Source of the DNA: Pedobacter cryoconitis
GTDB taxonomy: Bacteria > Bacteroidota > Bacteroidia > Sphingobacteriales > Sphingobacteriaceae
Assembly: GCF_014200595.1 (NCBI RefSeq)
Contig: NZ_JACHCG010000001.1
Span: 1,798,001-1,862,000 of the forward strand
Direction: 5' to 3'
DNA length: 64,000 nt
The notes below the pieces were generated by a model, which saw nothing but the letters and a program-made list of their open reading frames with translations, did no database searches and had not been told where the DNA came from. The translations under genes were made by a program, and so were the position numbers. The stretch's first letter is position 1; the number at the start of each line of letters is the position of its first letter. Positions 1 through 64,000 of the stretch are shown one piece after another.

Positions 1-149
1 TCGTTTGCTCCTCCTCCGGTCAGGTCAAGTTCAGACAATTTGTAGCTCTGTTCAAAAGTTCCCTGTTCAAATTTTACAATATATTTTTGGTTCATATTGA
101 ACAAAGTTATCTTACATTCAGGATGCGGCAGTTCGGCGATTACTCTCAT
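1..149 (-). CDS. conserved hypothetical protein, N-terminal part (gene runs off the window)
   Basis: An open frame on the minus strand starts at the ATG at 149 and stays open to the window edge, giving 49 residues that begin MRVIAELPHPECKI and end LSELDLTGGGAN. There is no signal peptide or membrane segment in the visible part. The composition suggests a small soluble protein with beta-strands. I do not recognise a characterised family, though short cytosolic proteins beginning this way look common in Bacteroidota (recollection, not searched). It is divergent from the methionine sulfoxide reductase gene, and the 185-bp gap would hold both promoters. Confidence 0.6.
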   Translation of the reverse strand, partial: MRVIAELPHPECKITLFNMNQKYIVKFEQGTFEQSYKLSELDLTGGGAN

Positions 150-334
150 AAAAGAATTAAATTAGTGTATTAAAATCCGGTGAAGTTGCAGCTAAAAAGA
201 AACACAACCAAATAATTCGGTTAAATTTTAAAACGGCGCTGAGAATATTACCAACCCTTTACATCGATATGCAGGTGATTGTTTAATTTTAGAGTCTCAT
301 TAAACAGCATTAAAATTTAAAAGAAACCAGAATA

Positions 335-811
335 ATGGCAGAAGATCTACTGATTATAAAAACAGAAAGTAAAGAAGAACAGTACCAATCATTGATTCCG
401 CAAATTCAAGCTTTAATAAGCGGAGAAGATGACTTGATTGCTAACCTTGCTAACATCAGTGCAGCACTGAAAGAGCAGTTCGGGTGGCTATGGGTTGGCT
501 TTTACCTGGTTAAAGGAGAGGAGCTGGTTTTAGGTCCGTTTCAAGGCCCGGTAGCCTGTACAAGAATAAAATCCGGTAAAGGTGTGTGTGGAAGATCATG
601 GCAGGAAGCTAAAACATTCATTGTAGAGGATGTAGATAAATTCCCGGGACATATTGCATGCAGCTCAGCTTCAAGATCAGAGATTGTATTACCCATTGTT
701 ATAGATGGGGATGTATTTGGTGTATTGGATGCAGATAGTGCTGAACTGGCTCAATTTGACGAAATAGATGAATTGTACCTGAACCAGATAATCAGCTTTA
801 TTAAGGCCTGA
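335..811 (+). CDS. msrC: free methionine-(R)-sulfoxide reductase (GAF domain)
   Basis: This 158-residue protein is a single GAF domain of the fRMsr type, which reduces free (not protein-bound) methionine-R-sulfoxide in the cytosol and is recycled by thioredoxin. The three family cysteines are visible at residues 75, 85 and 109, in VACTRIKSGKGVCGRSW and HIACSSASRSEIVLP. Their spacing of 10 and 24 equals that of the E. coli enzyme (84, 94, 118). The length is normal for the family. It stands alone, with no same-strand partner within 190 bp, so it is probably a single-gene oxidative-stress or housekeeping unit. Confidence 0.93.
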   Translation: MAEDLLIIKTESKEEQYQSLIPQIQALISGEDDLIANLANISAALKEQFGWLWVGFYLVKGEELVLGPFQGPVACTRIKSGKGVCGRSWQEAKTFIVEDVDKFPGHIACSSASRSEIVLPIVIDGDVFGVLDADSAELAQFDEIDELYLNQIISFIKA

Positions 812-849
812 TGAATTGTCATTTAAATGTAACAAAGATTTAATTAGTG

Positions 850-877
850 TAGAATCATTCTAAATAGTATATCTTTG
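850..877 (+). promoter_or_regulatory. putative operator palindrome next to a -7 element
   Basis: A perfect 13-bp palindrome, TAGAATCATTCTA (850-862), lies 7 bp upstream of TATCTTTG (870-877), an exact match to the Bacteroidota -7 consensus TAnnTTTG. The palindrome would lie in the -33/-7 spacer, where a repressor would block the promoter. It resembles Fur/DtxR-type metal boxes in style (inference). The next gene is the methyltransferase at 1009. Confidence 0.4.
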
Positions 878-924
878 TGCTACCAAAGCAGCAAATTCAT
901 ACTGTTCAGTAATATTTATTAAAT

Positions 925-961
925 CCTGGTTGCCCGTACAAAAGAGTACGGGTAATACAGG
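925..961 (+). other. leader hairpin upstream of the methyltransferase
   Basis: The 5' leader can fold into a stem with arms CCCGTAC (933-939) and GTACGGG (946-952), extended by an outer CCTG/CAGG pair (925-928 with 958-961). There is no T-run after it, so it is not a classic terminator. I could not match it to a known riboswitch. Confidence 0.35.
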
Positions 962-1008
962 TACAAATCATAGCATTCTCCAATAATAAAACTGCTAATC
1001 TTTTACCT

Positions 1009-1686
1009 ATGTCAGCTCACCTTAATAAACCCGATTTTAAAGAAATAGCAGGTCAGTTAAGTTGCCCAAGCGGGGATACAGGGATAAAAACTGCTGAAAC
1101 GATGGCTGTTAATAATGGCCATATGATTGCGCTTACTATCGCAGCGCTGGATCCGAAATCCAATGACGTACTTTTAGAAATAGGGCCTGGAAATGGCTCG
1201 CATGTTATTTCGCTCTTAGCAGCGACCAAACATTTACTCTATTATGGGGTAGATATCTCAACATTGATGGTCCAGGAAGCCATCAGAATCAATAGCGAAG
1301 CTGTATCTTCAGGAAGAGCCGATTTCTCTTTATCAGATGGGATGCAACTAAACTTTGCAGCCGGCTTTTTTACTAAAGTATTTACTATAAATACGCTCTA
1401 TTTCTGGAAAGATCCAAAAGCTTATGTCACTGAAATACGAAGAGTACTTAGGCCAGGTGGTCTGTTTAGCCTGACTTTTGCTCCGCGTGAATTCATGGAG
1501 AAACTGCCATTTACTCCGTATGGCTTTCGTTTATACAGCAGGGAAGAAGCTGAAGAATTATTGATTAGTAATGGTTTTGAGATTGAAGAAGTGCATTTTC
1601 ACAAAGAAATGGTCAGGAGCAATGCTGCCGGTATGGAAGTAGAGCGTGACATTATCATTATCAATGCAATCAGATCTGCTGATTAA
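1009..1686 (+). CDS. class I SAM-dependent methyltransferase
   Basis: This 225-residue Rossmann-fold methyltransferase has the SAM-binding motif I, LLEIGPGNG, at residues 55-63, an acidic residue after strand 2 (YYGVDIS), a post-motif SDGMQLNF, and the common RRVLRPGGLFSLTF motif near residues 145-158. These fix the fold but not the substrate; members act on quinones, lipids or small molecules. No signal peptide or membrane segment is present. Its stop codon overlaps by 4 bp that of the convergent VOC gene. A leader of about 130 nt separates a good -7 element and possible operator from the start. Confidence 0.85.
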   Translation: MSAHLNKPDFKEIAGQLSCPSGDTGIKTAETMAVNNGHMIALTIAALDPKSNDVLLEIGPGNGSHVISLLAATKHLLYYGVDISTLMVQEAIRINSEAVSSGRADFSLSDGMQLNFAAGFFTKVFTINTLYFWKDPKAYVTEIRRVLRPGGLFSLTFAPREFMEKLPFTPYGFRLYSREEAEELLISNGFEIEEVHFHKEMVRSNAAGMEVERDIIIINAIRSAD

Positions 1687-2039
1687 CCATTAAAAGATAA
1701 TCTGTTTCCAAAAGGATCAATCACTTCCATATAGTCCACCTGATCATTCCAGGATTGTTTTTCCAGGCCCGGTCTGTTGAACTTATAATCCTTTGCCAGC
1801 AGCAATTGATGAAAGTCTTTCAGGTTTTCAAAATCAGCAATATAAGCTCTTGCGCCAGGGGTGCAATCTCCATGATGCTCAGTTAAATGTAGTAAAATAC
1901 CCTGCATTGAAACCTGCATATAAATAGGGGTACCTGTCTCTTTATGTTCCCAGTCAATCTTAAAGCCGAGCCAGTTTATGTAAAATTCTATTGCTTTATC
2001 GTAATCGAATATTCTGAAAATGGGGATAATCGTTGCCAT
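1683..2039 (-). CDS. VOC (glyoxalase/bleomycin resistance) superfamily protein
   Basis: The protein has 118 residues and one betaalphabetabetabeta VOC unit pattern: IIPIFRIFDYDKAIEFYINWLGFKIDW at the start and YMEVIDPFGNRLSFNG at the end, the usual C-terminal signature of glyoxalase/bleomycin-resistance proteins. The C-terminal glutamate of YMEVIDPFGN is a typical metal ligand. Homodimers of such single-domain proteins bind metal and small ligands, or sequester antibiotics; the substrate cannot be told from sequence. It is convergent with, and overlaps by 4 bp, the methyltransferase gene. It is about 140 bp downstream of nudK on the same strand. Confidence 0.82.
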   Translation of the reverse strand: MATIIPIFRIFDYDKAIEFYINWLGFKIDWEHKETGTPIYMQVSMQGILLHLTEHHGDCTPGARAYIADFENLKDFHQLLLAKDYKFNRPGLEKQSWNDQVDYMEVIDPFGNRLSFNG

Positions 2040-2182
2040 TTTTATTGGTGTTTAATCTGTTTCATAGCAGAGGAAGCTTTTACGGCCTCCTGCTGCATTT
2101 ATTTGTTAAATATAGGGTTGTAATTGGTTAAAGAAAAAAGTGTCTTTAGCGGTCAGATGTTGCGTTTTCAGCTAAGCGTTTT

Positions 2183-2761
2183 CTACACAATCTGGTGAAG
2201 TTTTACATATTGCAGCAACATAATTGTTTTTCCATCTTTAATTTCTCCATTGGCTACCATAGCCATTGCCTGATCAATGGAAAGTTCCAGCACTTCGATA
2301 TTTTCCTGCTCATGCGCCAATCCACCACCTTCATGTATTTTCATGTCCTTAGTGTAAGCTGCAATAAAGAAATATAAGATTTCTGTCACTGAACCCGGTG
2401 ACATATAGGCTTCAAATATTTTACGTACTTCAGTTACCTGATAGCCTGTTTCTTCTTCTGTTTCTCTTTTGATACAATCCTCAGCATTGTCTTTATCTAA
2501 TAATCCGGCGCAGGCCTCAATCAGTAATCCGGATTCATTTCCATTGATATAAGTAGGCAATCTGAATTGCCTGGTCAGGATAACAGTTTGTTGTTCTTTG
2601 TTATACAATAAAATTACTGCGCCATTTCCACGATCGTATGCTTCTCTGTCCTGCGTCTGTACTGTACCGTCTTTCAATGAATATTGGTAAGTTATCTTTT
2701 TAAGCGTATACCAGTTATCAGAAAGTAGTTCTGTGTTTATTATCTTTATGTTATCAATCAT
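2183..2761 (-). CDS. nudK: GDP-mannose pyrophosphatase NudK (Nudix hydrolase)
   Basis: This 192-residue protein closely follows E. coli NudK, which splits GDP-mannose to GMP and mannose-1-phosphate. Matching segments include [42 protein letters not shown] and YMSPGSVTE. The Nudix box runs from about residue 86 to 108 with the metal-binding core RETEEETGY (99-107). Length is as in the family, and no export signal is present. It is monocistronic; the divergence and gap to the PhyH gene suggest its own promoter near 2765-2800. Recognition is by remembered family sequence, so ADP-ribose or another sugar nucleotide is the main alternative substrate. Confidence 0.9.
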
Positions 2762-2867
2762 TATATATCCTGTTATAAGCGCAAATTAGACAGAAATGGC
2801 CATATTTTGTTAATTTTCAGGAAATAATATTGACAGCTTTTAACATTGCTTTTATCGCACTCCCAGA

Positions 2868-3860
2868 TTACCACTTTTCCAAACCCAGCAATTTTTTGCC
2901 CAGAGGGGTAAGTTCTGCAACTGGATTTTTCTTTTCACGTTCCAATGGATCACCCGGAAAAGCATAACCCTGCATTGCTTCTCTATTTTCCCAGCTGCCA
3001 ATTCTCCATTGCCTCAAATCTTCATCCTCTTCCTGAGCAGGCATCATAGCAATATATTGAGCAACTCTTACTTGATCTGTACTTGTATTTGCTCTGATGC
3101 CATGAGGTTGTGAACTATTAAAAATGAGTAAATCTCCTGCTTCCAGTTTGATCTTTTCCAGTTTAAATCCTGTCGTATCTGGTTTGTAATGGTCGCGGTC
3201 TGCCGGCTGGGTCAATTTCCAGGTATCATAAGTGCGGAATAGTTCAGGAATACATTGAAAGCCTCCCATATTTTCATCTGTCTGGTCAGCTAAAGCCAAT
3301 ACACCCTGTACATTTTGAGGTTTTGTTTCCGGATCATAATCCCAGTGAATAAAACCTTTATACTCAAAACCCGGACGCAATGGGAAATTCAGATTTGCCC
3401 TGTCTATAGTTACCCATAACTTTTCCGTTCCCCAGATGTCGGCAAAAGCCTGGTGGACCTTTGGATACATTCTGTTATCCCATAACAGCTGGTGGTTATA
3501 GATTTCTACCATGCCAGTATTGTTTAATTCTGACATCTGCATTTGTGCATTAGGTTTTTTATACCAGCTCTCTATCACATCCGGATCTTTTCCTTCATAT
3601 GCCCATAGATAATCCGCAGTCTTTTTAACCTGATCCCGAGGAACCGCATTTTTGATCACTACATATCCATTTGTAATCCAGAAATCCCAATCTTGCTCAG
3701 TCAGCAAGCGTAAGGTTTTATCCTGACTACGATCATTCAAGCGGATCCCGCTGGATTTTGCAGTAGAAGGGTTCCCAGGTATATCCTGATGCGCCATTGT
3801 ATTCATTGTTTGATTTTCCATTTGATCTCTGTTTGTTAATTCAAAATTACCCGGATCCAA
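2868..3860 (-). CDS. phytanoyl-CoA dioxygenase (PhyH) family Fe(II)/2-oxoglutarate oxygenase
   Basis: The 330-residue frame holds a jelly-roll 2-oxoglutarate oxygenase. The iron triad is visible as HxD at H172-x-D174 (FIHWDYD) and the distal H253 (SSQPHGIRANTS), with R265 (DQVRVAQYI) as the likely 2OG anchor. The core begins around residue 50 with the PhyH-like LTEQDWDFWITNGYVVIKNAVP. The first 40 residues look disordered, and a later start (M14 or M19) is possible. The substrate is unknown; PhyH proteins hydroxylate lipids, amino acids or natural products. An AraC-family gene is divergently placed 116 bp away, which suggests that it controls this oxygenase. Confidence 0.82.
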   Translation of the reverse strand: MDPGNFELTNRDQMENQTMNTMAHQDIPGNPSTAKSSGIRLNDRSQDKTLRLLTEQDWDFWITNGYVVIKNAVPRDQVKKTADYLWAYEGKDPDVIESWYKKPNAQMQMSELNNTGMVEIYNHQLLWDNRMYPKVHQAFADIWGTEKLWVTIDRANLNFPLRPGFEYKGFIHWDYDPETKPQNVQGVLALADQTDENMGGFQCIPELFRTYDTWKLTQPADRDHYKPDTTGFKLEKIKLEAGDLLIFNSSQPHGIRANTSTDQVRVAQYIAMMPAQEEDEDLRQWRIGSWENREAMQGYAFPGDPLEREKKNPVAELTPLGKKLLGLEKW

Positions 3861-3976
3861 AGCACCGTTTCTTCTTTGTAATGATCAATATTTGCTCTGT
3901 ATTGATTTAATAGGTATGTTTAAGAATCAAAAGATGATAATAGCGCATTTATTTCGATAAAAAACAAAGACATCAA

Positions 3977-4834
3977 ATGAATGAAATACAACTGGAGAAA
4001 ATAAATTTTGACGTAGGTAAGTCTTTCAAGTATTTCTCTCCGAGACTAAGAAATACGTTCTTCTGGCATTTCCATGCTGAATATGAACTTGTTTATGTGG
4101 AAGCCGATGCTGGTATCCGTCATGTTGGCTCTCACATCTCTGGTTATACGCAAAGTGACCTCGTTTTTATTGGAAGAAATCTTCCGCATCTTAATTTTGA
4201 TTACAGGTTGAGGAATGATTATCATCAAATCGTAGTTCAGCTAAGAACAGATTTCCTGGGTTCAGCTATAAGTACTTCACCAGAGTTTTCGGCAATTGAT
4301 CAATTGTTTAAGAAAGCAGCTTTAGGCATTGCCTTCCATAGAGAGACAAAAACTATTGCAGTTAATAAGCTAAAAGAACTGGCAGCGCTTGATTCTTTTC
4401 AGCAACTGATCGGATTAGTTGAAATCTTTCAGCTCCTGGCGCATTCAACAGAAACCGAAATATTAAATGATGAAAAGATGAGTATATCTTTCTTTTTGAA
4501 AGATAAAATAAGGATGGGAGCCATCTATGAATATATTGATATGCATTATAATCAAAAACCAGATGTCAATATTGTCGCTTCAAAAGTAAATCTGACCACT
4601 GCTGCATTTTGCCGTTATTTTAAAAAACAAACCAATATGACCTTTACAGATTTTGTGAATCAATACCGGATTGATCTGGCTAAGAATCTGTTAATGCAGG
4701 ATAAAAATGTAACTGAAACCTGTTATGCAGTAGGTTTTGAAAGCTTATCTTATTTCAATAAGTTATTTAATAAAATTGTTGGACAGAACCCTTCTGCCTT
4801 TAAAAAGAACTGGTTCCAGTCTTTTTCTTCTTAA
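3977..4834 (+). CDS. AraC family transcriptional regulator
   Basis: This 285-residue protein has an N-terminal cupin-like sensor domain (about 15-170, with the FFWHFHAEYELVYV pattern) and a C-terminal double helix-turn-helix (about 185-282). In the latter, VNIVASKVNLTTAAFCRYFKKQ and CYAVGFESLSYFNKLFNKIVGQNPSAFKK are the two HTH units of AraC/XylS proteins. Cupin-sensor AraC regulators usually sense a sugar or small metabolite. It is divergent from the PhyH oxygenase gene, its likely target. The ligand cannot be read from sequence. Confidence 0.9.
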   Translation: MNEIQLEKINFDVGKSFKYFSPRLRNTFFWHFHAEYELVYVEADAGIRHVGSHISGYTQSDLVFIGRNLPHLNFDYRLRNDYHQIVVQLRTDFLGSAISTSPEFSAIDQLFKKAALGIAFHRETKTIAVNKLKELAALDSFQQLIGLVEIFQLLAHSTETEILNDEKMSISFFLKDKIRMGAIYEYIDMHYNQKPDVNIVASKVNLTTAAFCRYFKKQTNMTFTDFVNQYRIDLAKNLLMQDKNVTETCYAVGFESLSYFNKLFNKIVGQNPSAFKKNWFQSFSS

Positions 4835-4969
4835 GTAACCAGTTGTCTCCTGCTAAAATTACCTTTTGTCAAAACGATAACGCAGGTCGTCAATTAGTTT
4901 TCTGTAAAAGTTTATAGCATACGTTCTTCGTGAAGATTTATAAAATCAAATCACAGCTAAAAAAGAAAT

Positions 4970-5887
4970 ATGAAAATTTTACAGTATTGCCTGATCATTA
5001 TTGGACTGGGCTTAAGTTTGAAAGCCAGCGCCCAAACAGGGATTTCTGGGACGATTAAGGCAGATTACGTTCCTTTCTCTAATTACATAAGAGCAGACAG
5101 TGTTAAAACTGGTTCGACCAGTAATTTTAAACGAATGCAGTTAGGGTTCAGCATTCCTCTTTCTGTCAAAACCGATTCCTCAGGACGACCAAAAATGTGG
5201 GCTGTAAACGTAAGTGGATCTTATGCTAAAATGGAAAACCGGGATTACGGGACAAAATTATTTCCTACAGAACTATTAAATGCCCAGGTTGGATTAGTCC
5301 ACATGCGCCCGATCAGCAGAACATGGTCAATTATGGCGATGGCTTCTGTAGGTGTTTATACCGACATGGAGAAAGTAACCGGTGATGATATCCTGGTGCA
5401 AGGAGGAGTACTGTTTATTAAAAACTTCAATCCCCGTCTGGCTTTAGGCTTTGGGCCGGTTGTTTCCAATACTTTTGGTGTTCCTATGGTCTTACCTGGT
5501 ATCTACTTTAACTGGCTTACTGCCGGACGCTACCGTTTACATGTCAATTTCCCAGAGAATATAGAGTTCGGTGCACAGTTGAGCCCTTCTTTTGAACTTA
5601 AATCGGTTGTTGAGCTTAGTGGAATGACTGCTGAAGTAAACAGGGACGATAAATCCATGCTATTAGGTTATCTGCAAATTGTAGCGGGTTTGAGGCCGGA
5701 ATTTAAGCTGGGGAAATCAGTGACACTACAATTGACAGCGGGCACGACATTAACCCGGCAATTTTCTACGACAAGCAGAAAACTGAAGGACTTCTTTAAA
5801 GCAAAAGAACAGAAAGATCCGAGTTTCTCTACCACTGCTTATGGAGCAGTTGCACTCAAATGGAACCTGAGTAAAATCAAGAAATAA
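4970..5887 (+). CDS. predicted outer-membrane beta-barrel protein, function unknown
   Basis: The 305-residue protein starts with a clear Sec signal peptide (about 1-22, ending ASAQ). Alternating aromatic/polar strands such as MWAVNVSGSYAKM, SIMAMASVGVYTDM, LQIVAGLRPEFKL and AYGAVALKWNLS follow through to the end, as expected for a 10-14 strand barrel. It resembles the DUF6268-type Bacteroidota outer-membrane proteins (from memory, not searched). No lipobox is present. It is convergent with the lytTR/lytS pair, with a terminator hairpin between, so it is probably transcribed alone. Confidence 0.7.
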   Translation: MKILQYCLIIIGLGLSLKASAQTGISGTIKADYVPFSNYIRADSVKTGSTSNFKRMQLGFSIPLSVKTDSSGRPKMWAVNVSGSYAKMENRDYGTKLFPTELLNAQVGLVHMRPISRTWSIMAMASVGVYTDMEKVTGDDILVQGGVLFIKNFNPRLALGFGPVVSNTFGVPMVLPGIYFNWLTAGRYRLHVNFPENIEFGAQLSPSFELKSVVELSGMTAEVNRDDKSMLLGYLQIVAGLRPEFKLGKSVTLQLTAGTTLTRQFSTTSRKLKDFFKAKEQKDPSFSTTAYGAVALKWNLSKIKK

Positions 5888-5890
5888 GAG

Positions 5891-5920
5891 GTATAAAAAA
5901 ACCTCTTGAAAAGAGGTGTT
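5891..5920 (-). terminator. Rho-independent terminator for the lytS-lytTR unit
   Basis: The arms ACCTCTT (5901-5907) and AAGAGGT (5911-5917) form a tight hairpin with a 3-nt loop. On the minus strand it is followed by seven T residues (5894-5900), as expected for termination after the response-regulator gene ending at 5946. On the plus strand only a weak T-run follows. Confidence 0.75.
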
Positions 5921-5945
5921 TAACTGTGGTCTATAGGGAATCAGT

Positions 5946-6686
5946 TTATCTGCTAAGCAATTTCGTATAGACCACCTCTTTTAACAGGTCTTCACGGCGA
6001 TTTCTGGAAATAGGAAGTTCATTGCCATTGATGAATATCCTGCCACCAGAAACTGAATCAATGTGGCTTATATTAATCAGGTAGGACTTATGAATTCTGA
6101 AAAAGTTATCGCTGGGTAAGGTCTCCTCCAGTGAGATCATCGTTTGGTGGATGATCAGTTCACGATCTTTAAAATGGAGTTTGGCATAATTCTGCATTCC
6201 TTCGATATATAAGATATCTACCCAGGATATCTTCTGGAAGCTATCACCCTGACGTACATATAAAAAAGTATCAATTGATTGCGGATGTTTAGGTGTTATA
6301 TTCATTAAATGATGTTGTCTGGCCTTTAGCGCGGCTTGATAGAATCTTTTGAAAGTGATAGGTTTCAGCAGATAATCTACAATTGAAAGTCGGTAACCTT
6401 CTAGCGCGTGCTCAGAATAAGCGGTAGTCAGGATAGTTAATGGAGGATGTTCCAAAGATTCCAGAAACTCGAGTCCGGAAAGGTAAGGCATATTGATATC
6501 AAGAAACAGCAAATCGATATTTCCCTGCTGTAAATAATTTGCTGCTTCCATAGCATTGGCACATGTGCCGGCAACTTGTAGAAAATCCAGTCTACTGCAA
6601 AAATCCATGATACTTTCTCTTGCGACAGGTTCGTCGTCAATCACCAGGCATTGTAAAGGAGCTTCATATGTAGGGTTATGTGACAT
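5946..6686 (-). CDS. LytTR-family response regulator
   Basis: This 246-residue protein has a receiver domain (about 12-128) with acidic residues D17 and D18, phospho-acceptor D63 (LLFLDINMP) and K108 (YLLKPI). A LytTR DNA-binding domain follows (about 142-240), with IEGMQNYAKLHF, FFRIHKSYLINISHI and LPISRNRREDLLK. The start follows the sensor kinase stop by 2 bp, so the two genes form a classic LytS/LytR-type operon transcribed kinase first. Such pairs in Bacteroidota control nearby envelope or metabolic genes. The targets here are unknown; the outer-membrane genes on either side are candidates (inference). Confidence 0.93.
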   Translation of the reverse strand: MSHNPTYEAPLQCLVIDDEPVARESIMDFCSRLDFLQVAGTCANAMEAANYLQQGNIDLLFLDINMPYLSGLEFLESLEHPPLTILTTAYSEHALEGYRLSIVDYLLKPITFKRFYQAALKARQHHLMNITPKHPQSIDTFLYVRQGDSFQKISWVDILYIEGMQNYAKLHFKDRELIIHQTMISLEETLPSDNFFRIHKSYLINISHIDSVSGGRIFINGNELPISRNRREDLLKEVVYTKLLSR

Positions 6687-6688
6687 AT

Positions 6689-7747
6689 TTATTTCTTTTG
6701 GGATAGTTGGATAGTCAATGCGACTTTGAATGTATTAATTGTTTTATCTATACTCAGCTGATGCTGCTGCGGATATAAGAGGATAAGTCTTTTTCTTACA
6801 TTTTCAAGGCCAAGTCCATGACTATTGCCTTGTCTGGGTTGTTGCACAGAAGCCGAATTCTCTAACGTAAAAATCAGTTCGTTACCCTGTTGGCTCAGCA
6901 TTAAGGTTACATATCCTTTTTCCATAGGCAAGCGCGATACGTGCTTAAATGCGTTCTCGACAAAAGGAACCAACAAAAGAGGAACAATGTTCCTCTTTCC
7001 GTCTTTGATGTTCCAAACGCAATCTACCTTTAATTCATCTCCCCAGCGGATTTTCTCCACAGCCACCAGATCTTTCAGGTATTGTACTTCACGTTCCAAT
7101 AGCACAGTTTCTCTGTTACATTCATAAAGCTGATATCTTAATATATCAGAAAATTTGACTAGCAGGACAGAAGCTAATTCCACATTTTTCTGCATCAGGA
7201 TATGAATGTGGTTTAATACATTGAACATTAAATGCGGATTAATCTGATCCTGAAGTATCCTTAATTGTGCTTCGAGATGGGCTTGTTGTAAGCGTGCATG
7301 ATTTTTTTCTATTTTTCCATGTTCCTGATAAAAGCGTATACCACAGGCGGTGGCGTTGATCAGTATAGCTGAAGGAATAGCGCTCCCTAATTTCAGCCAG
7401 AAGTCGCTGTAAGCAAGCATTCTTCCAACAGTATCATACTTTGTTCCATGTAAGAATAACCAGTAACATCCTACTGCTGCACCTGCAAATACTGAAGAGA
7501 GAAAGAGTGTTATAAAAAAACATTGAATGGCGAAAACTTTCATTTTTCCGGTTGCCATTGCCTTTGGCAGTAAAAAGTCACTTAAAGTATGAGCTGATAT
7601 GATAGAGCTGATCATAATCACAAATGAGACAGAGGTCGCTAAGATCAGCGGGTAATCCCGGATCATTTGTGTCCAGAAAGCAATTTCCAGGATGATCCAG
7701 AAGGTGGCTACGATGAGCCAGTGTTTATTGAAAATACGGATTTTCAT
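6689..7747 (-). CDS. LytS-like membrane sensor histidine kinase (His_kinase/HATPase)
   Basis: The 352 residues begin with about four hydrophobic membrane segments (roughly 10-30, 34-58, 70-100, 118-138) and a short coiled linker. The His_kinase core then carries the phospho-acceptor motif QINPHLMFNVLNH with H172. An HATPase domain follows, with the N box LVPFVENAFKH and the G box GLGLENVRKRL. This is the pattern of integral-membrane LytS/YehU-type kinases that have no extracytoplasmic sensor domain. It is co-transcribed with the response regulator gene immediately downstream. A terminator-like hairpin separates it from the upstream minus-strand gene, so its promoter must lie in 7748-7780. Confidence 0.92.
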   Translation of the reverse strand: MKIRIFNKHWLIVATFWIILEIAFWTQMIRDYPLILATSVSFVIMISSIISAHTLSDFLLPKAMATGKMKVFAIQCFFITLFLSSVFAGAAVGCYWLFLHGTKYDTVGRMLAYSDFWLKLGSAIPSAILINATACGIRFYQEHGKIEKNHARLQQAHLEAQLRILQDQINPHLMFNVLNHIHILMQKNVELASVLLVKFSDILRYQLYECNRETVLLEREVQYLKDLVAVEKIRWGDELKVDCVWNIKDGKRNIVPLLLVPFVENAFKHVSRLPMEKGYVTLMLSQQGNELIFTLENSASVQQPRQGNSHGLGLENVRKRLILLYPQQHQLSIDKTINTFKVALTIQLSQKK

Positions 7748-7781
7748 GGAGTTGTTATTGCGTTTTTAGCTTATAAATTAA

Positions 7782-7822
7782 AAAAGCTTACAGGAGCATA
7801 AGATGGCTCCTGAAGCTTTTCT
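7782..7822 (-). terminator. Rho-independent terminator after the OMP gene
   Basis: An imperfect inverted repeat pairs AAAAGCTT-A-CAGGAGC (from 7783) with GCTCCTGAAGCTTTT (7806-7820), with one bulged base. On the minus strand it ends in a T-run, which suits termination of the gene ending at 7857. It lies just upstream of lytS. Confidence 0.65.
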
Positions 7823-7856
7823 GTATTTTTCAAATGGCCTAAATTAGTAAGAATTT

Positions 7857-8465
7857 TTAGAAGATCATGAAGCCAATGCTTGCCTGGAAGGTGAGCGGGC
7901 GGGATTTGAAATCGCTGCTCATTTTTGTTAACGAACCCTGAGCACTTAAATCAATAGTGATTTTACCCAGATCAACACCAACACCGGCAACATAACCAAT
8001 ATTTGATTTATCGAATTTCTTAAAGGACTCTTTGACCTCCTGTAAGATACGGGCTTTATCATTTAATATATAAGAATAAACACCACCTCCGAACACTCTG
8101 AGGTTCAGGTTCTCCGATTTTAATATTTTATAACCGATCGTTACAGGAACATCAATGCTATTCCATGAGCTTTTTCCGTTACCCAGTGTATTGGATTCTA
8201 CTTTAGAAGATTTGTGCGAATACAGGAGTTCTCCTTGTACATACAATTTAGAGATGTCCACTCTTGTAAAAGCGCCAGCAGAATAACCGGCTGAATATTT
8301 GTTTTTTAGATCGCCATAATTGAGACTTAAATCGGTGAAATTTGCTCCTCCTTTTAAACCAATGTGAATAGGGGTAGCATTTTGTGATTTTGCCTGAGTA
8401 GAAATTAAAGCAAGTGCAACCATAGGGATTAGAAATAGACTTCTTTTGTTGAATTGAATTTTCAT
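7857..8465 (-). CDS. PorT-family outer-membrane beta-barrel protein
   Basis: A 202-residue protein with a signal peptide (about 1-27, ending TQAKSQ) followed by an eight-strand barrel pattern: IHIGLKGGANFTDLSL, YSAGYSAGAFTRVDI, LYVQGELLYSHKS, VPVTIGYKIL and LTFQASIGFMIF, with a C-terminal aromatic residue for barrel assembly. This is the PF13568-type (outer membrane protein beta-barrel domain) arrangement that is abundant in Bacteroidota. The molecular role is unknown. It is a single gene bounded by a terminator downstream, and its AT-rich leader starts right before 8466. Confidence 0.82.
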   Translation of the reverse strand: MKIQFNKRSLFLIPMVALALISTQAKSQNATPIHIGLKGGANFTDLSLNYGDLKNKYSAGYSAGAFTRVDISKLYVQGELLYSHKSSKVESNTLGNGKSSWNSIDVPVTIGYKILKSENLNLRVFGGGVYSYILNDKARILQEVKESFKKFDKSNIGYVAGVGVDLGKITIDLSAQGSLTKMSSDFKSRPLTFQASIGFMIF

Positions 8466-8582
8466 ATTTATATATTTTCAACAAAAAAACAGAATCCCCA
8501 CAGGGTTTAAGAAACAATTTGACCAATTGCAGTCAGGTAATGACAGCAGGTTGTTCCTGAGTGGTGTTCAGCAAATGAGAAT

Positions 8583-9206
8583 TTATAGGAACCGTGATTT
8601 AGGGCCCGTTAATTCATGAAGATTCTCTGTGATTCTTTCAATTTTCCAGTCCCACCATTTAAGCTCTAAAAGTTCCTCTATCTTTTCCTCAGAAAATCGC
8701 TTTCTGATTTCTTTTCCAGGATTTCCTCCTACAACGGTATAAGGAGGTACGTCTTTGGTTACTGTAGTATTGGTGGCGATAATTGCACCATCTCCTATAT
8801 GGACTCCGGGCATTATCGTTGCATTTGAACCAATCCAGACATCATTTCCAACAATGGTGTCTCCTTTAAAAGGGAGTTCTTCCATCTTGGGTGTAACTTT
8901 TTCCCAGCCATTGCCAAAAATATTAAAAGGATAAGCTGTGATCCCGTCCATTTTATGGTTAGCACCATTCATAATAAAGGTTACACCAGAAGCAATCATG
9001 CAGAACTTTCCGATAATCAGTTTATCTCCAATGAAATCAAAATGATACTTTACATTCCTTTCGAAATTATAAACATCCTTAAAATCATCATAATAGGTAT
9101 AATCGCCAACAATTATATTAGGGCTGGTGATGATGTTCTTCAAAAAACAGAGTCTGTTATAGTGGCTTATTGGGTATTTCTCGTCTTTATCAGGTCCTTT
9201 CATCAT
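8583..9206 (-). CDS. Vat/CatB-like xenobiotic acetyltransferase (left-handed beta-helix)
   Basis: A hexapeptide-repeat acyltransferase of about 207 residues. Its sequence tracks streptogramin acetyltransferases (VatD) and type B chloramphenicol acetyltransferases: an N-terminal GPxxxEKYPI, then GKFCMIASGVTFIMNGANHKMDG with the catalytic histidine, YPFNIFGNGWEK, the helix coils GNDVWIGSNATIMPGVHIGDGAIIATNTTV, and YTVVGGNPGKEIRKRF. I chose the ATG at 9206 (MMKGPDKDEKYPI) because the family starts there; an upstream in-frame ATG at 9257 adds 17 unconserved residues. It could detoxify streptogramins or phenicols, or act on a native substrate. It is monocistronic. Confidence 0.85.
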   Translation of the reverse strand: MMKGPDKDEKYPISHYNRLCFLKNIITSPNIIVGDYTYYDDFKDVYNFERNVKYHFDFIGDKLIIGKFCMIASGVTFIMNGANHKMDGITAYPFNIFGNGWEKVTPKMEELPFKGDTIVGNDVWIGSNATIMPGVHIGDGAIIATNTTVTKDVPPYTVVGGNPGKEIRKRFSEEKIEELLELKWWDWKIERITENLHELTGPKSRFL

Positions 9207-9334
9207 TATATATTTTTCTTGCAGTTTAGTCCGAACTGAACTGCGGAGCGTTTGCAATCACGCTAAATTAATAGAAAAACTAATTAAATAAAAATCCTGA
9301 CCTTTATCATTTCATAACCCCGTATATAAAATAC

Positions 9335-9925
9335 ATGTTTTCAGATAAATTGTACCAGCATTTGCTGGATAATGCAGCTACCCAGGTTAAATTAACAGCT
9401 ACAGATACTGCACTATGCAAGCAGTACTTTGAACCTGTACTGTTTGCGAAGAATACAATTATCGAACAGGAGAACACAGTCCCAAAATACCTTTATTATG
9501 TGGTCTCGGGTTTTATCAGGCTATTTTATTACAATGAACAGGGAGATCAAGTCACCACGCATCTTAATTGTCCCCCTGGATTTATTACTGCTTACACACA
9601 CTTTAATAATTGTACCAAATCTGCTGAGCACGTAGAATGTATTACTGATTGTGAATTGTTAAGAATTACCAAAGCCAACCTGGATATTATTTGTGAACAG
9701 AGCCCGGTTTTTAAAGATTACAGTATCCTTGTTTTCCAGATGGCGCTTGCCTATAATGAAACCCGTGCCCGTGAATTAGCCAGTTTAACAGCAGAACAGC
9801 GGTATGAAAAATTGATAGCTAATTATCCTGCTATTATTCACCATGTTCCTTTACGCTATATTGCTTCTTTTTTGGGAATGAAACCCGAAAGCCTGAGTCG
9901 TATCCGCAGAAAGATCGGGAGTTGA
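9335..9925 (+). CDS. Crp/Fnr family transcriptional regulator
   Basis: The 196-residue protein has a cyclic-nucleotide-binding-type beta-roll (about 25-115: VLFAKNTIIEQENTVPKYLYYVVSGFIRLFYYNEQGDQ) and a shortened C-terminal winged helix ending MKPESLSRIRRKI. The Fnr iron-sulfur cysteines are not arranged as in Fnr, and the cAMP-binding PRS motif is not evident, so the signal is unknown. Proteins of this shape in Bacteroidota often sit beside the redox gene they control. The epimerase/reductase gene starts about 75 bp downstream on the same strand, and an ACAAATTTGT palindrome (9974-9983) lies between them. Confidence 0.88.
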   Translation: MFSDKLYQHLLDNAATQVKLTATDTALCKQYFEPVLFAKNTIIEQENTVPKYLYYVVSGFIRLFYYNEQGDQVTTHLNCPPGFITAYTHFNNCTKSAEHVECITDCELLRITKANLDIICEQSPVFKDYSILVFQMALAYNETRARELASLTAEQRYEKLIANYPAIIHHVPLRYIASFLGMKPESLSRIRRKIGS

Positions 9926-10002
9926 TATTCTAATTAACTAACAAATGTCAAGTGTAAGCCGCCAGGTCTGTGCACAAATTTGTATTCTTAACAGATAAGA
10001 AT

Positions 10003-11022
10003 ATGATACATCAAAATTTGGCATTAGTTACAGGGGCAAACGGACATCTGGGGAATAACCTGATGAGATTACTCCTGAATAAAGGGATTCCGGTAAGAGG
10101 CTCTGTCCGTGATTTAAAAAACAACAGTTCTTTTGCTGAGCTGGATTGCGAAATGGTACAGGCGGATATCACTGATAAACAATCTTTAATATTGGCTATG
10201 CGTGACGTAGCGGTTGTTTATGCCGTTGGAGCAGCCTTTAAGTTATGGGCGAAAGATCCGGTTAAGGAAATTTATGAAGTTAATCTTCAAGGCACCAGGA
10301 ATTTGATTGAAGCAGCAGCAGCGGCAGGAGTGAAGAGAATCGTTTATGTGAGTTCTATTGCCGCTTTAAACTATACATACTTACCCACTAAAGAAAGTAA
10401 CGGGCAAAATCCAGATCGCAGAGATATGTATTATAACTCTAAAAACGATGGGGAGAAGTTAGCTTTCGAGCTTGCAAAGCAATATAATATAGCGTTGGTT
10501 GCAGTATTACCTTCTGCGATGATCGGGAGTGCAGCATTTGGGAAGCTGAGTGTTTCTTATCAGATCATCAAACTGATTCTGACTAAAGAAATTCCAATTG
10601 AAACCAGGATTGCCTTAAATTGGGTGGATGTAAAAGATGTAGCTGAAGGTTGTTACCTGGCGGCGATTAAAGGCAGGAGTGGAGAACGCTATATCCTGGC
10701 CAATGAAAAATGTATTTCTATCAAGCAGACTACTCAGGTTGCACAAGAACTTTTTCCGGAATTGAAAATTAAGCTTCCCGTTGAAGTACCTAAACCTATA
10801 TTGTATCTGGCCGCGTGGTTGATGGAAACAGGAAGTAAACTGACTGGAAAAGCCCCATTGTTAACCACAAAAGACATCGCTATGTTCTCTGGTTTACAGC
10901 AGGATTTCGATATTTCAAAAGCAAAAACAGAACTGGGTTTTAACCCTAAAGATCCGGTTCAAACGGTTAAAGAGGCGATGTTATACCTGATGACACATCA
11001 AAACAGATTCATGAATGTTTAA
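10003..11022 (+). CDS. NAD(P)-dependent epimerase/reductase (extended SDR family)
   Basis: An extended short-chain dehydrogenase of 339 residues. It has the N-terminal nucleotide-binding motif LVTGANGHLGNNL, the acidic loop after the second strand, VYVSSIAALNY, and the catalytic YYNSKNDGEKLA (Y-x3-K). This is the pattern of dihydroflavonol-reductase-like and sterol-dehydrogenase-like SDRs that reduce a ketone or aldehyde on a small metabolite. I chose the ATG at 10003 because the Rossmann core begins a few residues later; an in-frame ATG at 9970 would add 11 residues not expected in the family. It lies behind the Crp/Fnr gene. Confidence 0.85.
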   Translation: MIHQNLALVTGANGHLGNNLMRLLLNKGIPVRGSVRDLKNNSSFAELDCEMVQADITDKQSLILAMRDVAVVYAVGAAFKLWAKDPVKEIYEVNLQGTRNLIEAAAAAGVKRIVYVSSIAALNYTYLPTKESNGQNPDRRDMYYNSKNDGEKLAFELAKQYNIALVAVLPSAMIGSAAFGKLSVSYQIIKLILTKEIPIETRIALNWVDVKDVAEGCYLAAIKGRSGERYILANEKCISIKQTTQVAQELFPELKIKLPVEVPKPILYLAAWLMETGSKLTGKAPLLTTKDIAMFSGLQQDFDISKAKTELGFNPKDPVQTVKEAMLYLMTHQNRFMNV

Positions 11023-11035
11023 AATAGTTGTGATG

Positions 11036-11746
11036 CTAATTCAAATCACCGTATTCAAGGTATAAAACTTTGGGATTTGAAAACCTGAAAGCTTCATGTG
11101 TCTGCTTTCTGGTTCCGGTATGTGTTGTCCATGAAAATGGTTTGCGCAAATCCTTTTCCGGAAATTCTATAGTGATATAAAGATTATCGGCCAGCGCTTT
11201 TAAGTTCTTTTTATCATGAATTTGTACCGCTATGTTTTCGTCGAAATCTGGTCTGGCGCTAATTCTATGTACTAAGAATTGTTCTTGCGCATTACCAAAA
11301 AGAAGATACCCGAGGTTTTTAGGTTTTTTACACTTTTTATCAAACTGCTTATAATAAATGAGCTGACTGATCTTCACGGTGATATTTTCCAGAAACTTTT
11401 TTCCACCTCTTTCAAAATGACCGCGATAGATATTGGCCTTGAAAGTTTTAGTGTGGTTAATCATTTCCGGAAGAACAAAAGTTTCAGGTTCAATAGTGTA
11501 GATCGGTTCATCAGGATGATTCTTTTTGTCCAGTATATATTTTGCATGATCCTCTTTTGATAATTCCAGAACGGATATAATTTGATAATCATGCGGACTA
11601 TGGAACATCGGCAGGTGAGAAGCATAGATTGTTTGAGTTCCCATCAGCATCATGCCATGAGTGGATGGTTTATCCGGATAATGGACAGTTTGTGCAACTG
11701 CAAGCGTTGACAGATAAAGAAACAAAGTGGTAAAAATCAACTTCAT
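11036..11746 (-). CDS. secreted protein of unknown function
   Basis: A 236-residue protein with a Sec signal peptide (about 1-18, ending AVAQ). The mature start carries a histidine-rich block, HGMMLMGTQTIYASHLPMFHSPHDYQ, and mixed beta-structure follows. The block is strikingly ordered and looks like a conserved family signature, with several potential metal ligands. I do not recognise a characterised homologue. There is no lipobox and no barrel pattern, so it is probably periplasmic. It is convergent with the epimerase gene (14 bp between stops) and is separated from the aldo/keto reductase by a terminator. Confidence 0.7.
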   Translation of the reverse strand: MKLIFTTLFLYLSTLAVAQTVHYPDKPSTHGMMLMGTQTIYASHLPMFHSPHDYQIISVLELSKEDHAKYILDKKNHPDEPIYTIEPETFVLPEMINHTKTFKANIYRGHFERGGKKFLENITVKISQLIYYKQFDKKCKKPKNLGYLLFGNAQEQFLVHRISARPDFDENIAVQIHDKKNLKALADNLYITIEFPEKDLRKPFSWTTHTGTRKQTHEAFRFSNPKVLYLEYGDLN

Positions 11747-11782
11747 GATTGCTCAATTTGATATCAGGCCATAAAATTAGCT

Positions 11783-11826
11783 AAAAATACAATGGGATGT
11801 AAGTTTAACATCCCATTGTATTTTTT
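11783..11826 (-). terminator. Rho-independent terminator after the aldo/keto reductase gene
   Basis: Perfect arms AATACAATGGGATGT and ACATCCCATTGTATT enclose a 7-nt loop. T-runs follow on both strands (five on minus, six on plus). It serves the minus-strand gene ending at 11860. Confidence 0.8.
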
Positions 11827-11859
11827 AAAGTTTCTTTTCTGCGGGTATGAAATCAGAAT

Positions 11860-12861
11860 TTAATTGTTCACTAATTTCATTGCCCCTTCACTGTAGCGTT
11901 CGCCACTCACAGGAAAACGTGTAATGAGTTCATCAATAGCTTTTAAATCAGCCGCTAATAAGTTAACATCAACAGCACCTGCATTTTCTTCCAGATATTT
12001 TCTTTTTTTAGTACCAGGAATAGGAATGATATTTTCACCCTGTGCAAGTACCCATGCGAGTGCAAGTTGTGCCGGAGTACAATTTTTATCCTGTGCTATC
12101 GCAGCGAATCCACTAATCAACTTTGCGTTATTATCCAGGTTTTCCTGCTGATAACGTGGTAATGATCTCCGGAAGTCATTGTCTGCAAGTGAATTTATGT
12201 CTAATGTGTTGGTCACCAGACCTCTTGCCAGTGGTGAGTAAGGGATCAAAGAGATGCCTAATTCTCTGACTGTGCTGAGTATCTCAGTTTCCACATCTCT
12301 GGTCAGTAAGGAATATTCACTTTGCAGTGCAGCAATAGGGTGCACTGCATGTGCTTTTCGGATAGAAGCCGGAGAAGCCTCACTTAATCCGAGGTAACGT
12401 ACTTTTCCTTCTTTTACCAGTTCGGCCATTGCACCTACGGTTTCTTCGATCGGGATATTGGGATCAACACGATGTACATAATATAAATCTATAGTATCAA
12501 TTTTTAATCTTTTCAGACTTTTTTCCACTGCAATTTTCATCCATGCCGGTGAACCGTCAAAATAAGTTCCGTTTGTATTGCTGGGACCAGCAACATCGTC
12601 CTGAAAGCGGAACCCGAATTTTGTCGCAATAAATATCTTATCTCTGTTAGTTGTTAATACTTTGGAGATCAGCTCTTCATTTATTCCATTACCATATACA
12701 TCTGCCGTATCCCAAAAGTTCACCCCAAGATCAAGGGCTTTATGTAAAGTTGCAATACTTTCAGTATCATCACCAGGCCCGTATGCAAAACTCATTCCCA
12801 TACAGCCAAGTCCTACAGTCGATAGTTTTTCTTTAGTTGTTCCTAGATTTCTATATTTCAT
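11860..12861 (-). CDS. aldo/keto reductase
   Basis: This is a (beta/alpha)8 NADPH-dependent aldo/keto reductase of 333 residues. The catalytic tetrad is visible as D and Y in FWDTADVYGNG, K in IFIATKFGF and H in YYVHRVDPN. It begins MKYRNLGTTKEKLSTVGLGCMGMSFAYG, typical of the AKR13/YajO-like group. I chose the ATG at 12861 on family grounds; an upstream in-frame ATG at 12882 adds seven residues. The AraC-family gene directly upstream on the same strand (about 100 bp) probably regulates it. Cytosolic; reduces aldehydes or ketones, substrate unknown. Confidence 0.92.
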   Translation of the reverse strand: MKYRNLGTTKEKLSTVGLGCMGMSFAYGPGDDTESIATLHKALDLGVNFWDTADVYGNGINEELISKVLTTNRDKIFIATKFGFRFQDDVAGPSNTNGTYFDGSPAWMKIAVEKSLKRLKIDTIDLYYVHRVDPNIPIEETVGAMAELVKEGKVRYLGLSEASPASIRKAHAVHPIAALQSEYSLLTRDVETEILSTVRELGISLIPYSPLARGLVTNTLDINSLADNDFRRSLPRYQQENLDNNAKLISGFAAIAQDKNCTPAQLALAWVLAQGENIIPIPGTKKRKYLEENAGAVDVNLLAADLKAIDELITRFPVSGERYSEGAMKLVNN

Positions 12862-12961
12862 AATGATCAGATTTGATAGCACAAAGTTAGGGTGCAGATC
12901 AGGCAGCGGGTTATACTATTCAAACAGATGATTATAATAATCAAACTGCGTTATGAATTGA

Positions 12962-13870
12962 TCAAACTACGGCGTGCCGTACTTCAATCGGGGATATGCC
13001 GGTGTTTTTTTTGAAAAAATTGGTAAAATAAGCCGGGTATTCAAATCCAAGACCATAAGCAATTTCTGAAATATTCCAGTCTGTATGCTGAAGCAAAGCT
13101 CTGGCCTCCCTGGTTATTCTCGCTGCAATATGATCTGTTGTCGTTTTTCCTGTGTGTTCCTTTACAGAACGGTTCAAATGGTTCACATGAATAGAAAGAC
13201 TCTTTGCATAGTCATTCGCGGTTCTTAGTTTTAATGACAAATGATGTGTATCGATAGGGAACTGTCTTTCCAGAAGCTCCATAAACAAAGCGGTAATCCT
13301 TGAAGACGCATTGATATGTTTCTCAAAACTCTCCGTTGGATTCATTTTCATGGCTTCATGAATAATCAGGTGGAGGTAATTCCGCAATAGACTATATCTG
13401 TGTAAATAATCTGAAGTGATTTCTTTGGTCATCTTTATAAACAGATCTGATATTTCCTTCTGCTGGATCTCGTCCAGAAAAAACACAGGATTACTGCCAA
13501 TGCTGAATAAAGGAGAGTCCTGTAAAGACTCTTTGTGCTCTCCTGTCTGTATAAAGGCCTCAGTAAAGAGGCAGAACCAGCCTTCTTGCAAGGTTGATTC
13601 TGCTTCCCACGAATAAGGAATTATAGGATTGGAAAATAACAGGGCTGGCCTGTCTATATAAATCCATTTATCGGCATAATGAATTTTGCCAGTGCCAATG
13701 ATTAAAGATACTTTATAAAAATCCCTTCGGCTGTAGGGGGTAACCGGCGAACAATTTGCTCTGGAGAATACGTTAAAATGACCAGTTCCTGCATTGTCCA
13801 TCGTTAGCCCTAATGGGTTTGCTGAAGGTACACGTGTATAGAACTCCTGAACACTCTCAATTGATTTCAT
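12962..13870 (-). CDS. AraC family transcriptional regulator
   Basis: The 302 residues form an N-terminal cupin-like ligand domain (about 25-165) and a C-terminal AraC double HTH (about 190-300). The HTH units are SLKLRTANDYAKSLSIHVNHLNRSV and WNISEIAYGLGFEYPAYFTNFFKKNTGISPIEVR. It precedes the aldo/keto reductase on the same strand and probably controls it, an arrangement common for AraC/AKR pairs in Bacteroidota (inference). No effector can be deduced. Confidence 0.9.
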   Translation of the reverse strand: MKSIESVQEFYTRVPSANPLGLTMDNAGTGHFNVFSRANCSPVTPYSRRDFYKVSLIIGTGKIHYADKWIYIDRPALLFSNPIIPYSWEAESTLQEGWFCLFTEAFIQTGEHKESLQDSPLFSIGSNPVFFLDEIQQKEISDLFIKMTKEITSDYLHRYSLLRNYLHLIIHEAMKMNPTESFEKHINASSRITALFMELLERQFPIDTHHLSLKLRTANDYAKSLSIHVNHLNRSVKEHTGKTTTDHIAARITREARALLQHTDWNISEIAYGLGFEYPAYFTNFFKKNTGISPIEVRHAVV

Positions 13871-13913
13871 CTGTCTAATTTATAAAAATCAAACGGAAAT
13901 ATTCAATTAATTT

Positions 13914-14516
13914 TTATTCCTGATTGGTCATCAAACTAAATTTATTGATCTTTTGCTTTTGGAGAATGTCCACAATTTTCTTGATGGCCGGATATTCTTC
14001 ATCCGCATCTCCTTTGATACTGACACGCATTGCGGTAGTATGTAATTCTGCAACTGCTTTTCTGGAATGAAGTACCCAGTCTGACAGTTGGTTATTTGCC
14101 GAATCGGCAGGAATTCCCGTTTCCAGCCCTGAGGACTTTCTTTTAGCTGCATCCATTCCAATAAACTTCTTCAAGCTTTGAACAGGAACGCCAAAAGAAC
14201 TGATCACACTGAATCTCTTTTTCTCTTCCTGACTGAAGTCAATATGATATTGCGCTCCCATTTTTTCTAACATGGAGATTTTTACATCCTGTCCGGCGGC
14301 TTCGAAGAATACTTTTCCTTTACCGATGGTCAGTATAGCAATATCTGTTTCCGGAACTTTTAATTTATAAGTGGAGGAGGGGATTTTTACGTCTAATGGA
14401 TCAGGTTGCTTAGCGACCGCGGTTAAGATGAAAAAAGTAAGCAATAAAAAGGAAACATCAGTCATGGCGGTCATATCGACTGTTAAAGCGTTGCGCTTGA
14501 CTTTAATTCTAGGCAT
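13914..14516 (-). CDS. exbD: ExbD/TolR family biopolymer transport protein (orphan)
   Basis: A 200-residue protein with a short cytosolic start (MPRIKVKRNALTVDMTAM), one membrane helix (about 19-36) carrying the conserved ion-channel aspartate D20 in MTDVSFLLLTFFIL, and a periplasmic domain. ExbD/TolR proteins couple proton flow through ExbB/TolQ to TonB or Tol. Usual ExbD is near 140 residues; this one has an extra periplasmic stretch (about 85-140), as in the longer Bacteroidota paralogues. No exbB or tonB gene lies next to it, so its motor partners must be encoded elsewhere. Confidence 0.85.
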   Translation of the reverse strand: MPRIKVKRNALTVDMTAMTDVSFLLLTFFILTAVAKQPDPLDVKIPSSTYKLKVPETDIAILTIGKGKVFFEAAGQDVKISMLEKMGAQYHIDFSQEEKKRFSVISSFGVPVQSLKKFIGMDAAKRKSSGLETGIPADSANNQLSDWVLHSRKAVAELHTTAMRVSIKGDADEEYPAIKKIVDILQKQKINKFSLMTNQE

Positions 14517-14561
14517 AATTCAATTAATATAAGGGTTCTGTAATCCGAAAAGAGTGGGAGA

Positions 14562-15143
14562 TTATTTATGTTTTTCACCTAATTGATAGATCTTCGCTAT
14601 CCATTGTGCTCTTTGTTTTTCGACTGAGGTTTTCATGATCCCGATATAGGTAACTGCAACCGGTTTGATACCACAAAATTCCAAAGTGCTTTTCTTTAAT
14701 TGGTTTACGCTGGGATTTCCGTAAAATATCCAGTAATACCAGGCGGGCTGATCTATGGTTGTAATAATCCGGGCAGTTTTTCCAGTCAGTAATTTATCCC
14801 ACCAAACAGAGTTTTCTCTGTATTGATATGCGATACCTGGCAGAAATAACCGGTCAATAAAACCTTTCATGATTGCAGGTAAACCTCCCCACCATACGGG
14901 GTGGACCCAAACCAGGTGATCTGCTTTTTTAATCTTTTCCAGGCTGGCGAGCAAATCTGGTTCTAAATCCATCCTTTTCGAATAGCCATATTGCAGGTTA
15001 GGATTGAAATTCAGTTCGCCAATATGGATAAGCTCCGCTTGTGCACCAGACTTGAGTGCACCTTGCTGATAGGCGTTTGCTAAAGCATAATTAAAACTTT
15101 CTTTATTGGGATGCCCGTTGATAATCAGAATATTCTTCTTCAT
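14562..15143 (-). CDS. NAD(P)H oxidoreductase, flavodoxin-like fold (NQO1/MdaB family)
   Basis: The 193 residues match the flavodoxin_2 fold. ILIINGHPNKESFNYALANAY is the FMN/FAD phosphate-binding loop, and WVHPVWWGGLPAIMKGFIDRLFLPGIAYQY is the family signature that shapes the flavin and quinone site. Such enzymes make two-electron reductions of quinones or other electrophiles in the cytosol. The gene sits 66 bp downstream of a Crp/Fnr-type regulator on the same strand, so the pair is probably a small stress-response unit. Confidence 0.92.
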   Translation of the reverse strand: MKKNILIINGHPNKESFNYALANAYQQGALKSGAQAELIHIGELNFNPNLQYGYSKRMDLEPDLLASLEKIKKADHLVWVHPVWWGGLPAIMKGFIDRLFLPGIAYQYRENSVWWDKLLTGKTARIITTIDQPAWYYWIFYGNPSVNQLKKSTLEFCGIKPVAVTYIGIMKTSVEKQRAQWIAKIYQLGEKHK

Positions 15144-15209
15144 TTTGTCCTGTGTTTTATAATCAGGGCAAAGGTATCGGGCTGTTTATCCTAACTACTG
15201 GACATTTGT

Positions 15210-15776
15210 CTAAAAAACAATCTCTTTTCTTAAACGGCTAAGATGTCTTGGAGTAATTCCAAGGTAGGAAGCAAGGTACTGTAACGGGATTTGCTGCACA
15301 TAAGCCGGCTGATTTTCCAGCAGGTCCATGTACCGCTTTTTTGCTTTCTCCTTTTGGAAAAGAAATAAGCGTTTCTCCAGTTCTATATACTGCTGCTCTG
15401 CAATAATTTTGAAGAAGGTGACCCAGTTTAAGCTGGACTTTGATAGTTGATCTATGGCTGCCTTTTTTATAATCAATAATTCACAGGGAGCTACTGCCTG
15501 TATGTTTTCCAAAGTAGGAAGTGAAGTAATAAATGACGAATAGGCGGTCATTAAAGTATTAGGGAAGGTAATGCAATAAGTGATTTCTTCTCCCGATTCA
15601 GGGGTGAAAAAAGAACGTAATATCCCGCTTTTAATGAAGGCGACTTCTTTGCATGACTTTCCTTCGCTGATAAAAAATTCCCCCTTCTGAAGATTTCTTA
15701 TTGTGCCAAGATGAAGGAAGTCTTCGATTTCAGCAGTTGTTAATATCCCGAAGTTTTTTAAAAAATCACTAATCAT
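15210..15776 (-). CDS. Crp/Fnr family transcriptional regulator
   Basis: This 188-residue protein has a cNMP-binding-type beta-roll (about 20-110: GTIRNLQKGEFFISEGKSCKEVAFIKSGILRSFF) and a compact winged helix at the end (LQYLASYLGITPRHLSRLRKEI). Neither the cAMP ligand set nor Fnr cysteines are evident. It is paralogous in architecture to the regulator at 9335-9925. It directly precedes the NQO-family reductase gene on the same strand, its likely target. Confidence 0.88.
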   Translation of the reverse strand: MISDFLKNFGILTTAEIEDFLHLGTIRNLQKGEFFISEGKSCKEVAFIKSGILRSFFTPESGEEITYCITFPNTLMTAYSSFITSLPTLENIQAVAPCELLIIKKAAIDQLSKSSLNWVTFFKIIAEQQYIELEKRLFLFQKEKAKKRYMDLLENQPAYVQQIPLQYLASYLGITPRHLSRLRKEIVF

Positions 15777-15850
15777 AATTTATGTGCCTGTTCTTCCTTT
15801 TGATGAAGGCCGAAAGTAGCCATATTTTATGGGTTAAACCAGTAGTGTTT

Positions 15851-15906
15851 TGTAGGGGTTGTGGTATAGGTTGAATACTAGTTCAATGTATACCACAACC
15901 CCTACA
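15851..15906. repeat. long perfect inverted repeat between the Crp/Fnr and sigma-factor genes
   Basis: Two perfect 18-bp arms (TGTAGGGGTTGTGGTATA at 15851-15868 and its complement at 15889-15906) surround a 20-nt centre that contains a second small inverted repeat, TTGAA/TTCAA. No T-run follows on either strand, so it is not an ordinary intrinsic terminator. It lies 60 bp downstream of the sigma-factor stop and 75 bp upstream of the regulator start. It could be an operator, a processing or stability hairpin, or a REP-like element. Confidence 0.8.
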
Positions 15907-15968
15907 GTACTATACCAGGACTGTCAAATTTCTTATACTGAAATTGAGTGGTAGATTACAGCGGCAGG

Positions 15969-16547
15969 TTACATTACAGACATCAGGACCATTAATCTTT
16001 CTAAGAACTGTTTTAGGCTGGCATGACTGATTAATACCTGGTTCTGAACAGTTTTCTGGCTGACGCCTAACTTTTCGCTGATTTCCCTGGTTGTCATTTC
16101 TTCCATGAATTTCATTCTGAATATTTCTCCGCGTTTTTCAGGTTGCATAGCTAGCCAGACTGCTATATAGTCTCTGATTTCTTTCTCGTTGAGCAGGGCA
16201 TCTGCTTCTAAGCTGGAAAGTGCCATGTCTTCTAAAGGTTCTTCAAACTCGGGGAGGGTCTGATCTTTTTTATACAAAATGTAAACCTGGTAGCGGGCGG
16301 CAATGATCAGATAGGCATAAATATTTTCAATGTTTTTTCTTTCTTTCTTTAACCAGAGATCCATGAAAACTGATTGAACAAGCTCTTCGACCTGTTGCAT
16401 GCTTTTTAATCTTTTGAAGCACTCATTGTAGAGTTTTTTCCAATATCTCTCATAAATCTCATCGAAAGCAGCCTTGTCGCCGGCCGTCATTGATGCGACT
16501 AATTGAGCATCATTCCAGGAGCTGTAAGTGACATGTTTTAGTAACAT
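15969..16547 (-). CDS. ECF RNA polymerase sigma factor (FecI-like group)
   Basis: A 192-residue sigma-70 family protein with region 2 (about 12-85: LVASMTAGDKAAFDEIYERYWKKLYNECFKRL, VEELVQSVFMDLWLK) and region 4 (about 125-185: MKFMEEMTTREISEKLGVSQKTVQNQVLISHASLKQFL). Region 4 is the HTH that reads the -35 box. This is the Bacteroidota ECF type often paired with an FecR anti-sigma factor and SusC genes, but no anti-sigma gene follows on this strand, so it looks like an orphan. The gene is divergent, across 1.1 kb, from a second sigma-like gene. Confidence 0.9.
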   Translation of the reverse strand: MLLKHVTYSSWNDAQLVASMTAGDKAAFDEIYERYWKKLYNECFKRLKSMQQVEELVQSVFMDLWLKKERKNIENIYAYLIIAARYQVYILYKKDQTLPEFEEPLEDMALSSLEADALLNEKEIRDYIAVWLAMQPEKRGEIFRMKFMEEMTTREISEKLGVSQKTVQNQVLISHASLKQFLERLMVLMSVM

Positions 16548-16708
16548 TAATTTAGCATGTTTTAGTTGTAAGTGTATGAATCAAAGTTAAATACTTCACT
16601 TAATTATGTAAAATAATTTGGAGGTTAATTGTGTTTCTTTTTTGCTAAAAGCATTTAAATTTTTCAGGTGGTAACTTGGAGGGGGCTATTTTTTTTACAA
16701 AAAACAGG

Positions 16709-16772
16709 AAGTATTCCTGTGGTCTCTAAAAATATTCCTTGTAGCTCTAAAAGTATTCCCTAAGGCTATGAA
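16709..16772. repeat. imperfect 21-bp tandem repeat, three copies
   Basis: Three adjacent units begin AA[G/A]TATTCC: 16709-16729, 16730-16750 and 16751-about 16772. Units 1 and 2 both end in CTCTAA and are 21 bp long; unit 3 is more diverged. The regular two-turn spacing would put each copy on the same face of the helix, as for an array of protein-binding sites. Confidence 0.6.
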
Positions 16773-17373
16773 ATAAGTAAGTAATTCTTGGTTTTAGCAG
16801 GTGGGAAATCGAAACTTCTGACCCTGTTGAAGAAGGTGAGATATTTGTAAATTAAGGATATAATTTATGGAGGTGAGTGATTAAGGGAAAAACCGAAAAC
16901 CTTAAAGAGAGTAGGTGTTAATTAAAGTTTTTTGATCTCTTGTTGATGGATAAAAGGATTGTAAATTATGGCGAGATCCTGGTGCGCTTATAATGGGGTT
17001 GGGGATGATCTTTTACTTTCCAGTTATAATAAGTCATTATCTAAACCCACTTGTATAAATGGAAGTAGAGTATGTGCTATTTATGGTAAGCTTCCGCTTT
17101 AAAATTAATACAAATTAAATCTTTTTGATTAAATTTATTTCTTTTACTAAAACCATTTAATAATATCAGAAGATTAATGCCGGGAAAATATCTAACGTGC
17201 TTAGAGCTTATCATTGATGATTCCTCTTTAAACATGTGGCTTCTGTAATAAATATTTTATTCCTGTAAGTTTTAAAAATCTAACTGTTTACATGGAATAT
17301 TTTTGCTGAAAAAGATCGAAATGATGCGCTATTAATGTTAAATGGCCTAAAAAATAAATTTATCATTTCAACT

Positions 17374-17408
17374 ACCATGTTACCACTACAAAATGGTGGT
17401 AACATGGT
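17374..17408. repeat. perfect 13-bp inverted repeat
   Basis: ACCATGTTACCAC (17374-17386) and GTGGTAACATGGT (17396-17408) form a perfect hairpin with a 9-nt loop. No T-run follows. It lies about 260 bp upstream of the second sigma-like gene and could be an operator or a structured leader element. Confidence 0.7.
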
Positions 17409-17707
17409 CTTAGCACCCTGCTAATCACTGTTTTCCTAAATCGATAAATTATTTAAAATCACGTTGAAAATTCAATAGTTCCTGTAATAAGAAAGAATAT
17501 TTCTTAGTCGAAATATAAAACAATCATTTAACATGTTTTAAAGGCTGTTCTTCAATAATTGAAGTTATATTTTCAATTTAATTCTATTTTAAAGAGATAA
17601 TTTTCTTTGTTCCAAATAGTTTTTGCTTAAATTAGCTTCATACAAGATAAAAGACCATTAGATTTTGAGTGTGCATAAGGACAATGCCATACCTCAAAAA
17701 TATAATC

Positions 17708-18196
17708 ATGCGAGAAACTGAATCATTAACGCTAATAGCAAATAGACAAGCAAGTATACGTAGCCTGTATGATAAGCATGCAAGTATGTTATTAGGCTAT
17801 ATTTTTGAAATTGTAAAGAACCAAAAACTGGCGGAGGAATACCTTGTGAAAGTATTTTGTGATATTGCACAACACTTTAATGAAATAGACTGGGATGATA
17901 CTAATAACTGGTGTCAGCTGAAAAGGCTTGCGCAAAATAAGTTAAACCAGTTAATGGATTCCGGGAGAGTAGCCAGTGATCTTAAAAATATGGGTTTACA
18001 GAATCCGGGAAGTCATGAATCTCATACCAGATATCCTGATTACTTTACAGAAGAACAATATCATATATTCTATAGTGTTTATTATTATGGGAAATCGGTT
18101 GAAGCGATTTCAAAAGAATTAAATAAAACAGAGGAATCAATCAGGAAGACTTTAAAAGAGGCTTTCGCTATAATGAGGAAAAGTTGTGAAAATTAA
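17708..18196 (+). CDS. divergent sigma-70-like (ECF) factor
   Basis: A protein of 162 residues from the ATG at 17708 (175 from an earlier ATG at 17669) with the outline of an ECF sigma factor. A region-2-like helix bundle (IRSLYDKHASMLLGYIFEIVKNQKLAEEYLVKVFCDI) is followed by a region-4-like HTH (KSVEAISKELNKTEESIRKTLKEAFAIMRK). The usual polymerase-binding residues are only loosely kept, so activity is less sure than for the neighbour at 15969. Its end overlaps by 11 bp the anti-sigma gene that starts with GTG. That arrangement is standard for a sigma/anti-sigma pair. Confidence 0.7.
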   Translation: MRETESLTLIANRQASIRSLYDKHASMLLGYIFEIVKNQKLAEEYLVKVFCDIAQHFNEIDWDDTNNWCQLKRLAQNKLNQLMDSGRVASDLKNMGLQNPGSHESHTRYPDYFTEEQYHIFYSVYYYGKSVEAISKELNKTEESIRKTLKEAFAIMRKSCEN

Positions 18197-18698
18197 CGAA
18201 TACATCGAAAGCGGAATACTTGAAGCGTATGTATTAGGTTCCACTTCAGAAGCGGAAACCCGGGAACTGTTATTCCTGAAAGCAAAGTATCCGCAAATTC
18301 AGGAAGCCTTGCAGCATCTGGAAATGGATATGGAACGCGTGGCCCAGCAAATGTCTATTCCTCCTCCTCCGGATCTCTGGTCAAAAATTGAGAGTCATCT
18401 TAATGAACTGGCAGAGGTACCCGATTTCGACGCGATACCCATCAGAAGACCACCAAACCGCAAAGGGGGGAATCACCGTAAAAGTGGACAATTTATTGAA
18501 GTAGATGCTTCTTCCAGTCATATGCGTGTGCATAAAATATGGAGATGGCTGTTCATTGGTGTTTTTATTCTTGGAAAAATATTTCTTGGCTTCGCGATTT
18601 ACTTTTACCTGGAAAACCGTCAGCTAAAGCAAGAGGTCATCAAACTGAAGGCACAATTGGAAAAATACGAAAATACTAAATACAATCAACAACCCTGA
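18186..18698 (+). CDS. RskA-like anti-sigma factor
   Basis: The 170 residues start with the N-terminal pattern of Bacteroidota RskA-type anti-sigma factors (NEYIESGILEAYVLGSTSEAETRELLFLKAKYPQIQEAL). A proline-rich linker, one membrane helix (about 116-138: WRWLFIGVFILGKIFLGFAIYFYL) and a short coiled coil (ENRQLKQEVIKLKAQLEKYE) follow. The start is GTG at 18186, inside the end of the sigma gene. The periplasmic RskA beta-domain is absent, so this is a short version. It probably holds the upstream sigma factor at the membrane. A very strong hairpin terminator follows. Confidence 0.78.
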   Translation: MKINEYIESGILEAYVLGSTSEAETRELLFLKAKYPQIQEALQHLEMDMERVAQQMSIPPPPDLWSKIESHLNELAEVPDFDAIPIRRPPNRKGGNHRKSGQFIEVDASSSHMRVHKIWRWLFIGVFILGKIFLGFAIYFYLENRQLKQEVIKLKAQLEKYENTKYNQQP

Positions 18699-18714
18699 TC
18701 AATACCTTATACTA

Positions 18715-18767
18715 AACTAACTGAAGTGGCCTGTTAATGTTGAGTTAACAGGCCACTTCAGTTAGTT
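18715..18767. terminator. bidirectional hairpin terminator with 23-bp arms
   Basis: Perfect arms at 18715-18737 and 18745-18767 enclose the 7-nt loop TGTTGAG. It lies between the anti-sigma gene (plus) and the outer-membrane receptor gene (minus) and overlaps the last bases of the latter, including its stop codon. T-runs are poor, so it may also act in mRNA 3'-end stabilisation. Confidence 0.75.
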
Positions 18768-21200
18768 ACCGGATTTCACTCTATTTTGTTCTACTTCAGA
18801 ACTGTTTGATCTTTCCCTAACAGCCTTTATGCTACTGCTTCCAAAATTATAAGAAAAAGTTAACCTGAATATTCTGCTTTCCTGTTTTTGGGAAAGATTA
18901 TAATCCTGAAAAGGAATTGAACTTTTAACCACTATTTTCCTGGTATTAAACAGGTCGCTGGCAGATAATTTAACAGTCGCCTTTTTGTCGGCAAATGATT
19001 TGCTGATACCCAGATCTGCACCATAGATTGGCCTGGCGATATAGGTTCCAAAAACCTGTGCAGATTGATAATTTGCTGAGAGCTCAGCATTCATGGTGTG
19101 ATTCAGCGTAAAATTATGGGTTGTATTCATCATGAATGTTAGTTTGCCATTTTTAAATGGGGCACCCAGCAAATCAGGAGAACTAAAACGGCTGTAATAA
19201 AGTGTGGCATCATTGTTCGTATGCCACCAACTTGTAATTGCTAAAGGCCTGTTTATATTCATGCTCACCGTACTTCTTTCAGCAAGATTTTGTTCGAAAA
19301 TCAACAATGTTTTTTTAACCGTATCGGTTAAAAGCGTTGTCGTCATTACATCCTTTGTATGAATATATCCGAAGGTAACATTTGTTGTTTTTTTATATCC
19401 ATAAGAAAGCTCGAATGAATTCGCATACTCTGGTCTCAGCTGAGGATTGCCTTTGGAAAAAGTATACAAATCAGTAAAATATATAAATGGATTTAACGAT
19501 TGATAATCAGGTCTGTTGATTCTGCTACTATAAGAGAAGCTAATTTCATGATCTTTTGATAAACTCTGCTGAATAGATAAGCTTGGAAATAAATCAAGGT
19601 AATTCCTTTTAACTATGTTTTGAAGCGTAACCGAGTTCCCTTCCGAATGTGTTAGCTCAGCGCGCAGACCAAATTGTAGCGTTGTGGACTTAAACTCTCT
19701 ATGGAGATTTGCATAAACAGCATTGACCTGCTCTTTATAAGTAAATCTATTACTTTGTGTCAGGTCGTTAACCCAATCAGCACCATCAAAATTCTCAGAT
19801 CTGAAATCATTGTCCGTACTCACGTAGCTGCTTTTTATACCCGTTTCCACTTTCATTTTAGGATTAACAGGATAAACATAATCTACTTTACCTGCTAATA
19901 TTTTCACGCGTGAAGGTGTCCCGTTTCTGAAAATAAAGGGCAATTTCGTAAGCTCACCAGCAGCATTGTAGAAATTATTAGTATAAATAACACTATTGTC
20001 GTTATTGAAACGTGAATAGTCTATATCAGCATTTAACTCTTGTCCGGCAGTATCCAATACTGCCTTATAATTCAGGTTATAAGTTTGACTGGTGTACTTA
20101 ATTTTACCTGCGTTTGTTGCAGTCACTGTAGAATCAATTACAGGAGGACGGCTACTAACTAAGGTGTTGATATTGTTATTGGCATCGGTACGGTTAGCGT
20201 AACCACTCATGGCAAATCCAATTATATTTTTGTCACCCAGGTAATAATCAATACCAGCTTTATAACTATTGTTTTTACGGAGATATAAATCGCGGCCCTG
20301 CTGATCAAAATATGTCGTTTCATTAAATGAAGAGGTGCTGCGGTTGATATTCATGTCCTCATACTCTTTATTGCCCGAAAAATTATAATTACCAAATAAG
20401 TTTATATTTTTACTCCGGTGGTTTAAGGTAACACCAGCATTAGACTTGTAGTAACTACCATAACCACCACCTGCGGTCAGGGTACCGTTAGTTCCATAAT
20501 TTGTATTCTTTTTCAATTTGATATTGATCAGTCCGCCAGTGCCGGCTGCATCATATTTAGCCGAAGGATTAGTCATGAACTCAATAGTCTGAATGGAATT
20601 TGCATCCGTGGTGCGTAATAAGCTGGCCAATTGTGCTGCCGATAAAAAAGTGAGTTTACCATCAATCATCACATTGACGCCTGGTTTGCCTCTCAGGCTA
20701 ATATTCCCGTCATTATCTATCGAAACTCCTGGAGCTTTCGATAGTATTTCCAGTGCGGTACTGCCAGCAGCTAAAGTACTATTCGCTACATTCATGATTA
20801 ATAGATTACTTTTCCGCTCTATTAAAGGTTTCTGACCAACAATGCTAACCGTATTGAGCTGTTTAGTTTCTGGTAAAATGACGATTTGCGGAATACTCAG
20901 CAGTTGCTGTTCAGGATTAAGCGTAAAAGGGCCATTCAGCTTTTTAACATACCCCACCCATTCTACAGCAATGAAATAAATACCCTCTGATAGATTCACA
21001 AACTTAAACTCTCCCTTTTCTGTTGTAATCGCTGATTTAACTTGTATAGTATCTGCTGCCCTGAACAGGCTTACCACAGCATACATCACAGGTATCTGCT
21101 TTTCATCTATTATATGACCATTCATCTGACCAGTTGTTTGTGCCTCAGTCGAAATGATTCTTAAAAAACAAAGGAGCAACAACGTAATTATTTTCTTCAT
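18762..21200 (-). CDS. TonB-dependent receptor-like outer-membrane protein (OMP_b-brl_3 family)
   Basis: The 812 residues have a signal peptide (about 1-20), a carboxypeptidase-regulatory-like beta-sandwich (about 25-110: GQMNGHIIDEKQIPVMYAVV, GEFKFVNLSEGIYFIAVEW), a plug domain (about 115-230: LEILSKAPGVSIDNDGNISLRGKPGVNVMIDG) and a barrel to the end. The plug and the PDYQSLNPFIYFTDLYTFSKGNP motif match the PF14905 group of TonB-dependent-like proteins. The substrate is unknown. A close paralogue of the same architecture lies at 52266-54695. It is monocistronic and divergent from the CPL-domain gene at 21356. Confidence 0.88.
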   Translation of the reverse strand: MKKIITLLLLCFLRIISTEAQTTGQMNGHIIDEKQIPVMYAVVSLFRAADTIQVKSAITTEKGEFKFVNLSEGIYFIAVEWVGYVKKLNGPFTLNPEQQLLSIPQIVILPETKQLNTVSIVGQKPLIERKSNLLIMNVANSTLAAGSTALEILSKAPGVSIDNDGNISLRGKPGVNVMIDGKLTFLSAAQLASLLRTTDANSIQTIEFMTNPSAKYDAAGTGGLINIKLKKNTNYGTNGTLTAGGGYGSYYKSNAGVTLNHRSKNINLFGNYNFSGNKEYEDMNINRSTSSFNETTYFDQQGRDLYLRKNNSYKAGIDYYLGDKNIIGFAMSGYANRTDANNNINTLVSSRPPVIDSTVTATNAGKIKYTSQTYNLNYKAVLDTAGQELNADIDYSRFNNDNSVIYTNNFYNAAGELTKLPFIFRNGTPSRVKILAGKVDYVYPVNPKMKVETGIKSSYVSTDNDFRSENFDGADWVNDLTQSNRFTYKEQVNAVYANLHREFKSTTLQFGLRAELTHSEGNSVTLQNIVKRNYLDLFPSLSIQQSLSKDHEISFSYSSRINRPDYQSLNPFIYFTDLYTFSKGNPQLRPEYANSFELSYGYKKTTNVTFGYIHTKDVMTTTLLTDTVKKTLLIFEQNLAERSTVSMNINRPLAITSWWHTNNDATLYYSRFSSPDLLGAPFKNGKLTFMMNTTHNFTLNHTMNAELSANYQSAQVFGTYIARPIYGADLGISKSFADKKATVKLSASDLFNTRKIVVKSSIPFQDYNLSQKQESRIFRLTFSYNFGSSSIKAVRERSNSSEVEQNRVKSGN

Positions 21201-21355
21201 GATGAGCGTTAATTGTGATTTAGAGTAGCTATTTATATTTCGAAACTATGTTTTTTCGCTAATAAGAAAATTTATTTAACAATTTTTAACAAAGGTTAAC
21301 GAAATTTAACAATATGAAACAGCACATTTGAATTAATAGTATAATTTGCTTCCAA

Positions 21356-22585
21356 ATGAATAAAATAATTCTAATTCTGGCTATCATTTCTTTAAGTGTA
21401 AAAATAATTTATGCGCAAAACTTACACGAAGCCGGAGGTGTTGTGGTCGGTGAACATCAGGCAACTTTACCTTATGTTAGCCTGAAGGTCGGTAACCAGA
21501 TCGCTACAATGACGAATGCTGATGGCGAATTTTTATTAAAGTATGCTGATGCAATACGAAAAGACTCATTGACCATCTCTTATATAGGTTATAAAACCCT
21601 TAAGCTCTCTATATCAGGAGTACATAAAGATATGAAGATACAATTGACTCCCTCAGTTGTCAGTTTAAAAGAAATCGTGATCAGACCAGTTAGTGCCGAA
21701 TCCATTATACGCCAGGCCATAAAAAACATTCCTGAAAATTACGATACCAGGCCATTTGAAATGAAAGGGTTTTACAGGGAAACAGGAAAAGTTGATACCA
21801 GCTATATTTCTTTTGCAGAAGCCTCTTTGAATATTTTAAGTGAAGGCTATAAAGAAAATAGCGGAAAAGATAAAATTGTAATTAATAAAGAACGTAATCT
21901 CAAAAAGTTAGGGGAGAAGGAAGTTAATAATCCATTAAACATGACAATAAATGGCGCACCCTACACAATCATCGCTAATGATATGGCAAAAAATCCAGTA
22001 CATATATTAGGCAGGGACTATTTTAAGAAATACAAATTTGAAATAGCTGGTTCAGTAGCTATAGATGGGGAAGAAGCTTATGTGATAAAGTTTGATCAGC
22101 AGGATGACCTTAAAGAAGCTTTATATAAAGGCAAGATGGTGATTTTGAAAAGCAGTTATGCAATAGTATCTTCTGATTTTGCACTAAGTCCTAAAGGAAT
22201 AGCTTATGCTAAGGCAGATATTTCATTTATTGCGAGGCCTGTCTACAGTCTGATGGGTTACAGTTTCCGAAAACTTAATGAAGAATTTAGTGAGCAGTAT
22301 GTCAAAATTAATGATAAATGGTATCCTTACTTCTATAAAATAGCTTCCGTACATCACTTAAAAGCTAAATACAAACACCTGGAAGGTACACTGTCTGTGA
22401 ATGCAGAATTATTTATTTCAAAGGTTAATATACCGCCGCAGGGCAATTACGAGAAGATTATGTCCAGAGGTTACGTTTTTAAAAATTACGTCACCACCTA
22501 TAAAGATGACTATTGGGGAGATTACAATTTTATTAAACCAACAAATTCCCTGAAAGAACTTGCAGAGAAACTTCAGGCCAATTGA
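21356..22585 (+). CDS. carboxypeptidase-like regulatory (CPL) domain protein, envelope
   Basis: A 409-residue exported protein. It has a signal peptide (about 1-21, ending IYAQ) and a CPL beta-sandwich (about 25-100: GVVVGEHQATLPYVSLKVGNQ, DGEFLLKY, LTISYIGYKTLKLSI). A larger beta-rich domain follows, opening with AESIIRQAIKNIPENYDTRPFEMKGFYRET. That combination is a widespread Bacteroidota family of unknown role. It has no TonB plug or barrel. It is divergent from the receptor at 18762 and may act with it, though nothing here proves it. The encapsulin locus begins 207 bp downstream. Confidence 0.8.
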   Translation: MNKIILILAIISLSVKIIYAQNLHEAGGVVVGEHQATLPYVSLKVGNQIATMTNADGEFLLKYADAIRKDSLTISYIGYKTLKLSISGVHKDMKIQLTPSVVSLKEIVIRPVSAESIIRQAIKNIPENYDTRPFEMKGFYRETGKVDTSYISFAEASLNILSEGYKENSGKDKIVINKERNLKKLGEKEVNNPLNMTINGAPYTIIANDMAKNPVHILGRDYFKKYKFEIAGSVAIDGEEAYVIKFDQQDDLKEALYKGKMVILKSSYAIVSSDFALSPKGIAYAKADISFIARPVYSLMGYSFRKLNEEFSEQYVKINDKWYPYFYKIASVHHLKAKYKHLEGTLSVNAELFISKVNIPPQGNYEKIMSRGYVFKNYVTTYKDDYWGDYNFIKPTNSLKELAEKLQAN

Positions 22586-22635
22586 GTTTTTTCATCTTTA
22601 TTTAAATAGTATACTAGTTTAGTAGATTATGTTTT

Positions 22636-22643
22636 TATATTTG
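22636..22643 (+). promoter_or_regulatory. putative -7 promoter element upstream of the encapsulin gene
   Basis: TATATTTG is an exact match to the Bacteroidota -7 consensus TAnnTTTG. No good TTTG box is found at the usual spacing upstream. If used, the transcript would have a leader of about 140 nt before the shell gene at 22793. Confidence 0.35.
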
Positions 22644-22792
22644 GTAACAGGATGTATCTATTCATCCTGTTAATGCTCTTTTCCTTTCTGGAATCTGTTT
22701 TTGCTGACTGTTGACTTTCTTCTGTGATTAGAAAAAGAAACAATCAATAGCCCTTTGAAATGAAAAATCTAAAACCGTTAATTATATAAAAC

Positions 22793-23719
22793 ATGGCAGG
22801 ACAAGTTAAAAACACACAACAAACAGCATTAAATGATGTTGCAGCGAGGCCACTAGCGATTGCAACCCGTACCGTACCCCAGGCACCCTGGATTACACCA
22901 AGATGGTTACCACACTTGCTGAGCTGGAATCCTGTCGAATCAGGTATTTACAGAGTCAACAAGGTGAAAGAAGGAGAGTCTGTAGATGTGGATTGCTCCA
23001 ACAGAGATGAGCGCGTATTGCCTAATACCTTTGTTGATTATGTAGAACAACCTCGTGAATATCTTTTAAGTGCTGTAAATACGGTACTTGACGTACATAC
23101 AAGGGTTTCTGATTTGTACAGCAAGCCTTATAACCAGATCAGCGAACAGTTAAGGTTAACTATCGAAGCGATTAAAGAAAGACAGGAAAGTGAGCTGATC
23201 AATAACAAAGAATACGGTCTGCTGCATAGTATTGTTCCTTCGCAGCGCATTGTTACCCGCAGTGGTGCACCAACTCCGGACGATCTGGATGAGCTGATTA
23301 CCAAAGTATGGAAAGAACCAGGGTTTTTCTTGCTTCATCCGCTTGCTATTGCTGCATTTGGCCGTGAATGTACCCGCAGAGGGGTTCCACCACCCACAGT
23401 TTCTTTATTTGGCTCACAATTTATTACCTGGAGAGGGATTCCGCTTATCCCTTCTGATAAAGTGCCGATTGAAAACAACAAAACGAAAATCTTGCTGATC
23501 CGTACAGGAGAAAGCCGTCAGGGGGTAGTTGGACTTTACCAGCCAGATCTGCCGGGAGAACAATCACCAGGATTATCAGTACGTTTTATGGGGATCAATG
23601 AAAAAGCAATTGCCTCATACCTGGTTTCTTTATACTGCTCATTAGCAGTTTTAGTAGATGATGCGATCGCAGTACTGGAAGAAGTGGAAATCAATAAATA
23701 TCACGAATACAAATATTAA
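22793..23719 (+). CDS. Family 2A encapsulin shell protein (SrpI-like)
   Basis: The 308 residues match the HK97-fold Family 2A encapsulin, known from SrpI of Synechococcus, rather than a phage capsid. Recognised segments include LATATRTVPQAPWITPRWLPHLL-like (residues 20-41 here: RPLAIATRTVPQAPWITPRW), ESGIYRVNKVKEG, REYLLSAVNTVLDVHTRVSDLYS, EYGLLHSIVPSQRI, FFLLHPLAIAAFGRECTRRG and the C-terminal AIASYLVSLYCSLAVLVDDAIAVLEEVEI. The N-terminal arm is typical of Family 2. Such shells self-assemble into a nanocompartment that encloses a cysteine desulfurase. The cargo gene follows after 3 bp. No cyclic-nucleotide-binding insertion (Family 2B) is present. No other capsid or phage gene is near. Confidence 0.93.
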   Translation: MAGQVKNTQQTALNDVAARPLAIATRTVPQAPWITPRWLPHLLSWNPVESGIYRVNKVKEGESVDVDCSNRDERVLPNTFVDYVEQPREYLLSAVNTVLDVHTRVSDLYSKPYNQISEQLRLTIEAIKERQESELINNKEYGLLHSIVPSQRIVTRSGAPTPDDLDELITKVWKEPGFFLLHPLAIAAFGRECTRRGVPPPTVSLFGSQFITWRGIPLIPSDKVPIENNKTKILLIRTGESRQGVVGLYQPDLPGEQSPGLSVRFMGINEKAIASYLVSLYCSLAVLVDDAIAVLEEVEINKYHEYKY

Positions 23720-23722
23720 GCT

Positions 23723-25525
23723 ATGAGTAATGCAATTAATGATCCGCAGGGATTACCAGATGTGCATGCCTTAGAAAAGCTGGCGAATGCGTATTTTTCT
23801 GCATTACCGGGAAACTACAATGCAGCAGATGTGCCTTCAGCAGAGCTTCTTCCGCATAGCAATAATCAGATTCAGGAAAACAGCACATTTACCCATTCGC
23901 CTTCGGCTATTTACCAGGGGAATGCAATTGATCTTTCTGATCCGCAAACCAGTCTGCCGGATTCTAACGGATTAGGACTTGGACATGTTCCAAAGTCTAC
24001 CGCCGGGAGTGGGGGGCCTTCAGGGAATTTTAATACCGCTAAACAGGCTAACAATCCATTTAATATCAGTTCACTGTTACCTTTTGAAGCAGATCAGCCC
24101 TATGAAAAGGAATTGCAGAAAGTATTGGCATCGGTTAGTTCCTATAGTCCTTCATCACAATTACCTTTTAATCCTTCCGCTATTTTAAGTGAGAACTCTT
24201 ATTATTTTTCTTCAGGAATTCAATTTGTCACCTCAGCTGATACCCAGAATAGCGGACGTTATGGAAATGGGGTGATTACCGGAAAATCTCAGCCCTCATT
24301 TAATGTTAATCTCATCAGAAATGATTTTCCCATTCTTTCAGAACAGGTGAATGGTAAACCACTGATCTGGCTTGATAACGCGGCTACTACACAAAAACCA
24401 CAGCAGGTCATTGACCGGCTGAACTATTTTTACGCCCACGAAAACTCTAACATTCATCGTGCAGCGCATGAACTTGCTGCCCGTTCGACGGATGCCTATG
24501 AAGGGGCAAGACAAAAAGTACAGCGCTTTATCAATGCGCGTTCTCCAAATGAGATTGTATTTGTCCGCGGAACAACCGAAGCGATTAACCTGGTTGCCAA
24601 TAGCTGGGGAGATGAATATTTGCAGCAAGGCGATGAAATTATCCTGACGCACCTGGAGCATCATGCGAATATTGTTCCATGGCAGTTACTGGCTAAAAAG
24701 AAAGGATTAAAGATCAGGGTTATCCCGGTAGATGATGATGGGCAGCTATTGCTGGATGAATATGCAAAACTACTTAATCCAAGGACGAAACTGGTTTCCT
24801 TTACTTTGGTTTCCAATGCATTGGGGACAATAACCCCGGCAAAACAGATTGTAGCTATGGCACATGCTGCCGGAGCTAAAGTGCTTGCAGATGGAGCGCA
24901 GTCAGTTTCTCATATCCGTACAGATGTTCAGGCGCTGGATGCCGACTGGTTTGTATTTTCAGGACATAAAGTTTTTGGCCCTACCGGTATTGGGATCTTG
25001 TATGGGAAAGAAGATTTACTGAATAGTACCCAACCTTATCAGGGTGGGGGCAATATGATTCAGGATGTCACTTTTGAACATACTCAATTTCACCAGGCTC
25101 CTGCACGTTTTGAAGCCGGGACAGGGAATATTGCGGATGCTGTAGGTTTAGGCGCTGCTATTGACTATGTACAAAAAATTGGTATTGACAATATTTATCA
25201 ATATGAACATTACCTGCTGGACTATGCCAGTCACAAACTAGCACAAATCCCGGGACTAAGACCGATTGGAACGGCACCGGATAAAACGAGTGTATTGTCA
25301 TTTGTGCTCGATGGCTTTACCACTGCCGAAGTTGGCGAAGCATTAAGCCGTGAAGGTATTGCTGTTCGTTCTGGTCACCATTGTGCACAACCTATTTTGA
25401 GAAGATTTGGACTGGAAGCTACAGTCAGACCTTCCTTAGCATTTTACAATACCTGTGCTGAGGTCGATACCTTAGTGGCAGTAGTTGGCGGATTAAAATC
25501 TGCTAAACAAATCTACTTTCATTAA
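23723..25525 (+). CDS. encapsulated cysteine desulfurase with N-terminal cargo-loading domain
   Basis: A 600-residue PLP enzyme in two parts. Residues 1 to about 195 are low-complexity, rich in S, N, P and Q, and presumably disordered; they match the cargo-loading extension of Family 2A encapsulin cargo. Residues 196-600 are a SufS-type desulfurase: LIWLDNAATTQKP, NIHRAAHELAARST, LEHHANIVPWQ, ADGAQSVSHI, the PLP lysine K416 (FSGHKVFGPTGIG) and the catalytic C554 (RSGHHCAQPILRR). It would take sulfur from cysteine inside the shell, where homologues store elemental sulfur. A SxLP motif recurs at 26-29, 117-120 and 145-148 in the extension. It is co-transcribed with the shell gene. Confidence 0.93.
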   Translation: MSNAINDPQGLPDVHALEKLANAYFSALPGNYNAADVPSAELLPHSNNQIQENSTFTHSPSAIYQGNAIDLSDPQTSLPDSNGLGLGHVPKSTAGSGGPSGNFNTAKQANNPFNISSLLPFEADQPYEKELQKVLASVSSYSPSSQLPFNPSAILSENSYYFSSGIQFVTSADTQNSGRYGNGVITGKSQPSFNVNLIRNDFPILSEQVNGKPLIWLDNAATTQKPQQVIDRLNYFYAHENSNIHRAAHELAARSTDAYEGARQKVQRFINARSPNEIVFVRGTTEAINLVANSWGDEYLQQGDEIILTHLEHHANIVPWQLLAKKKGLKIRVIPVDDDGQLLLDEYAKLLNPRTKLVSFTLVSNALGTITPAKQIVAMAHAAGAKVLADGAQSVSHIRTDVQALDADWFVFSGHKVFGPTGIGILYGKEDLLNSTQPYQGGGNMIQDVTFEHTQFHQAPARFEAGTGNIADAVGLGAAIDYVQKIGIDNIYQYEHYLLDYASHKLAQIPGLRPIGTAPDKTSVLSFVLDGFTTAEVGEALSREGIAVRSGHHCAQPILRRFGLEATVRPSLAFYNTCAEVDTLVAVVGGLKSAKQIYFH

Positions 25526-25540
25526 TTTAATGTTTAACTT

Positions 25541-25573
25541 AAAAACCTTTTTAGCATGTCTAAGAAGGTTTTT
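25541..25573 (+). terminator. Rho-independent terminator of the encapsulin operon
   Basis: The arms AAAAACCTTTTTAG (25541-25554) and CTAAGAAGGTTTTT (25560-25573) pair with one mismatch and a 5-nt loop, ending in a T-run. It closes the two-gene encapsulin transcript before the next gene at 25635. Confidence 0.75.
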
Positions 25574-25634
25574 ATCGTCAAAAATTAGCAATTAGCATGA
25601 ATAATTCAGCAACAGATTTAATACAGTAAGCCAG

Positions 25635-26852
25635 ATGAGATCCAAGTATGATTTTTTTTATTTAGCTGCGTTTTTATCATTAGTATCCTGTAAAAATAAC
25701 GGTGATCAACAGGGATCAAAAGAGCAAGGTCGGCAGGTGAAAAAAGTGTCTTTGCTTCAAATGAAATCTTTTCCTGAAAACGGAGCCGCTATGTGCAGGC
25801 CAACAGGATTTAAGAGTGCAGACAGTGTATTATTTATGCAGGGTGGCGGAAAGGAATTTCGGCAAACAGTTTTTCATAGGCCAGTTTCCGGAATCAAAAT
25901 ACAACCAGGAATGCAGTTTATTAACGGGGGTGAATTTAGTATGGGAGGGGTAAATCCTGTCGGAATGGACGGAGGCGGTCATGAAGTAATGAATGATGCC
26001 AGGCCAGTTCACCGGGTGATTGTCAACGCTTTTTATATGGACACAGCGCCAGTAACTAATCAGCAATTCGCAGAATTTGTGAGAGCAACTGGTTATATTA
26101 CTGTGGCGGAGCAAAAACCAACAAGAGAAGAATTTCCTAATGTTCCACCAGAAAATCTGGTAGCGGGCTCCCTTGTATTTACTCCGCCCAAAGCGTCCGT
26201 CTCTTTAAATAATTATTTACAGTGGTGGTCATATTTGAAAGGTGCAGATTGGAGACATCCTGAAGGTGGAAATAGTAATATAAATGGCAAAGCTAATTAT
26301 CCCGTAGTTCAGGTGTGTTGGGAAGATGCCGCTGCTTATGCTAAATGGGCGGGCAAAAGGCTACCTACAGAAGCAGAGTGGGAATATGCTGCAAGGGGTG
26401 GTCTTTCTGGAGAACTTTATGCCTGGGGAAATGAGCTGAAACCTAAAGGCAAATGGATGGCTAATATATTTGAAGGAGAGTTTCCTGATAAGGATACTGC
26501 TGCTGATGGTTATGCAGGTATAGCTCCCGTTAAAAGCTTCCCTTCCAATGGTTACGGGTTGTATGATATGGCTGGAAATGTCTGGGAATGGTGTAATGAT
26601 TGGTATAGGGCTGATTACTACATTTCTTTATCTGATCATAGGGCTACTGTAAACCCTTTGGGCCCTGCTACTTCTTATGATCCTGACGAACCTCAGGCAA
26701 AAAAGAAAGTACAACGCGGGGGATCATTCTTATGTACAGAACAGTATTGCACACGTTATATGGTAGGGACAAGAGGAAAAGGAGATTACAGGTCTGCTTC
26801 CAATCATATCGGTTTTAGATGTGTGAAGGATGTAAAAGCAAATAGAATTTAA
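25635..26852 (+). CDS. formylglycine-generating-enzyme-like lipoprotein (SUMF1/EgtB fold)
   Basis: The 405-residue protein has a lipoprotein signal ending LVSC (C19), then an FGE-sulfatase domain (about 88-398) with QFINGGEFSMGG, NAFYMDTAPVTNQQFAEFV, KRLPTEAEWEYAARGG and GNVWEWCNDWY. The two copper-binding redox cysteines of true formylglycine-generating enzymes are kept as C367 and C372 in GGSFLCTEQYCTRY, followed by SASNHIGFRC. This argues for real FGE-type chemistry rather than a non-catalytic SUMF1 relative. It would be anchored on the periplasmic side. No sulfatase gene is in the window. Terminators on both sides mark it as a single-gene unit. Confidence 0.87.
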   Translation: MRSKYDFFYLAAFLSLVSCKNNGDQQGSKEQGRQVKKVSLLQMKSFPENGAAMCRPTGFKSADSVLFMQGGGKEFRQTVFHRPVSGIKIQPGMQFINGGEFSMGGVNPVGMDGGGHEVMNDARPVHRVIVNAFYMDTAPVTNQQFAEFVRATGYITVAEQKPTREEFPNVPPENLVAGSLVFTPPKASVSLNNYLQWWSYLKGADWRHPEGGNSNINGKANYPVVQVCWEDAAAYAKWAGKRLPTEAEWEYAARGGLSGELYAWGNELKPKGKWMANIFEGEFPDKDTAADGYAGIAPVKSFPSNGYGLYDMAGNVWEWCNDWYRADYYISLSDHRATVNPLGPATSYDPDEPQAKKKVQRGGSFLCTEQYCTRYMVGTRGKGDYRSASNHIGFRCVKDVKANRI

Positions 26853-26856
26853 CTCT

Positions 26857-26895
26857 AAAAAAAGCTGCTTGTTATTCAACAAGCAGCTTTTTTAT
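26857..26895. terminator. bidirectional Rho-independent terminator
   Basis: Arms AAAAAAGCTGCTTGTT and AACAAGCAGCTTTTTT enclose a 4-nt loop, with T-runs on both strands. It separates the convergent FGE-like gene and the small secreted-protein gene ending at 26915. Confidence 0.88.
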
Positions 26896-26914
26896 CAGTC
26901 ATAACCTATAAAAA

Positions 26915-27364
26915 CTAAGGATTACCGGCAGTAGTGCCAACAGGAAGTTTTAAGCCGTCTATGCCGGTTACTACTTCCTCTTCTTCATGTTTTCCTTTTT
27001 TCTTTTTCTTATTGCCACCACGCAGCACTTCTTCTAAATATTGATCATATTGAGTCTGCTGTTCACCTTTTAAAATGTTTCTTACATTTTTAGTGGTTTC
27101 ATTCTGCATCCTGTAAAACTTAGAAATATCATCTTCAGTATACATACCTGTCTGTTGTTTCTTAGTCAGGGCAGCCTGCTCTTTAAACAAATCAAGCATA
27201 TAATTGTAAATTATATTTTTCTGAGTTGGGTTCATCTTAATCTTTTTGTCCATGGCCTCTATACTTTTAGCGGTCATTTCTGATGGAGTAGGTGGTGCTT
27301 TCTGCGCTTTAGCGAAAAAAATCATTCCCATAACCATACCCAGAGTCAAAACACATGTTTTCAT
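26915..27364 (-). CDS. small secreted/periplasmic protein of unknown function
   Basis: A 149-residue protein with a signal peptide (about 1-20, ending FAKAQ). A mostly helical body follows (MTAKSIEAMDKKIKMNPTQKNIIYNYMLDLFKEQAALTKKQ), then a charged lysine run (NKKKKKGKHEEEE) and an unstructured tail. The helical pattern with an LTKKQQ/NVRNILKGEQ element recalls Spy/CpxP-like periplasmic chaperones of Bacteroidota, but the LTxxQ motif is only approximate. Function is not assigned. It is monocistronic. Confidence 0.7.
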   Translation of the reverse strand: MKTCVLTLGMVMGMIFFAKAQKAPPTPSEMTAKSIEAMDKKIKMNPTQKNIIYNYMLDLFKEQAALTKKQQTGMYTEDDISKFYRMQNETTKNVRNILKGEQQTQYDQYLEEVLRGGNKKKKKGKHEEEEVVTGIDGLKLPVGTTAGNP

Positions 27365-27618
27365 TTTTCTTGCTTTATTAATCGATGCAATTTATAAAAT
27401 ATTTAGGGAGGAATGCAATGAGATCTTATAAGCTATTAATTTTTAGCTGATAATAATATAAATTTAAGCAGTGTATTAGATTATTAGCAATAAAATAATA
27501 AATTTATAAAGAAACAATTAATGTTTCACAAATAACCTCTTTCGAAGATGGCAATAATACGTTGCAAAGGATTTTGTGTGTTATTGTTCGTTTTTAGTTC
27601 CCCAAATTAAATTATCAA

Positions 27619-30144
27619 ATGAGATTAAAAAAATGTTTACTAATTGCTTTCCTTCTTCCACTTGTAGCTATGGCACAAAAAGGAGGTACTACTTACCCTG
27701 TAAAAGATCTTCACGTCAAGTGGACCTTTAAAGAACATCAGAATAGCAACAAACAATCCCTTTCCTTGCTGACCTTTGTAAACAAAGCAGCACAGCCTTT
27801 TCCAGCGGCTAACTGGAGTCTCTATTTCAACTCTATGAAAGAAATAGAAGTGAAGACTTCTGATCAGCTGATCATTGAACAGGTTAATGGTGATCTTTTT
27901 CGTATCCGGCCGGGTAAAGGTTTTAAAACCATCAACAAAGGTGACTCTGTAGTCCTTGACATTGTTGCCCTTGATGAAATTGTCAATTTTGCTGATGCGC
28001 CGGGAGGTTTGTACATCGTATGGGACAATCAGCCGGATAAAGGCATTAAGATTGAGCATTATGACGTAGAACCTGTTGAAAAGTATCTTAAGAATGCCGT
28101 TTCTCCTTTAGATACTTATAACAGGAACAGCAAATTTATCCCAAAGGATAAAAGGGCCTTAATCAAGCTTTTGCCTACACCAGTATTTTATGAAGCTCGC
28201 CCCGGAAACTTTTCCGTAAATGCAGCAACCGCAATTTTCAGCGATCCGGCATTTAAAAATGAAGCTGGTTATCTGTCAGATGAGCTGTTCAACCTGTTTA
28301 AAATTAAGCCTGTAAATGGTTCTGGTACTTTAAAAGAGAGAAGCATTCAACTGGTTAAGAACAACTTACCAGAAGGTGGATACCAGCTGGAAATTACAGC
28401 GCAGGGCATCACTTTATCGGCGGGTAATGCAGAAGGCATCTTTTACGGTTTACAATCACTAAAATCTTTGCTTTTGGCTAATAGCCCGGCTAAAGGTGCA
28501 AAAAGTGTTTTGGTAAACGCTGTAGTAATTAAAGATGCACCACGTTTCAAGTACAGAGGCTTGATGCTTGATGTGGCACGTAACTTTCATCCTAAGAAAG
28601 AAATATTGCGTATCCTTGATTTAATGGCGCTGTATAAACTGAATGTGTTTCATTTTCATATCACTGACGATGAAGCCTGGAGAATTGCTATTCCCGGTCT
28701 TCCGGAATTAACAGAAATAGGGGCAAAAAGAGGACATTCACTGACAAATGAAAAGTCTCTTCAACCTACCTATAGCTCCGGCCCGGATACTACGGAAACT
28801 TTGAATAAAGCATTTTACAGCAGGGCTGATTTCGTAGAGATCTTAAAATATGCTGCAAAAAGACACATACAGGTAATTCCTGAAATAGAATCTCCTGGCC
28901 ATGCCAGAGCCGCGATCAAAGCAATGGATACGCGTTACAGCAGATTTATGGCCAAAGGAAAACGTGCTGAAGCTGAGCAATATCTGTTGCGTGATATCAA
29001 TGATAAATCTGTTTACAGTTCTGCCCAGTATTGGAATGACAATATTGTTTGTGTAGCATTACCTTCCGTTTATACCTTTCTGAATAAGGTTACTGAATCG
29101 CTACAGGACATGTACCGTGAAGCTAATGTTCCTTTAAAGACTATTCATTTTGGTGGAGACGAAGTCCCTCAGGGTGTCTGGGAAAAATCACCATTGTGCC
29201 TTGAACTGGTGAAACAGGCAAAAATGAAATCTACAGATGACTTATGGAGCTATTATGTTTCAAAATTACAAAGCATACTTAAACCTAAAGGAATTGTACT
29301 TTCCGGCTGGGAAGAATTTGGCATGATGAAGACCTATTTAGACGGGAAAAAATTGATGGTTCCTAATCCTTTATTTGCGAACGATCCGGTACAGCTTGAT
29401 GTCTGGAACAATGTAATTGGCGGGGGTACAGAAGATTTGCCCTACCGCTTAGCCAATGGCGGCTATAAAGTAGTGCTCACCTGTTCCAGCAATTTCTATC
29501 TGGATATGGCTTATAACCGTTCACTAACTGAGCCAGGTCATTACTGGGCTGGTTTTGTGAATATGGAAAAACTCTTTTCTTTTATACCTTATGACTATTA
29601 CAAAAATGCAAAAGAGAATAATAAAGGGGAACCGGTTTCTAAATCTGTATTTATTGGGAAGGATCGTTTAACTGATTATGGAAAATCCAATATTCTGGGT
29701 TTAAAAGCGGCCTTATGGACAGAGAAAATTAGAAATACAGAGTTACTTGAATTTATGCTGTTACCAAGATTAGTTGGTTTTGCGGAAAGAGCATGGGCAG
29801 CAGATCCAGCCTGGGCTTTAGAAAAAGATCCTGCTAAATCTGAAGCTGCTTATGAGGATAGTTATGCAGACTTTAAGACCAGGGTTGGTTTGATCGAATT
29901 CCCAAAATTAGATGAAGGCGGCTGGAACTATCGTATTCCACCCGTAGGCGTAAAAGTCACTGATGGAGAGGTCGCTGGTAATACAGAATTCCCTGGTTTT
30001 AATATTTACTATACTACCAATGGAAAAGAACCTTCTGCTAAAGATAAATTATATACCAGTCCAATAAAGGAAAAAGGGGTGATCAAACTCAGAGCCTTTA
30101 ATGCTAAAGGAAGAGGTGGAAATACAACTACCGTTCAAAATTAA
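27619..30144 (+). CDS. beta-N-acetylhexosaminidase (GH20), secreted
   Basis: The 841-residue protein has a signal peptide (about 1-19, ending AMAQ), an N-terminal chitobiase-like beta-sandwich (about 25-150), a GH20b domain (about 180-305), and the GH20 catalytic barrel (about 310-690) opening FKYRGLMLDVARNFHPKKEILRILD. The catalytic acid/stabiliser pair is D514-E515 in HFGGDEVPQGVW. A C-terminal chitobiase/HEX-like beta-domain ends the protein (VKVTDGEVAGNTEFPGFNIYYTTNG). It removes terminal GlcNAc or GalNAc from chito-oligomers or glycans in the periplasm. No chitinase is near; it stands alone with a terminator. Confidence 0.95.
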   Translation: MRLKKCLLIAFLLPLVAMAQKGGTTYPVKDLHVKWTFKEHQNSNKQSLSLLTFVNKAAQPFPAANWSLYFNSMKEIEVKTSDQLIIEQVNGDLFRIRPGKGFKTINKGDSVVLDIVALDEIVNFADAPGGLYIVWDNQPDKGIKIEHYDVEPVEKYLKNAVSPLDTYNRNSKFIPKDKRALIKLLPTPVFYEARPGNFSVNAATAIFSDPAFKNEAGYLSDELFNLFKIKPVNGSGTLKERSIQLVKNNLPEGGYQLEITAQGITLSAGNAEGIFYGLQSLKSLLLANSPAKGAKSVLVNAVVIKDAPRFKYRGLMLDVARNFHPKKEILRILDLMALYKLNVFHFHITDDEAWRIAIPGLPELTEIGAKRGHSLTNEKSLQPTYSSGPDTTETLNKAFYSRADFVEILKYAAKRHIQVIPEIESPGHARAAIKAMDTRYSRFMAKGKRAEAEQYLLRDINDKSVYSSAQYWNDNIVCVALPSVYTFLNKVTESLQDMYREANVPLKTIHFGGDEVPQGVWEKSPLCLELVKQAKMKSTDDLWSYYVSKLQSILKPKGIVLSGWEEFGMMKTYLDGKKLMVPNPLFANDPVQLDVWNNVIGGGTEDLPYRLANGGYKVVLTCSSNFYLDMAYNRSLTEPGHYWAGFVNMEKLFSFIPYDYYKNAKENNKGEPVSKSVFIGKDRLTDYGKSNILGLKAALWTEKIRNTELLEFMLLPRLVGFAERAWAADPAWALEKDPAKSEAAYEDSYADFKTRVGLIEFPKLDEGGWNYRIPPVGVKVTDGEVAGNTEFPGFNIYYTTNGKEPSAKDKLYTSPIKEKGVIKLRAFNAKGRGGNTTTVQN

Positions 30145-30157
30145 TCATATCTTTTTT

Positions 30158-30200
30158 AGAAGCGCCGTATTATCAAATGATGATACGGCGCTTCTTTTTA
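30158..30200 (+). terminator. Rho-independent terminator after the GH20 gene
   Basis: AGAAGCGCCGTATTA and TGATACGGCGCTTCT pair with one mismatch, followed by TTTTTAT on the plus strand. Confidence 0.88.
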
Positions 30201-30277
30201 TACAATTATTGTAAATTTTGGCCAATTCCAGAACAGTATGGCATAAAATGCGTTTGTATATAAAATTGATATACCCA

Positions 30278-31636
30278 ATGGAAAAATTAGTAAAAACACA
30301 ATTAGCCTACTTTAATACCAATACTACCAAAGCTGTTAGCTTCAGAATCGAACAATTAAACAAACTATATCAATTGCTGGTTAGCAATGAAGCCTTATTG
30401 GAAGAGGCTATATATAAAGATTACGGTAAATCTACTTTTGAAACCTTTCAAACCGAATTTGCCACGGTTTACGAAGAAATCAAAATTGCAATCAGAGACC
30501 TTGAACAATGGTCAGCAATTAAACCTGTGGCTACTGATGCCAGAAATGCACCTGCTAAAAGTTATCAGGTTCCAGAACCTTTAGGCGTGAGCCTGGTCAT
30601 TGGCCCATGGAATTATCCTTACCAGCTTTCCTTAGCACCTGTTGTTGCTGCAATTGCTGCGGGGTGTACCGTGATCCTGAAGCCTAGTGAGCTGACTGTA
30701 AATTGCAGCGCAATTATGGCTAAATTGATCAATGAGAATTTTGAAGAACAATATTTTCATGTGGTTGAGGGCGGTATTGATGAAACAACTGCTTTACTAG
30801 ATCAAAAATTTGATATTATATTTTTCACCGGAAGTGTTCCTGTCGGCAGGATTGTTTACCAGGCAGCAGCTAAGAACCTGACTCCGGTTGTCCTTGAATT
30901 GGGGGGTAAAAGCCCGGTGATTATTATGCCGGACAGCGATCTTGATGTTACTGTTAGAAGATTGGTATGGGCAAAATATCTGAATTCAGGACAAACTTGT
31001 ATTGCGCCTGATTATGTGTATGTACATCAAAGTATTGAAGAAGAGTTCTTACAAAAAGTTGCCAGAGAGATTGAAAAAGCTGATTACAAATTGGAGAATG
31101 GCAATTTCGTGAAAATCATTAATGAGCGTAATGCAGAACGTGTATCAGGATTGATTAATTCCGATAAGGTTTATGTTGGTGGTAATTTTAACGTGGATGA
31201 ACGTTTTATTGAACCGACAGTTTTACGTGGGGTGACCTGGGATGATCAGGTGATGAAAGACGAAATCTTCGGGCCAATCATGGCTGTTTTAACCTTTGAT
31301 GATCTGGATACTGTGATCAGAGAAATTAAGGACAGACCGAAACCTTTAGCGTTATATGTATTTACGAAAGATGAAAGCATTCAGAAAAAGGTGCTTGGAG
31401 AAATTTCTTTCGGTGGAGGTTGTATCAATGAGGCGATTATGCATATCTCGAATGGAAATCTTCCTTTCGGAGGGGTAGGTGCAAGCGGCCTGGGTAATTA
31501 TCATGGAGAAGCAGGTTTCAGAGCCTTTTCACATTATAAAGGGATACTTGAAAAAGAATTCACCGAGGATTCAGCTATTAAATATTCTCCGCATACTGAA
31601 GAAAAACTGCAAAAAATGAAAGCAGCGGCTAAATAG
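30278..31636 (+). CDS. aldehyde dehydrogenase (class 3-like)
   Basis: The 452-residue enzyme (from the ATG at 30278) carries GPWNYPYQLSLAPVVAAIAAGCTVILKPSE, FFTGSVPVGRIVYQAAAKNL, the general-base glutamate E207 (VLELGGKSP) and the catalytic C241 (NSGQTCIAPDY). The C-terminal FGGGCINEAIMHISNGNLPFGGVGASGLGNYHG is typical of short class-3/YwdH/CoxA-like enzymes that oxidise medium-chain aliphatic or aromatic aldehydes. An earlier in-frame ATG at 30218 adds 20 residues not found in the family. It is monocistronic between two terminators. Confidence 0.93.
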   Translation: MEKLVKTQLAYFNTNTTKAVSFRIEQLNKLYQLLVSNEALLEEAIYKDYGKSTFETFQTEFATVYEEIKIAIRDLEQWSAIKPVATDARNAPAKSYQVPEPLGVSLVIGPWNYPYQLSLAPVVAAIAAGCTVILKPSELTVNCSAIMAKLINENFEEQYFHVVEGGIDETTALLDQKFDIIFFTGSVPVGRIVYQAAAKNLTPVVLELGGKSPVIIMPDSDLDVTVRRLVWAKYLNSGQTCIAPDYVYVHQSIEEEFLQKVAREIEKADYKLENGNFVKIINERNAERVSGLINSDKVYVGGNFNVDERFIEPTVLRGVTWDDQVMKDEIFGPIMAVLTFDDLDTVIREIKDRPKPLALYVFTKDESIQKKVLGEISFGGGCINEAIMHISNGNLPFGGVGASGLGNYHGEAGFRAFSHYKGILEKEFTEDSAIKYSPHTEEKLQKMKAAAK

Positions 31637-31660
31637 TAAGAGAATTTATATCGTATATTT

Positions 31661-31704
31661 AAAAGCCACTATGGATGTAATTATATCCATAGTGGCTTTT
31701 ATCG
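31661..31704 (+). terminator. Rho-independent terminator after the aldehyde dehydrogenase gene
   Basis: Perfect 16-bp arms, AAAAGCCACTATGGAT (31661-31676) and ATCCATAGTGGCTTTT (31685-31700), surround an 8-nt loop. The downstream arm ends in T residues. Confidence 0.85.
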
Positions 31705-31730
31705 TCATAGCTTAAAAACTAATTTATCAA

Positions 31731-33290
31731 ATGAACAAACCCCGTTTTAAAATTGCGCTTCTTCTCTTTTCAGTTGTTGTATATAACCAGGTATCCAAAG
31801 CACAGATTCCGGCCGGAAAAGTGGATTCTCTGGTAGAAAATTCGATGAAGAAATTTAATGTAACTGGTGTCTCGATTGGAATTGTAAAGGATGGTAAGAT
31901 TGTATATACTAAAGGTTATGGTGTTAAATCTATTATTACCAAAGAAAAGGTAGATGGAAATACCCAGTTTGCCATTGCCTCTAATACTAAAGCTTTTACC
32001 ACAGCAGCCCTTTCCATATTAGTAGAGGAAAGAAAGTTGTACTGGGAAACTAAAGTTAAGGATATTTTGCCCGGATTTAAAATGTACAACGATTATGTAA
32101 CAGAGAATTTTACTATCCAGGATTTACTGACTCATCGGAGTGGTTTAGGTCTTGGGGCGGGGGATCTCATGTTTTTTCCCAATGGATCTGACTTTACGAT
32201 TAAGGATGTATTGTCAGGTTTTCAATATTTTAAACCTGTTTCCGATTTCAGAACGCGGTTTGATTACGATAATCTTTTGTATTATGTAGCAGGAGAGGTC
32301 ATTGCAAAGATTAGCGGGATGAGCTGGGAAGACTTTGTTCAAAACCGTATCCTTATACCTTTGAAGATGGAGCATAGTTACGCTTCTTTAGCATTGATGA
32401 AAGATAAAAGTCATCTGGCTATGCCACATGCAGATAAATTTGGAAAGCTTAAACAGATAGAGAATTTTGGAGACCAGATCAATGGAGCTCCGGGGGGAAT
32501 TTATGCAACTTCCGCTGATCTGTGTAAATGGATGCTGATGCAGCTGAATAAAGGAAAATATGGGGCTCAATTGGAGCAGCATCTTTTTTCAAAAGACAGT
32601 CAGCAACAAATGTGGACTATCCATACTGTAACCGGTTTTAATGACGATCCGCGTTATCAAACTCATTTTGGGGGATACGGCCTTGGATGGTTTTTAAATG
32701 ATATGAAGGGCAACTTTCATGTTTCTCATACCGGAGGATTACCCGGAATGCTTTCTTCAGTCAGCTTGTTTCCTGACCTTAACCTTGGTATAGTTGTATT
32801 AACTAATTCAGATGGTGGAAATTATTTATTCTCAGCAGTTAGTAAAACTATTGAAGACAGTTATATGGGATTGGATGATAATCATTGGATTGATAAAATT
32901 TACAGTGATGTAGAAAGTAATAAAATGCATGAAGATGGGGTCACCAATGATGTTTGGAAAAAGGTAATTGCTTCCAGTCAGAAAAAGATTGATCCGGCGG
33001 CTTATATTGGAGTTTATACTGATAAATGGTTTGGCAAGGCAGAAGTTTCGCTGAAAGGCAAACAGCTTTGGTTTAAATCTTACCGGTCACCTAAACTTTC
33101 CGGGCCGATGTCTTTTTATAACGCTAATTCTTTTGCCATTAAATGGGAGTATCCCGACCTGAATGCAGATGCTTTCGCAATCTTCAGCCTGGATGAAGAA
33201 GGGAAAGCACAAAGCATTAAAATGAGAGGGATTTCTCCAGGCATTGATTTCAGTTATGATTTTCAGGATCTAGATTTTCAAAGGTTGTAG
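31731..33290 (+). CDS. exported serine hydrolase (beta-lactamase class C fold) with C-terminal DUF3471-like domain
   Basis: A 519-residue protein with a signal peptide (about 1-24). The penicillin-binding-protein fold (about 28-380) carries the nucleophile motif S84-N-T-K87, a YDN motif in FRTRFDYDNLLYY, and HTGG in FHVSHTGGLPGM as the third motif. A C-terminal beta-barrel-like domain (about 410-515: IGVYTDKWFGKAEVSLKGKQLWF) is the DUF3471 type. Such proteins are peptidases or esterases acting in the periplasm, rarely true beta-lactamases. Its 3' end overlaps the convergent aldolase gene by 21 bp. The closest relative in the window is the TPR-bearing hydrolase at 54800. Confidence 0.88.
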   Translation: MNKPRFKIALLLFSVVVYNQVSKAQIPAGKVDSLVENSMKKFNVTGVSIGIVKDGKIVYTKGYGVKSIITKEKVDGNTQFAIASNTKAFTTAALSILVEERKLYWETKVKDILPGFKMYNDYVTENFTIQDLLTHRSGLGLGAGDLMFFPNGSDFTIKDVLSGFQYFKPVSDFRTRFDYDNLLYYVAGEVIAKISGMSWEDFVQNRILIPLKMEHSYASLALMKDKSHLAMPHADKFGKLKQIENFGDQINGAPGGIYATSADLCKWMLMQLNKGKYGAQLEQHLFSKDSQQQMWTIHTVTGFNDDPRYQTHFGGYGLGWFLNDMKGNFHVSHTGGLPGMLSSVSLFPDLNLGIVVLTNSDGGNYLFSAVSKTIEDSYMGLDDNHWIDKIYSDVESNKMHEDGVTNDVWKKVIASSQKKIDPAAYIGVYTDKWFGKAEVSLKGKQLWFKSYRSPKLSGPMSFYNANSFAIKWEYPDLNADAFAIFSLDEEGKAQSIKMRGISPGIDFSYDFQDLDFQRL

Positions 33291-33941
33291 ATATATTTTT
33301 TCTATCATCTGCAATGCTCTTTTGGCTTGCAGATGCAATTCATGGTAATTTCTGTTGAGCACAATTTCTTTTGTAATCAGTTTAGAGCCTATACCGACTG
33401 CACATACACCGGCCTGGAACCATTCTTCCAGGTTTTCTTCTGCTATTTCTACACCTCCGGTAGGAATGAACAGCTGGTCTTTGAATAATTCTCTGATGGA
33501 CGAAATAAAACCCGGGCCAAGAATATTTGCAGGGAACAACTTAATCACAGGTGCGTTAAATTGCTGTGCGGTATAAATTTCTGTGGGCGTCATACAGCCC
33601 GGTATCCAAAGTATATTGTGCTGATCACATAATCCTGCAACTGCCGGATTGACAATCGGAGATACAATAAAATCAGCCCCAACGGTAATGAAATCGGCGG
33701 CTTCTTTTGCTGATTTAATAGTGCCTGTCCCTAAATACAAGCCGGGCATTTCTGTAACCTGTAAGGCTTTTAATTGCTTGAAATTGTGAAGTGCATGCTG
33801 ACCACGGTTCGTATATTCTACAATTCTAATCCCTGCTCTGTACAAGGTTCTTAAGATGTCAATGCTTGTTTCGGCACTGTCTTCGTAAAATAAAGGAAGT
33901 AATTTACCCGCTAAAAGGGTATCGATAATAGGTTGTTTCAT
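33270..33941 (-). CDS. eda: 2-dehydro-3-deoxyphosphogluconate (KDPG) aldolase
   Basis: This 223-residue class I aldolase is the last step of alginate catabolism here: KDPG to pyruvate and glyceraldehyde-3-phosphate. The Schiff-base lysine is K134 in APVIKLFPANILGP, and E42 (RIVEYTNRG) is the expected acid/base. GADFIVSPIVNPAV and IPGCMTPTEIYTA complete the family pattern. Its start overlaps the kdgK stop by 4 bp (ATGA), so the two are translationally coupled. It is the last gene of the alginate locus and overlaps the convergent hydrolase gene by 21 bp. Confidence 0.94.
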   Translation of the reverse strand: MKQPIIDTLLAGKLLPLFYEDSAETSIDILRTLYRAGIRIVEYTNRGQHALHNFKQLKALQVTEMPGLYLGTGTIKSAKEAADFITVGADFIVSPIVNPAVAGLCDQHNILWIPGCMTPTEIYTAQQFNAPVIKLFPANILGPGFISSIRELFKDQLFIPTGGVEIAEENLEEWFQAGVCAVGIGSKLITKEIVLNRNYHELHLQAKRALQMIEKIYLQPLKI

Positions 33942-34954
33942 AGGAGTTGATTTAAACGTGAGGTGATTTGATCCGCATTCATAGCTGTGGAATCACCGGG
34001 TGTAAATAATTTATAATAAGCAGCAGCGGTTGCAAATTCTACAATTTCCTGTGCAGAATGATTTTGATGAAAGCCATAAATCAGGCCTGCCATATAACAA
34101 TCTCCACTACCTACCTTATTGATTACTTTTTTGGCGTTATATTCCCGGGAGCTATGCAGGTTGTTATCGGTATACAGCGTGGTATAGTATTGAATTCCTT
34201 CGCCCCGGTCAAACCTGAAAGTATTGGCAACGGCTTCACATGCCGGGAAATAATGTTGTATAGCTTTGGAAGTTTTCTCTGCCTGCTGTAAACAGAATTC
34301 TTTGTGTTTGAGCATAAAGTTGCCGGCTTTTGGTATACCCAGCATTAATTCTGCTGCCCATATATTACCCATGATCAGGCGGCAATGAACAGCAAGATTT
34401 TTCATAATCGCTACAGGAGGTTTCCCGTATTTCCAAAGCTTTTCTCTGTAGTTCAGATCGAGGGAAATACTGATGCCTAACTTTTCTGCCATAAGTAATG
34501 CTTCTTTACAGACTTCAGCAACTTCTTCATTAATGGCCGGACAAATTGCCGAGAAATGAAACCAGCCAATCCCTTCAAAAACCTGTTCCCAGTTTATAGT
34601 GTTTTTTCTAAGCCCGGCAAAAGAAGAATGTTTACGGTCATAAATGACTTCTGCGTTTTTCATGTCTGTACCCATAGCCAGATAGTAAAGTCCGGTCCGG
34701 TCACCTTCATAGCAAAAACGAGTGGTATCTATTCGTTTTTCTTCCAGATAAGTCTTGATTTGCCTGCTCATTTCATTTTCTGGTAGTGCCGTTAAATAGG
34801 CCGAAGGGATATTCCATAGGGCAAGCGCAGTAGCAACATTCAGTTCTGCACCTCCAATATAAGCGGGTACATGATTTGAATTTAGCCAATTGCCTTTAGG
34901 GTCAGGGCATATTCTTAACAACAATTCTCCAAAACACAGGACTTTTTTTAACAT
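33938..34954 (-). CDS. kdgK: 2-dehydro-3-deoxygluconate (KDG) kinase, PfkB family
   Basis: A 338-residue ribokinase-like sugar kinase. GGAELNVATALALWNIPSAYLTALPENEMS forms the substrate-binding half, and KVGSGDCYMAGLIYGF is the PfkB signature with the catalytic base D285 in the anion hole (GSGD instead of the more common GAGD). The role as KDG kinase follows from coupling to eda (4-bp overlap) and from the alginate lyase locus around it; sequence alone would give only sugar kinase. Cytosolic. A 44-bp gap separates it from the PL6 lyase gene upstream. Confidence 0.9.
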   Translation of the reverse strand: MLKKVLCFGELLLRICPDPKGNWLNSNHVPAYIGGAELNVATALALWNIPSAYLTALPENEMSRQIKTYLEEKRIDTTRFCYEGDRTGLYYLAMGTDMKNAEVIYDRKHSSFAGLRKNTINWEQVFEGIGWFHFSAICPAINEEVAEVCKEALLMAEKLGISISLDLNYREKLWKYGKPPVAIMKNLAVHCRLIMGNIWAAELMLGIPKAGNFMLKHKEFCLQQAEKTSKAIQHYFPACEAVANTFRFDRGEGIQYYTTLYTDNNLHSSREYNAKKVINKVGSGDCYMAGLIYGFHQNHSAQEIVEFATAAAYYKLFTPGDSTAMNADQITSRLNQLL

Positions 34955-34998
34955 AGTTATCTGTTTTTTACTGGTATTTTTATGCTGCTGCCAGCGTA

Positions 34999-37434
34999 TT
35001 AATTTATCTGCGTTTTGCTGCCCTGACTAAACACACCGATCTTGAATTGATCTGCTGAGGCAGGGGCAGATCCTGCCCATTCAAGGTTAAGTTTTTTCAA
35101 ATCAGTATATTCAGGTTTGATTTGATAGATATGGTTTCCTAAAACCTGCTGGTAAAAAGATTCTACTTTTCCGGATTTATAGAAATTGCAATGGTCAACA
35201 ACAATATTATCCCATCTGTATTCCTGGAAGAAAATTGCTCTGCCTCCCTGGCCGGAAGACGAGAAATTACTATTGAGGATAGAAACCTGTTGTGCACCAA
35301 TTAATTTTACTGCTGATCCCTGTTCTCTGTTTTCGACTTCATTAAAAGTACAGTGATCAATTTTTACGAATGGGCCTAAAGTGCTTTCATCATTTCCTCC
35401 CCGGTAAATATTAATTGCTGTACCCATTAAATTTGTAAAGACACAATTGGTGATCAATGTATATTCCGCATTATAGATCCCTTTATCATCTTTCTCTGCC
35501 GAAAGGTCAATCCCGCTACCGGAGAGGTGATGAAAGATAGAATTTCTGACGATCAGACTATCGGCAAGCGTACTCTTTGAACCTGAAAAACCACTGTTTG
35601 TGCTTTCATTGTAGGCGAAAAACTCGCAATCATCTATGGTTAGTTTATAAGGTTTATTCATCGGTTTATCTGTAGATCTGATGCCGGCATCTGCATTAGC
35701 GAAACTTTCATAATTACCCTTAAAGGCGATACCTTTTACAGTCAGATTACCACCATTCTCCAAAGTAATAAATGCAGGCAGAGATTTGAAGGAGGCATTT
35801 ACAAAAATGGGCCTGCTCTTTAAACTTTTTGCTGCCATCAGTACAAGGGTTTTAGTAATGATCAGTTCTTCTTTTAATGGATAAAAGCCAGTCTCAGTGA
35901 ATACGATCGTGTCACCAGCCAATGCCTCTTTAAGTGTTACGGCCAGTAACGGGCTCTGAGAAGCTTTTAAGAAAGTACTTTTTGGTTTTCTCCATGCTTT
36001 CTTTGTTTCCGGATGATACCAGGCAGCACCAGTTTTTTCTGGTGTAATGACTTTTAGGTTTTTCAGGTCTGCGCCATATAATCTGCTATACGGTAGTGTT
36101 ATACCGTTGATTTTATAGGAATCTGTTTTAGCTTTAACAAAACCATCCGGTACTTTCCGTTGATAAGTATCAGCAGGTGTTTTTTGATCAGAATTAACCA
36201 GGCCATTCTCAGAAAAGATAATTCCCTGATCATTATTGGCATCTGTATAAATTTCTTCTCTTGAAGTAGCGATCAGGTTCTTTTTGAACTGTACATTTTC
36301 CGGTGCCAGCGTTCGTTCTGCATCTTTACCGGCACCAAAAAGGATATTTGAACAATCCACGAATGTATTTCGTTCGATCCATGCATCCTTGACCTGATAG
36401 TACCGGTTGATCAATGAGTTGGGAACACCATTCAATACAGAAAGGGGAGCCCTGAAATTTGTGCCCTGTAATTGATAGAAAACATTATTAAATACTTTTT
36501 GACGCGGATTGATTACTCTTACTCCACCAGTGAAAGGTTTATTATTCCCCATAAAGAAATTCCCTTCTACTACATTATCCGATCCATGTCTCAATACCAG
36601 TCCACCTTCGCATTCAAAAAAAGTATTAAAGCAGACCCGGTTTTCACCAGATTTGATGGATACGATTTCTACCTCTCCATTACAACGCTCAAAGAAATTG
36701 TGCGCTATTGTAGTTCTGGAGGCCATTAATGAATAACGTGATACGCCAATTCTGATGGTTTCGCCTCCATTAGCGCCCAGTCTGGATCTGCCTTTGAAGT
36801 AATTACTGTCTATCAAATGATCATTTTGCTGACTGCGTTCATCATTAAGCTCTGCTATGATTACAGGGCCAAGGTTTAACTTATCAACAAAAGTAGAATG
36901 ATCTATCCGGTTGTTTTTTCCATAAAATGTAACCCATGTATCAGATCTGAACCTTTCCGGCTGACTATAGTTTTCAATAACGGTCCCCGTAACTCTGCAA
37001 TGATTAGCTAACAGCGTTTCGCTGGTTCTAAAGGAGATAACCTCTCTTTTGGGTGTATATCCGTTTTTGAAATGTAAATCTTTAACCACCAGGTATTCAC
37101 CACTTAATTGTAAATAGGACTGTCCGGTGAAAATAACGCCTCCGGGTGTTTCGGGCATAATGATTACAGGTTGCGCTGCCGTACCTTTTCCGTTGAGTTG
37201 CATTGCTGCATTTGACCATTCTTTATCTTTTAATAAGATAACATCGCCTGGCCCGGCTTTTGAAACTGCCGTCTTCAGTTCCAGGGGATTGTTAACGACA
37301 ATAGAATTGTTAATTCTGATAGGATTGTCAACCGTTATACGGCTGTTAATCACAATAGACTTATCAAATACAATATTTTTTGTATAACCTTTTAAACTGC
37401 AAATGATTAATAAGGATAAGATTAGATTTTTCAT
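34999..37434 (-). CDS. PL6 family alginate lyase (chondroitinase B-like beta-helix), two-domain
   Basis: The 811-residue secreted protein has a signal peptide (about 1-18), a PL6 right-handed beta-helix (about 45-430) and a second parallel beta-helix (about 490-780), as in the two-domain lyase AlyGC. The catalytic base and acid are K261 (VSIKSGENRV) and R282 (LVLRHGSDN). Their spacing of 21 equals that of AlyGC (220, 241), and the metal-site region NGGETIRIG precedes them. It cuts alginate by beta-elimination. It follows the lipoprotein gene by 3 bp and precedes kdgK. G-block versus MG preference cannot be read. Confidence 0.93.
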   Translation of the reverse strand: MKNLILSLLIICSLKGYTKNIVFDKSIVINSRITVDNPIRINNSIVVNNPLELKTAVSKAGPGDVILLKDKEWSNAAMQLNGKGTAAQPVIIMPETPGGVIFTGQSYLQLSGEYLVVKDLHFKNGYTPKREVISFRTSETLLANHCRVTGTVIENYSQPERFRSDTWVTFYGKNNRIDHSTFVDKLNLGPVIIAELNDERSQQNDHLIDSNYFKGRSRLGANGGETIRIGVSRYSLMASRTTIAHNFFERCNGEVEIVSIKSGENRVCFNTFFECEGGLVLRHGSDNVVEGNFFMGNNKPFTGGVRVINPRQKVFNNVFYQLQGTNFRAPLSVLNGVPNSLINRYYQVKDAWIERNTFVDCSNILFGAGKDAERTLAPENVQFKKNLIATSREEIYTDANNDQGIIFSENGLVNSDQKTPADTYQRKVPDGFVKAKTDSYKINGITLPYSRLYGADLKNLKVITPEKTGAAWYHPETKKAWRKPKSTFLKASQSPLLAVTLKEALAGDTIVFTETGFYPLKEELIITKTLVLMAAKSLKSRPIFVNASFKSLPAFITLENGGNLTVKGIAFKGNYESFANADAGIRSTDKPMNKPYKLTIDDCEFFAYNESTNSGFSGSKSTLADSLIVRNSIFHHLSGSGIDLSAEKDDKGIYNAEYTLITNCVFTNLMGTAINIYRGGNDESTLGPFVKIDHCTFNEVENREQGSAVKLIGAQQVSILNSNFSSSGQGGRAIFFQEYRWDNIVVDHCNFYKSGKVESFYQQVLGNHIYQIKPEYTDLKKLNLEWAGSAPASADQFKIGVFSQGSKTQIN

Positions 37435-37437
37435 AAG

Positions 37438-38721
37438 CTATTTAGATACGAGTATGTCAAACTTAATAGTTGAAACAGCAACCGGGCTCCCGATAACTAC
37501 ACTTTTCGCGCTTAACAATTGATTGGTAAAAGTTCCATCGGGTTTCGGTACGCGAACCCAAATTAAATAGGCGCTGGTAGTATTGAAAACATTCGCTGCC
37601 TGGTTTGCAGTAGCTGCATCGAACTTCGCAGTACTGCTTCCCGGGGCTGTAATTCCTTCAAAGAATTGATCATCCAATTCGATAATAGTATTCGCATTGT
37701 AAGCCGCATAAACTCTGTCAGCTTCTACAGACCCGGGGATCAGTACCCGGAATTTAGTCACTTTAAGGCTCGCTGGATCAGGCTCCCAAATCTGTGTATT
37801 GCATTTGTAATTCTTAGTAATGGTTGTTGCACTTGCCGGGCTGTATAAACTAAAAACCATTGCAGTGGTACAGTAAGTGACGAAATCTACTTTTTGCTCC
37901 TGACCGCTAACTGTGCAGCTGCCCAGTAAACTACCTGTTTCACCGTTGAAAAAACTGCTTGCTGATGGTGCTGATGCCGTTCCATGTGCCATCATCGTCA
38001 GGTCTTTATACAAAACATATGATTTGATAGGGATGTTGATCAAAGCCTCAGCTTTAAGCCCAAAACTATCAGTAATTACTATTTTGATTTTACCGGCATT
38101 TTTGCGGTAAGTATATTGATAACTCAATTCATATGTTTTTTCGTTTTTGGTCAGTGCGATCTGATCTGCTTTTTCAAATGCCCCTTTCGAATCATCGTAA
38201 AACTCAATCAGCTTTAATCCATTTTCTGAATTTGCTTTTCCTTTAATCAAAACTTTGCCCGTTTCATCAGGAAGTATACTGGCCGGAATATCTGTCAGGG
38301 TGGGCATAGGTGGAGTAAAGGCGGTCATCTTAATCAGCCCTTCAAAAGAAGAATTGTCAATATGTTTAACCATTACCTTAATCCCAGTAACCTTAGTCAG
38401 TTTCGCAGCAGAGAAACTTTTGGCAGGAATAGAGAAACGATAAAGGTTCCTGTTTTCCTGTGCTGGGGTATCTCTGTAAATCAGGGAATCCGTTTTGTCG
38501 CTGCGCATCAGATAAAAATAGATCAGCCTGATGCCAACCGTAGAATTCAATTCTCCATTCAGTATCGTATCAGGGCCTGTCTGGCCGATTGCTGTGTTGA
38601 AAGTAAACGCTTTTGCTGTCAATACATCTGGTGTATTGACAGCAGTTTTATCCTTTTTACAGCTATTGAGCAAGATAAAACCTGCTGCAATCATCGTTAT
38701 TAAATAAAAGTTCTTCATCAT
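37438..38721 (-). CDS. SusE/SusF-like surface lipoprotein of the alginate locus (unknown fold)
   Basis: A 427-residue lipoprotein (lipobox LLNSC, C21) placed directly after SusD, where SusE/F-type glycan-binding proteins are found. It looks all-beta, with two Ig-like repeats (about 30-140 and 145-230, e.g. LPDETGKVLIKGKANSENGLKLIEFYDD) and a C-terminal domain (about 240-427). I do not recognise a named family. By position it probably binds alginate at the cell surface (inference). It is in the susC-susD-this-PL6 operon, with 9 bp to SusD and 3 bp to PL6. Confidence 0.78.
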   Translation of the reverse strand: MMKNFYLITMIAAGFILLNSCKKDKTAVNTPDVLTAKAFTFNTAIGQTGPDTILNGELNSTVGIRLIYFYLMRSDKTDSLIYRDTPAQENRNLYRFSIPAKSFSAAKLTKVTGIKVMVKHIDNSSFEGLIKMTAFTPPMPTLTDIPASILPDETGKVLIKGKANSENGLKLIEFYDDSKGAFEKADQIALTKNEKTYELSYQYTYRKNAGKIKIVITDSFGLKAEALINIPIKSYVLYKDLTMMAHGTASAPSASSFFNGETGSLLGSCTVSGQEQKVDFVTYCTTAMVFSLYSPASATTITKNYKCNTQIWEPDPASLKVTKFRVLIPGSVEADRVYAAYNANTIIELDDQFFEGITAPGSSTAKFDAATANQAANVFNTTSAYLIWVRVPKPDGTFTNQLLSAKSVVIGSPVAVSTIKFDILVSK

Positions 38722-38730
38722 TAATAGCTA

Positions 38731-40311
38731 TTAATAACCAGGATTTTGAGTGATTTTGAGCTGATCGTTGGCATCCAGCTCGCGCTGCGGGATCGGCAGC
38801 AGTAATTTTTCAGGCGTCAGGTTAGCTTGTAATTCGGCCAGCGTAAAGGCTGGTCTATAATTTTTATAATGCGAATCAAACTCTACAGCAAAATGATTTT
38901 TAATTACTGCGATGGCCTGATCAGTTCTTACCAGATCAAAGAAACGCTGGTTCTCAAAAGCAAATTCCAACCGTCTCTCATTTAATAAAGCAGCCAGAAA
39001 CTGAGCTTCATTGGTAATTGCATTAGGATTTGCCGGATCAGCAGGATATTTATAAAAACCAGTTTTAAAGTCTCCGGTAGTATAAGCTGCTGCACCAGCC
39101 CTTGACCTGACCTGATTAATTAATTCCAGGCTTGTGTTCCCAAAACCTAAAGCTTCGGCTTTCATCAATAACACATCTGCATATCTGAGTACAGGGAAAT
39201 CGTTTTCTGCATCAAATTTCACCAAAACAGGGGAGATGAATTTCTTCACATAAAGCTTGGATGCGTATTTGGCCATAGTCACTGCTTTACGACTGTCAGC
39301 CGCTCCCGAAGCAGGGGTTTTATAAGTTAAATCCAGATCATTGGTGGGGAAATTATAACCGCTTCCATCACCGTTCACCACAGCACTGCCACTTGAAGTA
39401 GGTGCAAAATTATTAGCCATCAGGTTACCCAGTCCCAAACCACCAGCTTTAAATCTGACGGCGAACAAGATTTCCTTGTTCATCTCATTGTTAATGGAAA
39501 ATACATCTGCAAAAGAAGGCAGCAGGCCATAACCACTGTTATTGATCACTTCGTCCAGTAGCGGCAGAGCTTCAGCGCCGCGATGTAATGTCAAATATAC
39601 TTTGGCCAATAAAGCTCTGGCAGCCCAGGTATTGGCTCTGCCCGCATCTGCATTGGCAGAAGGAGTGAAGGCCGTTTGTGGCAATAAGTTTTTTGCTGCG
39701 ACAAGGTCTGCTTCAATCATTTGATAACATTCTGCAAGCGGAACTCTGCTGACCTGCTTGGATTGTTCGGGATCTACCGGATCAGTGACCAGAAATACAC
39801 CTCCATACAACCTGACCAAATTGAAATAATGATAAGCACGTAAAAACAAAGCTTCACCTGCCAGCTGATTCCTTTGCCCGGGAGTCATTTTTGCTGTCCC
39901 TTCGCCTACAGTAGTTTTTCCGGCCGCATAAACAACCCCAAGGCTTCTCAGGACATAATTAACAGACCTGATGTTTTTATAAGTTACCAGCCAGTATTGA
40001 TAAACCTTATCGTGAGAAGAATTCAAAGTGAACATATCCAGATCATTGAATTCAAAATTGATGGCTGCCGAACTGTTTGCGACCCCTTGTTTAGAATTAT
40101 CAGTCCTTAAATCGGTCAGCATCCACTCAAATTCCAATGGCTTTTGCATCCCGTTATAACTTCCTGTTAAAGCTGTTTTAGTCTGGTCATATGTTTTATA
40201 AAAACTATCAACCCCAACATTGGAAATAGGATCAATATCAATAACTTTTTTGCAGGATACTATGCTTAAACACAGCACCAAACCTGCGGTTATATAGTGG
40301 AGATTTCTCAT
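38731..40311 (-). CDS. susD: SusD/RagB family nutrient-binding lipoprotein
   Basis: The 526-residue protein starts MRNLHYITAGLVLCLSIVSC, with the lipidated cysteine at C20. I chose the ATG at 40311 because it gives a proper lipoprotein signal; an upstream in-frame ATG (40341) lies inside susC. SusD features are present: TALTGSYNGMQ, AEALFLRAYHYFNLVRLYGGVFLVTDP with TPR-type helices, and the C-terminal NERRLEFAFENQRFFDLVRT and LLPIPQRELDANDQLKITQNPGY. It forms the lid of the SusC pore and here would capture alginate oligosaccharides. It lies 16 bp after susC. Confidence 0.95.
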   Translation of the reverse strand: MRNLHYITAGLVLCLSIVSCKKVIDIDPISNVGVDSFYKTYDQTKTALTGSYNGMQKPLEFEWMLTDLRTDNSKQGVANSSAAINFEFNDLDMFTLNSSHDKVYQYWLVTYKNIRSVNYVLRSLGVVYAAGKTTVGEGTAKMTPGQRNQLAGEALFLRAYHYFNLVRLYGGVFLVTDPVDPEQSKQVSRVPLAECYQMIEADLVAAKNLLPQTAFTPSANADAGRANTWAARALLAKVYLTLHRGAEALPLLDEVINNSGYGLLPSFADVFSINNEMNKEILFAVRFKAGGLGLGNLMANNFAPTSSGSAVVNGDGSGYNFPTNDLDLTYKTPASGAADSRKAVTMAKYASKLYVKKFISPVLVKFDAENDFPVLRYADVLLMKAEALGFGNTSLELINQVRSRAGAAAYTTGDFKTGFYKYPADPANPNAITNEAQFLAALLNERRLEFAFENQRFFDLVRTDQAIAVIKNHFAVEFDSHYKNYRPAFTLAELQANLTPEKLLLPIPQRELDANDQLKITQNPGY

Positions 40312-40327
40312 CTTATGTCTTTTTAAA

Positions 40328-43300
40328 TTAAAAATTAACATCTATACCAAAAGTGAAAGTGCGTGAAATTGGAAAAGCACCACGCTGATAACCATCTACC
40401 AAAGGAGAAGAATATTGCGAGGAAGTCGTTCTTGCTTCCGGGTTTATACCCCGGTAGGAACTTCCGGTCAGATAAAACAAATTATCAGCAGAGCTATAGA
40501 CCCTGACACTGCTTACACCCAGTTTCTTAATAATTTTAGCAGGGATCGTATAACCCAGGATCACATTTCTTAAAGCAGCGTAAGAACCACTTTCAATCAC
40601 GTAATCTGTGAGCAGCCAGTTTTCACCATTGGTATAATAAGGCGTTTTTCCATCACCGGGATGTGCAGCGCTAATCCATCTGTTCTGATTGAATTTCTCA
40701 TTGTACCTTCTGGATTCATTGTAATTGGCATCTCCATTGATAATTTTCCCGCCTTGTACACCCTGAATCATGATATTCAGATCAAAGCCCTTATACTTAA
40801 ATGAATTGTTGATTCCCCAGGTAAAATCCGGGAAGGGACTTCCAATGGTTGTCCGGTCATTTACATCAATTTTACCATCCCCATTCACGTCTGCAAACTT
40901 TAAACCTCCCGGGGCGTAATATTTAGACAGGGTAGAGGTTTGCCCACCAGCTTTGGCTGCATCAATTTGAGCCTGTGAAGTCCAGATACCGTCAGTTTTA
41001 TAACCAAAGAACTGAATAGCAGGCTGTCCGACAATAGCCGCATAGATTTCATTCCGCTCTCCGTAATTATATTGAAAAGGTTCTCCACCAAGCTCCAGTA
41101 AACGATTTCTATTCGCGGAAAAGTTAAGTGAAGTAGACCATTGAAAATGATCAGTTTTGATATTTACTGAATTGAATTCAACTTCAATACCCTGGTTTTT
41201 AACCTTACCTGAGTTATCAAAGTATTCAAAAGAGCCACTAAAAGATTGAGTAGATCTTTTGTACAGTAACTTATCCGTATTGGAATTATAGTACTCGATG
41301 GTCAGCCCAAAACGGTCTTGCATAAAGCCAAGGTCCAGACCAGTATTAAATTCAAAAGTACGTTCCCATGTGATATCAGGATTGGCCAGTACATCTGAAT
41401 TTGGTGATAAACCAAGGTTTACAGAGCCAGTACCGCTTCCGAAAGAGTAATTCCCCGGGTATAACAGGTTTTGAAAAGCAAAACTCTGGATCTTATTATT
41501 TCCGGTAGCGCCATAACTTGCTCTGAGTTTCATGTTGCTGATCCAGGAAAGATTCTTCATGAAATCCTCTTTTCCAATTCCCCAGCCCGCCGAAATCGCA
41601 GGAAAAGTGCCTTGTTTTTGTCCCTCGGCAAAATAAGAGCTCCCATCCATCCTGAAACTGGCAGCTAGCAAGTATTTATTCTTATAGTCGTAAGTTAAAC
41701 GGCCAAGGTAAGAAACCAGGCCAATCTGGTCTTTAAGTGTATTCGTTAAAGCCTGATCAATCTGACCAGCCTGATTTAAAGTTTCAAAGGTCTCTGTAGG
41801 AAAATTTCTTCCCACCATATTGGTTTCTTTGATCTTGGTTTGCTGTGTCGTAAAACCCAATAAGCCTGTAAAACTGTGATTACCCCTGGTTACATTATAA
41901 TTCAGGGTGTTTTCCAATAATAGATCCATATAGTTTCTCGTATAAAGCGTAGCTTCATTTACGTCACCATCTTTTCTGGCATTTGACCTGGTTAGTGTTG
42001 TATTTTCCTGCTGCGAATAATAGCCGCCAATGGAACTTTTAAAGATCAGGTTTGGCAGGAACCTGATACTGATATCTCCACCACCCAGCATCCGGTAAGT
42101 TTGTTGATCCCGCGTTTCTCTGGCTGCAATAGAAAGCGGTGTATTGTTACTTGTAGCGAAAGGTTCTACAGGGCCGGCACTAGTCCAGTTACTGCCATCG
42201 GGCATTGTTCCGGAATATTGTAACCCGTTAAAATGTCTGGCTTGTACAAAATCACCCGGAAGGACACTTGCCCAGGCTGCATTCTGATGAACATAGGCTG
42301 CGGTAAAATCGCTGTGATTAACCGGGAGGAAAGAACCGAAACGGAAATAGTCAGTAAAGTTTACGGAAGGTCTTTGCGTTTTTACATAAGAAGGATTGAA
42401 GTTAATACTGAAACTCACTTTTTTGCTCAACGTACCATCCAGTTTAGTCTTCAGGTTAAACTTACTGTTGTCACTATACTTTAATACGGCTTCATCTTTC
42501 TGGCCGCTCGCTGACACATAGTATCTCAGGTCTTTTTTACCACCAGAAATACTTAGTTGAATATTAGAAATGGCTGCATTTTGTAAAGCCTCCTGCTGCC
42601 AGTCGGTAGGGCCGCCGCTAATCTCATTCTCAATGACATAAGCTGCTCTTTCCGGATCAGTGATCAGGTTTTTCATATTGGCCGGAACTGTAGGGTCATC
42701 TGCACGCAATGCGGCCTCTGCATAAAGCATTTTGGTATAATCTGTAATGCTCATGATCGGATTCAGTTTATATGGCTTTTTAAAACCATAATAACTCTTC
42801 AAACTATATCTTGGCTTATCAGAACTTCCGCTTTTTGTGGTGATTAAAATCACTCCATTAGCCGCTCGTGATCCATAAATTGCACCAGAAGCCGCATCTT
42901 TAAGCACTTCAATACTTTCCACATCCTGAGGATCAACGAAAGACAACCCATCAGGTACAGGATAGCCATCTACTACGACCAGAGGCTGGGAGCCTGCACT
43001 GATTGAACTAAATCCGCGCACCCTTACGGTAGGGGCAGCACCTGCTTCTGAACTGACATTTTGTATGGTTACACCTGCAATTTTTCCAATCAGCGCATTG
43101 TCTAAACGTGCAGTTGGAATTTCATCAAGGTTATCATTTTTCAACTTGCTTACTGCACCGGTAACCGAAGATTTCTTTTGTGTACCATAACCGATTACAA
43201 CCACTTCGTTCATTGTATTGGGGATTTCCCTTAAAGTGATCGTAATTGTTTCTGCTGTTTTAACTGCAAAAGCTTGTGGTTCATAGCCCATGTAATTGAT

Positions 43301-43531
43301 CAGTAGTAATTTACCCGGTTCGGCTTTGATTTTAAACTCTCCTTTAGTATCGGTGACGACACCTTGTTTCGTGTCTTTCACCATGATCGAGGCGCCTGGC
43401 AGAGCTTCCCCTTTTTGATCCTTCACAGTACCCTGAATGGATACCTTTGTCTGAGAATAGGCCGGTTTTAAGCATAAAAAACACGACAATATCATGACTA
43501 GTAAACTGTTAAAGTAAACTTTTGAATTCAT
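40328..43531 (-). CDS. susC: SusC/RagA family TonB-linked outer-membrane transporter
   Basis: The 1067-residue transporter has a signal peptide (about 1-26, ending AYSQ), a carboxypeptidase-D regulatory-like domain (about 30-112: IQGTVKDQKGEALPGASIMVKDTKQGVVTDTKGEF), the TonB-box region MNEVVVIGYGTQKKSSVTGAV, a plug (about 120-230) and a 22-strand barrel ending FTFGIDVNF. With SusD it imports glycan oligomers into the periplasm. The alginate lyases in the same locus indicate alginate as the substrate. The 136-bp leader contains a hairpin and the 11-mer shared with two other alginate genes. Confidence 0.96.
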   Translation of the reverse strand: MNSKVYFNSLLVMILSCFLCLKPAYSQTKVSIQGTVKDQKGEALPGASIMVKDTKQGVVTDTKGEFKIKAEPGKLLLINYMGYEPQAFAVKTAETITITLREIPNTMNEVVVIGYGTQKKSSVTGAVSKLKNDNLDEIPTARLDNALIGKIAGVTIQNVSSEAGAAPTVRVRGFSSISAGSQPLVVVDGYPVPDGLSFVDPQDVESIEVLKDAASGAIYGSRAANGVILITTKSGSSDKPRYSLKSYYGFKKPYKLNPIMSITDYTKMLYAEAALRADDPTVPANMKNLITDPERAAYVIENEISGGPTDWQQEALQNAAISNIQLSISGGKKDLRYYVSASGQKDEAVLKYSDNSKFNLKTKLDGTLSKKVSFSINFNPSYVKTQRPSVNFTDYFRFGSFLPVNHSDFTAAYVHQNAAWASVLPGDFVQARHFNGLQYSGTMPDGSNWTSAGPVEPFATSNNTPLSIAARETRDQQTYRMLGGGDISIRFLPNLIFKSSIGGYYSQQENTTLTRSNARKDGDVNEATLYTRNYMDLLLENTLNYNVTRGNHSFTGLLGFTTQQTKIKETNMVGRNFPTETFETLNQAGQIDQALTNTLKDQIGLVSYLGRLTYDYKNKYLLAASFRMDGSSYFAEGQKQGTFPAISAGWGIGKEDFMKNLSWISNMKLRASYGATGNNKIQSFAFQNLLYPGNYSFGSGTGSVNLGLSPNSDVLANPDITWERTFEFNTGLDLGFMQDRFGLTIEYYNSNTDKLLYKRSTQSFSGSFEYFDNSGKVKNQGIEVEFNSVNIKTDHFQWSTSLNFSANRNRLLELGGEPFQYNYGERNEIYAAIVGQPAIQFFGYKTDGIWTSQAQIDAAKAGGQTSTLSKYYAPGGLKFADVNGDGKIDVNDRTTIGSPFPDFTWGINNSFKYKGFDLNIMIQGVQGGKIINGDANYNESRRYNEKFNQNRWISAAHPGDGKTPYYTNGENWLLTDYVIESGSYAALRNVILGYTIPAKIIKKLGVSSVRVYSSADNLFYLTGSSYRGINPEARTTSSQYSSPLVDGYQRGAFPISRTFTFGIDVNF

Positions 43532-43538
43532 AATAATT

Positions 43539-43549
43539 TATATTTGGTT
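43539..43549 (-). promoter_or_regulatory. shared leader 11-mer upstream of susC (putative GntR half-site)
   Basis: TATATTTGGTT on the plus strand (AACCAAATATA in the mRNA sense) ends 7 nt before the susC start codon. The identical 11-mer occurs before the MFS gene and the gntR gene of this locus. Confidence 0.4.
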
Positions 43550-43632
43550 ATAGGTTGTACCTGCTCCGTAAAATCTCCTTTACCGCAGGAAACAGCTTGT
43601 TTTGCTCAGGTCAGCTGCCAGGTTTTTTTTAA

Positions 43633-43656
43633 TGCAGGAGGCCAGCCCCTCCTGCA
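43633..43656 (-). other. intercistronic hairpin between the SDR gene and susC
   Basis: TGCAGGAGG (43633-43641) and CCTCCTGCA (43648-43656) form a perfect GC-rich stem with a 6-nt loop just downstream of the SDR stop. On the minus strand no T-run follows (there is an A-run), so partial termination, processing or 3'-end protection is more likely than strong termination. Confidence 0.6.
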
Positions 43657-43667
43657 TGAATGGTGAA

Positions 43668-44420
43668 TCAGGAGAAATTCAAACCACCATTAATGTCAAT
43701 ATTGGTACCCGTTACATAACTGGATTGATCAGAAGCTAAATAAACAACCAGATCAGCTACTTCAGTGGCCTTTCCCTCTCTTTTCAATAAGGTAGAGTTT
43801 GCCACATTGGTTCTTACTTCGGGTTTGGTGAAAGTATCGTGAAAAGCAGTCGCAATCATTCCCGGTAAAACTGCATTTACTCTTATGTTTTTCGGGCCCA
43901 GCTCTTTAGCCAGTGCACGGGTATAAGTCATCACTCCACCTTTAGCTGTGGCATAAGCACTTGCACCAGGGCCACCGCCATCTCTGCCGGCAAGCGAAGA
44001 AAGGTTTATAATTGAAGCACCAGAACCCATAAAAGGAATAGTTGCTTTGCTCACCAGATATACACTTTTTAAATTTAAGTCCATCACTGCATCCCAAAAA
44101 TCCTCGTCCAGTTCCAGCGTAGGTTTCCTTGCTACCATTCCGCCAGCCACATTAACCAGGATATGGATTTCGTCTCCGAAAGCTGCCCTGGCCTGCTCAA
44201 TTAATTCAGTAACCTCGGCAGATTTGGTTACATCACCTTTGACAATGATTCCTTCTCCGCCCGCTGACTGAATCAGTTTTAATGTTTCTTCTGCATTCGC
44301 CAGGTTATCAAAATAATTGATCACTACTTTCGCTCCTTCACGGGCAAGCTGGCAGGAAACTGCTCTGCCAATGTCTCTTGAACCACCGGTAACTACGGCT
44401 ACTTTGTTTTTTAATCTCAT
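43668..44420 (-). CDS. SDR oxidoreductase, probable DEH reductase (alginate monomer to KDG)
   Basis: A classical 250-residue short-chain dehydrogenase: cofactor motif VVTGGSRDIGRAV (10-21), NVAGG (90-94) for the NNAG motif, the serine of INLSSLAG (S141/S142), and the catalytic Y156-x3-K160 (SAYATAKGG). The end VTGTNIDINGGLNFS is typical. In alginate loci this family reduces 4-deoxy-L-erythro-5-hexoseulose uronate (DEH) to KDG, and the neighbours MFS, KdgF, KdgK and Eda make that role likely here (context inference). It lies 9 bp downstream of the MFS gene. Confidence 0.9.
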   Translation of the reverse strand: MRLKNKVAVVTGGSRDIGRAVSCQLAREGAKVVINYFDNLANAEETLKLIQSAGGEGIIVKGDVTKSAEVTELIEQARAAFGDEIHILVNVAGGMVARKPTLELDEDFWDAVMDLNLKSVYLVSKATIPFMGSGASIINLSSLAGRDGGGPGASAYATAKGGVMTYTRALAKELGPKNIRVNAVLPGMIATAFHDTFTKPEVRTNVANSTLLKREGKATEVADLVVYLASDQSSYVTGTNIDINGGLNFS

Positions 44421-44429
44421 ATGATTTGT

Positions 44430-45716
44430 TTATGAATGAATGATTCTTTTTGAGGTAATATATTTTATGCAGATCCAGGTGACCGGTACCAGCATTGCGG
44501 CCAGTACGAAAAAGGATACATAACTTGTTTTGGTCATTACAGGAACTAACCAGGTAGTTAAAAGTGTCCCGGCTACAGCTGCTGTACCGCCCATTCCTGC
44601 GACTGTTCCTACGTTTTTACCATTGAAATAGTCACTTGGCAAAGTTTGCAGGTTTCCGATCAGGAACTGGAAACCAAACAGGGTCAGACCTATCAGTACC
44701 ATTGCTAAACCCGGTTCTGTTTTCAGGTCATCCAGCTTATAGACAATAGCAACTAAAGACAGCAGCATGAAAACACAACCTACAGCTACAGAATTTTTTC
44801 TTGCTTTTACGGCATTCACACCTTTTTTTACCTGCCAGGAAGAATGATAGCCCCCGAGCAAACTGCCGATAGCAGCAAATAAATAGGGGAGCCAGGTAAA
44901 AGCACCAATTTGTTTGATATCAAATAGAAACTGCTCCTTTAAAAAAGTAGGCAGCCACGTTACAAATAACCACCATACCGGGTCAATAAAGAACCTGGCC
45001 ATGATAATGCCCCATGTATTTCTAAACTTTAACAATTCCTTCCAGCTGAGTACCGGAGTTTCATCTACTTGTGTTTGGGCTTCAGTATTCACATCCAGAA
45101 TATAGTTTCTTTCCTTTTCTGTAAGCCATGGATGTTTATCCGGGGTCGCCTTATTGATAATCAACCAGGGAATTACCCAGATCAGTCCCAATCCGGCAAT
45201 GAAGACAAAAGTCATTTTCCAGCCAAAAACGATATACAGAAAAGCAATAGCCGGAGCGGATATGACAGAGCCTAAAGACGCGCCTGCACCAAAAATTCCC
45301 TGTGCGATAGCCCTTTCCTTAACCGGAAACCATTCTGCATTACTTTTTGTGGCACCCGGCCAGTTTCCCGCTTCTGAAAAACCCAGCATAAAGCGAAAGA
45401 TATTGAATGACAATAAGGATTTAGCGAATGAATGCAGCGCTATGGAAACACTCCACCCAATAATGGAAATGGTCATGCCCAATCTTGTACCTACCGCATC
45501 CATCAGTTTTCCGGTAAAAGTCTGTCCCAATGCGTAGGCAATCATGAAGAATGTCGTAATCAGGGCCAGTGCATTTTTATTGTCTGCCGCTGCAATGCCG
45601 AATTCTTTGTAAATATAAGGCCACATAATATTGATGGCACTTCTGTCGATGTAATTGATCACTGTAGCCAGCGAAATCAATGCGATAATGTACCACCTTA
45701 GTCCTTTTATCTTCAT
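44430..45716 (-). CDS. MFS transporter, hexuronate/DEH uptake (ExuT-like ACS family)
   Basis: The 428-residue protein has about 12 membrane helices and ACS-family motifs: INYIDRSAINIMWPYIYKEFG in TM1 with the charged pair, YALGQTFTGKLMDAVGTRLGM as motif A, and FRFMLGFSEAGNWPGATKSNAEWFPVKERAIAQGIFGAG. ExuT and related carriers import hexuronates with protons. In alginate loci this gene carries the unsaturated monomer across the inner membrane. It starts the MFS-SDR pair, and its leader holds the 11-mer TATATTTGGTT. Confidence 0.92.
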   Translation of the reverse strand: MKIKGLRWYIIALISLATVINYIDRSAINIMWPYIYKEFGIAAADNKNALALITTFFMIAYALGQTFTGKLMDAVGTRLGMTISIIGWSVSIALHSFAKSLLSFNIFRFMLGFSEAGNWPGATKSNAEWFPVKERAIAQGIFGAGASLGSVISAPAIAFLYIVFGWKMTFVFIAGLGLIWVIPWLIINKATPDKHPWLTEKERNYILDVNTEAQTQVDETPVLSWKELLKFRNTWGIIMARFFIDPVWWLFVTWLPTFLKEQFLFDIKQIGAFTWLPYLFAAIGSLLGGYHSSWQVKKGVNAVKARKNSVAVGCVFMLLSLVAIVYKLDDLKTEPGLAMVLIGLTLFGFQFLIGNLQTLPSDYFNGKNVGTVAGMGGTAAVAGTLLTTWLVPVMTKTSYVSFFVLAAMLVPVTWICIKYITSKRIIHS

Positions 45717-45721
45717 GAGGT

Positions 45722-45732
45722 TATATTTGGTT
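45722..45732 (-). promoter_or_regulatory. shared leader 11-mer upstream of the MFS gene (putative GntR half-site)
   Basis: TATATTTGGTT on the plus strand ends 5 nt before the MFS start codon. It is identical to the elements before susC and gntR. Confidence 0.4.
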
Positions 45733-45765
45733 TTCGTTGATTAATCTGCCAGATGGCAGTTCGTA

Positions 45766-46647
45766 TTATAAGCCCAGACTTTTCAGAAATTCCATAATCT
45801 TTGCATTGACCATTGAATTGTCTGCTGGCTGAAACTTACCATGCAAGCCCCCTTTTACAGTGATGAATTCATTTTTAACACCCAGTTCATCAAGCCTGGC
45901 TTTTAAGGCAACGGACTGTTCATAGGGTACAATCGGATCGGCATCACCATGTACGATAAATACCGGCGGACTTGTTTTTTTAACCTGGAACAGTGGGGAA
46001 ACAGATTTGGCAAAGTCCTGATCCAATGCTTTAGCTCCTAACCAGCTGGTTGCAGATTTACTGGTCTTTAATTTTCCGTAACCCCAATCCCAGACATCGG
46101 TAATCCCATATTTATCAATGATTGCTGCAACCTTGATGTGCTCAGTGTTTTTACAGTTCCCATCAAACAAATGATCATTTTCCAGCAGTCCGCCCATCAG
46201 TGCCAGATGACCGCCGGATGAAGCCCCCATGATGACAATTTTATTCACGTCAATATGTAATTGCTGCGCATGGCTGATTAAATAAATCAGTGCACACCTG
46301 GTATCTTCTACTGCTGCCGGAGCAGTTGCCTTAGCAGTGAGACGGTACTCGATATTAGCCACTGCATATCCCTTTTTAAAGAAAGCACTAAAGCCACCTT
46401 GTGATTCTTTTGTCCCTTTATTCCAGCCACCACCATGGATGTTAATGACCAGTGGGGAAGGTGATCCCTGGGGGGGCGGCAGATATAAATCCAATTTCCC
46501 TTCCCAGTCACCCACCTGTGTATAAACCACATTCAGCTGTTCACTGAATCCGGCGGGATAACTTACTTTTTTAACTTGTGTGGTATCTTGTGCCACTGCA
46601 AGATGGGTTGTCCATAACAGCCCGGCAATCAGTATAATTCTTTTCAT
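45766..46647 (-). CDS. secreted alpha/beta hydrolase (esterase/BD-FAE-like) in the alginate locus
   Basis: A 293-residue alpha/beta hydrolase from the ATG at 46647, which gives a proper signal peptide (MKRIILIAGLLWTTHLAVAQ). A longer frame from 46725 would overlap kdgF and lacks a signal. The oxyanion-hole HGGGW (71-75), the nucleophile elbow G-A-S143-S-G, the acid in VHGDADPIVPYEQS and the base in KGGLHGKF are all present, as in carboxylesterases of the BD-FAE/acetyl-xylan-esterase group. Its place between kdgF and the MFS gene suggests an ester on the polymer, for example O-acetyl groups of bacterial alginate (inference). Confidence 0.85.
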   Translation of the reverse strand: MKRIILIAGLLWTTHLAVAQDTTQVKKVSYPAGFSEQLNVVYTQVGDWEGKLDLYLPPPQGSPSPLVINIHGGGWNKGTKESQGGFSAFFKKGYAVANIEYRLTAKATAPAAVEDTRCALIYLISHAQQLHIDVNKIVIMGASSGGHLALMGGLLENDHLFDGNCKNTEHIKVAAIIDKYGITDVWDWGYGKLKTSKSATSWLGAKALDQDFAKSVSPLFQVKKTSPPVFIVHGDADPIVPYEQSVALKARLDELGVKNEFITVKGGLHGKFQPADNSMVNAKIMEFLKSLGL

Positions 46648-46664
46648 CCTATACCTTGTTAAGC

Positions 46665-47000
46665 CTATAAAAAATCTTCGCGGTGCGGAGAGAATACATC
46701 TATCAATATGCCTTCTTCCAGACAAACACAGCCGTGCATTTCGTGTGGAGGTGCATAAAACCCATCACCTTTTTTAAGGATCTTTTTCTTCTCCCCAATA
46801 CTCATTTCAAAGACCCCGCTATCTACATAAGTCACTTGTGCATGGTGATGCTGGTGTAATTGCCCGATTGCTTCTGCCTCAAATTTTGCCTTAACCAGCA
46901 TAATCTGATCATTGTAACCAAAAACCTGTCTTTTAACCCCGTTTCCGAGATCCTGCCAAGGCGTTTCTTCTTCTATTTGAAATAAATTGCTCTGTAACAT
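46665..47000 (-). CDS. kdgF: KdgF-like cupin (linearises unsaturated uronates)
   Basis: A 111-residue single-cupin protein. The metal ligands H49, H51, Q55 and H89 are visible in QLHQHHHAQVTYVDSGVF and APPHEMHGCV, the pattern of KdgF. KdgF speeds the conversion of the 4,5-unsaturated monouronate released by pectin and alginate lyases into the open-chain ketone (DEH). This fits its position 5 bp downstream of the PL17 oligoalginate lyase gene. Cytosolic or periplasmic; no signal peptide, so cytosolic. Confidence 0.92.
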   Translation of the reverse strand: MLQSNLFQIEEETPWQDLGNGVKRQVFGYNDQIMLVKAKFEAEAIGQLHQHHHAQVTYVDSGVFEMSIGEKKKILKKGDGFYAPPHEMHGCVCLEEGILIDVFSPHREDFL

Positions 47001-47005
47001 GTTGA

Positions 47006-49144
47006 TTAGTTTAGTTTTATAAAGTTTTCTTTGTTTTTAAAGTTGATCTGGTATTGATATAGTTTTCCCTTCACCTTAAAGGAAACTGAAATCTGTTCCG
47101 GCCCGGCAGTTATGATTTTTAAATCACTTACACTACCCGAAGCACCAGAAGTGGTTTCGTCCACTGTATTTGTGCTGCCATGCGTTTCAGTCACTGTAAA
47201 AAATGTTTGTGTTTTACTGCCTTTTGAAGAAAGCATAAAAGCTTTGCTCTCCAATAAATTCTGATCCGGATCGTTTGCGCCAAGCGTCAGCAATTTCAGG
47301 TTTACAGCTGACTGTGTGGCGAAATTAATCGTATAGAAACGTTTATTGTTTAATAAGGTCAGGTAACCAGTCTTTTCGGGAACGGCCTGCTCAGCATTTA
47401 ACCAGATGTGCTGATAACCGTATTGCGTGCCCAAAGCTTTAAGCTGATCCGTAAAGGACTTAATTTGGACAGAAGAATCTGTCAGATGTCCTTTATACCA
47501 AAATGGGAGGTCATATTGATGAACTTTATCGGCATCTACCCTGAAAACATCAATCACCAAAGATTTTTGAAGCGCTTCCACTTTTAATAAAGCGGTGGTT
47601 CTGGTCATTTTTACACCCGGATACGCATTGTTTTCTGCCGCACTGATTACCTTCAGGTTCGCATCATCTTTGAAATAAAGAATTTCTGCCGCAGTTTGCT
47701 GCGCGCGATCCGCATTCCCTTTAAAATTCGAGGTTTCATCAACTGTCAGCGTATTATGCGCAACAGTTTGTTTGGCCCACGACTTATTCTCAGGCAGGTA
47801 ATCCCCACCTTTTTTAGATTCTATGTTGATGAAACGCGCAGAGCCATAGTCAGGAAATACTTCCACATTGTTATCATCATACAATAAGTTAAGCCTGTCA
47901 AAGTGCCCGTGACCCATTCCCTGCGAAGTGGCTTTAATTAATACAGCCTGCTGATCCTCATTTGTTCCGGCCCTTAATATTCCAATGCCACCATCTTTAC
48001 CACTTGCACCATCTGTAATCAGCATCGTTTGGTAAACAAAAGGTTTAGTTTTTCCTGCGGCTACATCGGCAGCAATTTTTAACCCGGCATCAGAAACAAT
48101 TACCAGTCCTTGTTTATTAACTATATCCAGCAGTTCTGGTTGTGGCTTAATATCTGCGTAAGCGATATCAACTCCGTAAACGAGTTCAGCAGATTCATAA
48201 GTTTTTCCTTTTACTGCATCATTAAATGGAAAAAAGGTGCCATCCGTGTAAGTGAGCTGAAGAGAGGTTTCAATTGCTTTATCCAGTAACTGGTCGCGGT
48301 ATTGAAAGATTTTCAGTGCCGGCTGATAATTGTTAATCGTTTTTGCAAATATCAAAAAAGGAAGAAGCGCATAACGTTGATAATAAGGCCCCTCTGTATA
48401 ATAGCCCCCGGGAGAAAACAACTGGTCGATCTGCGCAAGATAACCAGCCTTACCATCCTTAGCTGTTCCTTTCAATGCCATTTCTACATAATCAGGCCTG
48501 TTGATCACATAACCAGTCATCCCAACGGCAGCTACAGCCCAGGTGGCATGGTTATGGATTTTATTAAAGGTTTCTGCACAATCTTCCGTGAAAAATTTAA
48601 CTGTTGGTATAAACAAGCCTGTTTCTATTTGTTGACGTTGCGCCGGTGCAATCGCCTCATAAACCAAATCATAACCTTGTATAGTATAGACTTGCCAGAC
48701 AAAATCATTCAGGCTCTGCCAGAAGATCCTGCCGCCCTGATGGCCTTCTTTCCTTTTAGGGTGAAGCGGCCATTTCTGATATTCTGAAGCATATTTTAAT
48801 AACAAAGCTTCTACATAGGCTGCATATTTTTTGTCTCCTGACATTTGATAGGCAATTCCGCAATTCAGGATATTGATATAATTCTTTTTATGCTGTTCGT
48901 GGGTAGCGCCGCCTCCTGCATCCTTAGGTACAGGTACGTCAACCGGCTCTTTAATGGCTTTGTCTGCATCTGATTTTATCTTCTTGTACGATTTGCCAAG
49001 CAGGGGATAGGTTGAAATTCCTTTTCTTAATGCCGTTATATTAGCTTTGGTCAGCATGATAGAAGGATGTTGCTGCGCATGAACAGATAGCCCGGAAATC
49101 AGGCAAATCAATCCCATTACCAACTTTTTCAAGTAGTTCATCAT
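47006..49144 (-). CDS. PL17 oligoalginate lyase (heparinase II/III-like)
   Basis: The 712-residue exported enzyme has a signal peptide (about 1-24, ending VHAQ), an alpha/alpha-toroid (about 30-360) and a heparinase II/III-like beta-sandwich (about 370-710). Catalytic residues correspond to the exolytic lyase Alg17c: N198 and H199 in KIHNHATWAV, Y255 in TEGPYYQRY, and a later histidine in MGHGHFDRLNL. It releases unsaturated monouronate from alginate oligomers, acting after the PL6 enzyme. It lies 51 bp downstream of gntR and 5 bp before kdgF, so gntR-PL17-kdgF may form one transcript. Confidence 0.94.
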   Translation of the reverse strand: MMNYLKKLVMGLICLISGLSVHAQQHPSIMLTKANITALRKGISTYPLLGKSYKKIKSDADKAIKEPVDVPVPKDAGGGATHEQHKKNYINILNCGIAYQMSGDKKYAAYVEALLLKYASEYQKWPLHPKRKEGHQGGRIFWQSLNDFVWQVYTIQGYDLVYEAIAPAQRQQIETGLFIPTVKFFTEDCAETFNKIHNHATWAVAAVGMTGYVINRPDYVEMALKGTAKDGKAGYLAQIDQLFSPGGYYTEGPYYQRYALLPFLIFAKTINNYQPALKIFQYRDQLLDKAIETSLQLTYTDGTFFPFNDAVKGKTYESAELVYGVDIAYADIKPQPELLDIVNKQGLVIVSDAGLKIAADVAAGKTKPFVYQTMLITDGASGKDGGIGILRAGTNEDQQAVLIKATSQGMGHGHFDRLNLLYDDNNVEVFPDYGSARFINIESKKGGDYLPENKSWAKQTVAHNTLTVDETSNFKGNADRAQQTAAEILYFKDDANLKVISAAENNAYPGVKMTRTTALLKVEALQKSLVIDVFRVDADKVHQYDLPFWYKGHLTDSSVQIKSFTDQLKALGTQYGYQHIWLNAEQAVPEKTGYLTLLNNKRFYTINFATQSAVNLKLLTLGANDPDQNLLESKAFMLSSKGSKTQTFFTVTETHGSTNTVDETTSGASGSVSDLKIITAGPEQISVSFKVKGKLYQYQINFKNKENFIKLN

Positions 49145-49195
49145 ATCATTATAAATAATAAATTTTAAGGCTTATGCCATTTCCTGAGCGTAGTT

Positions 49196-49936
49196 TTAAA
49201 CGTTGTCCTGTATGATTTTTTGTGCAGCAAACCCAGCTTTACTTAACTGGAACATATCATTTAAATGTGCCGCTACTGCATTTTCTGCGGCATCGATATC
49301 CTGATTTTCGATTGCTTTTAAGATTTTTCTATGTTCCTCAATCGCCAGTTTACCTCTGTTATCTCCGCAGATTTTATTCTCTACAATACTTTTAATCAGA
49401 TCGGGGATTAAAATCAGGATCATAGATTCGATCACAGAATTTTTAGAGGCCTTCGCAATCCGGATATGGAAGATCATATCTTCCTCTACCGCATTCTGAT
49501 TGGCATTGACTTTAGCTTCATAATCCAGCAGTGCTTCTTTTAAACTTTCCAGATCTTTTTCCGTTCTTCTTTCAGCAGCTAATTTGACCGCATCCAGTTC
49601 CAGGTAATACCTGGCTTCCAGCAATGCATTAAAATCTTCTTTATTGAATTTGATGATATCGGTGATGATACTGTCCAGGACTTTAATACTCAGGCCAGCT
49701 ACATAAGTTCCGCTTTGTGGATTTGTTTTTAACAGGCCATAGAACTCTAATTTCAGAATAGCTTCACGCACATAGCTACGGCCTACACCAAACTTTTCAG
49801 CGAGTATTCTTTCGGCAGGTAAGCGGTCACCAGGTTGCAGTTGTCCGGAGGTAATCAGCTGTTTAAGCTGTCCGATTATTTTATCTACAGGAGTTTCAAG
49901 TTCGATAGACCTGATGGTTTCTATAAATGACTTCAT
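49196..49936 (-). CDS. GntR family (FadR subfamily) regulator of the alginate locus
   Basis: A 246-residue regulator with a winged helix (about 14-82: LITSGQLQPGDRLPAERILAEKFGVGRSYVREAILKLEFYGLLKTNPQSGTYVA) and an all-helical FCD ligand domain (about 90-235: LLEARYYLELDAVKLAAERR, FHIRIAKASKNSVI, EEHRKILKAIENQD). FadR-type FCD domains bind small carboxylates, here plausibly KDG or DEH. It opens the alginate locus, and its own promoter is overlaid by two TTGGT-N2-ACCAA sites, which implies autoregulation. Confidence 0.93.
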   Translation of the reverse strand: MKSFIETIRSIELETPVDKIIGQLKQLITSGQLQPGDRLPAERILAEKFGVGRSYVREAILKLEFYGLLKTNPQSGTYVAGLSIKVLDSIITDIIKFNKEDFNALLEARYYLELDAVKLAAERRTEKDLESLKEALLDYEAKVNANQNAVEEDMIFHIRIAKASKNSVIESMILILIPDLIKSIVENKICGDNRGKLAIEEHRKILKAIENQDIDAAENAVAAHLNDMFQLSKAGFAAQKIIQDNV

Positions 49937-49941
49937 AAGGA

Positions 49942-49973
49942 TATATTTGGTTTACCAATTATTGGTTCACCAA
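49942..49973 (-). promoter_or_regulatory. tandem GntR/FadR-type operators upstream of gntR
   Basis: Two inverted repeats of the form TTGGT-N2-ACCAA occur at 49947-49958 (TTGGTTTACCAA) and 49962-49973 (TTGGTTCACCAA), with centres 15 bp apart. FadR-subfamily regulators bind T-G-G-T/A-C-C-A palindromes. The distal site overlaps the -7 box at 49971-49978. The 11-mer TATATTTGGTT (49942-49952) overlaps the proximal one. Confidence 0.7.
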
Positions 49974-50000
49974 ATCTATAAAATATAATCAGTAATCAAA
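49971..50000 (-). promoter_or_regulatory. Bacteroidota-type promoter of gntR
   Basis: On the minus strand TTTG (50000-49997) is followed after 18 nt by TAGATTTG (49978-49971). Both match the primary-sigma consensus TTTG / TAnnTTTG of Bacteroidota at accepted spacing. Transcription would start near 49964, within the operator array. Confidence 0.6.
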
Positions 50001-50146
50001 AATTATTTAAGTATCAGCGCTATGTTGTTGATAATCAGTATTAATTAATTATTATATAAATAATTACCTGAGTGGGGTGATGAAATCTTTGAGAAAAATG
50101 CTGATATTTCATATTGTAAATTGATAGTCCACCTAATTGTTTTATA

Positions 50147-50812
50147 ATGCCTCTTTTGTATCACTCATTTTTCCACCTGCTTTTTATTGGTATCATTGCG
50201 TTGTTTCCGGTTGTGAATCCGATTGGGTCTTCTTTCATTATCAGCCCCTTTTTTACCGGGCTCAACTCTGCCGAAAAGAGAAAAGCAGTAGGGAAAATTA
50301 CCTTTTATGCTTTTTCAATCTGTACTGTGTCTTTATTTGCCGGCCAGTGGATCCTGGAATTGTTTGGTATTTCTATTCCGGTTGTTCAACTGGCAGGAGG
50401 GATTATGATCTGTAAAATGGGATGGGAAAATCTTTCTTCCGATAAAAAGCAGGGAAATGCTACAGCAGAAACAGAAACTAATTTATCGGGATATAGTAAC
50501 ATTGAAGGTCAACTGTTTTATCCAATTACTTTTCCGGTGACTACTGGCGCGGGTACTATTTCCGTATTATTTACATTAAGTGCTCACAGTATATCATCAG
50601 ATCGTTCTGACTATTTTATGAATACAGCAGCTATTTTATCTGCCATTATAGTGATGTGTATCCTGATCTATATTTTCTATTTGAATACAAAAAATATTAT
50701 CCGTTATTTAAGTTCCAATGCAGAGGCAATCTTTAACCGGATTTCTGCATTTCTGATCTTTTGTGTAGGATTGCAAATTGCGATTACCGGAATAAAAAGC
50801 CTGATGAGGTAA
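50147..50812 (+). CDS. MarC family (UPF0056) integral membrane protein
   Basis: The 221-residue protein has six predicted membrane helices and the MarC family pattern: FFHLLFIGIIALFPVVNPIGSSFIISPFF at the start, VQLAGGIMICKMGWENLS in the middle, and FYPITFPVTTGAGTISVLFTLSAH with the conserved FP-x-T-x-G-x-G-x-I-x-V. It ends with ISAFLIFCVGLQIAITGI. The family function is unsettled; the old link to multiple antibiotic resistance has been disputed. It is a single gene, divergent from gntR across 210 bp. Confidence 0.92.
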   Translation: MPLLYHSFFHLLFIGIIALFPVVNPIGSSFIISPFFTGLNSAEKRKAVGKITFYAFSICTVSLFAGQWILELFGISIPVVQLAGGIMICKMGWENLSSDKKQGNATAETETNLSGYSNIEGQLFYPITFPVTTGAGTISVLFTLSAHSISSDRSDYFMNTAAILSAIIVMCILIYIFYLNTKNIIRYLSSNAEAIFNRISAFLIFCVGLQIAITGIKSLMR

Positions 50813-50898
50813 AATCCCGGGCCTGAGGACATGAACAGGATGGGGGTATTGGCAATTATTGCGTTTAGTCCATACACTCCTAAACACACCTCCGATTC

Positions 50899-51318
50899 AT
50901 GAACTTTTTAATTCTTAACATACACAGTCTTAAAATTACTGCGTTTTCCGCGCTGTTCATCTTTATAGGTTCCTGTAAGAAAGAAATGGTAAAACAGCAG
51001 GTTTATACTCAGAAAGAAGTAACGATCGAATATAAAATAAGCCCTTATAAAAATGTGATCACAGGTGGTGATATTATTTATACGGATGAAAATGGGGTAG
51101 TTACTGTTTCAGATAAAAGAACGCTTCCTTTCTCCCGGAAATTTAAAAGAAATATCAAAAGATCAGCTATTCTATCCTTAGGTATTATCGCGGAATATGC
51201 CGGATCAGTGAAGATGGAAATTCTGGTGGATGATAAAGTTGTTTCCACGCTGATTTCCAGCAGTATTTTTAGCAAGAGAGAAATGATCAGCTATACAATT
51301 ATCTTACCGCAGGAATAA
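50899..51318 (+). CDS. small lipoprotein, possibly MmpS-like beta-sandwich
   Basis: A 139-residue protein with a hydrophobic start and a lipobox-like FIGSC (C26), followed by a compact beta-rich domain. The order of features (VTIEYKISPYKNVITGGDIIYTDENGVV, then LPFSRKFK, then MEILVDDKVVSTLISSS) recalls MmpS-type domains (VxYxVxG, ITYTDxxG, LPWSK), but I could not verify this by search. It lies 86 bp downstream of marC on the same strand. Function unknown. Confidence 0.65.
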   Translation: MNFLILNIHSLKITAFSALFIFIGSCKKEMVKQQVYTQKEVTIEYKISPYKNVITGGDIIYTDENGVVTVSDKRTLPFSRKFKRNIKRSAILSLGIIAEYAGSVKMEILVDDKVVSTLISSSIFSKREMISYTIILPQE

Positions 51319-51472
51319 TATACTGCTCCATGAGCTGATCTACCTGTGCATGTGCAAAGCCAAATGGTTAATTTAAATCAATAATTCTGAATGTTATTTC
51401 AGAATCAAAAGATAAGAAATCCTTTTTGTATAAAACACGATCACCGTAATTATTTAAAAAGTTGACTGGCAC

Positions 51473-51480
51473 TATATTTG
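51473..51480 (+). promoter_or_regulatory. putative -7 promoter element
   Basis: TATATTTG matches TAnnTTTG exactly. It ends 14 nt before the start codon at 51495, which would give a very short leader. No clear -33 TTTG at standard spacing was found. Confidence 0.35.
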
Positions 51481-51494
51481 TTTAAGCGCAAGAT

Positions 51495-52202
51495 ATGTTT
51501 ATAATCTACGATATTAAGGAAAAAACTCTCAATTCCAGGACAGTTTTAACAGAAATTGATCCATTAACGAGAAGTAAAAGTAATGTTCAGCTGGATGTTT
51601 ACCAGCAATACATGTCACTTTTCGGACCATTTGGCCCGATAAGTATGCAGCAGGTCAGAGCAATTGATCTTGAACGTCATATTGAAATTCCAAAAAAGGA
51701 ATGGTCAGAAGAATTAAAATCAGAAGCTCAGAATTTAAAAGCGGATACCCCATTTGCATGGAGGCTTTTCCGGAATATTTATATTATTGCAGGGGTTTTT
51801 GTCGCTATGTCTGTAATTGCACCAATTGTGAATAAAAACAGGGCTGAAAAAGCTGCTGTTACCAGTGCAGCAACGGCCGCCTCTCTTGCTGCTGTAGCTC
51901 CGGGTGATATACTTAGGGTGTTCTTAATGCCTTCACCGCAGATGACAGAACCGCAGGTTACTTTAATGAAAGTGGTTAGGATTGATGGAGATACTTTGGT
52001 TGTAAAAGGTCATAAAGAAGTTAAAAAGGGATTTAGTGCAGAGGACGCATCTGCGCTGGATCATGATGATGTTGCCTTTAATGCGGAAGAAAAGAAATAC
52101 AGCTTTAGAAATTTCAAGAACAATAAGTTGATTTCAGAATTTCCTGAAGACGCACATAAGAATATCGGAACAGCATTAGACGCTGTAAAATCGGGTTCCT
52201 AA
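51495..52202 (+). CDS. membrane-anchored protein of unknown function
   Basis: The 235 residues show a polar N-terminal part (1-85), one membrane helix (about 89-110: FRNIYIIAGVFVAMSVIAPIV), an alanine-rich stretch (KAAVTSAATAASLAAVAPG) and a C-terminal beta-rich domain (about 135-235: PGDILRVFLMPSPQMTEPQVTLMKVVRIDGDTLVVKG). No catalytic motif is seen and I do not recognise the family. It is a single gene with a terminator directly downstream. Confidence 0.65.
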   Translation: MFIIYDIKEKTLNSRTVLTEIDPLTRSKSNVQLDVYQQYMSLFGPFGPISMQQVRAIDLERHIEIPKKEWSEELKSEAQNLKADTPFAWRLFRNIYIIAGVFVAMSVIAPIVNKNRAEKAAVTSAATAASLAAVAPGDILRVFLMPSPQMTEPQVTLMKVVRIDGDTLVVKGHKEVKKGFSAEDASALDHDDVAFNAEEKKYSFRNFKNNKLISEFPEDAHKNIGTALDAVKSGS

Positions 52203-52207
52203 TGAAT

Positions 52208-52246
52208 AAAAAAATGGTTTACCCCCAAAGGGTAAACCATTTTTTT
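52208..52246. terminator. bidirectional Rho-independent terminator
   Basis: Perfect 17-bp arms at 52208-52224 (AAAAAAATGGTTTACCC) and 52230-52246 enclose a 5-nt loop, with seven-T runs on both strands. It separates the convergent genes ending at 52202 and 52266. Confidence 0.92.
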
Positions 52247-52265
52247 ATAGCCATAAAGGCGCTTA

Positions 52266-54695
52266 TTATTTTCCACCAAGCCTTTTTTGTTCATCATCAA
52301 GACTGGTTGACCTGTTTCTTGCAGATTTCACAGTCATCTTTCCAAAGCGATAAGTAAACGTTAATCTTACGCTGGTCGTATTTCCATATTGTTCCAGATT
52401 ATATACATTTCCTGGTAATGTGCTGAATATTCTGGCTTTTTGTGAATGAAAAATATCACTTACCCCTAATTTCAGGTTACCTGTCTTATTTGGGAAGCTA
52501 TAACGTAATCCTGCATCAGCATTGTACATGCTTTTAACTTTAAAAGCACCTTCAATTTGTGGTGTACTAAACATTAATCCAGCATCAGCGCTAATAAGCT
52601 TACTTAGTGTGAAATTATTCTGAGCATAGAAATTACCACTGAATTGTTTAGAATTCAGGTCAGCTCCGTTTAAATCAGGTGCTTTAATTTGTTTGAAATA
52701 CCCCAATACGTTATTATTCATACTCCACCATTTGGTAACTGTTACCGGGAAGTTCAACGTTAAAGAAACTACACTTTCTGAGGCAAGGTTCAAGATCGTC
52801 TGATACATTGATTTTCTAACCTCGTTTTGCAATAATACTTGTGTAATTACATCTGTAGTACGACTGTAATTCAAAGCAAGGCTATATTTTTGTTTGAACA
52901 GGTAGCTGGCTTCCAGATTATTAGAGTACTCTGGTTTTAAATTAGGATTACCCTGATTATAAGTATACTGGTCCAGGAAAAATACAAAAGGGTTTAAGTT
53001 CTGATAATTTGGTCTGTTTATTTTTCTGGAATAAGAGAAATTCAAAGTGTTATCCGCATTGATATTCTGACTTAGAGATAAAGAGGGGAACAGATCTGTG
53101 TATTTTCTATTGGTTAATTGATTTGTAGTAACTGAGTTTCCTGTAGAATTGGTGTTTTCGGCACGTAATCCTCCTGATAAGGAAGTTTTTCCAAGCGTAA
53201 CATATAAAGTCGCATAAGCCGCACTAACCCGCTCGTCATATAAGAACCTATTGCTTTTTGTATCGTCAAAGACCCAGCTTCCTTTAATGTCATTCTCATA
53301 AACATAGTTGTTGTCACTCTTTACACTGGCGATTTTAGCACCGGCTTCCAGTTTGAACATTTTATTGATAGGCAGGGTATAATCTGCTTTAATAGCTTTG
53401 ATGTCAATATTGGAAGGTGCAAAATTTCTATAAATCTGACCATCTTTAAAGAAAGTGCCGTTTGGCAGGTAAAAACGGTTAGTGTAGTTCGCATCGTTAG
53501 TCCCGTCAAAAGTAGAGTAATCCGCATCTACAGTTATTTCCTGTCCTGCTGTATCTAATATTCCTTTATAGTTAATGTTATAAGAGAAATTCTTGCGGTT
53601 AGAAGAATTATAACTTGGTGTTCTTAAAATTGAATCTGTTGCTGCAAATGATGGGCCTATATTTACATTGCTTAAACTCTGCTGATTGTAATTACTGATA
53701 TTTCCTTTTATCAAAAATCCAATCGTATGTTTTGGTGATAAAAAGAAGTCAGTTCCGATTTTAAAGTTTTGCGAAGAGTAAACAGAAGTATCTTTGTTTC
53801 GCTGACTAAAAGCCAATGGATTCGTACCCGGAGTTATCCGGTCAATTTTAAGCGTTTGAAGAGACTTGTTTCTATTATAACCGTAAGAACCAAATACATT
53901 AAAGTCCTTTTTACGATAATTAAGGTTTAAAGAGCCATTAGGAAGCAGATATTTGTTGAATCCGGCACCTAGCGCTAAACTTCCGTTAAAGCCTTCTGTC
54001 TGGCTTTTTTTGGTTTTGATATTAATAATTCCTCCGGTGCTGTTGGCATCATATCTGGAACCAGGATTGTTAATGATTTCAATGCTCTCTATCTGGTTGC
54101 TCTGCATTGATTTCAGCAGGTTTACCACTTCAGTTGAACTCAGGTAAGTTTGTTTACCATCAATAGTAACCAATACATTGCTTTTTCCGGAGAGAGAAAT
54201 GTTCTCATTGTAATCTACATTCACTCCCGGAGCTTTTTTCAAGACTTCAAGTGCTGTTAAGCCAGCCGCTGATGGTGTAGCATCTACATTAAAGACCAAT
54301 TTATCAGCTTTGCGTTCCAAAACCGGTTTAGCTGCTGTAATGCTGACTTCGTTCAGATTTTTTGAATTCTCTTTTAGTGTAATGGCAGGAATTAGTAAAG
54401 CAGCAGGGCCGCTTAATTGAAAAGGGGCAGTCTTAACTTTGTTATAACTTATGGAAGAAGATACAATGTAATACTTGCCTGGAGCAGCTGTAAAATTAAA
54501 TTTTCCATCCTGATCAGTCATGGCAGTGGTCACCAGGGATGAATCTTTAGCTGTATAAAGTAAAACTGTTGCAGCAGGCAATGTTTGTTTGCCGTCCATT
54601 ACTGTGCCGTTAATCTTAACAGTTTGCTGGGCATGCAAGGTATTAGGGAAGGCGTAAAATAAAAATAGGAATGTGGTTAGTAAAAGTGGTTTCAT
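52266..54695 (-). CDS. TonB-dependent receptor-like outer-membrane protein (OMP_b-brl_3 family)
   Basis: An 809-residue paralogue of the protein at 18762-21200, with the same order of domains: signal peptide (about 1-22, ending LHAQ), CPL-type beta-sandwich (about 25-110), plug with LEVLKKAPGVNVDYNENISLSGKSNVLVTIDGKQTYLSSTEVVNLLKSM, and barrel with PNYQNLNPFVFFLDQYTYNQGNP. The C-terminus is a basic tail (RNRSTSLDDEQKRLGGK) after the last strand. Substrate unknown. It is monocistronic. Confidence 0.88.
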   Translation of the reverse strand: MKPLLLTTFLFLFYAFPNTLHAQQTVKINGTVMDGKQTLPAATVLLYTAKDSSLVTTAMTDQDGKFNFTAAPGKYYIVSSSISYNKVKTAPFQLSGPAALLIPAITLKENSKNLNEVSITAAKPVLERKADKLVFNVDATPSAAGLTALEVLKKAPGVNVDYNENISLSGKSNVLVTIDGKQTYLSSTEVVNLLKSMQSNQIESIEIINNPGSRYDANSTGGIINIKTKKSQTEGFNGSLALGAGFNKYLLPNGSLNLNYRKKDFNVFGSYGYNRNKSLQTLKIDRITPGTNPLAFSQRNKDTSVYSSQNFKIGTDFFLSPKHTIGFLIKGNISNYNQQSLSNVNIGPSFAATDSILRTPSYNSSNRKNFSYNINYKGILDTAGQEITVDADYSTFDGTNDANYTNRFYLPNGTFFKDGQIYRNFAPSNIDIKAIKADYTLPINKMFKLEAGAKIASVKSDNNYVYENDIKGSWVFDDTKSNRFLYDERVSAAYATLYVTLGKTSLSGGLRAENTNSTGNSVTTNQLTNRKYTDLFPSLSLSQNINADNTLNFSYSRKINRPNYQNLNPFVFFLDQYTYNQGNPNLKPEYSNNLEASYLFKQKYSLALNYSRTTDVITQVLLQNEVRKSMYQTILNLASESVVSLTLNFPVTVTKWWSMNNNVLGYFKQIKAPDLNGADLNSKQFSGNFYAQNNFTLSKLISADAGLMFSTPQIEGAFKVKSMYNADAGLRYSFPNKTGNLKLGVSDIFHSQKARIFSTLPGNVYNLEQYGNTTSVRLTFTYRFGKMTVKSARNRSTSLDDEQKRLGGK

Positions 54696-54799
54696 GGTTG
54701 TTATTATTTGTAAATAAGATAGCGCGAAGGAGAATAAGTTACAATGAAATGCAATAATTTATGATTTAAAAGGATTTTGCAACTTAATTCAGGATAAAA

Positions 54800-56197
54800 T
54801 CAGTGACTTAATTCTGATATAATTTTTTTCCCGTCTGCGTTATCAGGATTTAATACGATTGATTTTTTATAATTCAATAAAGCTTTTTCTTTATCTCCCT
54901 GTTTATAATAAGCTTCTCCTAAACTATCGAATACATTACCTGATTCAGGGAAAAGCTGTGTATTATGTTCAAAGACCAGGATGGCATCTGTGAATTTGTT
55001 TTGACGTAAAAAGTTATAACCGATCTCATTTAAGGTGCCCTCTTCATCAAAACTGTATTCATCATTATGCGTTTTCTTCATCTTTTCATAGAATGCAATT
55101 ACCTGTTGGCCATTCATCTGTTCTATCTGGGTACCAAAGTGGCTTAATACTGATTTTTTAATCCGGATATAAGGCTTACCGTCCAGAATGGCCTGAATAG
55201 AGGTATTGAAAGTATGTAAATTATTCTGCTGGTTGTTTGTCATCAGAATTACGGTTCTGCCTTTAGGTACAGTACTCACGAGTAAAGCCTGATAATTCCT
55301 TGCAGTACCATCGTGTTTGTGGGCGATCACCTGGTTACTGTCCATCATGCCGCCACCTAAACCAGCTTGCTGGCCGGGGCCGGCAGCTTCCAGAATTTGT
55401 TTGGTAGAAGCAGGACTGATCAGCTTAAAGTTGGTAAGTGAGTTGCTCCATTTGTAGAAGTCGTCCAGCGTAACTGCAACCCAGCCATTAATCGGGTAGG
55501 TGAGTTCATCTTCTGCATGTGTATTGTTATAGGCTTTGGCAATTAATTTATCGGAAGCTACAGGATCTACAATAGCGGTTTTCATTCCGCAAGGTTTTAA
55601 TAAGTACTTTTCTGTAAAGGCTGCAAATGATAAACCTGTAATCTTTTCAATGATCCTGCGTTGCAGAAACACATTGTTGTTGTTATATGCATACTGACTG
55701 CCGGGTTCAAAATCAAGTTTTGTTGTTTTTTTCAGGTCTTCCATGTTATCAGCATTGTTTTTGACTTGTTTCCACTTTACATCCGGAATGCCACTTGTAT
55801 ATTGCAATAAATTGATGATATGGATTTTTGAGGCCCAGGCTGGTAGTTCAGGCAGGTATTTCGAAACCGGATCTTCCAGGCTTAATTTTCCCTGTTCTTT
55901 TAAGATCATAATGCCAACAGCATTAAATTCTTTGGCGATAGAGCCAATATGAAAACGGTACTGTTCGGTTAACTTAATTTTGCCAGCTGCATCTGCGAAA
56001 CCAATAGCATCTTTATAAATCACTTTATTGTTTTCTGCAATTAGGATATTACCGTTAAAAAGGCCGAGGCGATTTGCCTGATGAACAAGGGAATCTAATT
56101 GTGCAGATTTACTGTTTTGTGCATTAACTTTTTTGGTCGATACGATCAGCGTGCTGATGGCTATTAAGCTGATTAAAGATTTCTTGAAGGAGATCAT
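54800..56197 (-). CDS. exported serine hydrolase (beta-lactamase class C fold) with C-terminal TPR
   Basis: The 465 residues start with a signal peptide (about 1-26, ending VNAQ). The hydrolase core has the nucleophile motif S86-I-A-K89 (FHIGSIAKEF), a tyrosine motif in GSQYAYNNNNVFL and a HDG motif (AHKHDGTARNYQ). After about residue 370 come tetratricopeptide-like repeats (FLRQNKFTDAILVFEHNTQLFPESGNVFDSLGEAYYKQGDKEKALLNYKKSIVLNPDN). This hydrolase-TPR fusion is common in Bacteroidota; such proteins are periplasmic peptidases or esterases. It is monocistronic, just downstream of the carotenoid operon but about 50 bp apart. Confidence 0.88.
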   Translation of the reverse strand: MISFKKSLISLIAISTLIVSTKKVNAQNSKSAQLDSLVHQANRLGLFNGNILIAENNKVIYKDAIGFADAAGKIKLTEQYRFHIGSIAKEFNAVGIMILKEQGKLSLEDPVSKYLPELPAWASKIHIINLLQYTSGIPDVKWKQVKNNADNMEDLKKTTKLDFEPGSQYAYNNNNVFLQRRIIEKITGLSFAAFTEKYLLKPCGMKTAIVDPVASDKLIAKAYNNTHAEDELTYPINGWVAVTLDDFYKWSNSLTNFKLISPASTKQILEAAGPGQQAGLGGGMMDSNQVIAHKHDGTARNYQALLVSTVPKGRTVILMTNNQQNNLHTFNTSIQAILDGKPYIRIKKSVLSHFGTQIEQMNGQQVIAFYEKMKKTHNDEYSFDEEGTLNEIGYNFLRQNKFTDAILVFEHNTQLFPESGNVFDSLGEAYYKQGDKEKALLNYKKSIVLNPDNADGKKIISELSH

Positions 56198-56250
56198 GTT
56201 TAGGAGTTTGAATATAAGACTCCCAAATAGCTGAATTGTTGCAGCAGTCT

Positions 56251-56952
56251 TTAAGCTATTTTTGAAACAGAGCGACGGCTAAGCAGGTGCTTATAGCATA
56301 ATAAGTTGACCAATATGAGTGCCATTCCGTAAAACACATCTTCTACAGGGATGGTTAATATTCTGAAACCAATAATCTGGTTGTTATCATACCAAACTAT
56401 AGGCGCATCCAGGCCAGTTCCAGTCAATAAACCATTAACGATTAAAAAAGGAAAAAGCAGTACCGTATAAATGATATAGAATTTTGGCAGCCAGCCAATT
56501 TTTAAGACATATCTGCTATAGAAGAGCACGGCAGCTAATAACAGAAAAGTGGCTGCCGGATAAATATGACCGCGATATAAAACCGACATCAGTATACAAA
56601 TCAAAATAAGTGCAGGCGTCAGAATTTTTTCAACGCTGAGCGGAATCGGTTTTTTAATGAACAGATCCAGACAATGAAAAGTAAATACACAGGCGTAGGG
56701 GATACAGAAGAAGAATAGAATTTCTTCTATAGGCATATTGCCTGCTGTTAAACCAACCAGATAATCAGGATTAAACCCCCAGACGCCAAGACTGGTAAAA
56801 TACACATCCCAGAGTAAGAAGATGATTCCGGTTAACAGAACCGCAGGGAAAAAAGCCTTCCAGGTTTTGTAAAAGTTTAGTTTTGGATGAAAAGAATAAA
56901 TGAAAGGAACACTAATCGTGAAAAAATCAATCAGGAGGTACGTGTACTTCAT
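56251..56952 (-). CDS. crtY: lycopene cyclase, fused CrtYc-CrtYd type
   Basis: The 233-residue membrane protein has about seven helices and two copies of the lycopene cyclase domain (about 1-105 and 115-230). Each carries the P-x-E-[E/D] catalytic signature: NMPIEEILFFFCIPYAC and TIPVEDVFYGMALILVN. In actinobacteria the two halves are separate CrtYc and CrtYd subunits; fusion in one chain is the Bacteroidota and fungal-like arrangement. It closes both ends of lycopene to beta-carotene. It overlaps crtZ by 4 bp and is the last gene of the operon. Confidence 0.92.
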   Translation of the reverse strand: MKYTYLLIDFFTISVPFIYSFHPKLNFYKTWKAFFPAVLLTGIIFLLWDVYFTSLGVWGFNPDYLVGLTAGNMPIEEILFFFCIPYACVFTFHCLDLFIKKPIPLSVEKILTPALILICILMSVLYRGHIYPAATFLLLAAVLFYSRYVLKIGWLPKFYIIYTVLLFPFLIVNGLLTGTGLDAPIVWYDNNQIIGFRILTIPVEDVFYGMALILVNLLCYKHLLSRRSVSKIA

Positions 56953-57422
56953 GCTTCAGTTTTTTTATTGTTCTCAAAGAAATATTTAAACGGGACCCAT
57001 AACATTCCAAAACACTCTCCATGTTCTTTATTAATATGTTTATGGTGCATTTTATGCGCCCTTCTGATAGCTTTAAAGTACCAGTGATCTGAATTCCTGA
57101 ATATTTTAAACCGCTGATGGATGAAGATATCATGGATGAAAAAATACGCTGCACCATACAATGTAATTCCTATGCCTATATACAGTGCAACTGTATTTCC
57201 GTAAAAAGATCCCATTCCCAGGCAAATAATCCCTGGAATAGCAAAAATCAAAAAGAAAAAATCATTTCTTTCCAAAAAGCCTTCATGATCTTTATGATGG
57301 TGGTCACGGTGTAAACTCCAGAACAATCCATGCATAATATATTTGTGTGTAAACCATGCAACTCCTTCCATACCAATAAAAGTTGCTGCTACAATTAGGG
57401 TGTTAATTATCCAGTTATTCAT
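56949..57422 (-). CDS. crtZ: beta-carotene hydroxylase
   Basis: A 157-residue fatty-acid-hydroxylase-superfamily membrane protein with the di-iron histidine clusters of CrtZ: H26 and H31 (FTHKYIMHG), H38 and H41-H43 (LHRDHHHKDHEG), then HDIFIHQRF and RRAHKMHHKHINKEHGECFG. Four membrane helices surround them. It hydroxylates both rings of beta-carotene at C3 to give zeaxanthin. The gene overlaps idi and crtY by 4 bp on each side. No ketolase (crtW) is present in the window, so zeaxanthin is the predicted end point before any glycosylation. Confidence 0.95.
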   Translation of the reverse strand: MNNWIINTLIVAATFIGMEGVAWFTHKYIMHGLFWSLHRDHHHKDHEGFLERNDFFFLIFAIPGIICLGMGSFYGNTVALYIGIGITLYGAAYFFIHDIFIHQRFKIFRNSDHWYFKAIRRAHKMHHKHINKEHGECFGMLWVPFKYFFENNKKTEA

Positions 57423-57946
57423 AAATTAAACAGTTGATTATAATCACTTTTGACACGTTCGAAGCAAATCTTTAACCAGATGGTATAGTGCTCCGGATTT
57501 GTTTTTAACTGAGTTTCCAATGCTTCCAAAGTTACATATTTGAAAGCAGCGACCTCATCAGGATTGGGTACAGGCGTGGTATCACTGATACCAAAATAAA
57601 CATGATCAAACTCGTTTTCTGAAAGACCATCTTTTAAATCAGCGTAATAGATAAAACTAAACCCAAATTCCAGCTTGCAATCCATGCCCATTTCTTCTTG
57701 CAGCCTTCTTTTGGCTCCAGCCTTCGTTTCCTCACCAGGATAAGGGTGACTACAGCATGTATTGCTCCACTGTCCACCTGAATGATATTTATTTAATGCC
57801 CTTTGCTGTAACAGGAATTCGCCTTTCTGGTTAAAAATAAATACCGAAAATGCGCGATGAAGCTTTCCACGCTGATGCGCTTCCATTTTCTCCATCAAGC
57901 CTGTCATCTGATCGAGCTGATCTACAAGTATTACCTGATCTTTCAT
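57419..57946 (-). CDS. idi: isopentenyl-diphosphate delta-isomerase, type I
   Basis: The 175-residue Nudix-fold isomerase has the catalytic cysteine in NTCCSHPYPGE (C65 by alignment to C67 of the E. coli enzyme), metal histidines in AHQRGKLHRAFS, and the catalytic glutamate pair in SENEFDHVYFG (E110, E112). It interconverts IPP and DMAPP, supplying precursors for GGPP and phytoene. It is embedded in the carotenoid operon with 4-bp overlaps on both sides. A GGPP synthase is not in the window. Confidence 0.95.
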   Translation of the reverse strand: MKDQVILVDQLDQMTGLMEKMEAHQRGKLHRAFSVFIFNQKGEFLLQQRALNKYHSGGQWSNTCCSHPYPGEETKAGAKRRLQEEMGMDCKLEFGFSFIYYADLKDGLSENEFDHVYFGISDTTPVPNPDEVAAFKYVTLEALETQLKTNPEHYTIWLKICFERVKSDYNQLFNL

Positions 57947-58437
57947 TTTTTAAGGTGGTTACGTTCTTTTTCAGTCAGGTGTTTAGAGGCAAACAAATAG
58001 TTAATTACCAACTGTTTGAGTGGCTGGTCACGTAGCTGATCCAGATTCTTTATTAATATGTTTTTATCTGCCGTAATCTGGTCATTGTAACCAAGAAAAG
58101 AGGGGAGATTCGTTTGAATTGTAAATCTTAAAAACCTGATCTCCAGATTTCCGGGATCAAGGGTAACTGCGTTTTCAATGAATTCCTTACCTTTTTTAAA
58201 TTTTCTGTATTTTGAAATCGGGCTCATGGTATATTTAGCCTGCATCATTTCGGCGACCCCTTTGTAGCAGATTAAAAGCTCGCTGGATTTATCATCTACT
58301 TTGGAAAGCAGTTCCTGAAGTTTGCTCGCTGCTGCTTTATCAGTTGCCGACTGATAATATAAAGCACGCAACTCTGTGATTTCCGGATAAGGTGGAGTTC
58401 CAAATATAAACAGAACAAAAAGGGCTAAAATTTTCAT
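57943..58437 (-). CDS. unknown protein embedded in the carotenoid operon (TPR-like, exported?)
   Basis: The 164 residues begin with a hydrophobic stretch (MKILALFVLFIFGTPP) that could be a signal peptide or membrane anchor, then an all-helical region with TPR-like pairing (LRALYYQSATDKAAASKLQELLSKV, LLICYKGVAEMMQAKY, GKEFIENAVTLDPGNLEIRFLRFTIQTNLP). It ends in a basic LTEKERNHLKK. It overlaps crtB and idi by 4 bp each, so it is translated together with the pigment enzymes. I know no biochemical role. Position suggests a helper for pigment assembly or membrane placement (speculative). Confidence 0.85.
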   Translation of the reverse strand: MKILALFVLFIFGTPPYPEITELRALYYQSATDKAAASKLQELLSKVDDKSSELLICYKGVAEMMQAKYTMSPISKYRKFKKGKEFIENAVTLDPGNLEIRFLRFTIQTNLPSFLGYNDQITADKNILIKNLDQLRDQPLKQLVINYLFASKHLTEKERNHLKK

Positions 58438-59270
58438 ATCGCATTCATTTTATAACGAATGATAGAATCACACATCAGGCCAAATTTATGACTGTTAGAA
58501 ATCCGGATTCTTTTAGACATTACTTTTTCTGCGGTTGCACTTTTAATCTTATTAAACAGCTCCTTATAATAAATGTAAGCGAGATAAACACCGTTTTTGG
58601 AAGAAGCGGGTAATTGTTTAATCCCGGCAAGCGCTTGCTTAAATTCCTGTTCTATTTCCTTTTCTATAATTTGCTTTTCGTGATTCGAGAATACGGAAAG
58701 GTCAATATTTGGAAAGTAAGTACGGCTCAGGTTAAAGTAATCTGCATTGATATCTCTGAGGAAATTGACTTTCTGGAATGCTGATCCTAACTTCATAGCT
58801 GAATCTTTTAGCCGTTCATATTGTACTTTATCGCCTTCTGTAAAAACGTTAAGGCACATTAAGCCAACTACTTCTGCTGAGCCTAAAATGTATTGGTCAT
58901 ACAACTCAGGAGTATATTGCTTTTGATCAAGATCCATCTCCATGCTCTTTAAGAACAGCTCAATCAGTTCTTGGTCAATAGCATATTCGTTCACTACCTG
59001 CTGAAAAGAGTTTAATATCGGATTCAGGCTGATTTTATGTTCAATAGCCTCATAACAGTCCTGTCTGAATTTTGCAAGCAGAAACGGTTTGTCAAAATCA
59101 TGAAAACTATCTACAATTTCGTCGGCAAGGCGTACGAATCCGTAGATTGAATAAATTGGATTGCGTAATTTCTTCCCTAAAAAATAAATGCCTAATGAAA
59201 AGCTTGTACTGTAACGTTTGGTTGTGATCTTGCTGCATTCTACAGACAACCGGTCAAATATCTCTTTCAT
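58434..59270 (-). CDS. crtB: phytoene synthase
   Basis: A 278-residue trans-isoprenyl diphosphate synthase-like protein. The two aspartate-rich Mg-binding motifs are D50-x3-D54 (RLADEIVDSFHD) and D173-x3-D177 (NFLRDINADYF), and the N-terminal SFSLGIYFLGKKLRNPIYSIYGFVRLADE is typical of CrtB. It condenses two GGPP to phytoene. It overlaps crtI by 4 bp upstream and the unknown gene by 4 bp downstream. Confidence 0.96.
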   Translation of the reverse strand: MKEIFDRLSVECSKITTKRYSTSFSLGIYFLGKKLRNPIYSIYGFVRLADEIVDSFHDFDKPFLLAKFRQDCYEAIEHKISLNPILNSFQQVVNEYAIDQELIELFLKSMEMDLDQKQYTPELYDQYILGSAEVVGLMCLNVFTEGDKVQYERLKDSAMKLGSAFQKVNFLRDINADYFNLSRTYFPNIDLSVFSNHEKQIIEKEIEQEFKQALAGIKQLPASSKNGVYLAYIYYKELFNKIKSATAEKVMSKRIRISNSHKFGLMCDSIIRYKMNAI

Positions 59271-60772
59271 AAGTTTTTATTAAAGTATTTTATCAGTTGA
59301 CTGGCAGCCACGTGGCCAGAGATAATAGATGGAGGAACGCCTGGCCCGGGTACAGTAAGCTGGCCTGCATAAAACATGTTTTCGACCTTTTTGTTTTTTA
59401 ATGAAGGTTTGAGATTGGCAGTCTGCATTAATGTGTTTGCTAAACCATAAGCATTGCCCTTATAAGAGTTATAATCCAGTTTAAAATCTGCTACACAATA
59501 ACTGCTCTTATAATCCAGGTGTTTACGGATTTCAACGCCGGTATAACTTTCCAGACGGTTCATGATCAGCTCAAAATATTGTTCCCTTAGTATTGCTGTG
59601 TCTTCCATATTTGTTGCCAGTGGCATTAACACAAACAGATTCTCATGTCCATCGGGTGCTACGGCAGGGTCAGTTCTGGATGGACAGCAGACATAAAACA
59701 AGGGTTTAGAAGGCCATTGTGGTTCTTTGTAAATTTCAATAGCATGTTGTTTCAGGTCTTCATCAAAGAATAAGGTGTGGTGACCCAGACGTTCTGTTTT
59801 CCTGGTTACGCCCAGATAGAAGATCAGGCAGGAGGGAGCCAGAACACGTTTGTCCCAATATTTCTCCGGGTAATTTCTATAATTTTCGCCAAGCAGCTTT
59901 TCTTCTACGTGATGATAATCGGCAGCAGCAATATAACCGTCATAGACTTTTGTCTGTTTGGAAGAGCTCAGGCTTTGAATTTGTTTTCCTTCGATTTTTA
60001 AGGCAGAAACGGATTCTCCTAAATGGAATTTTACACCGTTCTTTTCAGCTACTGTTTTCATGGCCTCAATCACTTTTCCAAATCCACCTTTAGGATACCA
60101 TGTGCCCAGTTTTAAACCTGCATAATTCATTAAACTGTATAACGCAGGCGTATCTTCGGGCGTTGCACCCAGAAATAAAACTGGAAATTCCATCAATGCA
60201 ATGAGTTTCGGATGCTTAAAATACTTTTTAACGTGGCTACTAAAAGAAGTGAATACTTGTAATTTAAATACACCTTTAATGAGATCCATATCCGCGAACT
60301 CCAATAAAGACAGACCCGGTTTATAAACTAGTTTTTCAATTCCGGTTTTATATTTATAGGCTGCTTCTTCCAGAAATTGCTGAAGTTTTAAAGCACTTCC
60401 TGGCTCAATCGCTTCAAAAGTATCACAGAGTGCGTTGAAATCTGCCGGGATATCGAGGACGTCGTTTTGACCATATACAACAGAAAAACCGGGATCTAAA
60501 AGCTCCAGTTCGTAAAAATCTTTAGCCTGATAACCAAAATCGTTAAAGAATTTCTCAAAGACATCCGGCATCCAGTACCAGCTCGGCCCCATATCAAACA
60601 CATAACCGTTTTCAGTTTCCATTTGCCTCGCCCGGCCACCAACAGTACTGTTTTTTTCATATACATCAACTTCATAACCATTTTTGGCCAGGTAAGCTGC
60701 TGCACTGATGCCAGCAAATCCGGCGCCTATAACTGCTATTTTGGGTAAAGATTGTGCTGCTTTAGTTGGCAT
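59267..60772 (-). CDS. crtI: phytoene desaturase (CrtI type)
   Basis: A 501-residue flavoprotein with the FAD-binding GAGFAG (16-21) in IAVIGAGFAGISAAAYLA, the GG doublet VYEKNSTVGGRARQ, MGPSWYWMPDVFEKFF, and the C-terminal CrtI signature YAGQLTVPGPGVPPSIISGHVAA. It introduces the double bonds that turn phytoene into lycopene. The start lies inside the last codons of the merR gene (11-bp overlap), so regulator and enzymes are made from one transcript. Confidence 0.96.
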   Translation of the reverse strand: MPTKAAQSLPKIAVIGAGFAGISAAAYLAKNGYEVDVYEKNSTVGGRARQMETENGYVFDMGPSWYWMPDVFEKFFNDFGYQAKDFYELELLDPGFSVVYGQNDVLDIPADFNALCDTFEAIEPGSALKLQQFLEEAAYKYKTGIEKLVYKPGLSLLEFADMDLIKGVFKLQVFTSFSSHVKKYFKHPKLIALMEFPVLFLGATPEDTPALYSLMNYAGLKLGTWYPKGGFGKVIEAMKTVAEKNGVKFHLGESVSALKIEGKQIQSLSSSKQTKVYDGYIAAADYHHVEEKLLGENYRNYPEKYWDKRVLAPSCLIFYLGVTRKTERLGHHTLFFDEDLKQHAIEIYKEPQWPSKPLFYVCCPSRTDPAVAPDGHENLFVLMPLATNMEDTAILREQYFELIMNRLESYTGVEIRKHLDYKSSYCVADFKLDYNSYKGNAYGLANTLMQTANLKPSLKNKKVENMFYAGQLTVPGPGVPPSIISGHVAASQLIKYFNKNL

Positions 60773-61661
60773 TTAAGACGTTTTTGATAGTGTGTTCAAA
60801 TTCATTAATAGATTGAAACCAATTTACATTTTTGCCCAGTTTCAATTCACTGATCAATTTTCCGTTACCTGCGAGATGAATTCTGTTTTCAGGATAAGCG
60901 GTACTTAATTCGCTGAGATAATCATTTGCTGTTTCTAATGGCTGGCTGCGCACCATAAACAATAACATATGTTTGACTTGCTTGTTTTGCATCGCGTCTT
61001 TTACAGAGTCCAATGGAACTCTGCCCCCGAGATAAATTACTTTTTGCCCGGCTTGTTTAAGGATGTAATTGGCAAACAAGAGTCCGATATCGTGACCTTC
61101 GGCTTCCGGTAAAAATAACAGCCATGATGATTTTACTTCGTTCACCGCAGGCAGGTCATTAATGGCAGCATAGAGCTTTTGCCTGACCAGATTGGATAAA
61201 AAATGTTCTTGCGCAGGACAGATATCATCTTTCCTCCACATGAGCCCTAGTCTTACTAACAGGGGATAAATTACCTGTTTATAAGTGGTGATCATTCCAT
61301 TATCGTGAATACATTTATTGATGAGCTCATCAAATCCGGACTCATCATAAACTAAACCGTATTTTAAAAGCTGGGAGGTGTAGTATTCAAAATGTGCATC
61401 GTTTGAAACCGTCTGGTCTATTTCCTTTTTAAGAAAATCATTCATCTCTTTTTCGGAGAGGGCACAGACTTGTGATATTTTCAGACCAGTCTGACTAATA
61501 CTTACAATATTCAGCAATCTTCTCAGATGATCATCATTGTACATGCGTGTATTTCCTGCTGAACGCATGGGTTCCAGTGCATTATACCTGCGTTCCCAGA
61601 TTCTGATCGTGTGGACTTGTACGCCCGATAGTTGTTCAAGATCAGAAATGGAGTAATTCAT
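60762..61661 (-). CDS. carH: CarH-like MerR regulator with B12-binding photosensor domain
   Basis: The 299 residues comprise a MerR winged helix (1-70: YSISDLEQLSGVQVHTIRIWERRY), a helical cap (about 85-170) and a Rossmann cobalamin-binding domain (about 176-299). The light-sensor signatures of CarH are all present: W142-x9-E152-H153 (MWRKDDICPAQEHF) in the cap and E188-x-H190-x2-G193 (AEGHDIG), whose histidine is the lower axial ligand of adenosylcobalamin. CarH tetramers bind DNA in the dark and fall apart in light, switching on carotenoid genes. It is the first gene of the carotenoid operon and probably represses its own promoter. Confidence 0.92.
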   Translation of the reverse strand: MNYSISDLEQLSGVQVHTIRIWERRYNALEPMRSAGNTRMYNDDHLRRLLNIVSISQTGLKISQVCALSEKEMNDFLKKEIDQTVSNDAHFEYYTSQLLKYGLVYDESGFDELINKCIHDNGMITTYKQVIYPLLVRLGLMWRKDDICPAQEHFLSNLVRQKLYAAINDLPAVNEVKSSWLLFLPEAEGHDIGLLFANYILKQAGQKVIYLGGRVPLDSVKDAMQNKQVKHMLLFMVRSQPLETANDYLSELSTAYPENRIHLAGNGKLISELKLGKNVNWFQSINEFEHTIKNVLNAN

Positions 61662-61710
61662 TATGTTTGTCTAGATTTATTTTGTTAAATCTAGACAAAC
61701 ATAATGAATT
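61655..61710. promoter_or_regulatory. 25-bp-arm perfect palindrome over the carH promoter and start codon
   Basis: Perfect 25-bp arms at 61655-61679 and 61686-61710 flank the 6-nt centre TTTTGT. The left arm contains the carH start codon (61659-61661). The right arm contains TATGTTTG on the minus strand (61703-61696), a match to the -7 consensus TAnnTTTG. The mirror copy on the plus strand (61662-61669) could serve the divergent PAP2 gene. Position and symmetry make this the likely CarH operator. Confidence 0.8.
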
Positions 61711-61801
61711 TTAATATCATTCTAATTGAATAAGTAATGAATGGTAACAAAATAGATTCAAAGCCAGTAGGGGTATACTGTGATGAAAGCGTCTACACTA
61801 C

Positions 61802-62458
61802 ATGATATGGAAAGCTGTAAGACATTGCCCTTTATTTTTCATTGTTCTGGTTTCCTTATTGATCATTGGGTTGACTTCATGTATTTTAACTTCTAAACTG
61901 AACAGTTTTACTTTTCTTAATTTCTACCATTGTCCGTTTCTGGATCTGTTTTTTTCCTATTATACGTTTATGGGGGATGGCATCATGTGTCTCCTCACCA
62001 GCATTGTGTTGTTCTTTCTAAAGAAGAAGAAGCTGGCTTTAGCTTTATTACTGGCATTTTTAAGCTCTGGAATTATTGTTCAGATTTTAAAGAAATTGCT
62101 TAATGAACCCAGGCCGTCCCTTTATTTTGAGCAGATAGGGTTTAAATATTCCTATTTCATTAATGGGATACAGAAATTGCATTCTGCATCTTTTCCTTCT
62201 GGCCATTCTGCTTCTGCTTTTGCTATGTGTATTGTGATTGCATTGTATTTTAAAGATAAACGAGTGAGTGTTTTGTGTTTATTGCTGGCTTTATTTGCAA
62301 GTTATTCCAGAATTTATCTTGCACACCATTTTTTACCTGATGTTATGGTTGGTGCATTGATTGGTTCTGTATCCGGATTATTAACATATTACTTTGTCTG
62401 GCGGTCTGCGGGCTTGTATACCAATGTAAATACTGATTTTAAAGGGGTAATGAAATAA
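61802..62458 (+). CDS. PAP2 superfamily membrane phosphatase
   Basis: A 218-residue integral membrane protein with about five or six helices and the full three-part phosphatase signature: K97-x6-R104-P105 (KKLLNEPRPS), PSGH at 132-135, and S169-R170-x5-H176-x3-D180 (SRIYLAHHFLPD). Members dephosphorylate lipid phosphates such as undecaprenyl pyrophosphate or phosphatidate at the membrane. It is divergent from carH, 140 bp apart, and could share regulation through the palindrome. A link to isoprenoid diphosphates is possible but unproven. Confidence 0.92.
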   Translation: MIWKAVRHCPLFFIVLVSLLIIGLTSCILTSKLNSFTFLNFYHCPFLDLFFSYYTFMGDGIMCLLTSIVLFFLKKKKLALALLLAFLSSGIIVQILKKLLNEPRPSLYFEQIGFKYSYFINGIQKLHSASFPSGHSASAFAMCIVIALYFKDKRVSVLCLLLALFASYSRIYLAHHFLPDVMVGALIGSVSGLLTYYFVWRSAGLYTNVNTDFKGVMK

Positions 62459-62460
62459 TT

Positions 62461-63819
62461 CTAATATTTAAAAACTTTACCATCCACCATAACTTCCTGT
62501 GTTGCTTCATCAAACACAGCCTTTTTTCCTGTTCTGACGGCTGCATTGGTCATAATATTGGCTATAGAATGATAATAACCCACTTCTACGGGAGCATGCG
62601 TCTCTTGACGTGACCTGATACATTCCATCCAGTTCCGCATATGCGCAGAAGTTAATTTATCACCTCCGGTATTTGCAGACGCAGCTACTTTTTCTGTTTG
62701 GTTAGTTAGCTTCAGGTCAGGCAACAGGTTCGGCTGCATATGCATTGCGCTTGCTGCATCGGCTTTAAGCCCGCCTTTAGCAGAAACCATATTCGTATTC
62801 AGGTTCAGTTCACCACCATTGGAGTAATAAATTTCCGCTGGGTTTTCATCACCATTATGCATGCGGGAGGTAAAGACTACCTGAAAACCGTTCTCCGGAT
62901 TATTCTGCTGACCATAATCAAATACTGCTGTAGTGGTGTCCCAGTTCCGTCGCCCATCTTTCCATTGATAGATTCCACCGTTGGCAACTACACTACGCGG
63001 ATGTTTTAATCCTGTAAACCAATGCACTGTGTCAATTTGATGCGACATCCATTGTCCGGGCATGCCCGATGAATATGGCCAGAATAAACGATATTCCAGG
63101 TATATACGCGGATCCCATTCTTCAAAGGGCCTGTTGATTAAAAAACGTTTCCAATCCGTATCCTCTTGTTTTAATCTGGCTACTAATTCTGGTCTGCGCC
63201 AGCGTCCGGGTTGATTTACATTCCAGCTGAGTTCTACCATCGTAATATCGCCGAACTTGCCGGATTTAATAAATTGTCCGGCCGCTATATAATTGTCACC
63301 GCTTCGCCTTTGTGAACCAATCTGAAGAATTTGATTGGATGCTTTTACGGCTTTTAAAGCTGCACGGGCATCAGACATCGTTTCTGCAAAAGGCTTTTCA
63401 CAATAGACATCACATTTGGCATTGATGGCTTCTATCGCATGTACAGCATGCTGAAAATCGGCCGTGCTCACAATAACAGCGTCCAGATCTTTTAGCTGAT
63501 ATAATTCATCGTTGTTGCGACAGGCTGTAATATCATGTCCTAATTTGGTTTTTAAAAAGTTTTCCCCTAATCCTCTGCGATAGTTCCAGAGATCGGACAC
63601 GGCAACAATATCAAAGTTCAGTTCCTTGTAATGGTTGAGAAAGCTGGGGAAGAGTGAAGTGGCAAACCGGTCTGAAAAACCGACTACACCGACTCTGACA
63701 CGCTCATTCGCGCCGATAATATTTCCATAACTTTTAGCCGATAAGCCCATAGTGCCCATGTAGGTTCCAGCGGCAGCAATTGCAGTTTGTTTGATAAATT
63801 TTCTTCTTGATGATAACAT
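62461..63819 (-). CDS. Gfo/Idh/MocA family oxidoreductase, Tat-exported
   Basis: The 452 residues begin with a twin-arginine signal (SSRRKFIKQTAIAAAGTYMG), followed by a Rossmann NAD(P)-binding domain (VRVGVVGFSDRFATSLFPSF) and the Gfo/Idh core with DIVAVSDLW, VSTADFQHAVHAIEAINAKCDVYCEKPFAET (the catalytic-lysine motif E-K-P) and IGSQRRSGDNYIAAG. The C-terminal half is the usual GFO/IDH/MocA beta-sheet domain. Such proteins act on sugars or glycosides in the periplasm, with tightly bound cofactor. The neighbouring DUF1080 gene is a frequent companion in sugar-oxidation loci. Confidence 0.92.
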   Translation of the reverse strand: MLSSRRKFIKQTAIAAAGTYMGTMGLSAKSYGNIIGANERVRVGVVGFSDRFATSLFPSFLNHYKELNFDIVAVSDLWNYRRGLGENFLKTKLGHDITACRNNDELYQLKDLDAVIVSTADFQHAVHAIEAINAKCDVYCEKPFAETMSDARAALKAVKASNQILQIGSQRRSGDNYIAAGQFIKSGKFGDITMVELSWNVNQPGRWRRPELVARLKQEDTDWKRFLINRPFEEWDPRIYLEYRLFWPYSSGMPGQWMSHQIDTVHWFTGLKHPRSVVANGGIYQWKDGRRNWDTTTAVFDYGQQNNPENGFQVVFTSRMHNGDENPAEIYYSNGGELNLNTNMVSAKGGLKADAASAMHMQPNLLPDLKLTNQTEKVAASANTGGDKLTSAHMRNWMECIRSRQETHAPVEVGYYHSIANIMTNAAVRTGKKAVFDEATQEVMVDGKVFKY

Positions 63820-63831
63820 AGCTGGCGGGAT

Positions 63832-64000
63832 TTAAAGTTGTTTTAATTTGATACTTCTAAAAAATACCTGATCACCGTGATCCTGTAACAGGATATGTCC
63901 TTTTGGAGCCATCCCGAAGTTTTTCCAGTCTTTATATTTACTATCTGCTACCAAAGCGAGGAATTCTGCCGATCCTCTTACGTATTCCAGGATCTTATAG
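63832..64000 (-). CDS. DUF1080 (3-keto-disaccharide hydrolase-like) protein, C-terminal end
   Basis: The minus-strand frame, open at the window edge and ending with a TAA at 63832-63834, gives 55 residues that finish [22 protein letters not shown], the standard C-terminal signature of DUF1080 concanavalin-like proteins. Recent work ties this domain to cleavage of 3-keto-glycosides made by Gfo/Idh-type oxidases (established for related proteins), which fits the gene immediately downstream. Only the end of the gene is visible. Confidence 0.85.

Follow-up and report, generated by a model that had tools for sequence, protein, structure and literature searches.

A Family 2A encapsulin operon with a cargo cysteine desulfurase in Pedobacter cryoconitis

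In the present study, a 64,000-nucleotide stretch of the Pedobacter cryoconitis genome (the window, throughout) was found to carry two adjoining genes which, judged from their sequences, form an ordinary Pedobacter operon for a Family 2A encapsulin, an assignment that is well supported. The identity of the genes, the intact catalytic and pore residues and the operon layout are direct observations, and we put the probability of the Family 2A identity together with the desulfurase chemistry proposed below at about 0.85. The locus is one more member of a known and widespread class: a passage of Giessen 2021 (PMC8346489) counts 111 desulfurase operons of Family 2A in Bacteroidetes, and the presence of the family in Bacteroidota is therefore not new. 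Three features might be new observations, namely a third motif in the N-terminus of the cargo (M3), a palindrome at the promoter and the remnant of a gene for a DUF4395 membrane protein.

The shell gene and its cargo desulfurase

The shell gene (22793..23719, + strand) encodes a protein of 308 aa and the desulfurase gene (23723..25525, + strand) one of 600 aa. The list of open reading frames bears out the first-pass annotation, which had placed both frames there, 3 bp from stop to start; the two genes have the layout of an operon. The shell protein scored 527.7 bits over residues 13-306 against the curated Family 2A shell equivalog NCBIfam NF041162 (cut-off 380) and 363.7 bits against the SrpI-like model Pfam PF19307. 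The Family 2B model was also above its own cut-off (431.1 versus 400), its best stretch covering residues 62-301 only, and the protein is without the cNMP-binding insertion of Family 2B. The best match among solved structures was SrpI 6x8m (514.9 bits, gapless alignment), with 73.1% identity to SrpI of Synechococcus elongatus over the full length. The SrpI-like encapsulin identity given at first is thus confirmed by both the curated model and the SrpI match, the latter also assigning the HK97 fold to the protein; the fold assignment is from sequence only, and the AlphaFold model of the shell, built with 22 close relatives, had a mean pLDDT of 45.8 and was not used. Self-assembly of this protein into a T=1 shell is predicted by analogy with SrpI. 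According to parts of Nichols 2021 (PMC8049743), R192, G194, P196 and R304 of SrpI belong to the five-fold pore, and F262 and Y273 lie near cargo density. R192, G194, P196, F262 and Y273 correspond to R195, G197, P199, F265 and Y276 in the window shell, and R304 is replaced by K307; in this alignment, G197-V-P199 (23381..23389, + strand) is the counterpart of the pore residues G194 and P196. The genome has one copy of the shell gene.

The second gene had been named an encapsulin cargo cysteine desulfurase, and its product passed the curated model for Family 2A cargo desulfurases, NCBIfam NF041166, with 885.7 bits (cut-off 800). It has a SufS-like, PLP-type domain with K416 in SGHK (24968..24970, + strand) and C554 in RSGHHC (25382..25384, + strand); both residues, which had been called intact, are invariant in 25 aligned cargo proteins, that of the window included. 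From the SufS family, we take K416 to be the PLP-binding lysine and C554 to be the persulfide cysteine. The catalytic-domain match starts at about residue 192-198, and the N-terminal ~195 residues (23723..24307, + strand) are predicted to be a disordered cargo-loading region. The AlphaFold model of the desulfurase (mean pLDDT 60.0), used for the disorder profile only, gave block means of 26-54 across residues 1-190, consistent with the disordered N-terminus of this length proposed earlier. Parts of Nichols 2021 (PMC8049743) report that the N-terminus is needed for cargo loading in S. elongatus and name two N-terminal cargo motifs, LARLANEFFS and AASPYYFLDG. Both have matches in the window cargo, as motif M1 (LEKLANAYFS, residues 17-26, 23771..23800, + strand, a predicted helix) and motif M2 (SENSYYFSSG, residues 156-165, 24188..24217, + strand). 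M1 was observed in 77 and M2 in 79 of 80 distinct desulfurase N-termini from related loci, L072, which has no catalytic landmark, being left out of the 81 available. With a long, predicted-disordered N-terminus carrying both types of motif and a gene adjoining that of the shell, the window desulfurase would, by homology, be loaded into the shell through its N-terminus.

The first-pass annotation had the operon closed by a terminator. An A/T-rich hairpin at 25541..25573 (+ strand) is likely, if weakly supported, to be this terminator: an 81-nt stretch containing it folds to -16.9 kcal/mol (folding without a shuffle control). The consensus terminator scan reported nothing at this place. Scans of the window for tRNA genes and for Rfam families gave no matches.

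Neighbouring genes and distribution

For comparison, we used 80 related loci, the best 80 of at least 448 relatives and thus close relatives only, with at most 6 kb on each side of the shell gene. Within ~10 kb on either side of the window pair, no match to serine acetyltransferase (SAT), cysteine synthase or rhodanese was found, as had been stated for SAT and rhodanese. SAT was present in the available stretch of 40 of the 80 loci and in 35 of the 70 with enough flank (29/64 in Bacteroidota and 6/6 in Proteobacteria), with no match in the 13-row Pedobacter/Olivibacter clade that includes the window. Rhodanese was found in two of the 80 loci (L049 and L052) and SufE in none, in phmmer searches at 1e-6, with rhodanese queries from this genome, S. 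elongatus and Variovorax, by which short or divergent proteins could be missed. The SAT and rhodanese neighbours that are enriched, and not obligatory, in Family 2A were not matched at the window, and their lack is common in the Bacteroidota loci compared here rather than special. Cysteine had been expected to be supplied from elsewhere, in agreement with the unlinked genes of this genome: an SAT gene beside a cysteine synthase gene at 803.7 kb of contig C1 (the SAT shares 47% identity with that of L037, a Dyadobacter locus), a SufS gene next to SufE- and SufD-like genes at 3068 kb of C1 (the SufS shares 52% identity with the domain of the cargo), and seven rhodanese stretches in six proteins; SufE, SufD and cysteine synthase were named by eye.

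Close relatives carry a further gene at the operon. In L003 and L135, an intact gene for a 151/152-aa protein, assigned to the DUF4395 family via a homologue in L010, lies between promoter and shell gene; among the 80 loci, such a gene adjoins the shell gene in L003 (5518-5973), L010 (5457-5933) and L076, and it does so in L135. The promoter block of the window is 91% identical to that of L003 (22589-22643) and 94% identical to that of L135 (22594-22643). In L003 and L135, the counterpart of the leader at 22655..22792 (+ strand) is the 3' end of the DUF4395 gene with its own leader (alignment at 68-75%); the stretch between is missing in the window, and no DUF4395 gene was found elsewhere in the genome. 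Only a 3' remnant of the DUF4395 gene is therefore left in the window leader; a function for the protein is one that we infer. The papers naming DUF4395 that a literature search returned have titles on other subjects. If the observation holds, a partner of this family would point to some connection with the membrane.

Downstream, outside the operon, lies a gene for a formylglycine-generating enzyme (FGE; 25635..26852, + strand), a sulfatase maturase that appeared lipoprotein-like by eye. Both cysteines of its GGSFLCxxxYC stretch align to solved enzymes. The FGE gene adjoins the pair in the window, L131, L132 and L135, which belong to one common synteny block, so this adjacency represents one event and not four. 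FGE-like matches were found in 5/80 loci and sulfatases in 6/80, and all sulfatase matches of this genome lie outside the window. In a Mucilaginibacter locus (L049, 2-3526), genes for a sulfatase, a rhodanese and FGE are located upstream of the shell gene; this locus proves nothing, and a functional link between FGE and the operon may be kept alive by it. An O-acetylhomoserine sulfhydrylase-like protein, named by eye, adjoins the encapsulin pair in L071, L074 and L075. The G+C content is 0.436-0.438 for the pair and 0.389 for the window; since the FGE gene is at 0.424 and the upstream gene at 0.350, composition says little.

The nearest named genome among the listed relatives is that of Pedobacter cryoconitis DSM 14825, whose shell protein is 100% identical (L002). 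The shell gene was detected in 12 of 145 genomes of the genus (11 of the 132 of good quality), and within the genus the pair occupies several unrelated neighbourhoods, suggesting movement of the pair. In a tree that was used for the position of the window only, the window falls in the 13-row Pedobacter/Olivibacter clade with an SH-aLRT of 100; the SAT label of this tree is wrong for L034, which has an SAT match, and uninformative for the truncated L032 and L049 and for the short loci L086-L092. The S. elongatus PCC 7942 SrpI/CyD system resembles the window pair in its shell, in the pore and cargo-site residues save R304/K307, and in a SufS-like cargo with a disordered N-terminus carrying M1 and M2, whereas its locus has cysK, SAT and rhodanese, which the window locus lacks, and its cargo scored -1.8 bits for M3, which the window cargo has. 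The other Family 2A loci of Bacteroidota (those in a passage of Giessen 2021, PMC8346489, and most of L002-L081) have the same two genes and the same motifs, M3 included, but differ from the Pedobacter/Olivibacter clade in their frequent SAT neighbours.

Of 395 Bacteroidota genomes drawn as a sample, 62 matched the shell model, 57 of them above its cut-off, and seven of the 62 (this genome included) spanned the whole model. The remaining 55 all belong to family code f18 and matched mostly in two pieces, as Family 2B would. Loci of this Family 2B-like group (L093-L115) share with the window the HK97 core and, where readable, a downstream desulfurase with a long N-terminus (in 21/23, the shell has a desulfurase match next to it), but differ in their two-piece shell matches and, as described below, in M3. 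In a plasmid collection, 248 records matched the shell protein, 156 of them from Escherichia; 225 of the 248 were below 60% identity, and only 29 covered at least 80% of the shell protein.

Proposed function and rival explanations

Herein, we propose that the shell protein would assemble into a small icosahedral shell, into which short motifs in the disordered N-terminus would pull the desulfurase. Free cysteine would pass the five-fold pore and form a Schiff base with PLP at K416, and C554 would take the sulfur as a persulfide, with release of alanine. The sulfur would most likely be stored in the lumen as sulfane or elemental sulfur, to be later withdrawn by thiols or acceptor proteins encoded elsewhere. 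Storage rather than channelling is the least certain part of this proposal, and we consider it fairly probable. Benisch and colleagues reportedly described sulfur storage in 2024. Assembly, loading and chemistry are proposed here by homology, as parts of Nichols 2021 (PMC8049743) report that the S. elongatus pair assembles, loads and acts on cysteine, and the working sulfur-handling nanocompartment envisaged in the first-pass annotation would have the same ground. With reference to Benisch 2024 and Nichols 2021, a passage of a 2025 paper (PMC12407261) calls desulfurases of this kind "involved in sulfur storage". Knockouts of the S. elongatus pair showed no growth defect according to a part of Nichols 2021 (PMC8049743); this and the lack of SAT, cysteine synthase and rhodanese genes linked to the pair speak against the proposal.

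The compartment might instead act as a channel, in which the desulfurase is confined so that only selected acceptors receive sulfur, such as those of Fe-S or cofactor synthesis. A passage of Giessen 2021 (PMC8346489) proposes this for operons with rhodanese, and the separate SufS- and SufE-like genes of the genome would mean that the general Fe-S pathway need not depend on the encapsulated enzyme; however, no dedicated acceptor gene was matched at the window or at nearly all of the 80 loci in the phmmer searches for rhodanese and SufE described above, and we regard a channel as rather unlikely. A decaying pair, which has lost its SAT and DUF4395 partners in this lineage and may no longer function, would fit the DUF4395 remnant, the lack of another DUF4395 gene in the genome and the presence of the shell in only 12/145 genomes of the genus. 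Both frames are open, though, the catalytic, pore and motif residues are kept, the promoter block is conserved in L003 and L135, and the shell protein is identical to that of L002, all of which makes decay improbable.

The shell gene could also be the remnant of a prophage capsid lying beside the desulfurase gene by chance, given the HK97-fold ancestry of encapsulins and a match to PHROG 212, a major head protein and the best phage family. That match reached 24.1 bits, hundreds of bits below the 527.7 of the encapsulin model, and a placement with phage capsids, named in the first-pass annotation as the outcome that would overturn its reading, is not what the profile search returned. Of the 80 related loci, 79 have a match to the desulfurase downstream, and the remaining one, L049, has a partial match and runs off its contig; a scan of viral contigs, which reaches close relatives only, confirmed no relative. 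A prophage origin was rejected on the score gap and the conserved pairing of shell and desulfurase, and we leave it almost no probability.

Candidate features of the Bacteroidota loci

We also consider a tentative hypothesis, to which we give well below even odds: the Bacteroidota Family 2A operons could be a distinct sub-type, with a docking motif M3 of variable copy number that adds shell-binding valency, a palindromic operator dedicated to their control, which thiol-related genes have as well, and, in some, a DUF4395 membrane protein with a conserved FCAGC motif, which would tie the compartment to the membrane or transport sulfur and was lost in the window strain.

M3 (approximately DLxDPQTSLPDPHFxGxGxxPxSVAGSGxSPS) was spotted by eye and modelled as an HMM from 24 units of 22 loci, the window excluded. 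The window cargo has one copy at residues 70-97 (23930..24013, + strand) with 30.2 bits. At a threshold of at least 8 bits, M3 was found in 70 of 71 Bacteroidota N-termini of the related loci, the exception being L134, and in 48 of the 49 from which no seed unit was taken; it was found in 0/9 Proteobacteria, 0/3 named outsiders and 0/19 readable N-termini of the Family 2B-like loci (23 tried), and the best of 83 shuffled sequences reached 3.9 bits. Wider sets were formed from the listed best 120 of 8000 proteins scored per query plus 36 found by the N-terminus, with P0228, which has no landmark, left out. With the window cargo as query, 128 desulfurases were obtained, and 127 of them have one to seven copies (exception P0171); this set is biased, as the query itself has M3 and the set overlaps the seed genera, and most proteins are without taxonomy. 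Among desulfurases found with the proteobacterial Herbaspirillum cargo, 5/118 had M3, none of the five carrying a taxon name; shuffled controls gave 0/128 and 0/118. Where a source was named, 14/14 Bacteroidota proteins were positive and 0/21 from Pseudomonadota, 19 of the latter with scores given and two (P0069 and P0138) simply not among the five positives. L134 and P0171 indicate that M3 is not indispensable, and its spread could be explained by common descent within the phylum. A docking role is a guess from its position and repetition; bound cargo could not be resolved in the SrpI structure, according to a part of Nichols 2021 (PMC8049743). If the observation holds, a motif of one to seven copies would allow binding valency to be tested directly, by counting. 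The desulfurase domain is present in each of the 36 proteins retrieved by the N-terminus alone; the N-terminus was thus seen with no other class of cargo. A literature text search for the letters SVAGSG, a weak test, found no paper. One of the five positives, P0124, reads TGLGTSPSAAQ and resembles, at the level of the eye, the GPTGLGT(SAAR) motif of Family 2B terpene cyclases described in a passage of Giessen 2021 (PMC8346489).

Upstream of the shell gene, the palindrome ATACTA-GTT-TAGTAG (22611..22625, + strand), with one mismatch to CTACTA-N3-TAGTAG, is a candidate operator of the encapsulin operon. It precedes TATATTTG (22636..22643, + strand), which we take to be a Bacteroidota-type -7 promoter element. 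Within 900 bp upstream of the shell gene, CTACTA-N3-TAGTAG occurred with at most one mismatch in 12/88 loci (0.05 expected from shuffles) and with at most two in 17/88 (1.95 expected). In the 13-row clade that includes the window, 12 rows have it with at most two mismatches, 58 to 809 bp upstream of the shell and mostly upstream of TATATTTG or a near form, L010 being without it; the sites of the window, L002, L003 and L135 are one common site and not independent. Taken by itself, the palindrome shows no enrichment in the genome (30 places at one mismatch or none versus 53 for the reversed control) and is specific only in combination with the -7 element, which gave 11 sites in six of seven genomes and none for the reversed control. 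Four of these 11 sites precede encapsulin operons (this genome, G013, G015 and G042), three a gene for a thioredoxin-like protein (this genome, G013 and G015), one an amino-acid permease gene (G008) and three other genes, two of them SusC-like; the genes were named by eye, and the WCGPC motif of the thioredoxin-like protein was seen in the copy of this genome. The encapsulin operon was not among the strict combined matches in G008, G016 and G017. An inverted repeat at 22645-22672, which was the sole terminator-like match of the consensus scan (shuffles average 4.5), sits between the candidate promoter and the shell gene; its position speaks against the promoter reading, and the repeat may reflect attenuation or chance. 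If a shared operator holds, it would provide a handle on when the compartments of Bacteroidota are made.

A literature search for a regulator of the encapsulin operon gave no paper. In L053, L038, L079 and L141, the 300 bp upstream of the Rrf2 gene do not contain the palindrome, and the four Rrf2 genes of this genome have no clear site. In L074, the palindrome (two mismatches) precedes the Rrf2 gene by ~148 bp, and it lies at the matching place in L071 (three mismatches), and an Rrf2 protein may act as the regulator at the palindrome. Genes for Rrf2-type regulators are located beside the encapsulin loci L071, L074, L053 and L141.
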